This document shows, piece after piece, positions 1 to 42,217 of a DNA stretch of 42,217 bases (position 1 is its first letter; each line of letters begins with the position of its first letter). The DNA is taken from positions 1 to 42,217 of the forward strand of contig JAFTWV010000083.1 in NCBI GenBank assembly GCA_017465155.1. Reading direction: 5' to 3'. The position numbers and the translations under genes were made by a program. This DNA comes from Clostridia bacterium (GTDB taxonomy: Bacteria > Bacillota > Clostridia > Christensenellales > Aristaeellaceae). The notes below the pieces were generated by a model. It did no database searches and was not told where the DNA came from. It saw only the letters and a program-made list of their open reading frames with translations.

Positions 1-511
1 CCCCCTCTGGCCCTCTTTGCTTCTTTCTCAGGATTGAGAAAGAAGAAGCAGCACATCCGACAACCTGCAAATCAAAAGTCAACAAATAATTCAGATTAGC
101 ACCACAAATCCTGAAGTTATTTTTGTGGATATGCATTTTCTTCCATACAGAATTGGTTTGCAGCAGGGAGCCGCTTTCGCGCGTCGAAAGCGGCGCAAAG
201 CCGCCGCATTGCTCCTTTGCGGGTTGAGCGGCAGCCGCACCGTCTTGGCGGAACGCGTGCGGTACATGGAACACGGGAGCGCTGCTCACGCATCATACTG
301 GTAAATCCCAATTTGCCGCTTCATCGCAAACGCGTCAAGAAATGAAAGTGGATGGCTCCTGAGTCCAGCTTCTTCGGCTATGCCGTCAGGTCTGTCATGC
401 CGTCGCTGCAGCTGAACCTGTCTTCTGAACCTCATCGAACAGATTGACAATTTTTCTCAATCGCGCTACAATACAGATATCCAGCAAAATCTCTTTGAAA
501 GGCGTGATCCG
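1..511. other. Gene-free left end with two hairpins and a promoter
   Basis: No convincing coding sequence lies in these 511 bases; the short reading frames lack a ribosome binding site and resemble no family. Two perfect inverted repeats are visible: an 11-bp stem with a 4-base loop at 20-45, and a 10-bp stem with a 5-base loop at 170-194. The right arm of the second can pair instead with a GCCGC at 200-204. Neither is followed by a T-run, so neither is a standard terminator. The promoter of the next gene lies at 444-472. Confidence 0.6.
444..472 (+). promoter_or_regulatory. Sigma-A promoter of the peptidoglycan-binding protein gene
   Basis: TTGACA (444-449), a 17-base spacer, then TACAAT (467-472). 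The predicted transcript starts near 479, about 33 bases before the start codon at 512. Confidence 0.8.
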
Positions 512-1186
512 ATGAAAAGGTATCTGTCCCTGCTGCTGGCGCTGATGCTCCTGTCAAGCGCTGTTTCCGCCATGGCCTACGGCAGCAGCGAACCGTACGA
601 CATGGGCGTTCCACGTCTGAACGGCAAGGTATATCCCAAGGAGAGCATGAACATGGTCGTGTTCTGGGTGCAGACGCAGCTCAAGGCGACCGGCGAATAC
701 TATCAGGGCGATATCTGGGATGTAACCGGCAGCCTCGGCTCCCATACCGTGGATGAGATCAAACGCTTCATGAAGTCGCGCGGTTACCGCAGTCACAACG
801 GTCAGGTCGATCAGAAGGTCATTGATGAGCTGGTAGAATATTTCGGCGGCAATACGATTCCGGTCTATGTCGGCGGCTTCTACAACGAGATGAGCAGCAT
901 CATGACCGGCGGCTCTGCAGGAAGCATGCAGAAGATTTACAGCAACCTGCGCGACATGATCCCGCATGTGACGACCGGTGCGCGCTGGGTGCAGGTCTGT
1001 CTGTCCAAGCTGGGATACTACAACAGCTCCATCGACGGCAAGTACGGCGAGGGCACCGAACGGGCTGTCAAGGCTTTCCAGAGGGACTATGGCTTTGAAG
1101 AACGCGATTACATCACCCTCGGCGTCGCCCGCGCAATGCTGGAGGCCTGCTACTACGGGGGATATTCCCTTCAGAATCTGCCGTAA
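512..1186 (+). CDS. Secreted protein with two peptidoglycan-binding domains
   Basis: A 224-residue protein. It starts with a signal peptide (KR, a Leu-rich core, cleavage near AMA at about residue 22). Two peptidoglycan_binding_1-like three-helix domains follow. The first is at about residues 40-110 (VFWVQTQLKATGEYYQG). The second is at about 155-215, with the classic pattern VQVCLSKLGYYNSSIDGKYG and AVKAFQRDYGF. There is no catalytic domain, so the likely role is non-enzymatic binding of cell-wall glycan outside the membrane. The start at 512 is preceded by GAAAGG and a strong promoter, and a terminator follows at 1267, so it is a single-gene unit. The domain call is sure; the physiological role is inferred. 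Confidence 0.85.
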   Translation: MKRYLSLLLALMLLSSAVSAMAYGSSEPYDMGVPRLNGKVYPKESMNMVVFWVQTQLKATGEYYQGDIWDVTGSLGSHTVDEIKRFMKSRGYRSHNGQVDQKVIDELVEYFGGNTIPVYVGGFYNEMSSIMTGGSAGSMQKIYSNLRDMIPHVTTGARWVQVCLSKLGYYNSSIDGKYGEGTERAVKAFQRDYGFEERDYITLGVARAMLEACYYGGYSLQNLP

Positions 1187-1188
1187 AG

Positions 1189-1197
1189 TTATCCACA
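1189..1197 (+). promoter_or_regulatory. Isolated perfect DnaA box
   Basis: TTATCCACA, three bases after the stop codon of the preceding gene. It is one copy only, 24 kb from the inferred origin, so a role is uncertain. Confidence 0.35.
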
Positions 1198-1266
1198 ACT
1201 TTCCCACATCCGCAGCATGCATCACATGGACGCAGATGCGTGAACTGCTCCTGCAATGAACAACAT

Positions 1267-1294
1267 GATGAGGCCTGACGGTCTCATCTTTTTG
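1267..1294 (+). terminator. Rho-independent terminator
   Basis: A 9-bp stem with one G-T wobble (GATGAGGCC / GGTCTCATC), a TGAC loop, then a T-run at 1289-1293. It ends the peptidoglycan-binding gene. Confidence 0.8.
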
Positions 1295-1334
1295 TATCAA
1301 CATTACATTTGCCGTCAGCATGATGACATACCCA

Positions 1335-1363
1335 TTGCCTAATGGCTGTTAGTCTGCTATACT
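1335..1363 (+). promoter_or_regulatory. Sigma-A promoter of the GH26 gene
   Basis: TTGCCT (1335-1340), a 17-base spacer, then TATACT (1358-1363). It lies 33 bases before the start codon at 1396. Confidence 0.7.
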
Positions 1364-1395
1364 GCACACAATCCCAATATGCAGGAGGTTTTCTT

Positions 1396-2319
1396 ATGCC
1401 CCGCACTCTTACGAATCCCCATGCCATCCCTGCTGCTGTCCGTCTGTATGAATACATCTGCTCCCTGCGCGGCCAAAGGTGTCTGACCGGTCAGATGGAG
1501 TCCCAGTGGTGCGCAACTACCGAGCATGAAATAAACTACCTTGTCATGAAGACAGGCCGGATGCCGGCGATCCGCGGCCTTGACTTTCTTGATAACGACT
1601 TTCTGGGCGTGGTGCGCCGTGCGGTTGACTGGCATGCGCGGGGCGGCATCGTCACCATCTGCTGGCACACGGGGCCGGACTTCGCCTCTACCTACCAGCA
1701 GTGCAAGGATGATGAACTGGACTGGAACGCAGCCTTCACCGAGGGTACGAAGGCTCACGCTGACCTGATTGCCGGAATGGATCGCGCCGTTCCCTATTTG
1801 AAGCGGCTTCAAAACAGCGACGTACCTGTGCTGTGGCGGCCCTTCCACGAGATGGATGGCGGCTGGTTCTGGTGGGGCCGGGGCGGTGCAGAGGGCTTTG
1901 TGAAGCTGTGGAGGCTGATGTATGACCGCTATACACGTGTTCATGGGCTGAACAACCTCATCTGGGTGTTGGGCTTCTCCGATGCGCCGGGTGATCTTGC
2001 GCCGTGGTATCCGGGAGATGACTGCGTGGACATCCTTGGCGGTGACAGCTATCAGGGCGGCGCGCAGGGGGCGCTGTACCGTAAATGCGCTGCCATCGCC
2101 CCCAAGGGCATGCCTGTTTGCTACCATGAGAACGGCGAAATCCCGACCCGTCAGCAGCTGCAGGAGGAGCATGCGCCATGGGCATGGTTCATGACCTGGC
2201 ACACCCGCTGGCTGACCAGCGATGAGTTCAATACCGCCGAAAGGCTGCGCGAGGTGTACCACGATCCTTATTTTGTGACGCTGAATGCGCTGCCGGATCT
2301 GATCGAGGAGAATGCATAA
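1396..2319 (+). CDS. Glycoside hydrolase family 26 (beta-mannanase-like)
   Basis: A 307-residue single-domain protein resembling GH26 enzymes, mainly endo-beta-1,4-mannanases. Visible family motifs are TGQ near residue 31, WHTGPDF near 90, RPFHEMDGGWFWWG at 148-161 (Glu152 expected as acid/base), GGDSYQG at 215-221 and HENGEIP at 244-250 (Glu245 expected as nucleophile). There is no signal peptide, so it should be cytoplasmic and act on imported oligosaccharides. The start at 1396 was chosen because AGGAGG lies 7 bases upstream; an in-frame ATG at 1342 precedes the promoter's -10. No sugar transporter or sugar regulator sits beside it. Exact substrate specificity cannot be read from the sequence. 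Confidence 0.85.
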   Translation: MPRTLTNPHAIPAAVRLYEYICSLRGQRCLTGQMESQWCATTEHEINYLVMKTGRMPAIRGLDFLDNDFLGVVRRAVDWHARGGIVTICWHTGPDFASTYQQCKDDELDWNAAFTEGTKAHADLIAGMDRAVPYLKRLQNSDVPVLWRPFHEMDGGWFWWGRGGAEGFVKLWRLMYDRYTRVHGLNNLIWVLGFSDAPGDLAPWYPGDDCVDILGGDSYQGGAQGALYRKCAAIAPKGMPVCYHENGEIPTRQQLQEEHAPWAWFMTWHTRWLTSDEFNTAERLREVYHDPYFVTLNALPDLIEENA

Positions 2320-2400
2320 TGACCGCGCGCAGCAGGCGGAACTGCCCAAAACCGATCGATCTGGCTGGAGTCGGCGAGCTCTGATTTCCAGCAATTAAGA

Positions 2401-2466
2401 AACAACGGCTTCTGCATGCCCGCGAACGGGGTGCGGAAGCCGTTGTTTCGTTCGTTATTTTTTGAT
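2401..2466. terminator. Shared terminator between GH26 and the ABM gene
   Basis: A long GC-rich stem (2401-2447; arms AACAACGGCTTC and GAAGCCGTTGTT) lies between convergent genes. Reading rightwards it is followed by the T-rich tract TTTCGTTCGTTATTTTTT; reading leftwards the tail is weak. Its core (2404-2444) is nearly identical to the hairpin at 2864-2903. Confidence 0.7.
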
Positions 2467-2787
2467 AAAGGATTGATCTCTGGCGGGAATACCCGATGGA
2501 TCGGAGATGTAGCGTTCGACGGTCATGCGCAGATCATATTTCTCGCGCAGGTCGATGATCTGCTGCATCATCGGCGAAGCATGATGCGCGTCCAGGGCTT
2601 CCTGGCTTGTCCAGCTGTCAATCAGGAGAACGGTGCTGTCGTCGTTTGCCGGGAAGAAGTATTCGTAGCGCATGTTGCCTTCCTCGGAACGAATCGCATC
2701 CACAATGCCGGACGAAAGCATCTCCTGCGCAAATTGTCTGGCGTGATCCGGAGCGCCGGTATAGAAGATATGAATGGTGATGGCCAT
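2455..2787 (-). CDS. Antibiotic biosynthesis monooxygenase (ABM) domain protein
   Basis: A 110-residue protein with the layout of small dimeric ABM/YgiN-type quinol monooxygenases: beta strand MAITIHIFY, a helix containing ARQFAQEM, then the hallmark strand block NMRYEYFFPANDDSTVLLIDSWTSQEALDAHHAS. These proteins form ferredoxin-like alpha/beta dimers; some oxidise quinols or polyketides without cofactor, and many have no known substrate. The start has AGGAGG 8 bases upstream. It has its own promoter (2824-2852) and sits between two nearly identical hairpins. The fold is confident; the reaction is unknown. Confidence 0.8.
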   Translation of the reverse strand: MAITIHIFYTGAPDHARQFAQEMLSSGIVDAIRSEEGNMRYEYFFPANDDSTVLLIDSWTSQEALDAHHASPMMQQIIDLREKYDLRMTVERYISDPSGIPARDQSFIKK

Positions 2788-2823
2788 GTGGTCGTCCTCC
2801 TGTCAGATACAAGCTTTTTTCTG

Positions 2824-2852
2824 ATTTTATCACAGCTGTATGCGGATGACAA
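2824..2852 (-). promoter_or_regulatory. Sigma-A promoter of the ABM gene
   Basis: On the minus strand TTGTCA (2852-2847), a 17-base spacer, then TAAAAT (2829-2824). It lies just beyond the terminator of the upstream MATE gene. Confidence 0.7.
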
Positions 2853-2857
2853 GTGCA

Positions 2858-2903
2858 GGAAAAAACGGCTTCTGCATGCCCAAGAAAGGGTGCAGAAGCC
2901 GTT
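2858..2903 (-). terminator. Terminator of the MATE gene
   Basis: A perfect 13-bp stem (2864-2876 with 2891-2903) followed on the minus strand by TTTTTT. It lies 10 bases past the MATE stop codon. Confidence 0.9.
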
Positions 2904-2913
2904 GCGTATTGGA

Positions 2914-4278
2914 TCAGCCCTCCATGGCCCTTGCAAGGGCGAGGGTTTCCTTCCAGCGCCGGGAAAGGAAGAAGAGGAGCATTGCAATCATGCCTGTTGC
3001 GAAGGACGCCGGATAACACAGCATGACCCATGAGCCGTCCCACAGGAGCGAAATGGCCAGTGCCGCAGGAATGCGCACCACCCACAGCACCAGGATGTTT
3101 ACCGCAGTGGAGTACTTTAACAGGCCCATGCCGTTGACGAAGGAGATGATGCAGTTGAACACCGAATACATCCAGCAGGAGGGCAGCACCACGCGGACGT
3201 AGCGTGCAGCAAGGGCAAGCACCTCCGGATCGTCGTTGAACAGGCGCAGGAGCGGCTCGCACAGCATCGTGAAAAGCAGGCCTGCCGAGAGCGTCAGCGC
3301 GCCGGTGAAAAGCGGAATGCGCCATCCGCCGCGGACAAGACGGTCATACCGCTTTGCGCCGAGGTTCTGCCCGGAGAAGGCCGACGCCGAGGACGCAAGG
3401 GCTTGAATGGCCACGTTTGCCATGCCGTTGATCTTGCCGCCCACTGTGCAGGCTGCGGCGAACACAACACCCTGACCGTTGACCAGTGCCTGCAGGACGA
3501 AGTGTCCCACGGAGTAGATCGACTGATTCAGGCCCAGCGGCAGTCCGATGCGGATGATCTCCTTCAGGACGTCCCTGTCTGCGCCGCGGGGCAGGAGTGT
3601 GCAGCCCAGCTCCGGATAGCGGCGCTGAATGTAGCGGATGGAGCAGAACCAGGAGGCGAACATGGCAATGGACGTCGCCAGCGCCACGCCTGCCGCATCC
3701 ATGTGGAAGGCCGCTACAAACAGTACGTCCAGCACGATGTTCACGCAGCAGGAGATGATCAGGAAGCGGAGCGTTGCCCGGCTGTCACCCAGACCGCGCA
3801 GTATGCCTGCATTCACGTTGTAGCCCAGATTGCCCAGTGTGCCCAGAAACAGGATGCGAACATAGCTGACTGCCTGCTCCCATGCTTCCGGCTGTACCTG
3901 CATCAGCCTCAGCAGCAGCGGTCCGAAAAAGAAGCCCAGCACCGTTAGTGGAACGGCGCAAAGGTACAGGAACGTGATCGCCCCTCGCACAACCCGCTGC
4001 AGGTGGGCTGTATCGCCGCTGCCGGTGTACTGACTCACCAGAATGGATACGCCTGTGCCCAGTCCCATGAAAAGGCACAGGAACATTTCGATCGGCTGAC
4101 TGCCGGTGCCGACAGCCGCAAGGGAGGCAGAACCGCAGTAATTGCCCACGACCAGCGTATCCACCGTGCCGTAAAGCTGCTGAAGAATGCTGCCTGCCAC
4201 GATGGGCAGGGCAAAGAGAAGCGCCTGACGGATGATAGGCCCCTGAGTCATATCAATGCGGCGCGAGGATGCTTTCAT
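2914..4278 (-). CDS. MATE family efflux transporter
   Basis: A 454-residue integral membrane protein of normal MATE length, expected to have 12 helices in two homologous halves. The N-terminal signature is typical: IDMTQGPIIRQALLFALPIV, then QQLYGTVDTLVVGNYCG and GLGTGVSILVSQYTG. The second half begins near IRIGLPLGLNQSIYSVGH and contains AFSGQNLGAKRYDR. It should export organic cations or toxic small molecules using a Na+ or H+ gradient; the substrate cannot be predicted. The start at 4278 has GGAGG 9 bases upstream. It is a single-gene unit with promoter at 4315-4343 and terminator at 2858-2903. Confidence 0.92.
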   Translation of the reverse strand: MKASSRRIDMTQGPIIRQALLFALPIVAGSILQQLYGTVDTLVVGNYCGSASLAAVGTGSQPIEMFLCLFMGLGTGVSILVSQYTGSGDTAHLQRVVRGAITFLYLCAVPLTVLGFFFGPLLLRLMQVQPEAWEQAVSYVRILFLGTLGNLGYNVNAGILRGLGDSRATLRFLIISCCVNIVLDVLFVAAFHMDAAGVALATSIAMFASWFCSIRYIQRRYPELGCTLLPRGADRDVLKEIIRIGLPLGLNQSIYSVGHFVLQALVNGQGVVFAAACTVGGKINGMANVAIQALASSASAFSGQNLGAKRYDRLVRGGWRIPLFTGALTLSAGLLFTMLCEPLLRLFNDDPEVLALAARYVRVVLPSCWMYSVFNCIISFVNGMGLLKYSTAVNILVLWVVRIPAALAISLLWDGSWVMLCYPASFATGMIAMLLFFLSRRWKETLALARAMEG

Positions 4279-4314
4279 AATGAAACCCTCCGGTCAGGAT
4301 GTCGATTTTACGGG

Positions 4315-4343
4315 ATGATAGCACCATCAGGAGGGCTTGTCAA
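4315..4343 (-). promoter_or_regulatory. Sigma-A promoter of the MATE gene
   Basis: On the minus strand TTGACA (4343-4338), a 17-base spacer, then TATCAT (4320-4315). Confidence 0.8.
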
Positions 4344-4486
4344 GAGTCTGGGGAAGCGCGTGAAAAATAACATTCGTTTTCAGGATAAACAGAAAAACTG
4401 TGCAGCATCAGTAAGAGTGGTGGAAAGGAAGGTTTTATCCTTCGCTTTGCACCAAAGAAATGCCGAAGCAGCAAGCTCGCCAAGGC

Positions 4487-4515
4487 TTGCTTTTTCTTGT
4501 TCTGCGTGATAGAAT
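4487..4515 (+). promoter_or_regulatory. Sigma-A promoter of the CPBP protease gene
   Basis: TTGCTT (4487-4492), a 17-base spacer, then TAGAAT (4510-4515). The ATG at 4514 overlaps the -10 element, which rules it out as the start and supports 4556. Confidence 0.6.
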
Positions 4516-4555
4516 GAAAGCGACAAACTTGAATTTGACAAAGGGTGTATACAAA

Positions 4556-5299
4556 ATGGAAACGAAGCGTTTGCGTAAATTCCTAATAATAACATTTGCT
4601 ATTACAGGCTTAGCATGGGGTTCGCTGGCCATTTTAATAAAATTAAGTGCTATATCTTTCACACATCCAATAGGTACGGTATTGCATATTATAGGTGGTT
4701 TTGGACCGACAATAGCATCGTTATTTGTGATGGAAGAAAAACTATCATTCAAGTCAGTTATTAAATTCGTTTTCCATTATAAAAGAAAAACGATATTTTA
4801 TTTTTGGACATTGGTTGCTATGGCAATAGCAGTAATCGGTATTTCGTCAATGGAACTTAACCCAGCATTGCCATGGTACTTGATGCCGATTGTTTTTCTT
4901 CAAGCAGTGTTTATATATGGTGGAGAAGAAGAATTAGGGTGGCGTGGCATCATGCAGCCTATATTGGAAAGACTGCTTCCGTTTCCAGTCGCAACAGTAA
5001 TTACTGGTACAGTATGGGGAATTTGGCATATTCCGCTTTGGTTTGTAGAAGGTTCTTCTCAGCAAAACATGGCATTTCCATTCTTCTTGGTGCTAGGTGT
5101 GTTATTGAGCTTCTTTTTGGCTGCACTTTATAAAAGAACACAATGTGTATTTGCTTGTAATGTTTTTCACGGATTGATAAACACGCTGCTATCAATGTTT
5201 GTAATCAAATTGAATCTTACTTTGGTAGGTGGCTTAGTTGTCATGTTAGTGTATTCCATATATTTGTGGTACTCCGAAGATAACAAAGCAGTTACTTAA
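4556..5299 (+). CDS. CPBP family intramembrane metalloprotease
   Basis: A 247-residue, very hydrophobic protein of the CPBP (type II CAAX protease/bacteriocin-processing, 'Abi') family. The conserved motifs are intact: EEELGWRG (the EExxxR site), then GTVWGIWHIPLWF with the second metal-site His, and CNVFHGLINT with the third. Members cleave within membranes; bacterial ones include bacteriocin self-immunity proteins and prenyl-protein-protease relatives, but the substrate here is unknown. The start at 4556 has AAAGGGTG upstream. The coding sequence is visibly AT-rich with many A/T-ending codons, unlike its GC-rich neighbours, which suggests horizontal acquisition. No bacteriocin gene is next to it. 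Confidence 0.88.
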   Translation: METKRLRKFLIITFAITGLAWGSLAILIKLSAISFTHPIGTVLHIIGGFGPTIASLFVMEEKLSFKSVIKFVFHYKRKTIFYFWTLVAMAIAVIGISSMELNPALPWYLMPIVFLQAVFIYGGEEELGWRGIMQPILERLLPFPVATVITGTVWGIWHIPLWFVEGSSQQNMAFPFFLVLGVLLSFFLAALYKRTQCVFACNVFHGLINTLLSMFVIKLNLTLVGGLVVMLVYSIYLWYSEDNKAVT

Positions 5300-5362
5300 C
5301 AGGCAGACGAATTCCAATTTGTTGAGGAGACGAGAAATTCATTTCCCATTATGTAGGGAGGG

Positions 5363-5394
5363 CGCAATTATACGCACCGTTCCGGTGCATTGCG
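5363..5394 (+). other. Bulged hairpin, possible structured RNA
   Basis: CGCAAT / ATTGCG and GCACCG / CGGTGC form two stacked 6-bp helices with a TTC loop and a 5-base bulge (5369-5373) on the left arm. A Rho-independent terminator follows about 20 bases later. This may be the 3' untranslated end of the CPBP transcript or a small RNA. Confidence 0.3.
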
Positions 5395-5415
5395 TTTGTT
5401 GGGCCACATAAGCAA

Positions 5416-5448
5416 ACGAGCATCCAACGTCGGATGCTCGTCTTTTTT
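5416..5448 (+). terminator. Terminator downstream of the CPBP gene
   Basis: A perfect 10-bp stem ACGAGCATCC / GGATGCTCGT with a 6-base loop, followed by CTTTTTT. Confidence 0.85.
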
Positions 5449-5618
5449 CGTTGTGGGATAAATTCATCCTTAAGAACTCCCCCGCCAAGAGGGGAAAGCT
5501 TCCTGCAAAGACAGGACGCTGTCCCCAGACTGTCAAAAAACGCCTCATGAGAGATGTCGGAAGGCCCGCGTGCCCGCTTCCGCAGAAGCGGAGGCCCTTC
5601 CACTTCTCGGGAAAATAG

Positions 5619-5656
5619 AAGCGGCGTATCCGGTCATTGTGCCGGATATGCCGCTT
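5619..5656 (-). terminator. Terminator of the Na/Pi cotransporter gene
   Basis: A 15-bp stem with one mismatch (AAGCGGC.TATCCGG / CCGGATA.GCCGCTT), 11 bases past the stop codon. On the minus strand it continues into CTATTTTCCC, a modest T-tract. Confidence 0.75.
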
Positions 5657-5667
5657 TGCTTTGCAGT

Positions 5668-7323
5668 TTATGCCGCGTGGTGGGCAGCGCCGCCCTTGTC
5701 CACGGAGGTGGCAATGTTCTCGGCATGGTCGCCGATACGTTCAAGGTTGGTCAGGATGTCAAGGTAGATCATGCCGTTCTTGGCAGAGCACTTGTGCTGC
5801 TTGAGACGATCCACATGATGCTGGCGCAGCGCCTCGGTGGTGTTGTCGATCTGCTCTTCGGCAGACTCAATGGTCTGGCGCACATCGCTGCCGGAGATCT
5901 GGTCGCGGAACATACGCATTGCGCGGTCAAGCTGCTCGGAAACCATGGCAGACAGATCGTCCAGCTCCTGAACAGCCTTGGTGGAAAACTTGATCTCTTC
6001 CTGATGGCGAAGCTGCGCAGCCTCAAGGATGTTCTGCGCATGGTCGCCGACACGCTCCATATCGTTGACTACATGGAACAGCGAACCGACAAGGCGAGTA
6101 TCGCGGTCGCTCAGATCAAGGCCCTTCACATCCACAAGACAGGTGGTAATCTCCTTGTTGAGGAAGTCCAGCACGTCCTCATTGCGCAGCAGCTCGGCAG
6201 ACTTATCCTCGTCCCACTCGTTGAAGCACTCCATGGCCTTGCGGAAGTTTGCCATGGCAATGTCGCCCATGCGCTGCACCTCGTTGAAGAGCTGCTCGGC
6301 GGCGACGGCAGGGGTCTTGAGCAGGCGTTCGTCAAAGTGCATGAGCTTCATGGCCTCGCTCTCCGCGCCGTCCTCGCGGATGAGGATGCAGGCCATCTTC
6401 TCCAGCTGGCTGGCGAAGGGCAGCAGCAGGCAGGTGGTGACAAGGTTGAAGATGATGTGGGTCACAGAAATCTGCATGCTGATATTGCCGGGCACAGCAG
6501 CCTCGATCCACTCTGCCAGGGGGAGGATCATTGCAATGATGATGAATATCACCGTGCCGATGCAGTTGAACAGCAGATGCACCGTGGCTGTGCGCTTGGC
6601 AGTGGCGTTGGTGCCCATGCAGGCCAGCACGGCGGTGATGCAGGTGCCGATGTTCTGGCCGAAGAGGATGAAGATGCACATGTCAAAGCCGATCAGTCCC
6701 AGCTCCGCAAGGCTGAGCAGGATGGCGATGGATGCCGCAGAGGACTGCAGCAGCGCCGTGATGCCCGCGCCAATCAGCACCGCAACAAAGGGATTCTGCA
6801 CGCTGGCCAGCGCATTACGGAATCCCTCGTACTCACGCAGGGGCTCCATCGCGCCGGACATGAACTTCATACCGATGAACAGCGCGCCCAGACCAAAGAT
6901 GACCGGCGTGATGGACCGGAGCGTCTTGTGCTTGGACGGCAGGAACAGCAGAATGCAGCCGATGAAGCAGAAGATGAAGTGGAAATCGAGCTTCACGGAC
7001 ATCATCACGACGGTCAGCGTGGTGCCGATGTTTGCACCCATGATAATGCCCACGGCCTGTGCCAGCTCCATGATGCCGGCGTTGACAAAGCCCACCAGCA
7101 TGACCGTCGTCGCGGAGGACGACTGCATCAGCACGGTGATGACAAAGCCCAGCAGCACCTGCATCAGGCGGTTCTTGGTCACCGCGCCCAGGAGGCTCTT
7201 GAGCTGTTTGCCAGCCACGCGCTCCAGGCCCTCGCTCATTGTGTTCATGCCGAACAGGAACAAGCCCAGACCTGCCGCCAGCTCCAATATACACTTTGCA
7301 ATTACGTCAAATGTCAGTTCCAT
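5668..7323 (-). CDS. Na+/phosphate cotransporter with C-terminal PhoU domain
   Basis: A 551-residue protein of the NptA/YjbB type. The membrane part (about residues 1-320) carries the duplicated Na_Pi_cotrans repeat with both QSS signatures: MQSSSATTVMLVGFVNAG and LLQSSAASIAILLSLAELG. The rest (about 340-551) is a PhoU-like helical domain (MGDIAMANFRKAME; VNDMERVGDHAQNI; LTNLERIGDHAENI). It should import or export inorganic phosphate with Na+, with the PhoU part sensing or gating. GGAGG lies 6 bases before the start. A plausible promoter is at 7395-7423 and a terminator at 5619. No pst or pho genes are nearby. Confidence 0.93.
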   Translation of the reverse strand: MELTFDVIAKCILELAAGLGLFLFGMNTMSEGLERVAGKQLKSLLGAVTKNRLMQVLLGFVITVLMQSSSATTVMLVGFVNAGIMELAQAVGIIMGANIGTTLTVVMMSVKLDFHFIFCFIGCILLFLPSKHKTLRSITPVIFGLGALFIGMKFMSGAMEPLREYEGFRNALASVQNPFVAVLIGAGITALLQSSAASIAILLSLAELGLIGFDMCIFILFGQNIGTCITAVLACMGTNATAKRTATVHLLFNCIGTVIFIIIAMILPLAEWIEAAVPGNISMQISVTHIIFNLVTTCLLLPFASQLEKMACILIREDGAESEAMKLMHFDERLLKTPAVAAEQLFNEVQRMGDIAMANFRKAMECFNEWDEDKSAELLRNEDVLDFLNKEITTCLVDVKGLDLSDRDTRLVGSLFHVVNDMERVGDHAQNILEAAQLRHQEEIKFSTKAVQELDDLSAMVSEQLDRAMRMFRDQISGSDVRQTIESAEEQIDNTTEALRQHHVDRLKQHKCSAKNGMIYLDILTNLERIGDHAENIATSVDKGGAAHHAA

Positions 7324-7394
7324 GTTGATCCTCCGCAGGTCAATCTTGATCCGGGAAAAGCATGCACCGTCCGCGAAAAACCGCAGACACCTTT

Positions 7395-7423
7395 ACTTTA
7401 ACACAGTTTTCACGCAGAATCAA
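7395..7423 (-). promoter_or_regulatory. Possible promoter of the Na/Pi gene
   Basis: On the minus strand TTGATT (7423-7418), a 17-base spacer, then TAAAGT (7400-7395). Each hexamer matches consensus at four of six positions. Confidence 0.45.
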
Positions 7424-7486
7424 CAAGGATTTTACAAAATACCAGGAATGGACGGGGCAGGAAGAGGATTATACCGATGTGCATCA

Positions 7487-8179
7487 TCAGGCTGAGTATC
7501 GTCGTTTTTCCAGCGCATGCACCGCAGCGGCCTCGATGGTCAGGACAAATGTGGCGCTAAACATCAGCAGACCGCGATACACGGCAAGTCCATACTGCGC
7601 CATGGCTTCCAGCGGCGTGCCGGACACAGGTCCGGCCAGAAACAGGTAATTTCCGCCGGTGAGCGTATTTGCCGCAGCGGATGCAATGCACGCCAGCAGC
7701 AGAAAGAACCATGCGGACACAGCGTCGGCTGCGCGCGGTCGCCAGCCCAGACTCATGGACAGCACCGGCGCGCAGATCAGTCCGGCGTGCAGCGTGTGAA
7801 AGGCCAGTGACGTCAGGCGCGGCCATGGAGTTGCCAGCATGGCTGGATATGCCAGCGCCAGCGCTGCGCCGGGCATTCCGGCAAAAAAAGCAGCGCTGCG
7901 CAGCACGGGATGGCCTGTCAGCAGCATCGGCAATGTCAGTACGCCCAGCAGACTGCACAGGTGCAGCGGCAATCCTGTGCGCCATGTCAGCTGTCCGCCT
8001 TTCAGGAGGATCAGCTCCTGTACTGCCATTGCCAGCCAGATCAGACTGCCCAGGCGCCATGCAGCAATCCGGTACTGCTTTTGTGCTTGGGCAGACATCC
8101 CCCTCCGGCGCAGGGAGGCAATGCGTCGGCAGGCGCGCAGGGTCGGCAGCAGCAGCAACAGCAGGATCAGGATGGCCAT
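7487..8179 (-). CDS. YwaF/TMEM164-like membrane protein
   Basis: A 230-residue membrane protein with about six predicted helices. The motif LPLHLCSLLG after a GGQLTWRTG segment matches the YwaF (TIGR02206) family, whose members have a conserved W..xLPLHLC motif; later HTLHAGL and GGNYLFLAGP also fit. Function in bacteria is not established. The start at 8179 was chosen because AGGAGG lies 6 bases upstream; an in-frame ATG at 8233 has no such site. The coding strand is rich in Leu and Ala codons. I saw no clear promoter or terminator. Confidence 0.72.
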   Translation of the reverse strand: MAILILLLLLLPTLRACRRIASLRRRGMSAQAQKQYRIAAWRLGSLIWLAMAVQELILLKGGQLTWRTGLPLHLCSLLGVLTLPMLLTGHPVLRSAAFFAGMPGAALALAYPAMLATPWPRLTSLAFHTLHAGLICAPVLSMSLGWRPRAADAVSAWFFLLLACIASAAANTLTGGNYLFLAGPVSGTPLEAMAQYGLAVYRGLLMFSATFVLTIEAAAVHALEKRRYSA

Positions 8180-8265
8180 GGCGCACCTCCTTTGGCATGG
8201 AGGATGTCCGGCGCTGCGGCGGCTTATGCGCACTTCATCCGCAATTCACAGAGACGAAATATGAT

Positions 8266-8294
8266 AAACGGCGGAGCGCAGAATGCCGTTTTTT
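8266..8294 (+). terminator. Terminator-like hairpin upstream of the activase gene
   Basis: Stem AAACGGC / GCCGTTT with a 12-base loop and a run of T to 8294, reading rightwards. No rightward gene lies just upstream. It could end a small transcript, attenuate the activase transcript, or block antisense entry from the left. Confidence 0.5.
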
Positions 8295-8440
8295 GTTTGT
8301 TTCTCTTCATATTAAGAAGGAATTGGCAGGATCGCACCGAATTTGATCAAATTGCAGCGAATTTGTTTTGTTGCGAAAACGATTTATTTTCTTTGATCTG
8401 TCTGCTTTTGACAGTCTGATTCGGATCGAGGGTATTATCC

Positions 8441-11400
8441 ATGAAGATTTATCAAGCTGGTATCGATATTGGTTCAACGACGGTGAAGCTGGTTCTGCTG
8501 GATGAAGCGGACGGCATGGTTTATGGTGAATATCGCCGTCACAGCGCCCGCACGCAGGAGACGCTGGCAGAAATGATGCGCGAAGCCCGGGAGAAGCTGG
8601 GGCCCTGTGAGCTGCGCGTGCGTATGACGGGCTCGGGCGCGATTTCCCTTGCCGAGGCGCTGCATGTGGGATTCGTGCAGGAGGTTGTGGCGGTGGCGGG
8701 CGCGCTTCAGAAGGCGGCTCCCCAAACCGACGTGGCCATTGAGCTGGGCGGCGAGGATGCGAAGATCATCTACTTCACCGGCGGGCTTGAGGAGCGCATG
8801 AACGGCGTGTGTGCCGGCGGCACGGGCAGCTTTATCGATCAGATGGCCGCGCTGCTTAAGACCGATGCATCGGGGCTCAATGAGCTGGCAAAGGGATACC
8901 ATCAGCTCTATCCCATCGCGGCACGCTGCGGCGTGTTCGCCAAGAGCGACATCCAGCCTATGATTAACGAGGGTGTTCCGCGGGAGGACCTGGCAGCGTC
9001 CATCTTTCAGGCGGTGGTGAATCAGACCATCTCCGGTCTTGCGTGCGGCAAGCCGATTCGCGGCAATGTGGCATTCCTCGGCGGCCCGCTGCACTTCCTG
9101 ACGGAGCTGCGGCAGGCCTTCGTGCGTACGCTGAAGCTGACGGACGAGACGGCCGTCATTCCCGCCAACAGCCACCTGTTTGCCGCCACAGGGGCAGCAC
9201 AGGAGGCTGTGAACGATGCGCCCGTCCCGATGGATTCCCTGCTGGAGCGTCTGTCCCAGGGCGTGATGCTCACCTTCGGGCTGAAGCACCTTGCGCCCCT
9301 GTTCAACAATCAGGATGAATATGCTGCCTTCCGTCACCGCCATCACAAGGCGAAGGTGAAGCGCGGCGACCTGAGCGCTTATACGGGCGAATGCTTCCTT
9401 GGCATCGACGCGGGCTCCACCACGACCAAGGCAGCTCTCATCGGCAGCGAGGGAGAGCTGCTCTACTCCTTCTATGCCGGCAATCAGGGCAGCCCGATTG
9501 ACACGGCCCGCCGTGCCATTCAGGAGCTGTCCGAAAAGCTGCCGAAGGAAGCGCGCATTGCCCGCGCATGCGCCACCGGTTATGGCGAGAACCTGCTGAA
9601 ATCCGCTTTCTGTCTTGATGACGGCGAGGTGGAGACCATCGCCCATACCACAGCTGCCGCCTTCTTTGACCCTGAGGTTGACTGTGTGCTGGACATCGGC
9701 GGTCAGGACATGAAGTGCATCAAGCTCAAGAACGGATCGGTGGATACGATCCTGCTCAACGAAGCCTGCTCCTCCGGCTGTGGCTCCTTCCTTGAAAACT
9801 TCGCCAATTCTCTGGGTTATACGGCGGAGGGCTTTGCCGCCGAAGCGTTGTTTGCCAGGCATCCTGTTGATCTGGGCACCCGCTGCACTGTGTTTATGAA
9901 CTCCAACGTCAAGGAGGCGCAGAAGCAGGGCGCATCCGTGCAGGACATCAGCGCCGGTCTTGCCTGCTCGGTGATCAAGAACGCGCTGTTCAAGGTCATC
10001 AAGCTGGCGGATGCGAAGGATCTGGGCAGCCATATCGTCGTGCAGGGCGGCACGTTCCACAACAAGGCTGTGCTGCGCGCCTTTGAGCAGCTGTCAGGCG
10101 TGGAGGCTGTCTGCCCGGATATTTCAGGCATCATGGGCGCGTTCGGCGCGGCGCTGATCGCAAGGGAGCGCTGGTCAGGGCAGAAGGACAAGCCCTCTGC
10201 GATGCTTCCCATTGATGAAATCCTGTCCCTTACGTGGCAGACCCGCACTGCCCGCTGTCAGGGCTGTACCAACCGCTGCATGCTGACTGTCAGCCTCTTT
10301 CCCGGCGGACGGCGGCACATTACCGGCAACCGGTGTGAAAAGGGCCTTGGTGCAGGCGCAGAAAAGTCAGGCGCACCCAATGTCATGGCGTATAAGCTCA
10401 AGCGCCTGTTTGACTATGAGCCCCTCAGCATGCGCGAGGCAAAGCGCGGCGTGATCGGTATTCCCCGGGTGCTGAATCTGTATGAGAATTTTCCCTTCTG
10501 GATGACACTGCTGACGAAGCTGTCTTTCCGGGTGATCGTTTCACCCGCGTCCAGCCGGCAGATCTATGAGCTGGGCATGGCGTCCATCCCCTCTGAGAGC
10601 GAGTGCTATCCTGCCAAGCTGGCTCACGGTCATGTACAGTGGCTGATTGACAGCGGTGTGAAGACCATCTTCTACCCCTCCGTATTCTATGAGCACCAGG
10701 AGGCTGCACGGGCACAGAATCACTACAACTGCCCGATGGTTGCTGCGAATCCGGAAAACATCGCTGCCAACGTGGAGGACATCACCAGCGGCAAGGTGCG
10801 GATTTTGAAGCCCTTTGTGGCGCTGACGAACGAGAAGGTCATCGCAGACCGTCTGGTGAGGTTCTTCCGGGAGACCTACGGCGTGCCGGAGAAGGAGGTG
10901 CGTCAGGCCGTCCATGCCGCGTGGGAGGAGCAGAGCTGCGCCAAGACCGATGTGCGTGCCGAGGGCCAGCGCGCCCTGCAGTGGATGGCTGACAATCACC
11001 GCAAGGGCATCGTTCTGGCGGGCCGTCCCTATCATGTTGATCCTGAGATCAACCACGGCATGCCCGAGCTGATTGCATCCTACGGCCTTGCAGTCCTGAC
11101 GGAGGACAGCATCCCTGCCAGCTTCACCGGTGAGCATCCCCTGAGAGTCAGTGATCAGTGGGTGTACCACAGCCGTCTGTACCTTGCTGCGCAGTTTGTC
11201 CGTACGCGCAATGATCTGGAGCTGATCCAGCTCAACTCCTTCGGCTGCGGTCTGGATGCGGTTACCACCGATCAGGTCTGCGAGATTCTCGAAAAGTCCG
11301 GCAAGCTCTATACGCTCATCAAGATTGACGAGGTCAACAGCCTCGGCGCGGCGCGCATCCGCGTCAGGAGTCTGCTGGCTGCCATGGCGCAGCGCGAGCG

Positions 11401-12682
11401 TCAGGGTGTACTGCCCAAGGCCGCGCCTGCCAGCTATCAGCGCGTGGAGTACACCCGGACCATGAATCAGGAAAAGTACACCATCCTCGCGCCCAATATG
11501 TCTCCGCTGCATTTTGATCTGCTGGAGCCGGTGTTCCGCCAGCACGGCTACAACGTGGTGCTGCTGCAGAACAACAGCCGGTCAGCCATTGATATGGGCC
11601 TGAAGTATGTCAACAATGACGCCTGCTATCCGTCCATCATCACCGTCGGGCAGATGATGGAGGCCGTCCTGTCCGGAAAGTACGATACGGATCATCTGGC
11701 GCTGGCGATGACGCAGACCGGCGGCTGCTGCCGTGCGTCGAATTATGTCGGCTTCATTCGCCGGGCGCTGGAAAAGGCTGGACTGGGTCATATTCCCGTC
11801 ATTTCTCTCAATTTCAACGGTATGGAAACCAACGAGGGGTTCAAGCTGTCTGCGTCGCTGCTGACGGGACTGGTACAGGGCCTTGTTTACGGCGATCTGC
11901 TGATGCGCTGCCTGTACCGCACACGCCCCTACGAGGTGGAGGTCGGAAGCGCCAACGCCCTGAAGGAACGTTGGTCACGCATCTGCATCGACAGCCTGAC
12001 CAATGCCAGGACAGGTTACCGGTTCGCGGACATCTGCCGCGGGATTGTCGCAGACTTTGACGAGCTGCCCATCCATGAGGATTTGATCAAACCCCGCGTA
12101 GGCATCGTCGGCGAGATTCTCGTCAAGTATATGCCGGCGGCGAACAACAACCTGGTCGACCTGCTGGAGCAGGAAGGCGCGGAGGCTGTTGTTCCCGATC
12201 TGCTGGACTTCTTCAATTATAGCATCTACAACGGCAAATTCCAGCACCGCAGCTATGGCCGTCCATGGCAGAGCGAGGCAACGGCAGTCCTCGGCGTGAA
12301 AGCCATCCGTGCCATCCGAAAGCCTGCGCTGGACGCGCTGCGCCGTTCCCGCCGCTTCGACGTTCCCATGACCATCGAGCACATGGCTGAGATGACCGAA
12401 CCCTATATTTCTGTCGGCAATCAGTACGGCGAGGGCTGGTTCCTCACGGGCGAAATGATCGAGCTGATCAAGTCCGGCGCACCCAATATCATCTGTATCC
12501 AGCCCTTTGCCTGCCTGCCTAACCATGTGGTCGGCAAGGGTATGATCAAGCAGCTCCGCCAGAAGTTCCCGGAGGCCAACATATGCGCTGTGGACTACGA
12601 TCCCGGCGCAAGTGAGGTCAACCAGCTCAACCGCATCAAGCTGATGCTTTCCGCGGCCCGAAAGAAGCTCGAAAATGCATGA
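8441..12682 (+). CDS. Giant fused 2-hydroxyacyl-CoA dehydratase activase-like protein
   Basis: A 1,413-residue protein of the BadF/BadG/HgdC superfamily. Two ASKHA ATPase domains stand in tandem: residues 4-260 (GIDIGSTTVK; ELGGEDAKIIYF) and 318-575 (GIDAGSTTTK; DIGGQDMKCI). Each keeps two Cys positioned like the [4Fe-4S] ligands of HgdC (Cys124/Cys163; Cys443/Cys482, with an extra Cys447). A Cys cluster follows at 606, 609, 613 and 632, then a DUF2229 region (about 650-900) and a C-terminal part resembling the dehydratase subunits (AGRPYHVDPE near 855; CYPSIITVGQMMEAV near 1065). Known activators use ATP to push a low-potential electron into a dehydratase; long fusions like this are common in Clostridia, but their substrate is unknown. 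GAGGG precedes the ATG. bioY follows after 43 bases. No separate dehydratase genes are adjacent. Confidence 0.85.
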   Translation: MKIYQAGIDIGSTTVKLVLLDEADGMVYGEYRRHSARTQETLAEMMREAREKLGPCELRVRMTGSGAISLAEALHVGFVQEVVAVAGALQKAAPQTDVAIELGGEDAKIIYFTGGLEERMNGVCAGGTGSFIDQMAALLKTDASGLNELAKGYHQLYPIAARCGVFAKSDIQPMINEGVPREDLAASIFQAVVNQTISGLACGKPIRGNVAFLGGPLHFLTELRQAFVRTLKLTDETAVIPANSHLFAATGAAQEAVNDAPVPMDSLLERLSQGVMLTFGLKHLAPLFNNQDEYAAFRHRHHKAKVKRGDLSAYTGECFLGIDAGSTTTKAALIGSEGELLYSFYAGNQGSPIDTARRAIQELSEKLPKEARIARACATGYGENLLKSAFCLDDGEVETIAHTTAAAFFDPEVDCVLDIGGQDMKCIKLKNGSVDTILLNEACSSGCGSFLENFANSLGYTAEGFAAEALFARHPVDLGTRCTVFMNSNVKEAQKQGASVQDISAGLACSVIKNALFKVIKLADAKDLGSHIVVQGGTFHNKAVLRAFEQLSGVEAVCPDISGIMGAFGAALIARERWSGQKDKPSAMLPIDEILSLTWQTRTARCQGCTNRCMLTVSLFPGGRRHITGNRCEKGLGAGAEKSGAPNVMAYKLKRLFDYEPLSMREAKRGVIGIPRVLNLYENFPFWMTLLTKLSFRVIVSPASSRQIYELGMASIPSESECYPAKLAHGHVQWLIDSGVKTIFYPSVFYEHQEAARAQNHYNCPMVAANPENIAANVEDITSGKVRILKPFVALTNEKVIADRLVRFFRETYGVPEKEVRQAVHAAWEEQSCAKTDVRAEGQRALQWMADNHRKGIVLAGRPYHVDPEINHGMPELIASYGLAVLTEDSIPASFTGEHPLRVSDQWVYHSRLYLAAQFVRTRNDLELIQLNSFGCGLDAVTTDQVCEILEKSGKLYTLIKIDEVNSLGAARIRVRSLLAAMAQRERQGVLPKAAPASYQRVEYTRTMNQEKYTILAPNMSPLHFDLLEPVFRQHGYNVVLLQNNSRSAIDMGLKYVNNDACYPSIITVGQMMEAVLSGKYDTDHLALAMTQTGGCCRASNYVGFIRRALEKAGLGHIPVISLNFNGMETNEGFKLSASLLTGLVQGLVYGDLLMRCLYRTRPYEVEVGSANALKERWSRICIDSLTNARTGYRFADICRGIVADFDELPIHEDLIKPRVGIVGEILVKYMPAANNNLVDLLEQEGAEAVVPDLLDFFNYSIYNGKFQHRSYGRPWQSEATAVLGVKAIRAIRKPALDALRRSRRFDVPMTIEHMAEMTEPYISVGNQYGEGWFLTGEMIELIKSGAPNIICIQPFACLPNHVVGKGMIKQLRQKFPEANICAVDYDPGASEVNQLNRIKLMLSAARKKLENA

Positions 12683-12725
12683 CCCCGCCGTTCCATGCAG
12701 GACGCACGATGACAGGAGGATCGCC

Positions 12726-13256
12726 ATGACTACGCGAACGATGACGCTTGCCGCCATGCTGACGGCCCTCCTGTGCATCGTCGGCCCGCTGACGCTGCCC
12801 ATTGGTCCTGTGCCGGTGTCATTGCTGACGGCGGTGCTGCTGCTGACGGCGATGCTGCTTGGCGGACGTCTTGCAGTGCTTGCCTGCGGGGTTTATCTGC
12901 TGCTGGGATTGCTGGGGCTGCCGGTACTCAGCGGCTTCACAGGCGGCGCAGGGCAGTTTGTCGGCCCGACCGGCGGATACCTTGTGGGCTATCTGCCCAT
13001 GACATTCCTTGCCGGGGCGGTCTGCGCCCGGACGGACGACTGCCGTTTTCAGGCGCTGGTCTTTATCGCCGCGACGATCCTGCTCTATGCCGTGGGGACT
13101 GTCTGGTACTGTATGCAGTCCGGCGTGACAGCAGGAGCTGCATGTCTGGTATGCGTGCTGCCTTTTCTGCCTTTTGATGCGGTGAAAATTGCCGCTGTGC
13201 TGGCCATTGGCCCCCGATTGAAGCGCAGGCTGCGCAGATTGAGGCTGCTGTCCTGA
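12726..13256 (+). CDS. bioY: Biotin transporter BioY (ECF substrate-binding component)
   Basis: A 176-residue membrane protein with about six helices. Family hallmarks are PLTLPIGPVPVSLLT in helix 1-2, GLLGLPVLSGFTGGAGQFVGPTGGYLVGYLP in the middle (biotin-binding loop) and LPFLPFDAVKIAAVLAIGP at the end. BioY captures biotin at the cell surface, usually with an EcfT-EcfAA' energising module that is not in this window. The start at 12726 has AGGAGG 6 bases upstream. It begins 43 bases after the activase-like gene with no terminator between them, so the two are probably co-transcribed. No BirA-like operator was recognised. Confidence 0.92.
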   Translation: MTTRTMTLAAMLTALLCIVGPLTLPIGPVPVSLLTAVLLLTAMLLGGRLAVLACGVYLLLGLLGLPVLSGFTGGAGQFVGPTGGYLVGYLPMTFLAGAVCARTDDCRFQALVFIAATILLYAVGTVWYCMQSGVTAGAACLVCVLPFLPFDAVKIAAVLAIGPRLKRRLRRLRLLS

Positions 13257-13350
13257 CGAGTATTGCCGTAAAATACTTCAGAAAATCCTCTGCAGCCGGA
13301 GCCGCCCCGCTTTGCAGCCTGGCGACCAATGCACCTCTTCGCAAAAGAAT

Positions 13351-13403
13351 AAGAGCGCACTTACATACCTCCACTGTGGTCGGTAGCAAGCGCGCTCTTT
13401 TGT
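13351..13403 (+). terminator. Long-loop hairpin after bioY
   Basis: AAGAGCGC (13351-13358) pairs with GCGCTCTT (13392-13399), followed by TTTG. The 33-base loop can form further short pairings (CTT/AAG, ACC/GGT). It lies 95 bases past the bioY stop, so it is a plausible but not classic terminator. Confidence 0.5.
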
Positions 13404-13517
13404 GCGATCTGACAAAAGTGATAGGATCAATTCGCCCCTGAAAAAAGCACACGCCGGTATTTTGAGAGCTTTCCCTTCCGGCCGTTCACCTGTGTCATCG
13501 GGCTTTTTTGACAATCT

Positions 13518-13566
13518 GACGCCTCCTGCCGTAGTTTTCGTCTGCAGCAGGAGGCGTCGTTTTTTT
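13518..13566 (+). terminator. Strong terminator before the VanY-like gene
   Basis: A perfect 12-bp stem GACGCCTCCTGC / GCAGGAGGCGTC followed rightwards by GTTTTTTTA. On the minus strand the same stem lies 27 bases past the VanY-like stop, but without a T-run. Confidence 0.8.
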
Positions 13567-13585
13567 ATCCGTTATATCAGAAAAA

Positions 13586-14743
13586 TCAGTACTCGTACAC
13601 CGTCACCACACCGCCCATGTTGTCAAGGGACATGGTGTAGTTATTGGTCATGCGGTTCACATCTACAGTGAAGGTGGCTACATCGTCGCCCACCTGCTGA
13701 CGGGTGATCTCATACTTCTTCACGCCGTTTTCAAACACCGCAATGTGCGGATGCTCCTGCAGGTACTCCACATACTCCTCCAGACACAGGCCCAGATGAT
13801 TCATGACGGCCGCGTGACCCTTGCCGACATAACGGTAGCAGTTCAGAGACTGGCTCATGCCGGTCTTGTAGGTCTTGTCAACCGTATCGGCATAAGGATA
13901 GCCCACCGTGGGGAAGCGGAAGACAAAGCCGTACTTCCAGCTGTTCTCATAGAACCACTTGCCCTGCGCAGTCTCATAGAAGGGCGTGCTGCGCAGCTCC
14001 TCATTGCCGGATTCATACAGATACAGCGAGAAGGCAAGGCCCGAGTTGAACTCGGACGTACCGGGATAGTTGACCTTCGTCTTGGCACGCTCAATCAGGC
14101 GCTCGTCGCTGTAATTGGGGTAACGCCTGCGGTAATATTCTACCTGCTCCTGGAATATCTCATTCTGGCGATCCCACGTGCGGTAGGAATAGTCTACCAC
14201 ATAATGCTCCTGACCGGCTTCCTTTGCAGCCTTCAGGGCTTCGATCAGCGCGTCGATCGCCACGGTGTGCAGCTTGCGGGACGCATCGGCCCAGAAGCTG
14301 TCCAGCCCCGACTCACGGGCATAGCTGCTCAGGGAAAGGATGCCGCTCTCATCGAAATCACCCGGACGGGAGTGCCACTCGTTAACCAGCAGCAGACCGC
14401 CGAACATGATATCCGAGCGGCTGACAGTCTCGGTGCCGGGAGCTTCGAGGGGATAGTTGGTCAGGTCGATCACGTCCCAACCCTCCCGGGCCGCTTCAGG
14501 CCAGGATTTGTTGGCCTGATTGGCAGCCACCTCCGCCTGATACTCCTGCAGGGCGAGGTTATACTCCGCCTGTTTGCGGGCGTTGCGCTCCTCCACCTCC
14601 TCCTGCTGTGCAGCAAGCAGACCGGCGCGGTACTCGGACAGCATTCTGCCGCCCACCACCGTGCCTGCTGCCAGCAGGGCCAGCAGAACAGTCAGGACGA
14701 TCAGTCCCTTCATGGGATCCTTGCGCTTGATTTTCTTACTCAT
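13586..14743 (-). CDS. VanY-like (peptidase M15B) protein lacking the zinc site
   Basis: A 385-residue type II membrane protein: basic N-terminus, a membrane helix at 13-32, a short coiled region (40-75), then an M15B/VanY-like domain (about 90-335) and a beta-rich C-terminal extension. The fold signature is clear (YSYRTWDRQNEIF; YPGTSEFNSGLAFSL; KWFYENSWKYGFVFRFP; NCYRYVGKGHA). However, the SxHxxGxAxD zinc motif reads SEFNSGLAFS, with Phe232 for His and Ser239 for Asp. The later EPWH motif reads SLNC, with Cys302 for His and Ser299 for the catalytic Glu. All metal ligands and the catalytic residue are therefore replaced, so it is probably not a D,D-carboxypeptidase and more likely a wall-binding or scaffold protein. 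The start at 14743 has AGGTG 8 bases upstream. Confidence 0.85.
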   Translation of the reverse strand: MSKKIKRKDPMKGLIVLTVLLALLAAGTVVGGRMLSEYRAGLLAAQQEEVEERNARKQAEYNLALQEYQAEVAANQANKSWPEAAREGWDVIDLTNYPLEAPGTETVSRSDIMFGGLLLVNEWHSRPGDFDESGILSLSSYARESGLDSFWADASRKLHTVAIDALIEALKAAKEAGQEHYVVDYSYRTWDRQNEIFQEQVEYYRRRYPNYSDERLIERAKTKVNYPGTSEFNSGLAFSLYLYESGNEELRSTPFYETAQGKWFYENSWKYGFVFRFPTVGYPYADTVDKTYKTGMSQSLNCYRYVGKGHAAVMNHLGLCLEEYVEYLQEHPHIAVFENGVKKYEITRQQVGDDVATFTVDVNRMTNNYTMSLDNMGGVVTVYEY

Positions 14744-14962
14744 ATGGGATACACCTGCCTTTTGCGGGTTTTCATGGTCATTGACGCCTGTCCGCACCAT
14801 TTTTGCATATCAAAAAGGGTACAGTGAGGGATATTCATCTATGTTATTTCGCCGTTCATTTGCCGTTTTCCTGCCGAACGGGACAACATGGGCAAAATCT
14901 GCATGAAATTTTAGACGGACGGGCATGCTGTGGTTGAATCCATGAAAGGAAGGATCATCAAT

Positions 14963-15997
14963 ATGCGCAGAATCATCAGCCTGCTCACGTGTATCGCAGC
15001 CGCCGCATGCATGACCGCCTGTACCGCCAGCGCCGACCAGCGCACAGGCGAGGCGCAGGGCTACGGCGGCCTGCTCCGCGTCACCGTGAGCATGAACGGA
15101 TCGGACATCACCGCCGTGAATGTTGTGGAGCATCACGAGACCGACGGCGTAGGTACCCGTGCCATTGACGCACTGCCCAATGCCATTGTACAAGCAGACA
15201 GCGTTGACGTGGACAGCGTTTCCGGCGCAACCATCACCAGCGAAGCCATCAAGGCCGCCGTCAGCAGCGCCATCGGCTTGGAAGGGATGATCATGGATAT
15301 GATCCCCGCTCCGGACGCTGACAATGCGGTTCCCGCCGCCATGGACGGCGTTGGCATGGCCGCTACCGGCCGCATTGGCCCCGGCACGGATGCAAATGGC
15401 AATCAGGTCTATGCCTTCAATGTCGTATTCGCTCATGCCAGCTTTGACCAGGAGGGCCGCATTCTCTCCCTCGCCGTCGATCAGATGGAGGTTGCCTCTC
15501 CCAATCTCGGCGGGGGCGCCTCCGTATTCAGCGGCTTTCCCGGCGGTGATGTGACGGAAGACAGCTTCATGTCAGAAATCGCCGCCTGGACCACCAAGGG
15601 CGCGCAGGGCGATCGCTACATGCTCGGCAGCGGCTCATGGCGCAGCCAGATGGACGCCTACGAGCAGATGATGACCGGCAAAACCATCGACGAGGTCAAC
15701 GACTGGTTCAGCCAGTATTTCTCTGCCGAAACCGGCAAACCCCTGTCCAGCGGCGCTGCCTTTGATTCACTCAGCGACACAGACCGGACCGCCCTGACTG
15801 ACATGACCTCCCGCGCAACCATGTCCCTGCGCGGCGAGCACGGCAACATTCTGCTGGCCATCCAGCGTGCATGGGAGGATGCGCAGCGCAATTCCTCCGG
15901 CAGCGGCGATACCGCCAGTCCCGGCAGCACGGATGGCACGATGGTAGACACCAATACCCCCACCAACATGACCGACAGCGAAGCAACGATGGGCTGA
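14963..15997 (+). CDS. FMN-binding domain lipoprotein
   Basis: A 344-residue exported protein. The N-terminus is a signal sequence ending near MTAC (Cys20), a plausible lipobox. Residues 33-105 form an FMN_bind domain like that of NqrC/RnfG: LLRVTVSMNGSDITAVNVVEH, then SVSGATITSEAIKAAV. In that family FMN is linked through phosphoester to the last Thr of SGATxT (here Thr92). The remaining part (about 125-300) contains a second repeat-like region (VVFAHASFDQEGRILSLAVD) and ends in a Ser/Thr-rich tail. It should take part in electron transfer outside the membrane. The start at 14963 has GGAAGG about 8 bases upstream. No Rnf or Nqr genes are adjacent. Flavin attachment is a family inference. Confidence 0.83.
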   Translation: MRRIISLLTCIAAAACMTACTASADQRTGEAQGYGGLLRVTVSMNGSDITAVNVVEHHETDGVGTRAIDALPNAIVQADSVDVDSVSGATITSEAIKAAVSSAIGLEGMIMDMIPAPDADNAVPAAMDGVGMAATGRIGPGTDANGNQVYAFNVVFAHASFDQEGRILSLAVDQMEVASPNLGGGASVFSGFPGGDVTEDSFMSEIAAWTTKGAQGDRYMLGSGSWRSQMDAYEQMMTGKTIDEVNDWFSQYFSAETGKPLSSGAAFDSLSDTDRTALTDMTSRATMSLRGEHGNILLAIQRAWEDAQRNSSGSGDTASPGSTDGTMVDTNTPTNMTDSEATMG

Positions 15998-16074
15998 CCC
16001 ATCTGTTTTCGCCAAAAAGTGCCTTTGCAGCCCTTCTGCATTTGCGCAGCCAAACTCCCCGCATCACGCAAGCA

Positions 16075-16116
16075 GCCGCAGGAAGCCCCCTTTTTTCGGC
16101 GCCCTGCGGCATTTTA
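16075..16116 (+). terminator. Terminator of the FMN-binding lipoprotein gene
   Basis: Stem GCCGCAGG (16075-16082) / CCTGCGGC (16103-16110) with a 20-base loop, followed by ATTTTAT. It lies between convergent genes. Confidence 0.65.
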
Positions 16117-16139
16117 TATTGCGATAAAAGAAGCGGTCA

Positions 16140-17642
16140 TCATCCGTTTCCATAGGTAGAGTATTCGTTGCGTACATATTCTCCGCCGAAATCATCCGTA
16201 TACAGGGTCATCACACCCTCATCGCTCAAGGACAGGCCGAATTTCATCTCCGCATTAACCTCGTTGACAAACGTGACCTCATAGAGGGGACGTTCGGCAT
16301 ACGCTGCGCCGACAGGACAGTCGGTCAGTCGCCATCGACCGCTGTCGATCACCGTCCAGCCGGAGCTGCCGCGGCTGAAGAGCTTATAGGCACCGTTTGA
16401 ATAAAGCTCCATGCGGGTCATGACGCTGTCTGCCGCTTCAACGGCTTCCCACTTGCCGATCAGCAGATCCATTACATCCCAGCGCAAAGGCACATAACCC
16501 GTCAGATCCGTGTCCCACTGGGCGAGATCCATTTCGGCAGCAGGGCTGTTCAAGTCGCGCAGAGGAACAAATCCCCAGAAGGTCTGCCCGGCCTGCTCGT
16601 AAGCCACGTAGGCATAGTAATCTCCGTAGACCGCAAGCCCCTTGAGAGACGTGCCTGCAGGGATCTTCACCTGCGCGTACTGGGATACGTCGGGATCATC
16701 GGTGAGATAGGTATCCCGGATGGCATCAAGCCGCACGTCGATCTGCGTCAGCGGCAGCTCCACTGGTTCAGACATCAGCCGGCGGTTCACGAAGCCGATG
16801 CGGCGCGTGCGGCTGCTGACCTCGTAGGAAACGAGCGTCCAGTCCCCGTACTCGCCCAGCAGGAGCATTTCGCCGCTGGTAGAAACGGAAGCCTTGCCGC
16901 TGGAAGCACGGTAGGAATTCTTGTCCGGAGCGCTGTAAACAGCCAGCTTCTCGCCCTTTTTTTCACCGGGCCAGCGCTGAACCGCACCGAAGGAACGGCC
17001 GGAAGACATGAGTGCCTTAAGCCGTTCCGCCACGCTGCTCATCTGGCGCGCATCCTGCATCGTGCGGGGCAGGAGGGTGATGTTGAAGGTATCAAGGGTG
17101 ACCTTCTCCACCGTCCACATGCCGTCACCGATGGGCTCGCCGGCGTTCTCCCGTCCGGACTGCCAGATCAGATAGCCGCCCTCCTGCAGCATAAGACTGT
17201 TGCTGTAGCTGGAGTCTGCATGGAATACCGCCTGCGTGAGCACATATTCCCCTTCGTCATATTCAAAGATGTAATACTCCCGATCGCCATAGGACAGGCG
17301 GAACCCATTGTCTGTGTGGCTGAGGGAAGGGGAGGCAGCGCGGCTGTCGCCGGGCTGGTAAACCGCGAGGGTCGATTTCACATCCGCTGCCCACAAACCG
17401 TCCTCCTTGAACGCCGTGATCAGCTGACTGTGATAGCGGCTGGACATGATGGCATGGCTCACCTGACGGCCATACAGAGAAGCATTGCCGTCGTCCGCAT
17501 CGGCGGTATATTCATCATAGGTTTCATCCTTGGAGACGATATTCAGCACACCGCCCCGCAGCCCCCAGCCATTCGCCAGCGCCCCGGCAGACAGGGTACA
17601 CAAAAGCAGACAGACCATCGTCATCAGCAGAATCTTCTTCAT
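16140..17642 (-). CDS. Secreted protein with SH3-like segments, unknown function
   Basis: A 500-residue exported protein with signal peptide MKKILLMTMVCLLLCTLSAGALA. I do not recognise a family for the whole chain. Two segments resemble SH3b domains: about 215-290 (KLAVYSAPDKNSYR ... GDWTLVSYEV ... GFVNRRLM) and about 300-370 (DTYLTDDPDVSQYAQVKIPAG ... GFVPLRDL). The C-terminal 110 residues (LIGKWEAVEA ... MELYSNGAYKLF ... GRWRLTD) look like a small lipocalin-type barrel. The next gene upstream ends its protein with a similar segment (ILGMWEDQSGRRYIF). The start at 17642 has GGAGG 10 bases upstream, inside the palindrome at 17643-17656. An extracytoplasmic wall-binding or sensing role is a guess. 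Confidence 0.7.
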   Translation of the reverse strand: MKKILLMTMVCLLLCTLSAGALANGWGLRGGVLNIVSKDETYDEYTADADDGNASLYGRQVSHAIMSSRYHSQLITAFKEDGLWAADVKSTLAVYQPGDSRAASPSLSHTDNGFRLSYGDREYYIFEYDEGEYVLTQAVFHADSSYSNSLMLQEGGYLIWQSGRENAGEPIGDGMWTVEKVTLDTFNITLLPRTMQDARQMSSVAERLKALMSSGRSFGAVQRWPGEKKGEKLAVYSAPDKNSYRASSGKASVSTSGEMLLLGEYGDWTLVSYEVSSRTRRIGFVNRRLMSEPVELPLTQIDVRLDAIRDTYLTDDPDVSQYAQVKIPAGTSLKGLAVYGDYYAYVAYEQAGQTFWGFVPLRDLNSPAAEMDLAQWDTDLTGYVPLRWDVMDLLIGKWEAVEAADSVMTRMELYSNGAYKLFSRGSSGWTVIDSGRWRLTDCPVGAAYAERPLYEVTFVNEVNAEMKFGLSLSDEGVMTLYTDDFGGEYVRNEYSTYGNG

Positions 17643-17656
17643 GAGGAAATTTCCTC
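17643..17656 (-). promoter_or_regulatory. Palindrome covering the ribosome binding site
   Basis: A perfect 14-base palindrome GAGGAAATTTCCTC directly abuts the start codon of the gene at 16140-17642 and contains part of its Shine-Dalgarno. In RNA it could fold as a 5-bp stem and partly hide the site. Confidence 0.35.
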
Positions 17657-17750
17657 CTTTCTTCTGCCAATACAACGCCGGACTGTCTGCTTTTCATGCA
17701 GAAAAGTTGTAACAACCTCGGTATCACAAAGCATCTGCCCGGGCTGCGGA

Positions 17751-20700
17751 TCACTCCGCCACGCGAGTCAGATAGATGGACACCTTCGTGCCGGAACGCA
17801 TGTCATGGAGCCATGCATTATTCTTCGTCACTCCGCCGAGGGTATGCGTCTGTGTCATGGCGGCGATATCCTTGCCGGTGCTCATGTCGGTACCGTCGAT
17901 GGTGAAGTAAAGATTCTCGCCCGCAAGGCTGCAGGTGCCGCTTCCGTCAAAAATATAGCGGCGGCCTGACTGATCCTCCCACATGCCAAGGATCATGTAG
18001 CAGGGACGCTGCAGGATGGTCGACACATCCTTATAGGTGGGGGGCAGCTCGGCATAGCAGGCATAGGCCTCATAGGGGCGGCCCTCCGCATACAGACGCT
18101 TGCCCTCGTAGTAGCACGCCTCGCGGTACAGATCCTCCAGATAGGCATATTTGGCAGGGGCGTTTGTCAGATCCATGGAGCGCATCTGCAGGTAGATATG
18201 GGTGTAGTCCTTCTTCTCATGGGCGGTGGCCACAATGGTTGCCACACCGCCGTAGTACAGCTCATACATGGCCTGTGACTGCGCGGAAGCGTCCTTGTAG
18301 CTGCCGATGGAGGCATAGACCTTCGCCGCAGCAACAAGCTCGCCTGCATTGGCAAGCGACTGCGCCTGCTCATAGCGCGTGCGAGGAACCCGATCCTGAC
18401 TGTCAGCATAATTCCCGAGGGCCTCGAAAGCAGCGACAGCTTCATCCCATGATCCGCCGGCCGCCAGCTTCGCCGCCTGATTATAGCGCAGCTGCAGCAC
18501 ACGATCCGCACTGTCGCCATAGCCGTTCATAGCTGTGAACGCAGCAATAGCAGCCTCCCAGTCGCCAGACTTGGCAAGAGCGTCCGCGGCGCTATACCTC
18601 AGCTGCTCTGCACGGTCAGCGCTGTTGCTGTAATCGCCCAGCACGTCAAAGGCAGCGGCAGCTTCCAGCAGATTGCCCGCTTCCGCAAGGGCCTCTGCAG
18701 CCTCATAACGGAGCTTGTTTGCACGGTCAGCACTGTCGCTGTAGCCGCTCAGGGCGTCGAAGGCGGCGGCTGCGGCTTCCCAGTCTGTGGAGATCAGTGC
18801 TTCTGCGGCTTCATAGCGCAGCTTACCCGCGCGATCCGCGCTGTCGCTGTAATCACCCAGCGCGTCGAAAGCGGCGGCGGCAGCTTCCCAGTCCGCAGCT
18901 ATCAGCGCTTCTGCATCCTCATACTGCATCTTGTGCGCACGATCAGCGCTGTCCTTGTAGCTGCCAATGGCCGCAAAGGCAGCGATGGCAGCGTCACGCT
19001 GACCGGCAGCCAGCAGCCCCTCCGCCGCGTCATAGCGCAGCTGATTGATCTGTTCCGAGCTGTTGTCATTTTCACCCATGGCTCCGAAGGCGGCCTTCGC
19101 AGCCTCCCAGTCACCCGCCATGGCAAAGGACACGGCAGCGTCGTAACGCAGCTGATTGGCACGAGAGGCACTGTCGCTGTAATCGCCAAGGGCGTCGAAG
19201 GCAGCAGCAGCGGCCTTCCAATCGCCGGATTCTGCTGTTTTTGCAGCGTCCGCATAGCGGATGGCAGCTGCCTGCGAGGCGCTGTCCGCATAATTTCCAA
19301 GAGCATCGAAGGCCGCAAGGGCCGCGGCTTCATCCGTTTCAAGGAGCGTCACAGCCGCAGCATAACGCAGTGCACGGGCCCGGTCGGCGCTGTCGGCGTA
19401 ATTCCCCAGTGCCTCGAAGGCGGCAAGAGCAGCGGCTTCGTCCGTTTCAATCAGCGCTTCTGCCATGGCGTAGCGCAGCGCGTTTGCCTGCGCGGCACTG
19501 TCGCTGTAATCGCCAAGCGCCTCAAAGGCGATGACGCCCGCAGCAGGGTCCGTAGCAGCGATGGTCTGGGCAGCCTTGTAGCGCAGCTCGCTGGCGCGCT
19601 CTGCACTATTGCTGTAGGCATCCAGCGCATCAAAGGCAGCGATGGCTTCTTCCACCTTTCCGTCGGCAGCCAGTACTGCGGCGGCAGCATAACGCAGCTG
19701 ATTAGCCTGATCCGCGCTGTCGCTGTAATCGCCAAGAGCTTCAAAAGCAGCCAGCGCCGCATCCGTCTCTCCCTTTTCAACAAGGGCAGCAGCAAGGGCA
19801 TAATCACAAGCCTTGACCTTCGTCGCCGCATCGCTGTATGTGCCAAGTTCAGCATAGGCCGCCCGCGCATCTGCAATGCTGCCCTTTTCATATAGCTGAC
19901 CAGCACGGACATAGCGGGCCTTCTGCAGCTGGGAAACGCTGTCCTTGTATTCCCCAAGCTCCGTGTATCGGGCAATGGCCTGACTGACGCTGGCTTCATC
20001 CCCGGCTGCAAGGAGCTTGCCCGCCTGCTCGTAACGGGTGGCAGACAGCTGAGCCGCTGCATCGCTGTAATCGCCCAGCAGCGTATACAGGGACGCTGAT
20101 TGCTCATAATCGCCGCTTTCGCGCAGCTCCCCGGCCCAGTCATAGCGGCAGCGGGCAATCATCTCCGCGCTGTCCTTATGGTCAATAACCTTTGTGAAGC
20201 CTTCGATGGCCTGGGCATAATCGCCGCGGATATAGGCGTTGTTCGCCGGAAGATAGGTGCAGTCCAGCAGCAGGCTCGCCGCATCCTCATAATCAACAGG
20301 GAGCTGGCTGAGCAGCGCCGCCGCATCTGCATAGCGGATCTCCCGCAGCGCCTTTTTCGCCGCCTCGTAGGTGGACAGCGCCCACTTTTCCCGTGCATCG
20401 CGATAATCGAGAATCTTGCTGAACAGCTGCGCCGCACGCTCATAATCAAAGGTTTCATAAGCGACGCTGGCAGGCACATAGAAGCATTCGTTGGCCTGAT
20501 CGGCCGCATCTTTGTATCCAATGGCAAGATAGAATTCCTCAGCAGCTTCATCCGTCTTGCCTTCCGCGCGCAGCGTCACGCCAAGGTCATAGTGATACCG
20601 GGCAATCCGCTCATCCGCATCACGATGACCGGGAATCTCCGCAAGGAGCGCCAGCCCCGTCTCCGGATCGCCCGTATCCAGGGCAAGGGTACCGGGGTAA

Positions 20701-22013
20701 TACCACGTATCCTTGTACAGAGATGCGCTTTCCTTGTATTCACCCAGCGCTAAAAGAGCCGCACGGGCCCCCTCCCAGTCGCCGTCGTCCAGCTTCTGAA
20801 CAGCACGGATGTAGGCGATCTCCTTGAGCTGCGAGGCAGATTCCTCATCGCCGATGGCGATATAAAGCGCCTCTGCCTCGTCAAGACGGCCCTCGCTCAG
20901 CATGATGTCCGCCTGCGCCGCATCCAGAAGGGCGATATACGCCGGCACAACGGCACGCAAATCCGCCGTTTCCGCCATATCGGAAGCATTCAGGGACGTC
21001 AGGAGCCCACGTGCTTCGATTATCGCAGCTTCCGACACTGCGGCGCTGACAGCGGTATCGGGGCTCGCAGGTATATGACCGACGCGGCTGTCCTCCTCTG
21101 TCACGGGCGTACCGGGTGTGAAGCCGATCAGGGTCATCGCACGGGCATAGCGGCTGCGCTGCACCATTTCGTCGGCAGCCCGGTAACCAGGCAGTGCAGC
21201 AAAGGCCGTCTCCGCATCCTGATATCCTTCAGCAGCAGCTGCATCCTCATAATCCTTCATAGCCAGCTCGTATTTTACATAGGGAATGCCATAGGCCGCC
21301 GCACCCCAGGCCAGACCGCCTGCCATCGCCAGCGCCAGCATCCCCTTGACAATGCCGCCCTTCTTTTTCCGGCGGCGGACAAAGTCCTTTTCCCCCGATT
21401 CCTGCATACGGCTGGACTGGGCAAGCACCTCGCGGCCCTTTGCAGTCAGCTCTGCATCCCGTGCGGCAACAGCTGCGTCAATGGCCTCGCGGCTGTATCG
21501 CTCAAAAACATCTTCCTTGTCCCGGTGGCAGCGGGCACAGGTCACGTCGCTGTCCAGATTCGGACGGCCGCAGACACACACCCACAGCCCCTTTTGCTGG
21601 GACGGATAGCCCGAGGCCATATCGCCTGCGATAGCCCGGAGCGTCGTCAGCTGGGAGGAGCGGCGCAGGTTGTTAGGCTCATATTCGATCATCGCATCCT
21701 TATCCCTGCGCCAGACAGAGCTGTTGTCAAACCACACCTTATCCACCGTGATCTCATAGACCTCGGCACGGATGTGATTCTCCACCGGAACAGTCATCCG
21801 GAATTTCTTGCCGGGAGAGCCCGCCAGCGAACGTCCGCGGTGAATGATCTTGGCAGATTCCTCGCCGTCAGAGGAGGACAGCGTCAGCGTCACCTCCACA
21901 GATACCACCTGCAGGGAAGACAGATTGAACAGCGTTACGTCACAGGCAGGATAGTCCTCCCCGGGCAGGGTCACTTTCCACGCCTCGACAGGACAGGTCA
22001 GGTCGATTTTCAT
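17751..22013 (-). CDS. Giant zinc-ribbon, membrane-anchored TPR-like repeat protein
   Basis: A 1,420-residue protein. The order is: an N-terminal beta-rich domain (1-105); a zinc ribbon with Cys146, Cys148, Cys159 and Cys162 (WVCVCGRPN ... CARC); a helical linker; a basic stretch RRRKKK (213-218); one membrane helix (about 221-241); and a spacer. Then come about 23 tandem repeats of 36-40 residues (about 400-1250) with consensus Y..A..L...GDW.AA.AAF.ALGDYSDSADRA..LRY. A 170-residue C-terminal region ends in a small barrel-like segment (ILGMWEDQSG). By the positive-inside rule the ribbon is cytoplasmic and the repeats are outside. The repeats are TPR-like helical hairpins and probably form a long superhelix. 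There is no catalytic motif. GGAGG lies 9 bases before the ATG. A scaffold or trans-membrane sensor role is inference. Confidence 0.8.
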   Translation of the reverse strand: MKIDLTCPVEAWKVTLPGEDYPACDVTLFNLSSLQVVSVEVTLTLSSSDGEESAKIIHRGRSLAGSPGKKFRMTVPVENHIRAEVYEITVDKVWFDNSSVWRRDKDAMIEYEPNNLRRSSQLTTLRAIAGDMASGYPSQQKGLWVCVCGRPNLDSDVTCARCHRDKEDVFERYSREAIDAAVAARDAELTAKGREVLAQSSRMQESGEKDFVRRRKKKGGIVKGMLALAMAGGLAWGAAAYGIPYVKYELAMKDYEDAAAAEGYQDAETAFAALPGYRAADEMVQRSRYARAMTLIGFTPGTPVTEEDSRVGHIPASPDTAVSAAVSEAAIIEARGLLTSLNASDMAETADLRAVVPAYIALLDAAQADIMLSEGRLDEAEALYIAIGDEESASQLKEIAYIRAVQKLDDGDWEGARAALLALGEYKESASLYKDTWYYPGTLALDTGDPETGLALLAEIPGHRDADERIARYHYDLGVTLRAEGKTDEAAEEFYLAIGYKDAADQANECFYVPASVAYETFDYERAAQLFSKILDYRDAREKWALSTYEAAKKALREIRYADAAALLSQLPVDYEDAASLLLDCTYLPANNAYIRGDYAQAIEGFTKVIDHKDSAEMIARCRYDWAGELRESGDYEQSASLYTLLGDYSDAAAQLSATRYEQAGKLLAAGDEASVSQAIARYTELGEYKDSVSQLQKARYVRAGQLYEKGSIADARAAYAELGTYSDAATKVKACDYALAAALVEKGETDAALAAFEALGDYSDSADQANQLRYAAAAVLAADGKVEEAIAAFDALDAYSNSAERASELRYKAAQTIAATDPAAGVIAFEALGDYSDSAAQANALRYAMAEALIETDEAAALAAFEALGNYADSADRARALRYAAAVTLLETDEAAALAAFDALGNYADSASQAAAIRYADAAKTAESGDWKAAAAAFDALGDYSDSASRANQLRYDAAVSFAMAGDWEAAKAAFGAMGENDNSSEQINQLRYDAAEGLLAAGQRDAAIAAFAAIGSYKDSADRAHKMQYEDAEALIAADWEAAAAAFDALGDYSDSADRAGKLRYEAAEALISTDWEAAAAAFDALSGYSDSADRANKLRYEAAEALAEAGNLLEAAAAFDVLGDYSNSADRAEQLRYSAADALAKSGDWEAAIAAFTAMNGYGDSADRVLQLRYNQAAKLAAGGSWDEAVAAFEALGNYADSQDRVPRTRYEQAQSLANAGELVAAAKVYASIGSYKDASAQSQAMYELYYGGVATIVATAHEKKDYTHIYLQMRSMDLTNAPAKYAYLEDLYREACYYEGKRLYAEGRPYEAYACYAELPPTYKDVSTILQRPCYMILGMWEDQSGRRYIFDGSGTCSLAGENLYFTIDGTDMSTGKDIAAMTQTHTLGGVTKNNAWLHDMRSGTKVSIYLTRVAE
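18265..20816 (-). repeat. About 23 tandem coding repeats of 36-40 codons
   Basis: In-frame repeats inside the giant TPR-like gene. The first nine (20816 down to about 19810) are divergent; those from about 19800 to 18400 are much more alike, suggesting recent expansion. Most units have 37 codons; five have 36 (three consecutive, then two consecutive) and one has 40. Confidence 0.85.
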
Positions 22014-22054
22014 CGGCCGCCGCCTCCTTTCCGCGCATTTGCTTCACATATTGA

Positions 22055-22088
22055 TAAAAAAGGCTCCCTTCCTGACCGATGAGAGCCT
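22055..22088 (-). terminator. Terminator between the unknown secreted gene and the TPR gene
   Basis: On the minus strand AGGCTCTC / GGGAGCCT (8 bp with one wobble), a 12-base loop, then TTTTTTAT. It lies 10 bases past the stop at 22099. I saw no separate promoter for the TPR-like gene, so partial read-through may feed it. Confidence 0.75.
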
Positions 22089-22098
22089 CCCTGACGGT

Positions 22099-23292
22099 TT
22101 ATTCCGCCATGTACAGCATGATCTCGTCCAGCACCATGGTCGTGAAGCGCAGGTTCAGCACCACATGGCTGCCGTCCTCCAGCACCAGACCGTAGCGCAG
22201 GGTCGCAGAAGCGTCGGAGCCATATTCCGCCACGCCGAATTCACCGCTTGCCTCGCTCCCGTAAAGCTCCTCCCGGGAGACGCCGTCAAACTCGCCCTCG
22301 CCGTTGCGGAACCGGTTGAACACCTCCGGGAAGGTATCTCCCACACGCACTGCGCGGGGGCCTTCCATGCCGTCGGTGGTCAGCATGAGCATATACACAC
22401 GGGGATTGGTCTTGTCCGCATTGTAGAGGAAGGTGATCTCACAGTCCGCAAAGGTCATGGTGCGGATATGCCCATTTCCGCTGTCCTCCAGCCAGAGGTC
22501 GTCAATGGGATTGCCCAGAACGCCGACTGCCTCTTCAGGCGTCATGGACGCAAAGTCAAGCCCGGAAAACTGCAGATCCTCTCCGCCGAACTTCGCCAGT
22601 GACGCGCCGTCATAGCTGAAAGGAACCTGCGCGTAGCTGTCCGCAATGGCCACATCGCGAAGGGCAGTCAGCACATCATAGACCTGCCGCTGGGTGATGC
22701 GGCTGTTCAGGCCGTACACGCGGATGGCGCTGACAGTGCCGTCCTGCATGGTGTAGATCACGCCCGCATCGGTATAGCCGTCGCCGCCGGTAGTCATCTG
22801 GTCATGCACCGCATACTGGATGGTCTCCACGCGCTGGCCATTCCGCTGCACCTGTGCCCACTGCAGAGAGTCAGGCAGCAGATCAATGCTGTACAGCACA
22901 GCAAAATCACGGGTGCCGCGCAGCCCGTCATTTTCATGATAGAAGGCCGAGAGAATGACCGCCGTCGTATCGTCAATGCAGGTTCCACGGGGACCCTCCT
23001 CCTCCGGGGAGGTGATGACCACCGCGCTGATGGCCGTATCCTCACTCATGACAGGCGTATCGGCATAAATCGTCGCAAAATCATAGATGAACTCATAACC
23101 CTCATCCGTGATGCTGTTTGCAGGATCATTCAAGGGCGTGGACGCAATGGCACGGGCCTGATAGCGAGTTGCCCATTCCGTCAGCTCCTGCAGCAGCAGC
23201 GTATCCGCCTCATTTTCCTCCGCAGCTGCCATACACGGCACAAGCACCGCAGCCAGAAGCATCAGGAGCAGACTCTTCATCTTTTTCATCAT
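22099..23292 (-). CDS. Secreted protein with a duplicated GPR motif, unknown function
   Basis: A 397-residue exported protein with signal peptide MMKKMKSLLLMLLAAVLVPCMAAA. No known family is recognised. The motif EEEGPRGTCIDDTTAVILSAF (written in part) in the middle and MEGPRAVRVGDTFPEVFNRF near residue 325 look like two copies of one unit, each leading into a short beta-rich module. I have the impression that this GPRxxxxGD-type motif recurs in secreted Clostridial proteins, but I cannot name a family. The start at 23292 was chosen because AAGGAG lies 6 bases upstream; longer in-frame starts lack a site. It is divergent from the SH3b gene. Confidence 0.65.
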   Translation of the reverse strand: MMKKMKSLLLMLLAAVLVPCMAAAEENEADTLLLQELTEWATRYQARAIASTPLNDPANSITDEGYEFIYDFATIYADTPVMSEDTAISAVVITSPEEEGPRGTCIDDTTAVILSAFYHENDGLRGTRDFAVLYSIDLLPDSLQWAQVQRNGQRVETIQYAVHDQMTTGGDGYTDAGVIYTMQDGTVSAIRVYGLNSRITQRQVYDVLTALRDVAIADSYAQVPFSYDGASLAKFGGEDLQFSGLDFASMTPEEAVGVLGNPIDDLWLEDSGNGHIRTMTFADCEITFLYNADKTNPRVYMLMLTTDGMEGPRAVRVGDTFPEVFNRFRNGEGEFDGVSREELYGSEASGEFGVAEYGSDASATLRYGLVLEDGSHVVLNLRFTTMVLDEIMLYMAE

Positions 23293-23622
23293 GTTTCTCT
23301 CCTTACTCGACATCCGCAATCGGATGGTATAATCAGCCGATTCTATTTTACCGCAAAATCTGCGGGATGTACAGCCTTGAAATGCCGTGAAAGTGTAAAA
23401 TTCGCGCGTTTTTCTCAATGGTACATTTATCCACAAACAGCGGGCGTTTCCATGGGATACAGGGCAGCTCTCTCCGAATTGCTGGAAAAATACCCTTTGA
23501 GACGTCTTCGTTTGGCATATGATACCAGCATGAAGACGCAATGCAGGCCCTTTTCTGTCCGTTTTGATGGACGAGAGCGCGCTTCAAACGACGCTCCAGA
23601 ACCGCAAAGGAGGATATATCCC
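23293..23622. other. Divergent promoter region
   Basis: These 330 bases separate two divergent envelope-protein genes. A perfect DnaA box TTATCCACA lies at 23427-23435. On the minus strand TTGCGG (23356-23351) with ATTATA or TATACC near 23326-23333 may serve the leftward gene. On the plus strand TTGAGA (23497-23502) and TATGAT (23518-23523) are only 15 bases apart, so the rightward promoter is uncertain. No gene is seen. Confidence 0.45.
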
Positions 23623-24549
23623 ATGAAGCACATCAACATCAAGAAGCTGGCCGGTCTGACCGCTGCGGCAACCATGCTGCTGAGCACGACCGCCGCTATG
23701 GCGAAGACGGCTGACAGCGCCCTGGTTCAGGGCGGCGCGCTGAATCTGCGTGAAACCGCATCCCTGAGCGCAAAGGTGCTGGGACAGTTCCCCACGGGGA
23801 CGCTGGTGGAAATCGTCGAACACGGCGAGACCTGGCACAAGGTTGAAGTGGGCGGCAAGTCCGGCTACATGATGGCCAAGTTCCTGAACACGGCCGAGAA
23901 GGAGCTGACCGCTGTCGTCCGCACCAACACCGGCATCGGCCTGAATCTGCGCGAAGAGCCTTCCATGTCCGGCAGCATCATCACTTCTGTGAAGAACGGC
24001 GGCTCCGTCACCGTGCTGCAGAAAGGAACAGTCTGGTCCCGCGTCAGCGTGGACGGCACAGAGGGCTTCATGTCCACAGCGTTCCTGCGCTTTGGCAGCA
24101 GCACCGGCTCCGGCAGCACCTCGTCCACCGGCAAGATCGCCGTGGTGACCAATCCTAAGGAAACGCAGGTCCTCAACCTCCGTCAGAGCCCGTCTCTGGA
24201 CGCAAAGGTGCTGGACTACTACTACAACGGCACCGAGGTGACCATTCTCAAGGCCGGCTCCACCTGGCATAAGGTACAGGTTGAGGACGGCAAGATCGGC
24301 TACATGATGGCCAAGTTCCTGAAGGTGACGGAAGGTACTGCCGAGGTGAAGCCCTTCCAGGCCAGGCTGATCAATGTCAACGGCGGCTCCTACGTCAACT
24401 TCCGCAAGGGCGCGAGCCTGTCCTCCGGCGTGATTGCCCGTCTGCCTGTCGGCTCCGCCGTCACCGTTATCGAGCATGGCACGGACTGGTGCAAGGTCGA
24501 TGTGGACGGAACCGTCGGCTACATTTCCACCTGGTTCATGAACTGGTAA
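23623..24549 (+). CDS. Secreted protein with four bacterial SH3 domains
   Basis: A 308-residue exported protein: signal peptide (MKHINIKKLAGLTAAATMLL ... AMA), then four SH3b (SH3_3) domains at about 30-85, 92-148, 165-222 and 240-308. Each shows the pattern LNLRxxxSLxAKVL, G..VTIL..G..W.KV and GYMMAKFL; the last reads VNFRKGASLSSGV. There is no enzyme domain. SH3b domains usually bind peptidoglycan peptides, so this is probably a wall-associated protein. The start at 23623 follows AAGGAGG by 9 bases; a longer in-frame frame upstream overlaps the divergent gene and is not credible. A terminator lies at 24622-24662. Confidence 0.88.
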   Translation: MKHINIKKLAGLTAAATMLLSTTAAMAKTADSALVQGGALNLRETASLSAKVLGQFPTGTLVEIVEHGETWHKVEVGGKSGYMMAKFLNTAEKELTAVVRTNTGIGLNLREEPSMSGSIITSVKNGGSVTVLQKGTVWSRVSVDGTEGFMSTAFLRFGSSTGSGSTSSTGKIAVVTNPKETQVLNLRQSPSLDAKVLDYYYNGTEVTILKAGSTWHKVQVEDGKIGYMMAKFLKVTEGTAEVKPFQARLINVNGGSYVNFRKGASLSSGVIARLPVGSAVTVIEHGTDWCKVDVDGTVGYISTWFMNW

Positions 24550-24621
24550 TCTCCCGGTTTCCTTCCTGATCCCCTGTTGGTTTCGTTCATTTCAGACAAA
24601 TGCACTCTCCTTTCTCTCCCA

Positions 24622-24662
24622 GCCCGGACGTCACGCAGCCTTTCTGTGACGCCGGGCCTTTT
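24622..24662 (+). terminator. Terminator of the SH3b gene
   Basis: Stem GCCCGG.CGTCAC / GTGACG.CCGGGC with one mismatch and a short loop, followed by CTTTTCC. Confidence 0.75.
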
Positions 24663-24681
24663 CCATGGGAAAGAAGGCAGC

Positions 24682-24714
24682 AAAAAAGCCGGGCTTCCGC
24701 GCAGGAAACCCGGC
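24682..24714 (-). terminator. Terminator of the RpiB-type isomerase gene
   Basis: On the minus strand GCCGGGTTTCC / GGAAGCCCGGC (one mismatch) is followed by TTTTTT. It faces the preceding terminator, so the two convergent genes each have their own. Confidence 0.85.
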
Positions 24715-24800
24715 CCAATTGATCATACCGGAGGAACGCCCTTGTCTGCACCTTTGGGCGGCAGTACCGCAGCGCATCCTCTGTGCTCCGGCGTTCCTGC

Positions 24801-25433
24801 TTACAGGGCCTTCAGGTAGGCAGCGACTTCGTCGTTCTTGCAATAGGGGTAGAAGTACTCGGCAAAGTGCTCGCCGGAAATGGTCTCCTTGAGGAAGTCC
24901 TGATCGATGTCATGGAGGATGTCGATCAGCTTGCGATGGGTAACGAGCTTGACCTGATCGAGGATCTTCTTGTTGCGCTGCTCGGGGATGACGCGCTCCT
25001 TGGGATAGCCCTGACCGTGACCAAAGCCGAAGAGCTGCTGGAAGATCATCTCCAGCTTCAGCTCAGCACCCCAGCCGAAATCCTTGGCAAAGGGCAGCGC
25101 CACGCAGTTGCCGTCGTTGATGTGCGCAAACATGTAGCCGTCAGAAGGATCACACAGGTGGCCGCACAGCACGCCGGGGAAGGAGTTGCAGGCCAGCATC
25201 GCGCCCTCGCCCGTGCCGCAGCCGGTCACAACGTAATCCACAGCGCCCGTCTCCAGCAGAATGCATGCCATCAGGCCGATCTTCACATAAGTCAGCTGGC
25301 AGGCGTCCTCCGCTGTGTACATGCCGTAGTTGACAACCTCATGTCCCATGGGCTCGACAACCTTCTTCAGGGAGGCCTCGATCATCGCGTTCTTCGCTGC
25401 CTGGCTGTTCTCATTGATCAGAGCAATACGCAT
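24801..25433 (-). CDS. RpiB/LacA/LacB family sugar-phosphate isomerase
   Basis: A 210-residue protein. The N-terminal two thirds match ribose-5-phosphate isomerase B/galactose-6-phosphate isomerase: MRIALINENSQAAKN, then CGTGEGAMLACNSFPGVLCG with the family's CGTG turn, and CDPSDGYMFAHINDGNCVALPFA. About 60 extra C-terminal residues (LFGFGHGQGYPKERV ... HDIDQDFLK) extend it beyond the 150 residues of classic RpiB. It should interconvert a ketose and an aldose phosphate in the cytoplasm; whether the substrate is ribose-5-phosphate or another sugar is open. The start at 25433 has AAAGGAT upstream, and a promoter lies at 25488-25516. Confidence 0.85.
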   Translation of the reverse strand: MRIALINENSQAAKNAMIEASLKKVVEPMGHEVVNYGMYTAEDACQLTYVKIGLMACILLETGAVDYVVTGCGTGEGAMLACNSFPGVLCGHLCDPSDGYMFAHINDGNCVALPFAKDFGWGAELKLEMIFQQLFGFGHGQGYPKERVIPEQRNKKILDQVKLVTHRKLIDILHDIDQDFLKETISGEHFAEYFYPYCKNDEVAAYLKAL

Positions 25434-25487
25434 TTCTATTTCATCCTTTCTTTGCACACAAATAAACATTGCATGCTTTTCTTTTCT

Positions 25488-25516
25488 ATGATATCATTTT
25501 TCACGGGTAATTGCAA
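25488..25516 (-). promoter_or_regulatory. Promoter of the RpiB-type gene
   Basis: On the minus strand TTGCAA (25516-25511), a 17-base spacer, then TATCAT (25493-25488). Confidence 0.65.
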
Positions 25517-25605
25517 CGGGCTCCGCCTCTGTTCATGCGCGAAAGAAAAGACTTTATGCAGCCTTATGCATCGCGATGTATAGCCATTCAGGGAATATTC
25601 ATTTT

Positions 25606-25990
25606 TGTGGACAAGCGGTGGATGACGTCCGCAGCTTCTGCCAAAAACCGCGTGTTTTGGGGATTGGATTTATCCACAGAAAAGTTATCCACAGGTTGTG
25701 GACGCTGTGGATGGTTTTTTCCGCTCCAGGAAGCGATTCACGCTTTTTCCTCATTTTGGGTGCTGCACGGACAAAAAATATGCAGCTTATACATTCTTCG
25801 GCGGCAGGAATCCCGCGGACGGAAAACGAATATTACCCTGACGGCGGTTTGTCCACAGGCCTGTGGATGACAAAGACCGTTTTTCAACAGTTTATCCCAA
25901 AGGCCAAATGCAGGCGGCAACCGGGTTTGAATGGGTTTTCCACAGTATCCACATGCCCTACTGCTTCTGCGAAATATATAATACTGCTAT
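25606..25990. other. Putative chromosomal origin: DnaA-box cluster before dnaN
   Basis: The 582-base gap between the leftward isomerase gene and dnaN has no gene. It holds perfect DnaA boxes TTATCCACA at 25670-25678 and 25685-25693. One-mismatch boxes lie at 25606-25614 (reverse), 25849-25857, 25862-25870 (reverse), 25936-25944 and 25945-25953; a two-mismatch copy is at 25706-25714. The pair at 25849-25870 is centred on the palindrome CCACAGGCCTGTGG. A short AT-rich stretch (25971-25990) precedes dnaN. The strand composition bias changes sign around here, which supports replication starting nearby. Confidence 0.75.
25977..25982 (+). promoter_or_regulatory. Possible -10 element of dnaN
   Basis: TATAAT at 25977-25982. 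No good -35 hexamer is seen 17 bases upstream, but a DnaA-box-like GTATCCACA (25945-25953) sits just upstream, so DnaA may influence the promoter. Confidence 0.5.
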
Positions 25991-26015
25991 CTTACCCAAC
26001 GGAGGAGATGAATCC

Positions 26016-27131
26016 ATGCAATTTACCGTGAATGTCCAGGAGCTTCTGGACGGATTGAATACTGTAACGCGTGCGCTGGCGGCCCGCCCTGCCAAGCAGA
26101 TTCTTGAAGGCGTGCTGATTGAAGCCGATGAATCCGGCATTACGCTGACCTGCTCCGACGGCAGCCTGACGATCGAAACGGCCATTGCTGCCGATGTACG
26201 TGAAACCGGCCGTGCCGTTCTGCCGGGCAAGCTGTTTGCAGAGCTTTCCCGCAAGCTGCCCGGCGGTGAGGTGACCATCAAGGTGGGCGACAATCACGCC
26301 GCCTCAATCCGCTGCATGTCCTCCAAATCCAATCTTGCAGGCATGAATCCTGTGGAATATCCCGAAATGGCAGGCGTGGAGCAGGGCGTGACGGTTCAGA
26401 TTCCGCAAAAGCAGCTGCGCGAGATGATTGCCCGCGTCGTGTTTGCCATTGCGACGGACGAAAGCCGTCAGATTCTGACAGGCTGCCTGCTGGAGGTTTG
26501 CAGGGATGAGGCACGCATTGTGGCGCTGGATGGCTTCCGTCTGGCAATCCAGAAGGTGTTTCAGCCGTTTGAGCTGCCCGCGGACGTCGAGACCCTCAAG
26601 GCCGTCATTCCTGGGCGTGTGCTCAATGAACTGTCGAAGATTCTTGCAGATGAGGATGAGTACTGCACGCTGCTGATCGACAAGACCCGTATGCAGGCAT
26701 CCTTCGGTCAGACGAAGCTGTCCACGGTACTGCTGGCGGGCGAGTATATTGATTACCGCCGCATCCTGCCGCCCTCCTACAAGACGCAGGCCAAGGCAGA
26801 TCGCTCCGGTGTACAGAACGCCATCGACCGTGCCAGCCTCATGGCTCGCGAGGGCAAGAACAATCTCATCCGCATGGCCTTCAGCGGCGATACGTTGTCC
26901 ATTACCTCCAATGCGGAGCTGGGCGATGTGCATGAAGAGCTGGACGTGAACCTCAGCGGCGATCCTATCGAGATTGCCTTCAACGCAAAGTATATCACTG
27001 ACGTCATCCGCAACATTACCGACGAGGAGCTGTGCATGAACTTCAACAGCAACGTCAGCCCCTGCGTTATCTGTCCGCCGGATGGAGAAAATTACCTGTA
27101 CCTGATTCTGCCGGTTCGTGTGTTCAGCTGA
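26016..27131 (+). CDS. dnaN: DNA polymerase III beta sliding clamp
   Basis: A 371-residue protein, normal clamp length (three tandem domains of about 120 residues). Recognisable parts are MQFTVNVQELLDGLNTVTRALA, CSDGSLTIETAI, DESRQILTGCLLEV, LDGFRLAIQK, the third-domain INTERNAL segment DVIRNIT and the C-terminal ending LILPVRVFS. It forms the dimeric ring that tethers polymerase III to DNA. The start at 26016 has GGAGG 10 bases upstream. The order dnaN-recF is conserved in Bacillota, but dnaA, normally just upstream, is absent, and the small S4-domain gene (rlbA/yaaA) often found between dnaN and recF is also missing. Confidence 0.96.
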   Translation: MQFTVNVQELLDGLNTVTRALAARPAKQILEGVLIEADESGITLTCSDGSLTIETAIAADVRETGRAVLPGKLFAELSRKLPGGEVTIKVGDNHAASIRCMSSKSNLAGMNPVEYPEMAGVEQGVTVQIPQKQLREMIARVVFAIATDESRQILTGCLLEVCRDEARIVALDGFRLAIQKVFQPFELPADVETLKAVIPGRVLNELSKILADEDEYCTLLIDKTRMQASFGQTKLSTVLLAGEYIDYRRILPPSYKTQAKADRSGVQNAIDRASLMAREGKNNLIRMAFSGDTLSITSNAELGDVHEELDVNLSGDPIEIAFNAKYITDVIRNITDEELCMNFNSNVSPCVICPPDGENYLYLILPVRVFS

Positions 27132-27145
27132 AACAATGATGAATA

Positions 27146-27199
27146 AATAACGGGATACAGGGTGTGATTGATAATGAATCCATCTTGTATCCCGTTATT
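27146..27199 (+). promoter_or_regulatory. Perfect 13-bp stem between dnaN and recF
   Basis: AATAACGGGATAC (27146-27158) pairs perfectly with GTATCCCGTTATT (27187-27199) across a 28-base loop. There is no T-run after it, so it is a poor terminator. It ends 14 bases before the recF start codon, which has no clear Shine-Dalgarno, so it could tune recF expression or stabilise the dnaN message. Confidence 0.5.
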
Positions 27200-27213
27200 A
27201 AAATATCTGCAAA

Positions 27214-28389
27214 ATGATTATAAATACATTAAAATTAAGAGATTTCCGAAACTATGGTGAGATTGAACTGACGCCGCATCCGGGAGTCAATATTCTTTTC
27301 GGACAGAATGGCTCAGGAAAGACGAATCTGCTGGAAGCGATCCATTATTGCGCGCTGGGCCGCAGTCACCGTACGAGTCAGGACAGGGAAGTTGTTCGCA
27401 AGGGCGCGGAGATGGCGGCTGTCGGTGTGCAGCTGCATAAAAGCGGCGTGCGTATGGATGTGCAGGTGAAGCTGACGCCCGGCGAAATCAGGAAGAAGGC
27501 CATTTTTGTTGATCGTAAGCGGGCAAACCGACTGTCTGATCTGATGGGGCATGTACAGTGCGTGATTTTTTCGCCAGAGGATCTGATGCTTGTCAAGGAA
27601 GGGCCGTCGGTGCGCAGGCGGTATCTTGACATGATGCTGTCTCAGCTGAGTACCGCATACTTTACCGCGCTGCAGCAATATCAGAAGGCGCTTGATCAGC
27701 GGAATGCCCTCCTTCGGGATGCAAAAAAGGGCGGAAGGCTTGATCAGAGCATGATGGAAGCCTTTGAGGACGTGATGGCTGCACAGTGTGCGGTGATTAT
27801 CCCGCTGCGGCGAAGGATGGTTGCACGTACGGCGGAAGTCGCTGAGGCAAAGTACATGGCGATCAGCGGTCGTCCGCATGAGAAATTCAGCATGTGCTAT
27901 GCTTGCTGTGTGCCGGAACAGGCTGAGGTCGTTGGTTATGTTCGTGAATCGCTTCAGAAGGGGCGGCAGGAGGATTTGTACAGGGGCGGCACGGGGTTCG
28001 GCGTCCACAGGGAGGATATTAACCTGACGCTGAACGGCCGGGAAATGAAGGTGTTTGCGTCGCAGGGACAGATCCGTACGGCGGCACTGAGCATGAAGCT
28101 GGCGCAGTTGGCAGTGTTCCGCAGCGAAACGGGAGAAGCGCCGATCCTGCTCCTCGATGATGTGATGAGCGAGCTTGATATGACCCGTCGCACCCGACTG
28201 CTGGAGGAAATCAGCGGCGTGCAGACATTCATCACCTGCACGGACGAATCAGATCTTGATGGCTGCCGGGAACGCCGCAGCTATCAGGTCAGCATGGACT
28301 TGGACGGCTTTGCACATGTGCGGGAAAATTCAGCGGGAGCCGTCGTTACCACTGCAATTGATTCTCTCGATGAGCTCGACTTTGAGTAA
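27214..28389 (+). CDS. recF: DNA replication/repair ATPase RecF
   Basis: A 391-residue SMC/ABC-type ATPase that helps load RecA at single-strand gaps. Motifs: LKLRDFRNYGEIEL at the start, Walker A GQNGSGKTNLLEAIH (30-44), VIFSPEDLMLVKEGP, the signature region ASQGQIRTAALSMKLAQL and Walker B PILLLDDVMSELD followed by TCTDES. All are intact. The ATG at 27214 gives the typical N-terminus but has no obvious Shine-Dalgarno; a 13-bp hairpin lies just upstream. recF follows dnaN by 82 bases and is followed by a parS site and a terminator at 28431. Confidence 0.95.
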   Translation: MIINTLKLRDFRNYGEIELTPHPGVNILFGQNGSGKTNLLEAIHYCALGRSHRTSQDREVVRKGAEMAAVGVQLHKSGVRMDVQVKLTPGEIRKKAIFVDRKRANRLSDLMGHVQCVIFSPEDLMLVKEGPSVRRRYLDMMLSQLSTAYFTALQQYQKALDQRNALLRDAKKGGRLDQSMMEAFEDVMAAQCAVIIPLRRRMVARTAEVAEAKYMAISGRPHEKFSMCYACCVPEQAEVVGYVRESLQKGRQEDLYRGGTGFGVHREDINLTLNGREMKVFASQGQIRTAALSMKLAQLAVFRSETGEAPILLLDDVMSELDMTRRTRLLEEISGVQTFITCTDESDLDGCRERRSYQVSMDLDGFAHVRENSAGAVVTTAIDSLDELDFE

Positions 28390-28392
28390 AAT

Positions 28393-28408
28393 TGTTTCAC
28401 GTGAAACG
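28393..28408. promoter_or_regulatory. parS centromere site 1
   Basis: TGTTTCACGTGAAACG, 15 of 16 bases symmetric around CACGTG; it closely matches the ParB (Spo0J) site TGTTCCACGTGAAACA of Bacillus. It lies 3 bases past the recF stop. Confidence 0.88.
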
Positions 28409-28430
28409 CTGCATATAAACGAAATTGGAG

Positions 28431-28466
28431 CCCGTTAGACGGTAAAAACTGTCTGACGGGCCATTT
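28431..28466 (+). terminator. Terminator of recF
   Basis: CCCGTTAGAC (28431-28440) / GTCTGACGGG (28451-28460), 9 of 10 pairs with a 10-base loop, followed by CCATTTTG. Confidence 0.7.
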
Positions 28467-28469
28467 TGT

Positions 28470-28640
28470 ACGTTGCGATGAAATTGATTCTAAGATATGC
28501 TGTCAATACAAATTCCTGCAAAGAAATGTATGCGGTAAGTATAAATCAAAAATAACTGATAAACCCTGCAATTTCAAGCATTAGAAGATAATAAAATGTG
28601 ATGATAAAATAAATATAGAACGGTGCGTGAAATTTTGTGA
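28470..28640. other. AT-rich island between two parS sites
   Basis: Within the 319-base gap between recF and addA, the 120 bases at 28501-28620 have about 26% GC by hand count (31 of 120), far below the flanking genes. No DnaA box, gene or strong promoter lies in it. It is bounded by parS sites 1 and 2. Confidence 0.6.
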
Positions 28641-28656
28641 TGTTTCACGTGAAACA
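28641..28656. promoter_or_regulatory. parS centromere site 2
   Basis: TGTTTCACGTGAAACA, a perfect 16-base palindrome differing from the Bacillus consensus at one position. It lies 25 bases upstream of a TACAAT (28681-28686) that probably serves as the addA -10 element. Confidence 0.92.
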
Positions 28657-28708
28657 CTTCCTTCAAAGCGTAAGCTGTGGTACAATATCTGCAAAGGAGA
28701 TGATCATT

Positions 28709-31700
28709 GTGCCTAACTGGACGCCACAGCAGCAGCAGGCGATCAATGCAAGAAACAATACGATCCTCGTCAGCGCAGCTGCCGGTTCAGGAAAGACGGC
28801 GGTCCTGGTGGAACGAATCGTTCAGCTGATTCGTGAAGGCTGGCGTATGGATCGTATGCTCATCGTGACGTTTACGAAGGCTGCTGCAGCGGAAATGCGC
28901 CAGCGACTCAACAAGCGCCTCGTGAAAGAAGCAGCTGCTGATCCTGAGCTGATGGGGCGCGCGCTTGATGATCTGGAATCAACGGAAATTTCTACGATTC
29001 ATGCTTTCTGCCAGAAGGTGCTGCGCAACAATTTTCAAGCTGTGGGAATTGACCCGATGGTTCGTGCCTGTGATGAACAGACAAAAGCAGTGCTGTTTGA
29101 TGAGGCATGGATGGAAGCTTTGAACCAGCTGCTGGATGAAAACGATGATCCTGCTTTTATGGAGCTTGCACAGGCTTGGGATGAAAAGACACTGCATGAA
29201 ATGACTGCGCAGCTTTATGATTTTTTGATGTCGCTGCCAGCTCCATTTGACTGGCTGGACAGGGCGATCAGTCTTGTGCAGCTGAAGCCGTATCAGGTAC
29301 ATCCGTGGTATAAGGTGCTGCAAAAGCACGCAAAGCTGGAGATCGAAGGCATCGGCGATATACTGCAGGCCATGAAAAATATGCTGGATGAACCCGACGC
29401 GGTGGAGCTGCGACGTGAAACATGGACGTCAGATATGCAGGAATATCAACAGCTGATGCAGACAGACTGGGCGCATTCGTTGCGGCTGCTGGAGGCATTG
29501 GAGCGGTTCTCGCTGACAAAGGCTAAGGCTGCACGTAATACAACGGATGCCCAGAAGGAATGGTTGGCAAGGTTCAAGAAGCAGCGCGATAGAATCAGCG
29601 ATATCGTGAAGCATACCCGCGACCGCCTGACCATCGACGATACAAGGTTGGATAAGGAATTCGGGATGATGCAGCTTCATTTGAGGGGGCTTGCTTCGCT
29701 GACAAAGCGGACGCATCAGCTTTTCCTCAGCAAGAAGGAGCAGCAGCATGTGATTGACTTCAGTGATATGGAGCAATTCACAATGGATATTCTCTCGAAT
29801 CCGTCGTATCGCAAGCAGTTGCAGGAGGAATATGATCACATTTTCGTGGATGAATGCCAGGATGTATCTCAGATTCAGGACGCGATTCTTCAGGCAATTC
29901 ATAATGAAGATAATCACATGTTCATGGTCGGTGACGTAAAGCAGAGCATTTATCGATTCAGAAAAGCAGATCCGACACTGTTCCTGCACAGGATGCGTAC
30001 ATTCTCTGACGATGAGGATGCTCGTACAAGGCGAATCTTTCTGCAGAAAAACTTCCGCAGCCGTGATCATGTGCTTGAAGCAACGAATCAGGTGTTCCGC
30101 GTGGCGATGCGCCCAAACGTAACTGAGCTGACCTATGAGCCCGAGGATGAGCTGATCTGTGGCAGAGAAACGCAGAATGATCCGGAGGTGGAGATGCATC
30201 TGCTGGATGTATCAGCAGGGGAGGATGGAGAACAGGTAGAAGCCCTCGAAGCAGAAGCCAAGGTGGTCATTGAACGTATTCAGGAGCTTCTGCAGGAGCA
30301 GTTTGACGACGGCGGCGTTGTACGGAATTACACCTACCGTGACATGGTGATTCTTCTTTCTGCGGCGTCAAATACTGCGCCCAAAATTGTTGAGATGCTG
30401 AACAGTCAGGGGATTCCCGTGTTCTATGACGGGGCGGCGGCATACTTTTCACTGCCTGAGATTCAGGCGGTGAAGTCGCTGCTGTGCGTCATTGATAACC
30501 CGATGCAGGATATACCGCTTCTTGCTGCATTAAAAATGATTCCTTTTTCCTTGTCAGACGCGCAGCTGGCTGCAATCAGAAGCTGTAAAACAGGGCGGGG
30601 TGTGCCATTCTATGAGGCGTTCGACGCATGCTGTGAGAAAGATGATGCGCTTGCTGAACGCTGCAGAGAGATACGCGATCAGCTGTCAGTATGGCGGTTC
30701 AAGGCGGAAGTGATGTGCCTGTCGGATTTCATTTGGCATGTTGTGCGGGATTCGGGTTACTATGCAGCGTGTGGTGCGCTGCCAAAGGGTGAGCTTCGTC
30801 AGGCAAATTTGAGGATGCTTTATCAGCGTGCGCTGAATTTTGAGCAGGATGGCGGTACGACGCTGGCGCAGTTCCTGCAGCTGACAGATCAGCAGGCAAG
30901 CGGAGACGATCGCATGTCTGCCAAGATGCTGGGCGAGGGTGAAAACCTGGTTCGAATCATGACGATGCACAAGTCAAAGGGCCTTGAGTTTCCTGTGGTA
31001 TTCTGCATGCAGATGAGCGGCAGACTGCACAAGGGCTATAAGGGCGAGCTGCTGATGCACACAAATCTTGGCGTGGCAATGCCGTATGTCAACCGAGCGC
31101 TGCGTGTGAAGCGGAAAACCATGGCAGATGATGCATTCAAGGTGCAGCGGGAGCTGGATGAAAAGGCAGAGCGAGCACGATTGCTCTATGTGGCAATGAC
31201 GCGTGCAAGAGAGCGGCTCATCATGATCGGCTGCTGCAAGGGAAATGAGCGCGATGTATGGCAGCTGCCAGAAAGCGATTATCGGGTATGGACGGCATCC
31301 AGCATGACAGATTGGATCATGCAGGGGGTGTTGTCAAATGATATCAACAATTTATCCACAGGCTATCCACATGACGGAAAACCATGGAATATCCGGTGTT
31401 GGAGCGATTGTGAGGGGCTGTCTGTGGATAACGCTGTGGATAAAGAGGGCATTGATTCGTGGCTGCGGAGTGTCCTGTCTCAGCCGGCGGAAGAGGTATT
31501 CCCCGAATGGGAACAGGTCAAGGATGCTGAAGCAATTGTTCCTTTGAAGACATCCGTCAGTGCGGTTGCAAAGAAGGCGGTCACCCATGATCCGTTGCCG
31601 CTGGATGGAAGCGATGAGGATGTGGAGGACAAACGTGCAGCAGAGGAAATTGTTACGCCGCTGAGAATGTCGGAGCTTCCTGCCCGACCTGCATTCCTGG

Positions 31701-32209
31701 AGGAAAAGCAGATGACCGGCGCAGAACGGGGTACGCTGATGCACCGAGCGCTGTCGCTGATTCCATTGGATGTGTTCAGGAGCGAAAGCAACATTGATTT
31801 GGCAGTCCGGCAGGCGATGCATGATCTGGTTGCACGGGAGGTATTCACGGCACAGGAGCTGTTGTCGCTGAATATGAGAGGTTTGAGTCGATTTTTTTCC
31901 AGCAATCTTGGGCAGCGTATGCTGATGAGCCCGAATGTCCGGAGGGAATGGAGCTTCAATCTTCTCATGGACGATCAGCGCGGTACTCTGCTGCAGGGCG
32001 TGATCGACTGCTGCTTTGTGGAGAATGATGGCTGGGTACTGGTTGATTACAAGACGGACAGAATCATTGATGAAGCAGCATTTCAGGCGCGTTATGCGCT
32101 GCAGCTTTCCTGGTATGCGAAAGCGCTCGAAACAATTACAGGCCGTCCTGTGCGGGAGCAATGGCTCTATGCAATCAGCACCGGAAAGGCGTATCTGATG
32201 AATCAGTAA
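28709..32209 (+). CDS. addA: ATP-dependent helicase/nuclease subunit A
   Basis: A 1,166-residue UvrD-type helicase fused to a RecB-family nuclease, the usual AddA layout. Motifs: Q-motif WTPQQQQAI, Walker A AAGSGKT (24-30), VDECQD (motif II), GDVKQSIYRFRKADP (motif III), MTMHKSKGLEFPVVF (motif V) and LLYVAMTRARERL (motif VI). The C-terminal nuclease has GTLMHRAL, GVIDCCF and VDYKTD. With AddB it processes double-strand breaks for recombination, usually guided by Chi. The GTG at 28709 was chosen because AAGGAG lies 9 bases upstream; an ATG at 28700 is too close. addB, normally adjacent, is not in this window. Four DnaA-box-like sites lie within the coding sequence at 31352-31443. Confidence 0.94.
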   Translation: MPNWTPQQQQAINARNNTILVSAAAGSGKTAVLVERIVQLIREGWRMDRMLIVTFTKAAAAEMRQRLNKRLVKEAAADPELMGRALDDLESTEISTIHAFCQKVLRNNFQAVGIDPMVRACDEQTKAVLFDEAWMEALNQLLDENDDPAFMELAQAWDEKTLHEMTAQLYDFLMSLPAPFDWLDRAISLVQLKPYQVHPWYKVLQKHAKLEIEGIGDILQAMKNMLDEPDAVELRRETWTSDMQEYQQLMQTDWAHSLRLLEALERFSLTKAKAARNTTDAQKEWLARFKKQRDRISDIVKHTRDRLTIDDTRLDKEFGMMQLHLRGLASLTKRTHQLFLSKKEQQHVIDFSDMEQFTMDILSNPSYRKQLQEEYDHIFVDECQDVSQIQDAILQAIHNEDNHMFMVGDVKQSIYRFRKADPTLFLHRMRTFSDDEDARTRRIFLQKNFRSRDHVLEATNQVFRVAMRPNVTELTYEPEDELICGRETQNDPEVEMHLLDVSAGEDGEQVEALEAEAKVVIERIQELLQEQFDDGGVVRNYTYRDMVILLSAASNTAPKIVEMLNSQGIPVFYDGAAAYFSLPEIQAVKSLLCVIDNPMQDIPLLAALKMIPFSLSDAQLAAIRSCKTGRGVPFYEAFDACCEKDDALAERCREIRDQLSVWRFKAEVMCLSDFIWHVVRDSGYYAACGALPKGELRQANLRMLYQRALNFEQDGGTTLAQFLQLTDQQASGDDRMSAKMLGEGENLVRIMTMHKSKGLEFPVVFCMQMSGRLHKGYKGELLMHTNLGVAMPYVNRALRVKRKTMADDAFKVQRELDEKAERARLLYVAMTRARERLIMIGCCKGNERDVWQLPESDYRVWTASSMTDWIMQGVLSNDINNLSTGYPHDGKPWNIRCWSDCEGLSVDNAVDKEGIDSWLRSVLSQPAEEVFPEWEQVKDAEAIVPLKTSVSAVAKKAVTHDPLPLDGSDEDVEDKRAAEEIVTPLRMSELPARPAFLEEKQMTGAERGTLMHRALSLIPLDVFRSESNIDLAVRQAMHDLVAREVFTAQELLSLNMRGLSRFFSSNLGQRMLMSPNVRREWSFNLLMDDQRGTLLQGVIDCCFVENDGWVLVDYKTDRIIDEAAFQARYALQLSWYAKALETITGRPVREQWLYAISTGKAYLMNQ
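31352..31443. promoter_or_regulatory. DnaA boxes inside addA
   Basis: TTATCCACA (31352-31360) and CTATCCACA (31363-31371) on the plus strand, then TGTGGATAA (31423-31431 and 31435-31443) in the opposite direction. Three of the four are perfect. They encode the poorly conserved stretch NNLSTGYP ... LSVDNAVDKEG. Confidence 0.6.
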
Positions 32210-32213
32210 GGAG

Positions 32214-33035
32214 ATGTTTCACGTGGAACAACGGAGGATGGATTATCACCTGCATACACTCCACTCCATGGATGGCCGACAGACGGTGGATGATCTTTGT
32301 CGGTCGATGGTGGAGCGGGGGGTGCAGGAAATCTGCCTGACGGAACATATTGAACCCGGACATCCTGATCCGTCTCTGGACATTCCGCCGATCTGGGATG
32401 TGTATCTCTCGGAAGTGGCGGCGGCGCGGCGGAAATATCCCATGCTCACCATCCGTGCAGGCGTAGAAATCGGCGATAACCCGCTGCTGCGGGACAAGAT
32501 CAAGGCAGATCTTGCTGCTCTTCCGCTGGATTTCAGGCTGTTGTCGCTGCATCTGGTGAATGGTGTGGATTGCTATGACGTTGAGGACTACTTCGGCGGT
32601 AAGACTCGCGCACAGGCATATCGGGAGTATGCCGAGGCGAAGGCGGAATCTATTTTGGATTGGACGGACTTCGACAGTGTGGCGCATATCGGTTATGCAG
32701 CGAAGTTCAGCGCGTATACCGGGCCGGAAAGAGCGCTGGTATATGCGGATGCACCGGATGTGTTTGACACAATCCTGAAGCATATTATAGAGCTGGGGAA
32801 GTGCCTGGAGGTCAACACAAGCGGCTACGCAACCACAGGGGATACCTTTGCTCATTCGACAATCATTCGCAGGTATATCGAACTGGGCGGCGAATATTTT
32901 ACCTTTGGATCAGACAGCCATGATGAAGATCGTAATTATGCGGACATTGAGCGCGCGAAGGATATGGTTCGGTCAATGGGAGGCAAATATCAGGCGTCCT
33001 TTGAGCAGCGCAGGATGAAGCTGTACCGGATCTGA
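32214..33035 (+). CDS. PHP-domain phosphatase (HisJ/HisK-like)
   Basis: A protein of up to 273 residues from the PHP family, most like histidinol-phosphatase of the HisJ/HisK type. The metal-binding motifs are all present: DYHLHTLHSMDG, CLTEHIE, IRAGVEIGDNP, LSLHLVNG, DSVAHIGY and TFGSDSHDE. It should hydrolyse a phosphoester with a trinuclear metal site; histidinol phosphate is likely but not certain, since no other his genes are near. It begins 4 bases after addA, so the two are co-transcribed. Start choice is awkward: ATG 32214 directly abuts AAGGAG, while GTG 32223 lies 9 bases after it. Both fall inside parS site 3; ATG 32238 also keeps every motif. Confidence 0.85.
   Translation: MFHVEQRRMDYHLHTLHSMDGRQTVDDLCRSMVERGVQEICLTEHIEPGHPDPSLDIPPIWDVYLSEVAAARRKYPMLTIRAGVEIGDNPLLRDKIKADLAALPLDFRLLSLHLVNGVDCYDVEDYFGGKTRAQAYREYAEAKAESILDWTDFDSVAHIGYAAKFSAYTGPERALVYADAPDVFDTILKHIIELGKCLEVNTSGYATTGDTFAHSTIIRRYIELGGEYFTFGSDSHDEDRNYADIERAKDMVRSMGGKYQASFEQRRMKLYRI
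32215..32230. promoter_or_regulatory. parS centromere site 3 within the PHP gene start
   Basis: TGTTTCACGTGGAACA, matching the ParB site at all but one or two positions. Read in frame it gives FHVEQ at the N-terminus of the PHP protein, so the site sits across the translation start. Confidence 0.85.
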
Positions 33036-33160
33036 CGGACACAGGGGTACGGAAACGTCGAAAAATGACGCAAAATGGCATCAGAGTGGGGATTACGAGT
33101 TAAAAATGTACTCAAAAAAAGAGAAAAATGGTTTTTCAAACCTAAAAAACCGCAAAAAGT

Positions 33161-33189
33161 TTGACAAAAAGGGTATTTCGTGGCATAAT
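33161..33189 (+). promoter_or_regulatory. Sigma-A promoter of the metallo-beta-lactamase gene
   Basis: TTGACA (33161-33166), a 17-base spacer, then CATAAT (33184-33189). It leaves a leader of about 100 bases before the TTG start. Upstream, 33100-33160 is A-rich with a short GGTTTTT / AAAAACC stem. Confidence 0.8.
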
Positions 33190-33295
33190 ACAGAAGATGA
33201 GCTGTGGTTTGTCCCGCTGCTTGGATGAAAGGGCGGTTATGATAGAGATCACATGCTGATGGCAGACGGCCTGAGGCAATCGGAGGTGCTCAACC

Positions 33296-34162
33296 TTGAG
33301 CAAGAAGATGACGGTAACGTATTATCATCACAGCGGATTCTCTGTGGCCAGCGATGGTGTGCTGCTCGTGTTTGATTACTGGACGGGAAAGGCAAAAAAG
33401 CTGCCCGATGCGCTGCGTATCACACCGGATGTCCTGGCTGGCTTCAACGAGGTGTATGTATTCATCAGCCATGATCATGTGGATCATTTTGACGATGTGG
33501 TGTACAGCTGGCAGCAGTATGCGCCGGTGACCTACATCATTGCAGATGACATGCCTGCCACCGTTATGGGCCGCAGGATGGGTCCAGGCGGTACAATGGA
33601 GCTGTCTGACCGGCTGACTGTCAAGGCGTATGGCTCGACGGATGCAGGGGTGTCCTTTCTGGTGCGGCTGGACGGCGTGACATTCTTCCACGCGGGAGAT
33701 CTGAATTTCTGGCACTGGCGCGAGGTATCGACTGCCCGGCAAATTGAGATGGCGGATGAAGATTTCCGAAAGGAAATTACCCCCATTCAGGGAGAGGAGA
33801 TTGATGTGGCCTTTTTCCCGGTGGATCCCCGGATGGGGATGCATTTCGATGCGGGAGCGAATTACTTCATGCTGTCGGTCAAGCCGAGGGTGCTGATTCC
33901 GATGCACTTCTGGGGCCGTGGAGACGTGATTGTTGAATTTGCCCGACGCAGCCGCAGCCGTGAAACGGAAATTGTAGCCATGACCACACAGGGCCAGTCT
34001 GTCGGGCTGGAGATCGACGATGATGGCTTTATGACGATCAACATGCTGCCTCTGCCTGTGCTGCCTCAGGAGCCAGCGGAGACGGACAATCGTGTCAGCC
34101 TTGATGGATACGAAGGTGCGGATCCTTTCCATGAGACAGATCTGCCGATTGACATGGAATGA
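33296..34162 (+). CDS. Metallo-beta-lactamase-fold hydrolase (UlaG-like)
   Basis: A 288-residue cytoplasmic protein with an MBL fold. It opens with VTYYHHSGFSVASDGVLLVFD, has the metal motif SHDHVDHF (58-65, HxHxDH), then GVTFFHAGDLNFWHW (next ligands) and RVLIPMHFWGRGD (last His). The form resembles the L-ascorbate-6-phosphate lactonase-like branch, but substrates in this branch are mostly unknown. The start codon is TTG at 33296: GGAGGTG ends 7 bases upstream, whereas the in-frame ATG at 33308 is too far. It is a single-gene unit with promoter at 33161 and terminator at 34183. Confidence 0.85.
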   Translation: MSKKMTVTYYHHSGFSVASDGVLLVFDYWTGKAKKLPDALRITPDVLAGFNEVYVFISHDHVDHFDDVVYSWQQYAPVTYIIADDMPATVMGRRMGPGGTMELSDRLTVKAYGSTDAGVSFLVRLDGVTFFHAGDLNFWHWREVSTARQIEMADEDFRKEITPIQGEEIDVAFFPVDPRMGMHFDAGANYFMLSVKPRVLIPMHFWGRGDVIVEFARRSRSRETEIVAMTTQGQSVGLEIDDDGFMTINMLPLPVLPQEPAETDNRVSLDGYEGADPFHETDLPIDME

Positions 34163-34182
34163 TGTGACAGCATGAATCAAAG

Positions 34183-34205
34183 CTCCCCGGAATGGGGAGT
34201 TTTTT
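34183..34205 (+). terminator. Terminator of the metallo-beta-lactamase gene
   Basis: CTCCCC / GGGGAG with a 5-base loop, then TTTTTT. Confidence 0.85.
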
Positions 34206-34295
34206 ATATGGGCCGGCTCCATAAGGCGAACGCGGCAGGCATTGGAATGATCCTCTGGGAGGGTGCATGGGCAGCGCCTCCGCTGAAACTCGTAC

Positions 34296-34324
34296 TTGAC
34301 AAGTGGCACGCGGTGTCGTATGAT
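34296..34324 (+). promoter_or_regulatory. Sigma-A promoter of the DUF1858 gene
   Basis: TTGACA (34296-34301), a 17-base spacer, then TATGAT (34319-34324), 43 bases before the start codon. Confidence 0.85.
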
Positions 34325-34367
34325 GAAAAGGACGGCTGTCAATGCAGCCGCGGAAAGAGGTGTTTGT

Positions 34368-34583
34368 ATGATCAATAAGAATATGACGGTTGGCGAGGTT
34401 CTGCGTTCCTGTGCGGATGACGCGCTGGAGGCTGTGGTGAAGGTGTTCAATGCGATGGGTATGCACTGCCTGTTCTGCCCCCACTCCACTGCTGAAACCC
34501 TCGAGCAGGCCGCGATGGTGCACGGCAATGATGTGGACGTGCTTGTGGATAACCTGAACGCTGTGTATAAGGCAAAGGCTTAA
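34368..34583 (+). CDS. DUF1858 redox-disulfide domain protein
   Basis: A 71-residue protein that is a single DUF1858 ('hybrid-cluster-associated redox disulfide', TIGR03980-like) domain: NMTVGEVLRSC, then GMHCLFCPHSTAETLEQAAMVHG with a CxxC pair (Cys34, Cys37). These small proteins often occur near hybrid-cluster proteins or other anaerobic redox enzymes; a thiol-redox or metal role is presumed. The start at 34368 has GAGGTG about 6 bases upstream. Two DnaA-box-like sequences overlap its last codons. Confidence 0.85.
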   Translation: MINKNMTVGEVLRSCADDALEAVVKVFNAMGMHCLFCPHSTAETLEQAAMVHGNDVDVLVDNLNAVYKAKA

Positions 34584-34802
34584 TCCACAATGAACAGCCT
34601 TCTTCTGGCTTGAATGCAGGAGAAGGCTGTTTTTGTTAAAAACGCGCAAAGTCTTGCAATAGCCGGGGTTGAAGGCTGTATGGCAGGTTCAAAGCAATCA
34701 ACATGCTTTGTGGATAACCTTGTGGATATTGTTGATAACCTGCGTCAAAATAATCCCCAGACTGTGGATAATGTGGATAACTCTGTGGATAAGTGTGGAT
34801 AA
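34544..34802 (-). promoter_or_regulatory. Dense DnaA-box array 8.5 kb from dnaN
   Basis: Six perfect TGTGGATAA boxes, all in the same direction, at 34544, 34709, 34763, 34772, 34784 and 34794 (first base). Near matches lie at 34562 (TGTGTATAA), 34721 (TGTGGATAT) and 34730 (TGTTGATAA). The last four perfect boxes are 9, 12 and 10 bases apart, about one helical turn each. The array begins in the end of the DUF1858 gene and fills the gap before the ferritin-like gene. Confidence 0.8.
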
Positions 34803-34844
34803 CCCGGTGGATACTGTGGAATATGCTGTGGAAGAGGTGTGCAT

Positions 34845-35312
34845 ATGGTTGTACGGAACGAAAGTCAGGCGCTGTGTGTGGCTGTGGAAATGGAGCGTCG
34901 GGCGATCAGAGTGTATGAGCGTGCGCTGATGCTGGCGGACGATCCCCGCGTGCAGGAGGGAATCCGTGATATTCTGATGGACGAGAAAGCGCATCTGCAG
35001 CGGTTCAGCGAGATGAAATCCAGCCATCAGATGGATGCTGCGGAGGAACAGATGCTGATTGCCTCGATGGCTGCGGAGGTTCTGTTTACCGGCGGCGTGA
35101 TGGAAATGAAGCGCGAGAAGGCCCTGACGACGCTCCTTGGCTTGTACCGCTACGCTGCAGAGAGCGAGGCAGGCGCCGTGCGAACCTATACGGAATTCGC
35201 AGAAAAATGCGGTGATCCTGATGTGAGGGAGACCTTCCTCTCCATCGTGCGGGAGGAAAGCGCGCACCTGTCTGCACTGCGGGCAAGAGTTGCCCTCATG
35301 GAGGCACAGTAA
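34845..35312 (+). CDS. Ferritin-like/rubrerythrin-type diiron protein
   Basis: A 155-residue four-helix protein. Iron-ligand motifs are visible: VEMERRAIRVYERAL in helix 1, ILMDEKAHLQRF (ExxH) in helix 2, AAESEAGAVRTY in helix 3 and IVREESAHLSALR (ExxH) in helix 4. There is no C-terminal rubredoxin domain, so it is a short rubrerythrin or ferritin-like protein, probably acting in peroxide or oxygen defence of an anaerobe. The ATG at 34845 follows AGAGGTG by 5 bases. The DnaA-box array covers the region where its promoter should lie; I could not identify one. A hairpin follows the gene. Confidence 0.83.
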   Translation: MVVRNESQALCVAVEMERRAIRVYERALMLADDPRVQEGIRDILMDEKAHLQRFSEMKSSHQMDAAEEQMLIASMAAEVLFTGGVMEMKREKALTTLLGLYRYAAESEAGAVRTYTEFAEKCGDPDVRETFLSIVREESAHLSALRARVALMEAQ

Positions 35313-35326
35313 ACATATAAGAATCG

Positions 35327-35362
35327 CCCGACGGCTGATATGGAGCAGCTGTCGGGCGTTCT
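35327..35362 (+). terminator. Probable terminator of the ferritin-like gene
   Basis: Stem CGCCCGAC.GCTG / CAGC.GTCGGGCG with one mismatch and an 8-base loop. The tail (TTCTGCGTAT) is only weakly T-rich. Confidence 0.6.
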
Positions 35363-35396
35363 GCGTATATGAAGGTGAGAGCAAAAAAACGCAAAG

Positions 35397-35445
35397 TTGT
35401 ATCATATTATAAAATAACAATTGATATGCTTGATATATGATACAA
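35397..35445. promoter_or_regulatory. Inverted repeat overlapping a promoter, possible operator
   Basis: TTGTATCATAT (35397-35407) and ATATGATACAA (35435-35445) are perfect 11-base inverted copies, with 38 bases from start to start. The right copy lies within the spacer of the promoter at 35430-35458, so a protein bound there could repress it. Confidence 0.5.
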
Positions 35446-35458
35446 ATACCTGTATAAT
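35430..35458 (+). promoter_or_regulatory. Sigma-A promoter of the secreted FMN-binding-like gene
   Basis: TTGATA (35430-35435), a 17-base spacer, then a perfect TATAAT (35453-35458). Confidence 0.8.
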
Positions 35459-35490
35459 GTAGGTATTACTAAGAAGGAGGTGCTTCATAT

Positions 35491-36810
35491 ATGAAGACCC
35501 GTATTCTGTCGATGCTTCTGGCAGTGCTGATGCTGCTGGGCTGTGTGGCTGTGGCTGAAACGCCGGCTGCGCTGGTCATCAATCAGCGCGTCGTGTTTGA
35601 CGGCGATGTGAAGGTTATTGAAGGCGCTGACCTGGTGGCTGTTGACGGTAATGTGATGCTGGCGCTGGCTGCCGGTCAGGTGACCGTTGAGGCTGCTGGC
35701 CAGACCCAGACCTATCAGATCGCGCCCTATACCCGTCTGTGCGGCGCTGTGGTGAACGACGCCTTCCCCGGCCCCGTGGCGGTGTGGGTGGACTTCAACG
35801 CCGTGACCGGTGAGATTGCCTACGTTGAGATTGCCGGTATGGGCAACCCCGTGGTTATGGAGGGTTATGGTGCTGATTTCGCTGCCCTGCAGGCTCAGAA
35901 GGATGCTTACTGCAACCTGAAGGCTGCCGATGTGATTGCCGATGCGGCGCTGACCGGCGTGCTGGCTGACGCGGTGAAGGACGCCTGCGCCCGCTTTGTG
36001 AATGCGGCTGATTTCACCATCCGTCCCTACCAGTCCATGATGGTTGACCGCTATGTGATCAACAATCCCCACTATACCGAGCTGACCGAGAATAAGGTGC
36101 TGGCGACCACCGTCGTTTCCGCATACCCTGCGGATGCTGCGATCGTGGAGACTGCAGACGTGGGCAACTACGTGGCTGGTCAGGCAACCACTGCCTTCGG
36201 CGATTTCTCTGTGACGCACAATGCGGTGAAGGCCCAGAAGGCCGGTATTGTGCTGGTGTCCTATGCGGAAGGCGAGAACGAGGTTCTGTGCGCGCTGGAT
36301 ATCTACGATAACTTCACCCTGTACCCCGAAGTGCTGTCCGGCAGCGATTCCTACGGCAAGGTTGTGACCGTTCCTGCCGATCTGAATGCGGAGAAGCTGA
36401 CCTATCGTGTTCTGGGCGATAAGGCGATGAACTTCGTGGGCGGTACCTGCGGCTCTACGGTTATCGATGTGACCTTCGACCGTGCGACCCGTACCATCGT
36501 GGATGTGCATATTGCGGCTCACAGCGACTCTACCTATCTGTCTGACAACTGGGAATACGGCGGCGGCTTTGTGGCGGTCGGCGAGTTCCTGTTTGACATC
36601 AACGCCTTCTGCAACAAGATGATCGGCATGAGCGCTGATGCGCCCATCACCGGCTACACCCTGTCTTCCAGCAAGACCGGCGTGGTTGGCGGCGTAGTTG
36701 TGGACGGCGGCGTGGATATGGTCGTGACCGGCGCTACCCGTACGCCCAACGCCATCATCTCCGGCGTGAATGCGGCGATTGCTCAGTTCAACACGGACGT
36801 GGCCAAGTAA
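35491..36810 (+). CDS. Secreted protein with C-terminal FMN-binding-like domain
   Basis: A 439-residue exported protein with signal peptide MKTRILSMLLAVLMLLGCVAVA. The N-terminal 90 residues are beta-rich. The C-terminal 120 residues look like an FMN_bind domain: TVIDVTFDRATRTIVDVHIAA (in part), a Tyr/Gly segment, then VVTGATRTPNAIISGVNAAI. The TGATRT (413-418) stands where flavin-binding proteins have SGATxT, so Thr418 may carry FMN. A related but less clear segment near residues 190-215 (HYTELTENKVLATTVVSAYP) could be a second copy. AGGAGG lies 10 bases before the ATG. The gene has its own strong promoter and terminator. Electron transfer outside the membrane is inferred; flavinylation is unproven. 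Confidence 0.68.
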   Translation: MKTRILSMLLAVLMLLGCVAVAETPAALVINQRVVFDGDVKVIEGADLVAVDGNVMLALAAGQVTVEAAGQTQTYQIAPYTRLCGAVVNDAFPGPVAVWVDFNAVTGEIAYVEIAGMGNPVVMEGYGADFAALQAQKDAYCNLKAADVIADAALTGVLADAVKDACARFVNAADFTIRPYQSMMVDRYVINNPHYTELTENKVLATTVVSAYPADAAIVETADVGNYVAGQATTAFGDFSVTHNAVKAQKAGIVLVSYAEGENEVLCALDIYDNFTLYPEVLSGSDSYGKVVTVPADLNAEKLTYRVLGDKAMNFVGGTCGSTVIDVTFDRATRTIVDVHIAAHSDSTYLSDNWEYGGGFVAVGEFLFDINAFCNKMIGMSADAPITGYTLSSSKTGVVGGVVVDGGVDMVVTGATRTPNAIISGVNAAIAQFNTDVAK

Positions 36811-36829
36811 GCTTACAACTCCAACACAA

Positions 36830-36866
36830 AGCCCGGCGGTGCATTGCTGCATTGCCGGGCTCCTTT
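36830..36866. terminator. Shared terminator between convergent genes
   Basis: AGCCCGGC (36830-36837) / GCCGGGCT (36854-36861), 16-base loop. Rightwards it is followed by CCTTTTCG, leftwards by TTGTGTT, so it may work both ways. Confidence 0.75.
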
Positions 36867-36883
36867 TCGTTCACGGATGTGGA

Positions 36884-37615
36884 TCAGATGTCCTTGGTCC
36901 AGTCATAGATGCTGTTGTAGAAATCGGTCTTGGGAACCTTGGTGTAGGTCAGGAGGACGAATGAGAAGCGAGCGGTATCACCGCCGTAATTGGAATGACC
37001 AGCCGAGAAGGAGAAATTCACCACAATCACGTCAGTATCGCCGGAGGCAACAACCCACGTATCGTCTGTCTCATTGCGGCACTCGTGGGTGGCGGTATAG
37101 GTTTTGCTGCCCCACTGCTCCTGAGTGGAGGTTTTGAAGTCCCAGCCGCTGTAAGTGATCTGATAGCCGTTGACCACAGAGCTGATGGCATTGCCGTTAT
37201 AGGTGGAATAGGTGGGCCTGCCGTACTTGGAGATCAGCGCTTTGCGGATCATATCGCGCTCATATCCGCTCATCCACATATCCAGCTCGTACTGTACCCG
37301 GAATACCTGCTGGTTGTCATCCAGCCAGTATGCGATGACGGAATCAGGATGGTTGACGAGGGTTCCTTTTCCGTAGTAGAACTGGTTATGCGTTGAATCG
37401 TAGAGCATGGGCAGATTGGATTGGCATGTGAAGTTTTCTGTTTCACTGCCGTAAAGCTGGAGATCAAATCCCTGCGCCTTCTCCAGCTTGAGCACTTCAT
37501 CGATGGTCATGCCGAAGCTCGTGCTGCTGTGCAGGGTGAAGGTTTCAGCAAAAGCAGCGGTGCTCATGGAAAGGAGGAGCATCAGAGCGGCAAGCAGCGT
37601 GCATATTCTTTTCAT
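36884..37615 (-). CDS. Secreted protein, unknown function
   Basis: A 243-residue exported protein with signal peptide MKRICTLLAALMLLLSMSTAAFA. No family is recognised. The first mature segment, TSFGMTIDEVLKLEKAQG, followed later by ALISKYGRPTY, resembles a pattern seen in small secreted proteins where a GMT.DEV..lE helix precedes a beta-sheet (loosely like BamE/SmpA-type folds), but this is only an impression. The rest is beta-rich and Tyr/Asn-rich. GGAGG lies 8 bases before the ATG at 37615. It has a strong promoter of its own inside the short gap to the gene upstream. Confidence 0.65.
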   Translation of the reverse strand: MKRICTLLAALMLLLSMSTAAFAETFTLHSSTSFGMTIDEVLKLEKAQGFDLQLYGSETENFTCQSNLPMLYDSTHNQFYYGKGTLVNHPDSVIAYWLDDNQQVFRVQYELDMWMSGYERDMIRKALISKYGRPTYSTYNGNAISSVVNGYQITYSGWDFKTSTQEQWGSKTYTATHECRNETDDTWVVASGDTDVIVVNFSFSAGHSNYGGDTARFSFVLLTYTKVPKTDFYNSIYDWTKDI

Positions 37616-37647
37616 TGGTGATACCTCCAACGCATTTGTATGTATTC

Positions 37648-37676
37648 AGTATAGGTGTTCACAAGCATTGTGTCAA
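37648..37676 (-). promoter_or_regulatory. Sigma-A promoter of the unknown secreted gene
   Basis: On the minus strand TTGACA (37676-37671), a 17-base spacer, then TATACT (37653-37648). It lies within the 67-base gap after the upstream leftward gene. Confidence 0.85.
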
Positions 37677-37682
37677 GAGCTG

Positions 37683-38438
37683 TCACTTGAGAATGATATA
37701 GCCGCTGGCAGAGGTGATGCGGCCGGAGGTGGTGTTGCCGCCGATGAAGGAGAACCAGGCATTGTTTTCCTTGAGGTTAAAGGAATAGCGGATTTCATAC
37801 GACCGGAGCTCTTTGGTCGTCGTATAGTTGCCGCTGGCAGGGAGAGAAACGCGGAAGGTTTCAGTCGTCCATCCCAGATGCTCTTTGACCCAATCGGTAT
37901 TGAAATTCGCTTCGACCGTGAAGTTGACATTGTAAAGATCACAGGCTACGACAGGGTAGCAGGTGAGAACCAGATCAGCCGTGACGTCGTTGAAGGGCAT
38001 CCCCTGAATGTATTTGGTGGTGTCGCTGATGTTGGTGAGCTTGAAGGAGATGTTGAAGTACTGGCGGATATTGCTGGTGGTGATCTCGATGCGGGGATTC
38101 TCCGTCGGGGCAGGTTCGGGCGTAGCGGTGGGCGTGGGGGTAGGGGCGGGTGTTTCTGCAGTTCCGGTTACAGGCTGAATGGGCAGCTGAATGGTGATGG
38201 TTCCGCTCTCCGCATCATAGACATATTCGCCGCCGAGACTGCTGACGAACGCCTCCAGCGGGACGTAAACTTCATCATTGTGAATCAGGAAGGGTTCGAT
38301 GTTGTTTTCTTCATCGACCAGCACCATGCGGATCTGATTGACGTACATCTTCAGCGAGGTGCTTGTCATGGGAGCCTCGGCCATGGCGGAAGGGACGAGC
38401 ATGATGAAAAGCAGCAGGATTGCAAGCAGTTTTTTCAT
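37683..38438 (-). CDS. Secreted protein with copper amine oxidase-N-like domain
   Basis: A 251-residue exported protein: signal peptide MKKLLAILLLFIMLVPSAMA; a stalk-type 'copper amine oxidase N-terminal' domain at about 25-85 (KMYVNQIRMVL ... HNDEVYVPLEAFVSSLGG ... SGTITIQL); a Pro/Thr-rich linker (about 92-112, TPAPTPTPTATPEPAPT); and a beta-rich C-terminal domain of unknown family. The stalk domain is common in secreted wall-associated proteins of Bacillota and has no amine oxidase activity by itself. AAGGAG lies 6 bases before the ATG. A promoter is at 38484-38512. It is followed after 67 bases by another secreted-protein gene in the same direction. Confidence 0.75.
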   Translation of the reverse strand: MKKLLAILLLFIMLVPSAMAEAPMTSTSLKMYVNQIRMVLVDEENNIEPFLIHNDEVYVPLEAFVSSLGGEYVYDAESGTITIQLPIQPVTGTAETPAPTPTPTATPEPAPTENPRIEITTSNIRQYFNISFKLTNISDTTKYIQGMPFNDVTADLVLTCYPVVACDLYNVNFTVEANFNTDWVKEHLGWTTETFRVSLPASGNYTTTKELRSYEIRYSFNLKENNAWFSFIGGNTTSGRITSASGYIILK

Positions 38439-38483
38439 GATATTCTCCTTTATGTGCAGCACAGACGGCTATATGATAAGGAT

Positions 38484-38512
38484 ATTATAGCATATACAGG
38501 GCACAGAAGCAA
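38484..38512 (-). promoter_or_regulatory. Sigma-A promoter of the stalk-domain gene
   Basis: On the minus strand TTGCTT (38512-38507), a 17-base spacer, then TATAAT (38489-38484). Confidence 0.75.
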
Positions 38513-38652
38513 GAACAATGCCGTGACACCGGGAACAGAGGCTGCTGATTGCCTGCACGAATCCTGTCGTACGATTATCCCTTGCGGAGGGTCATATTTT
38601 TCTGTTTCCGTGACTATACTGGTAATACCAATAACATAAGGAGGACATTCTC

Positions 38653-38850
38653 ATGCTTGATACCGTATCTCTGCTCCTGACCATCATCGGTGCAATCAAC
38701 TGGCTGCTGGTGGGCGTGTTTCAATTTGACCTCGTGGCCTGGATCTTTGGCGGACAGGCTGCGCTGATCAGCCGGATCATCTACACCGTCATCGGAGCGG
38801 CTGGTCTGTGGTGCATTACGCTCCTGTTCAAAAACCGAAGCCAGGCCTGA
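38653..38850 (+). CDS. DUF378 small membrane protein
   Basis: A 65-residue protein with two membrane helices: LLLTIIGAINWLLVGVFQFDLVAWIFG and IIYTVIGAAGLWCITLLF. The pattern GAINWLLVG...D.V and YTVIGAAGLW matches the DUF378 family, which is widespread in Bacillota and has no known function. AAGGAGG lies 9 bases before the ATG. I saw no clear promoter upstream. It lies 80 bases before the DUF1015 gene, which has its own promoter. Confidence 0.85.
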   Translation: MLDTVSLLLTIIGAINWLLVGVFQFDLVAWIFGGQAALISRIIYTVIGAAGLWCITLLFKNRSQA

Positions 38851-38865
38851 GTACACAAGCAGAAC

Positions 38866-38894
38866 TTGACCATCTGGCGCAACCGGTATACAAT
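38866..38894 (+). promoter_or_regulatory. Sigma-A promoter of the DUF1015 gene
   Basis: TTGACC (38866-38871), a 17-base spacer, then TACAAT (38889-38894), 37 bases before the start codon. Confidence 0.8.
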
Positions 38895-38930
38895 AGATAA
38901 AACAGACGTTCAGAAAGGACGGATCTCCTG

Positions 38931-40199
38931 ATGCAATACGAAGGCGTGGGCATTGTTCCCGCAAATCTGCTGCTGCCTGCCGCACATGTTGCGGCTGCCA
39001 CGTGGGCATGCGTGGCCTGTGATCAGTATACCTCCCAGCCGGAATACTGGGCTGAAGCGGCCCTGCAGGTGGCGGACGCCCCCTCTTGCCTGAAGCTGGT
39101 GCTGCCCGAGTGCTACCTGCCTGAAACGGAGCAGCGGGTTCCGCTCATCCATGCGGAAATGCAAAAATACATGACCGACGGTACCCTCACCCAGCAGGTG
39201 ACGGAGGGCTTTGTGCTGGTGGAGCGTTCCACGGCCAGCGGCCAGCGCGTTGGACTCGTCTGCGCGGTTGATCTGGAGCAGTATGACTTCACGGGCGTCA
39301 AGTCTCTGATTCGTCCGACGGAGGAGACCATCACGGCTCGCCTGCCTGCCCGTCTTGCCATCCGCCGCGGTGCGCCGTTGGAGAGCAGCCATATCATGCT
39401 GCTGATGGACGACCCCATGCAGTCCGTGCTGGAGCCGCTTTATGCAAAGCGCAATCAGCTGCCCATGGTGTATGATTTCCCGCTGATGCAGGGCGGCGGT
39501 CATCTGCGCGGCTGGGCGCTTACGGAGGAGTCGGAAAAGAAAGAGATCTTCGAGGCGCTGGTCATGCTCAAAATGCGTCTGGGGGAAGATCCGCTGCTGT
39601 TTGCCGTGGGCGACGGCAATCATTCCCTTGCCACGGCCAAGGCCTACTGGAATGAAATCAAGGCTGGCCTTACGCCTGAGCAGCAGGTAAATCATCCTGC
39701 TCGCTTTGCCATGGTCGAGGTGGAGAATATTCACGATGATGCGCTGCAGTTCGAGCCCATTCATCGCGTGCTGACCGGTGTGAATGGTCAGGCCCTCATG
39801 CAGGATTGGACACTCTATTGCCATGAGCACGGCATGGAGCTTTCCGAGGTCACGCAGGCTGGTGAAAGCGAGCAGACGGTGAATGTCATCTATGGCGGAA
39901 GCGAGATCATTGCAGCGGTGACGAATCCGGATGGTCCTCTGCCTGTGGCTACGCTGCAGAAGTATCTGGACGATTTCCTTGCACGTCATCCTGAGGCTGA
40001 AATCGATTACATCCATGGAGACGACGTGGTGCGCAGGCTTGCTGCAGCGCCGGACGCCATTGGCTTCCTGCTGCCGCCGCTGGACAAATCGGCATTCTTC
40101 GGCGCCATTGATACGCTGGGAATCCTGCCCCGAAAGACCTTCTCCATGGGGCATGCTCATGAGAAGCGTTACTATATGGAATGCCGCAGCATCGTGTGA
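38931..40199 (+). CDS. DUF1015 family protein
   Basis: A 422-residue cytoplasmic protein of normal DUF1015 length. The family core is visible: VACDQYTSQPEYW near the N-terminus, LPETEQRVPLIHAEMQKYM, then FAVGDGNHSLATAKAYWNEIK near residue 225 (the conserved ADGxHR-like motif) and NPARFAMVEVENIHDDALQFEPIHRVL (here NHPARFAMVEV). Function is unknown; the domain has been linked by context to phosphoserine or amino-acid metabolism in some genomes, which this window does not confirm. The start at 38931 has only a weak AAAGGA upstream. A terminator follows. Confidence 0.85.
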   Translation: MQYEGVGIVPANLLLPAAHVAAATWACVACDQYTSQPEYWAEAALQVADAPSCLKLVLPECYLPETEQRVPLIHAEMQKYMTDGTLTQQVTEGFVLVERSTASGQRVGLVCAVDLEQYDFTGVKSLIRPTEETITARLPARLAIRRGAPLESSHIMLLMDDPMQSVLEPLYAKRNQLPMVYDFPLMQGGGHLRGWALTEESEKKEIFEALVMLKMRLGEDPLLFAVGDGNHSLATAKAYWNEIKAGLTPEQQVNHPARFAMVEVENIHDDALQFEPIHRVLTGVNGQALMQDWTLYCHEHGMELSEVTQAGESEQTVNVIYGGSEIIAAVTNPDGPLPVATLQKYLDDFLARHPEAEIDYIHGDDVVRRLAAAPDAIGFLLPPLDKSAFFGAIDTLGILPRKTFSMGHAHEKRYYMECRSIV

Positions 40200-40205
40200 T
40201 TTCTG

Positions 40206-40240
40206 AGGTCTCCGGGCGTCTGTCCGGGGACCTGATTTTG
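40206..40240 (+). terminator. Terminator of the DUF1015 gene
   Basis: AGGTCTCCGG / CCGGGGACCT (10 pairs, one wobble), an 8-base loop, then GATTTTG. It lies 7 bases past the stop codon. Confidence 0.75.
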
Positions 40241-40304
40241 CTTATCCCGGTATTTTGCTGGCCAAAACGTGCAGCTGTACAGAAAAAATCCTTCCCTTTT
40301 CCGA

Positions 40305-40355
40305 TATAATATGATACAATGGAGCATAGACCTGAACACGTATTTATCACGTGTT
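40305..40355 (+). promoter_or_regulatory. Promoter region and leader hairpin of the coiled-coil gene
   Basis: Two candidate -10 elements, TATAAT (40305-40310) and TACAAT (40315-40320), have no good -35. In the leader AACACG / CGTGTT (40335-40340 with 40350-40355) forms a short stem with a 9-base loop. Confidence 0.45.
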
Positions 40356-40398
40356 TCCGTTTCGTTATCCCTGACCCCATACCAAAGGAGGCTCCCCC

Positions 40399-42217
40399 AT
40401 GACGCAGAAGACTACCTCCCGGAATCCGCTGCTGATTCCCCTCATCGTTGTGCTGGTGATTGCCGTGGTTGCCATCGGCCTGCTCTTCAGCCAGAACAAC
40501 AACCTGTCCAATCAGGTGACTCAGCTCAATGACGAGGTTACCGGTCTGAACAGCACTGTGGAGACCGTGACGGCCCAGAAGGATTCCCTGCAGTCGACCC
40601 TGGATGAAACCACAGCCGCCAAAACGGCTCTGGAAGCATCCGTGGCTGATCTGACTACGAAGCTGGAGACGGCCAATGCGGATCTGACCACTGCAACGGA
40701 AGCTTATGCCACTGCGGAAGCATCGATCACAGCTCTGACGGAGCAGAAGACGACGCTGGAGACCTCCGTGGCTGATTTGACCACCAAGCTGGAAACCGCC
40801 AATGCGAGCCTGACAGCTGCCACGCAGGCCAAGGAGACCGCAGAAGCGTCCATTGTGACCCTGACTGAGGAAAAGGCAACGCTGCAGACCTCCGTGGATG
40901 ATCTGACCACCAAGCTGGAAACGGCCAACACGGATCTGGCGACCGCTCAGACCAATCTGACCGCTGCTGCCACCGCCAAGTCCGAGGCGGATGCGTCCAT
41001 CGTCACGCTGACGGCCGAGAAGACAGCGCTGGAAACCACCGTGGCGGATCTGACAGCCAAGCTGACTGCCGCCAATGAGGCGCTGACGGCTGCCCAGACC
41101 AATCTGACCGCTGCCAATACCGCCAAGACTGAGGCGGATGCATCCATTGTTGCGCTGACGGCCGAGAAGACCGCTTTGGAAAAGTCCGTGGCGGATCTGA
41201 CGGCAAAGCTGACCACTGCCAATGAGCAGCTGGCTGCTGCCCAGAAGAATCTGGCGGATGCAACCACAGCCAAGACGGCTGCGGATGCGACCATCGCTAC
41301 CCTGACCAAGGAAAAGACTACCCTGGAAACCAGCCTGACCGAGCTGCAGGAGAAGCTGACTACTGTCAACACGCAGCTGACCACCGTGCAGACCGATCTG
41401 GCAGCGGCCAACACCAACCAGACTGAGACGGCTGAGAAGGTCAAGACGCTGACCGAGGAGAAGGCAACGCTGGAAACCTCCATCTCTGAGCTGAAAACCA
41501 AGCTGGAGACAGTCAATGCGGAGCTTGCCACAGCACAGGAAAGCCTGACCGCAGCCAATACCAGCCAGGCTACGGCGGACGCATCCATTGCGACCCTGAC
41601 GGCGGAAAAGACGGCGCTGGAAAAGTCTGTAGCTGATCTGACTGCCAAGCTGGAAACGGCGAATACGGCGCTGACTACTGCGCAGAGCAATCTGACTGCC
41701 GCGACCACAGCCAAGACGGAAGCGGACACCACCATTGCAACCCTGACGGCGGAGAAAACGGCGCTGGAGGCCTCCGTGGCAGATCTGAACGCTAAGCTCA
41801 AGACCGCCAATGAATCTCTTGCCGCCGCGCAGGAGAAGCTGACCACTGCGGAGGCAAATCTGACCGCCGCAACGACGGCCAAGACGGCTGCGGATGCGAC
41901 CATCGCTACCCTGAGCGAGGAAAAGGCTGCCCTGCAGCAGACTGTGGCTGACCTGACGACAAAGCTGACCACTGCCAATGCTGATCTGACTGCGGCTGCG
42001 GAAGCGAAGGCCACGGCAGATGCAACCATCGCGACGCTGACGGAGCAGAAGACCACGCTGGAAACCTCCGTGGCTGACCTGACAACAAAGCTGACCACCG
42101 CCAATGCTGATCTGACAGCGGCTGCGGAAGCGAAGGCAACGGCAGATGCGACCATCGCGACGCTGACGGAGCAGAAGACCACGCTGGAAACCTCCGTGGC
42201 TGACCTGACAACAAAGC
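40399..42217 (+). CDS. Membrane-anchored coiled-coil repeat protein (incomplete at window end)
   Basis: At least 606 residues; the gene continues past the end of the window. The ATG follows GGAGG by 7 bases. The N-terminus is a short cytoplasmic tail, a membrane helix at about 10-30 (LLIPLIVVLVIAVVAIGLLF), and then an uninterrupted heptad pattern with few aromatics. The coiled coil is built of tandem units starting AD(A/T)(S/T)IATLT.EK and containing SVADLT.KL.TAN. Units are 42, 49 or 56 residues, always whole heptads. It probably forms a long parallel rod outside the cell. The two last units are almost identical at the DNA level. No enzymatic motif is seen; a C-terminal domain may lie beyond the window. 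Confidence 0.85.
   Translation, partial: MTQKTTSRNPLLIPLIVVLVIAVVAIGLLFSQNNNLSNQVTQLNDEVTGLNSTVETVTAQKDSLQSTLDETTAAKTALEASVADLTTKLETANADLTTATEAYATAEASITALTEQKTTLETSVADLTTKLETANASLTAATQAKETAEASIVTLTEEKATLQTSVDDLTTKLETANTDLATAQTNLTAAATAKSEADASIVTLTAEKTALETTVADLTAKLTAANEALTAAQTNLTAANTAKTEADASIVALTAEKTALEKSVADLTAKLTTANEQLAAAQKNLADATTAKTAADATIATLTKEKTTLETSLTELQEKLTTVNTQLTTVQTDLAAANTNQTETAEKVKTLTEEKATLETSISELKTKLETVNAELATAQESLTAANTSQATADASIATLTAEKTALEKSVADLTAKLETANTALTTAQSNLTAATTAKTEADTTIATLTAEKTALEASVADLNAKLKTANESLAAAQEKLTTAEANLTAATTAKTAADATIATLSEEKAALQQTVADLTTKLTTANADLTAAAEAKATADATIATLTEQKTTLETSVADLTTKLTTANADLTAAAEAKATADATIATLTEQKTTLETSVADLTTK
40720..42217 (+). repeat. Tandem heptad-block coding repeats
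   Basis: About eleven units of 126, 147 or 168 bases. Units beginning at 41890, 42016 and 42142 are spaced exactly 126 bases; the last two differ at one position over the 76 bases visible. Confidence 0.8.

Follow-up and report, generated by a model that had tools for sequence, protein, structure and literature searches.

An array of DnaA boxes outside oriC, upstream of a gene for a ferritin-like protein and 8.5 kb from dnaN (dnaN start, 26016; array start, 34544), holds more boxes than chance would provide, and comparison with related genomes indicates that it is tied to the ferritin-like gene and stays with that gene when it moves. Our best reading, held with moderate confidence, is that the array is an extra-origin cluster of the Bacillus subtilis DBC type, which would serve mainly in DnaA-responsive control of the ferritin-like gene; titration of DnaA near oriC is a likely second effect. 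Extra-origin clusters of DnaA boxes are known from a small number of model bacteria, and titration versus gene regulation is debated for them. DnaA binds closely packed boxes cooperatively and is a transcription factor at some clusters. The cluster described here can be traced through gene movement and loss, its fixed geometry recurs at unrelated genes, and such a stereotyped natural module offers a concrete geometry to test for ATP-DnaA preference.

The array and its surroundings

The DNA comes from a MAG of an uncultured gut bacterium (draft genome of 2.80 Mb in 136 contigs, 68.5% complete), the named relatives of which are also gut MAGs (Clostridia, Clostridiales, or Christensenellaceae bacterium). 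The window, by which we mean the whole analyzed stretch of 42,217 nucleotides (contig C58), encodes, in this order, dnaN, recF, addA, a PHP phosphatase, a metallo-beta-lactamase-fold (MBL) protein, a DUF1858 protein, and the ferritin-like protein; Rfam gave 0 matches across it. The dnaA gene does not adjoin dnaN in the draft genome and is found on another contig (C94, 8765-10063), with one perfect DnaA box about 150 bp upstream. The features considered below are:

25606..25953, both strands: dnaN-side box cluster, with two perfect boxes (25670 and 25685, both minus) and five one-mismatch boxes
26016..27131, plus: dnaN
31352..31443, both strands: second cluster, inside the addA coding sequence, with perfect boxes at 31352 (minus), 31423 (plus), and 31435 (plus) and a near match at 31363 (minus)
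34368..34583, plus: gene for a DUF1858 / hybrid-cluster-protein-associated redox disulfide domain protein
34544..34589, both strands: outlying boxes at 34544 (plus), 34562 (plus, one mismatch), and 34581 (minus, one mismatch)
34588..34637, plus: strong hairpin followed by TTTTTG, after the DUF1858 gene (-26.5 kcal/mol, z -5.8)
34709..34738, plus: core module A, three DnaA boxes at 34709 (perfect), 34721 (TGTGGATAT), and 34730 (TGTTGATAA)
34763..34802, plus: core block B, four perfect DnaA boxes at 34763, 34772, 34784, and 34794
34806..34823, plus: two weak boxes, GGTGGATAC and TGTGGAATA, with two mismatches each
34845..35312, plus: ferritin-like (rubrerythrin/Ferritin_2-type diiron) gene, with the start ATG picked by conservation

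Between positions 34544 and 34802 there are six perfect TGTGGATAA boxes, all on the plus strand (34544, 34709, 34763, 34772, 34784, and 34794), and four boxes with one mismatch (34562, 34721, and 34730 on the plus strand and 34581 on the minus strand). The recount thus agrees with the sequence-only reading on the perfect boxes and on the 9, 12, and 10 spacing of the last four, and corrects the near matches from three to four, one of them pointing the other way. The array is also, as had been claimed, denser than the dnaN-side cluster (9 versus at most 5 boxes per 300 bases) and opposite in direction to the perfect boxes there. In 500 dinucleotide shuffles of the window, no 260 bases held more than 1 perfect box or more than 3 boxes with up to one mismatch, against the observed 6 and 10. 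The whole assembly contains 54 perfect boxes, 13 of which fall inside the 42 kb window, that is, within 1.5% of the assembly, and three perfect boxes separated by gaps of 0-30 are found in this genome only in the array (two overlapping matches).

The functional core of the array is the interval 34709-34802, with seven boxes all facing the ferritin-like gene. Its module A has gaps of 3 bp and then 0, and the same 12,9 spacing is found in relatives; the start spacings of block B (9, 12, and 10) are retained in the closest relatives, and the two weak boxes extend the 12,9 spacing onward from 34794. The three outlying boxes are probably not part of the element: the first two (34544 and 34562) fall within the DUF1858 coding region, the third (34581) overlaps its stop, the hairpin stands between all three and the core, and their register is not kept across relatives. 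The hairpin is a likely terminator, and it is absent from the list produced by the consensus terminator scan. If it terminates DUF1858, the ferritin-like gene would therefore need its own promoter within 34640-34844, the interval filled by the boxes, which occupy the space bounded by the hairpin and the start codon; no sigma-70-like promoter was recognized in 34640-34844.

It is improbable that some protein other than DnaA reads the TGTGGATAA-like word. The common word in several other genera is TGTGGAAAA, which would suit such a reader. However, the perfect boxes equal the DnaA consensus in the available excerpts of PMC12371093, PMC4447404, and PMC11317965, the same word clusters beside dnaN, the DnaA of this genome carries the standard C-terminal domain (Bac_DnaA_C), and the 2-3 bp gap within the box pair matches the preference of Escherichia coli DnaA (PMC11317965, excerpt).

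Conservation, relocation, and loss among relatives

A ferritin-like match was obtained in 111 genomes of the family, and 90 loci were scanned, of which 87 had a usable gene (L151, L154, and L157 were not usable, and L133 lacked upstream DNA). The protein has 155 residues, with E and H residues invariant in the ortholog alignment, and the profiles of TM1526 and of further ferritin-like chains match it weakly; it is, on this evidence, a conserved diiron-type protein. The sequence-only reading had named a lack of the array in close relatives as a refutation, and this check did not refute it: at least five boxes with up to one mismatch lie within 400 bp upstream of the gene in all 14 same-genus genomes that have it, our own included, with 2 to 6 perfect boxes per genome. 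Three further members of the genus (G184, G223, and G241) have neither the ferritin-like gene nor dnaN in their assemblies and, being uninformative, stand outside these counts.

In seven close orthologs, pairwise identity is 95.2% in box columns versus 57.7% elsewhere, and in 200 circular displacements of the mask the observed identity was never equaled; by this measure, the boxes are under selection as DNA. Start spacings in these orthologs are 12, 9, 33-34, 9, 12, and 10, with two of them short of one box, and remoter members of the genus keep the 11-12 and 9 bp spacing, in G229, G111, and G024 only when more mismatches are allowed. Near-tandem boxes do resemble a short repeat, as a chance assembly or a recent, functionless local repeat expansion would predict, but the boxes are conserved while the spacers diverge, in orthologs whose ferritin-like proteins differ at 24-47% of positions, and the 500 shuffles argue in the same direction; this explanation is refuted by the conservation, and we give it almost no weight.

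Beyond the genus, the association becomes sparse. Among 73 loci, at least two boxes are present within 400 bp upstream in 15, at least three in 10, and none in 53. Strong clusters in other genera are those of G039 (5 perfect boxes) and G049 (3 perfect), and several genomes of g14 and g15 have two to four boxes, mostly of the form TGTGGAAAA. At the box-less loci, DUF1858 is mostly close upstream or has no match, but in L131 and L146 boxes are missing even though the DUF1858 gene is followed by a gap of roughly 100 bp or more.

Gene order shows what the array follows. The order seen in the window, from dnaN to the ferritin-like gene, is found on one contig in 8 of the 14 same-genus genomes and is interrupted by contig breaks in G229, G203, and G162. 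In G131, G064, and G194, the ferritin-like gene and the array lie together on the opposite side of dnaN, with the array again immediately upstream of the gene, and no boxes are left at the old place between MBL and the next gene. The direction of the array relative to dnaN in G131 is unlike that in G064 and G194 and is always the same as that of the gene. In G089, where the dnaN side is readable, both the ferritin-like gene and the array are missing, whereas the addA boxes are kept. The distance to DUF1858 ranges between about 200 bp and about 1.9 kb, but the boxes remain no farther than about 250 bp from the start of the ferritin-like gene. These observations carry the conclusion that the array stays with the gene, which draws on three close relatives, with weaker support from other genera; the three genomes with the rearrangement are closely related and could reflect a single event, G089 is one loss, and relocation of the whole block would take a neighboring array along regardless of what the array does.

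Proximity to the origin is conserved as well. The distance from dnaN to the ferritin-like start, on either side of dnaN, is 8.2-12.2 kb in each of the 11 same-genus genomes in which a single contig holds the two genes, and selection may hold the gene or the array there. This favors the view that the array is primarily a DnaA sink, which by titration or inactivation of DnaA restrains initiation at oriC, with the ferritin-like gene a bystander. The concentration of 13 of the 54 perfect boxes within the window points the same way, as do the early initiation that follows removal of six clusters in B. subtilis (PMC5295017) and the concentration of E. coli boxes near oriC (PMC12371093), both as given in excerpts of those papers. 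Against this, the array is anchored to the start and strand of the gene, it does not persist in G089, which lacks the gene, or at the vacated site of the three rearranged genomes, and boxes also accompany a ferritin-like gene far from dnaN, namely in G106, where four boxes precede a gene that shares a contig with dnaN at a distance of about 76 kb; another excerpt of PMC5295017 rates the B. subtilis clusters as being of minor importance. We regard a primary sink as possible but rather unlikely.

The sequence-only reading had also proposed that the array might be the second half of a split origin, an idea that finds no support here and that we reject as very improbable. The dense boxes do share an arm with dnaN, and Firmicutes origins can be bipartite (PMC7561715, excerpt). 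However, the GC skew flips sign next to dnaN (cumulative minimum, 25504); the array interval, with 55% AT versus 54% in the dnaN-side region, has no AT-rich element that goes beyond the dnaN side; a stretch of 8.5 kb with four genes intervenes; and the array has the opposite position relative to dnaN in three relatives and is missing in G089. The dnaN-side cluster itself is the probable oriC. Two parS-like palindromes (TGTTTCACGTGAAAC) are present at 28393-28408 and 28641-28656, between recF and addA and at the start of addA; the motif is one that we take to be parS, and the palindromes would fit an origin nearby.

Other clusters and a recurrent three-box module

DnaA boxes also cluster in this genus at places other than promoters. 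At least one perfect box is present in 20 of 22 addA sequences (two of them partial), with none in G162 and G229, and 12 of the 22 sequences surpass all 300 of their synonymous shuffles in the number of perfect boxes. The addA boxes of relatives are read in various codon frames (TTA TCC ACA; GGT TAT CCA CAG; GTT ATC CAC AAC; T GTG GAT AA) and shift position while the peptide varies. In our genome, contig C135 (L053) holds ten boxes, 4 of them perfect, at 3971-4236, between DUF1292 and a convergent gene for a low-molecular-weight phosphatase, with an 11,9,33 spacing that is the same as that of the ferritin-like array. Across the genus, a cluster is located downstream of DUF1292 at 9 of 17 loci and is absent at 8, three of which are weak paralog-like hits. 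The complete g26 genomes (G163, G185, and G132) carry a cluster about 6 kb from dnaN, in the interval where addA and the MBL gene converge. Because none of the addA, DUF1292, and g26 clusters is in a promoter position, they suggest a titrating or structural role for some clusters, and those at addA and DUF1292 favor a primary sink also for the ferritin-like array.

A palindrome, AAACCCTT-N7-AAGGGTTT, occurs near box clusters in the genus (L071 7685, L059 5511, L053 4742, and others). Sixteen of its 17 hits fall in box-rich zones, which make up 6.7% of 722 kb of loci, most of these hits being addA orthologs. An exact family-wide search gave 30 loci, with a box (one mismatch) within 250 bp in just 2, and the palindrome was rejected as an element that accompanies DnaA boxes in general.

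One pattern is common to the ferritin-like array and the DUF1292 cluster: box, 2-3 bp, box, 0 bp, box, followed after 33-35 bp by the next box. The counts of these spacings include many orthologs and are not independent. A strict form of this three-box pattern was found at 29 places in 25 of 300 family genomes and at 7 places in 7 of 391 class genomes, with 0 matches to a reversed-pattern control in either set. Our own genome lies outside the strict matches, since its third box reads TGTTGATAA in the ferritin-like array and TGTGGATTA in the C135 cluster, so that its modules count only when mismatches are allowed. Ten of the 29 family places are at the ferritin-like gene, corresponding to 10 of the 14 same-genus genomes, 3 are after DUF1292, and 11 precede a gene for a CwlD-like amidase, the profile matches of which fall below the curated cut-off of that family; the remaining 5 (in G167, G006, G157, G141, and G103) have no gene assignment. 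The module stands about 150-300 bp before the CwlD-like gene in g30, g16, g8, and G235 (L234-L242, L081, and L097). Among the 7 class places, 4 follow tsaD (gcp), 2 precede an S30AE/HPF-type gene, and 1 (G455) is without assignment, with a weak TsaD-like stretch nearby. The tsaD places (L260, L263, L264, and L265) belong to other families of the class, and at 3 of the 4 the next long open frame is reversed, which puts the module between two gene ends. No three-box module was present at the dnaN-side clusters of the loci read.

We tentatively suggest that a portable three-box module marks replication-responsive loci across the class (ferritin-like, S30AE/HPF-like, and CwlD-like genes, that is, stress, dormancy, and wall), through which DnaA might couple the state of replication to iron/oxidative and stationary-phase physiology, and that its geometry may select ATP-DnaA.

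Gene control, titration, and comparison with known systems

Control of the ferritin-like gene is the role best supported by position, because the boxes stay near the start codon through rearrangement and across genera. The sequence-only reading had suggested a replication-timing switch for this gene; the control part of that proposal finds support to this extent, while timing as such cannot be read from sequence. Gene control has evidence against it too: the promoter scan recognized no sigma-70-like sequence between the hairpin and the start codon, 53 of the 73 loci beyond the genus have no boxes within 400 bp, and the module after DUF1292 and tsaD and the boxes inside addA indicate that DnaA clusters here need not regulate genes.

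From the sequence data we infer DnaA binding, oligomerization, regulation and its sign, and titration. DnaA would bind cooperatively to the closely packed, same-facing boxes, which comprise the pair 2-3 bp apart, the abutting third box, and, about three helical turns onward, the second packed block. Oligomerization over 34709-34802 would then occlude the promoter interval of the ferritin-like gene, the expression of which would follow the level of the initiator or the state of replication, rising when DnaA is displaced or scarce, for example after passage of the fork. Repression by occupancy is likelier than activation, because in most relatives the boxes extend to 50 bp or less from the start codon. 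With its position 8-12 kb from dnaN and its early duplication, the cluster would in addition divert DnaA from oriC. A link of iron or oxidative protection to replication would make sense, although this is speculation.

The closest parallels are found in B. subtilis, in which, according to excerpts of PMC4447404 and PMC5295017, the DBCs outside oriC (gcp/ydiF, ywlC, ywcI, yqeG-sda, trmE, and yydA) have 4-12 boxes and lie in promoters or between convergent genes. A top DnaA-binding region is located downstream of both gcp and ydiF, and DnaA regulates DBC neighbors, activating sda and repressing ywlC, trmE, and others (PMC4447404). The array described here is likewise a dense box cluster outside oriC, and the module likewise follows tsaD/gcp, at 4 of the 7 class places, whereas the neighbor here is a ferritin-like gene; the fixed 12,9 module is a feature of the present array. 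The authors of PMC4447404 state, in the available excerpt, that too few regions are known to define the features of sequence, orientation, or spacing that favor ATP-DnaA.

The DnaA of E. coli has a preference for box pairs separated by 2 or 3 bp, and the double boxes at regulated promoters are same-facing with this separation, like the first gap of the module (PMC11317965, excerpt). The present array differs in having more boxes and an abutting third one, and in its phylum and target gene. A titrating locus comparable to datA, the third option of the sequence-only reading, is plausible, on sequence grounds, as regards titration, given the constant 8.2-12.2 kb in 11 of 11 genomes and the non-promoter clusters at addA, DUF1292, and tsaD. 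The array resembles datA in having several boxes, here of presumably high affinity, away from oriC, but datA needs IHF and promotes DnaA-ATP hydrolysis (PMC5295017, excerpt), and the array contains no IHF-like site. The exact pattern WATCAANNNNTTR, which we take to describe the IHF site, has one match in the window (31342) and none in the array, and a datA of the IHF type was rejected.

The extra-origin DnaA-box cluster as a kind is already known. The apparently new elements are a fixed geometry of three boxes that repeats at unrelated genes, a ferritin-like target, and selection at the DNA level on boxes within addA. Among the openly licensed papers searched, none joined Christensenellaceae with DnaA or DnaA box with cwlD, and the terms 'DnaA box triplet' and 'DnaA-box module' did not occur, which is weak evidence of novelty. 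One of these papers, on Streptomyces dps, contains DnaA box and rubrerythrin, once each.
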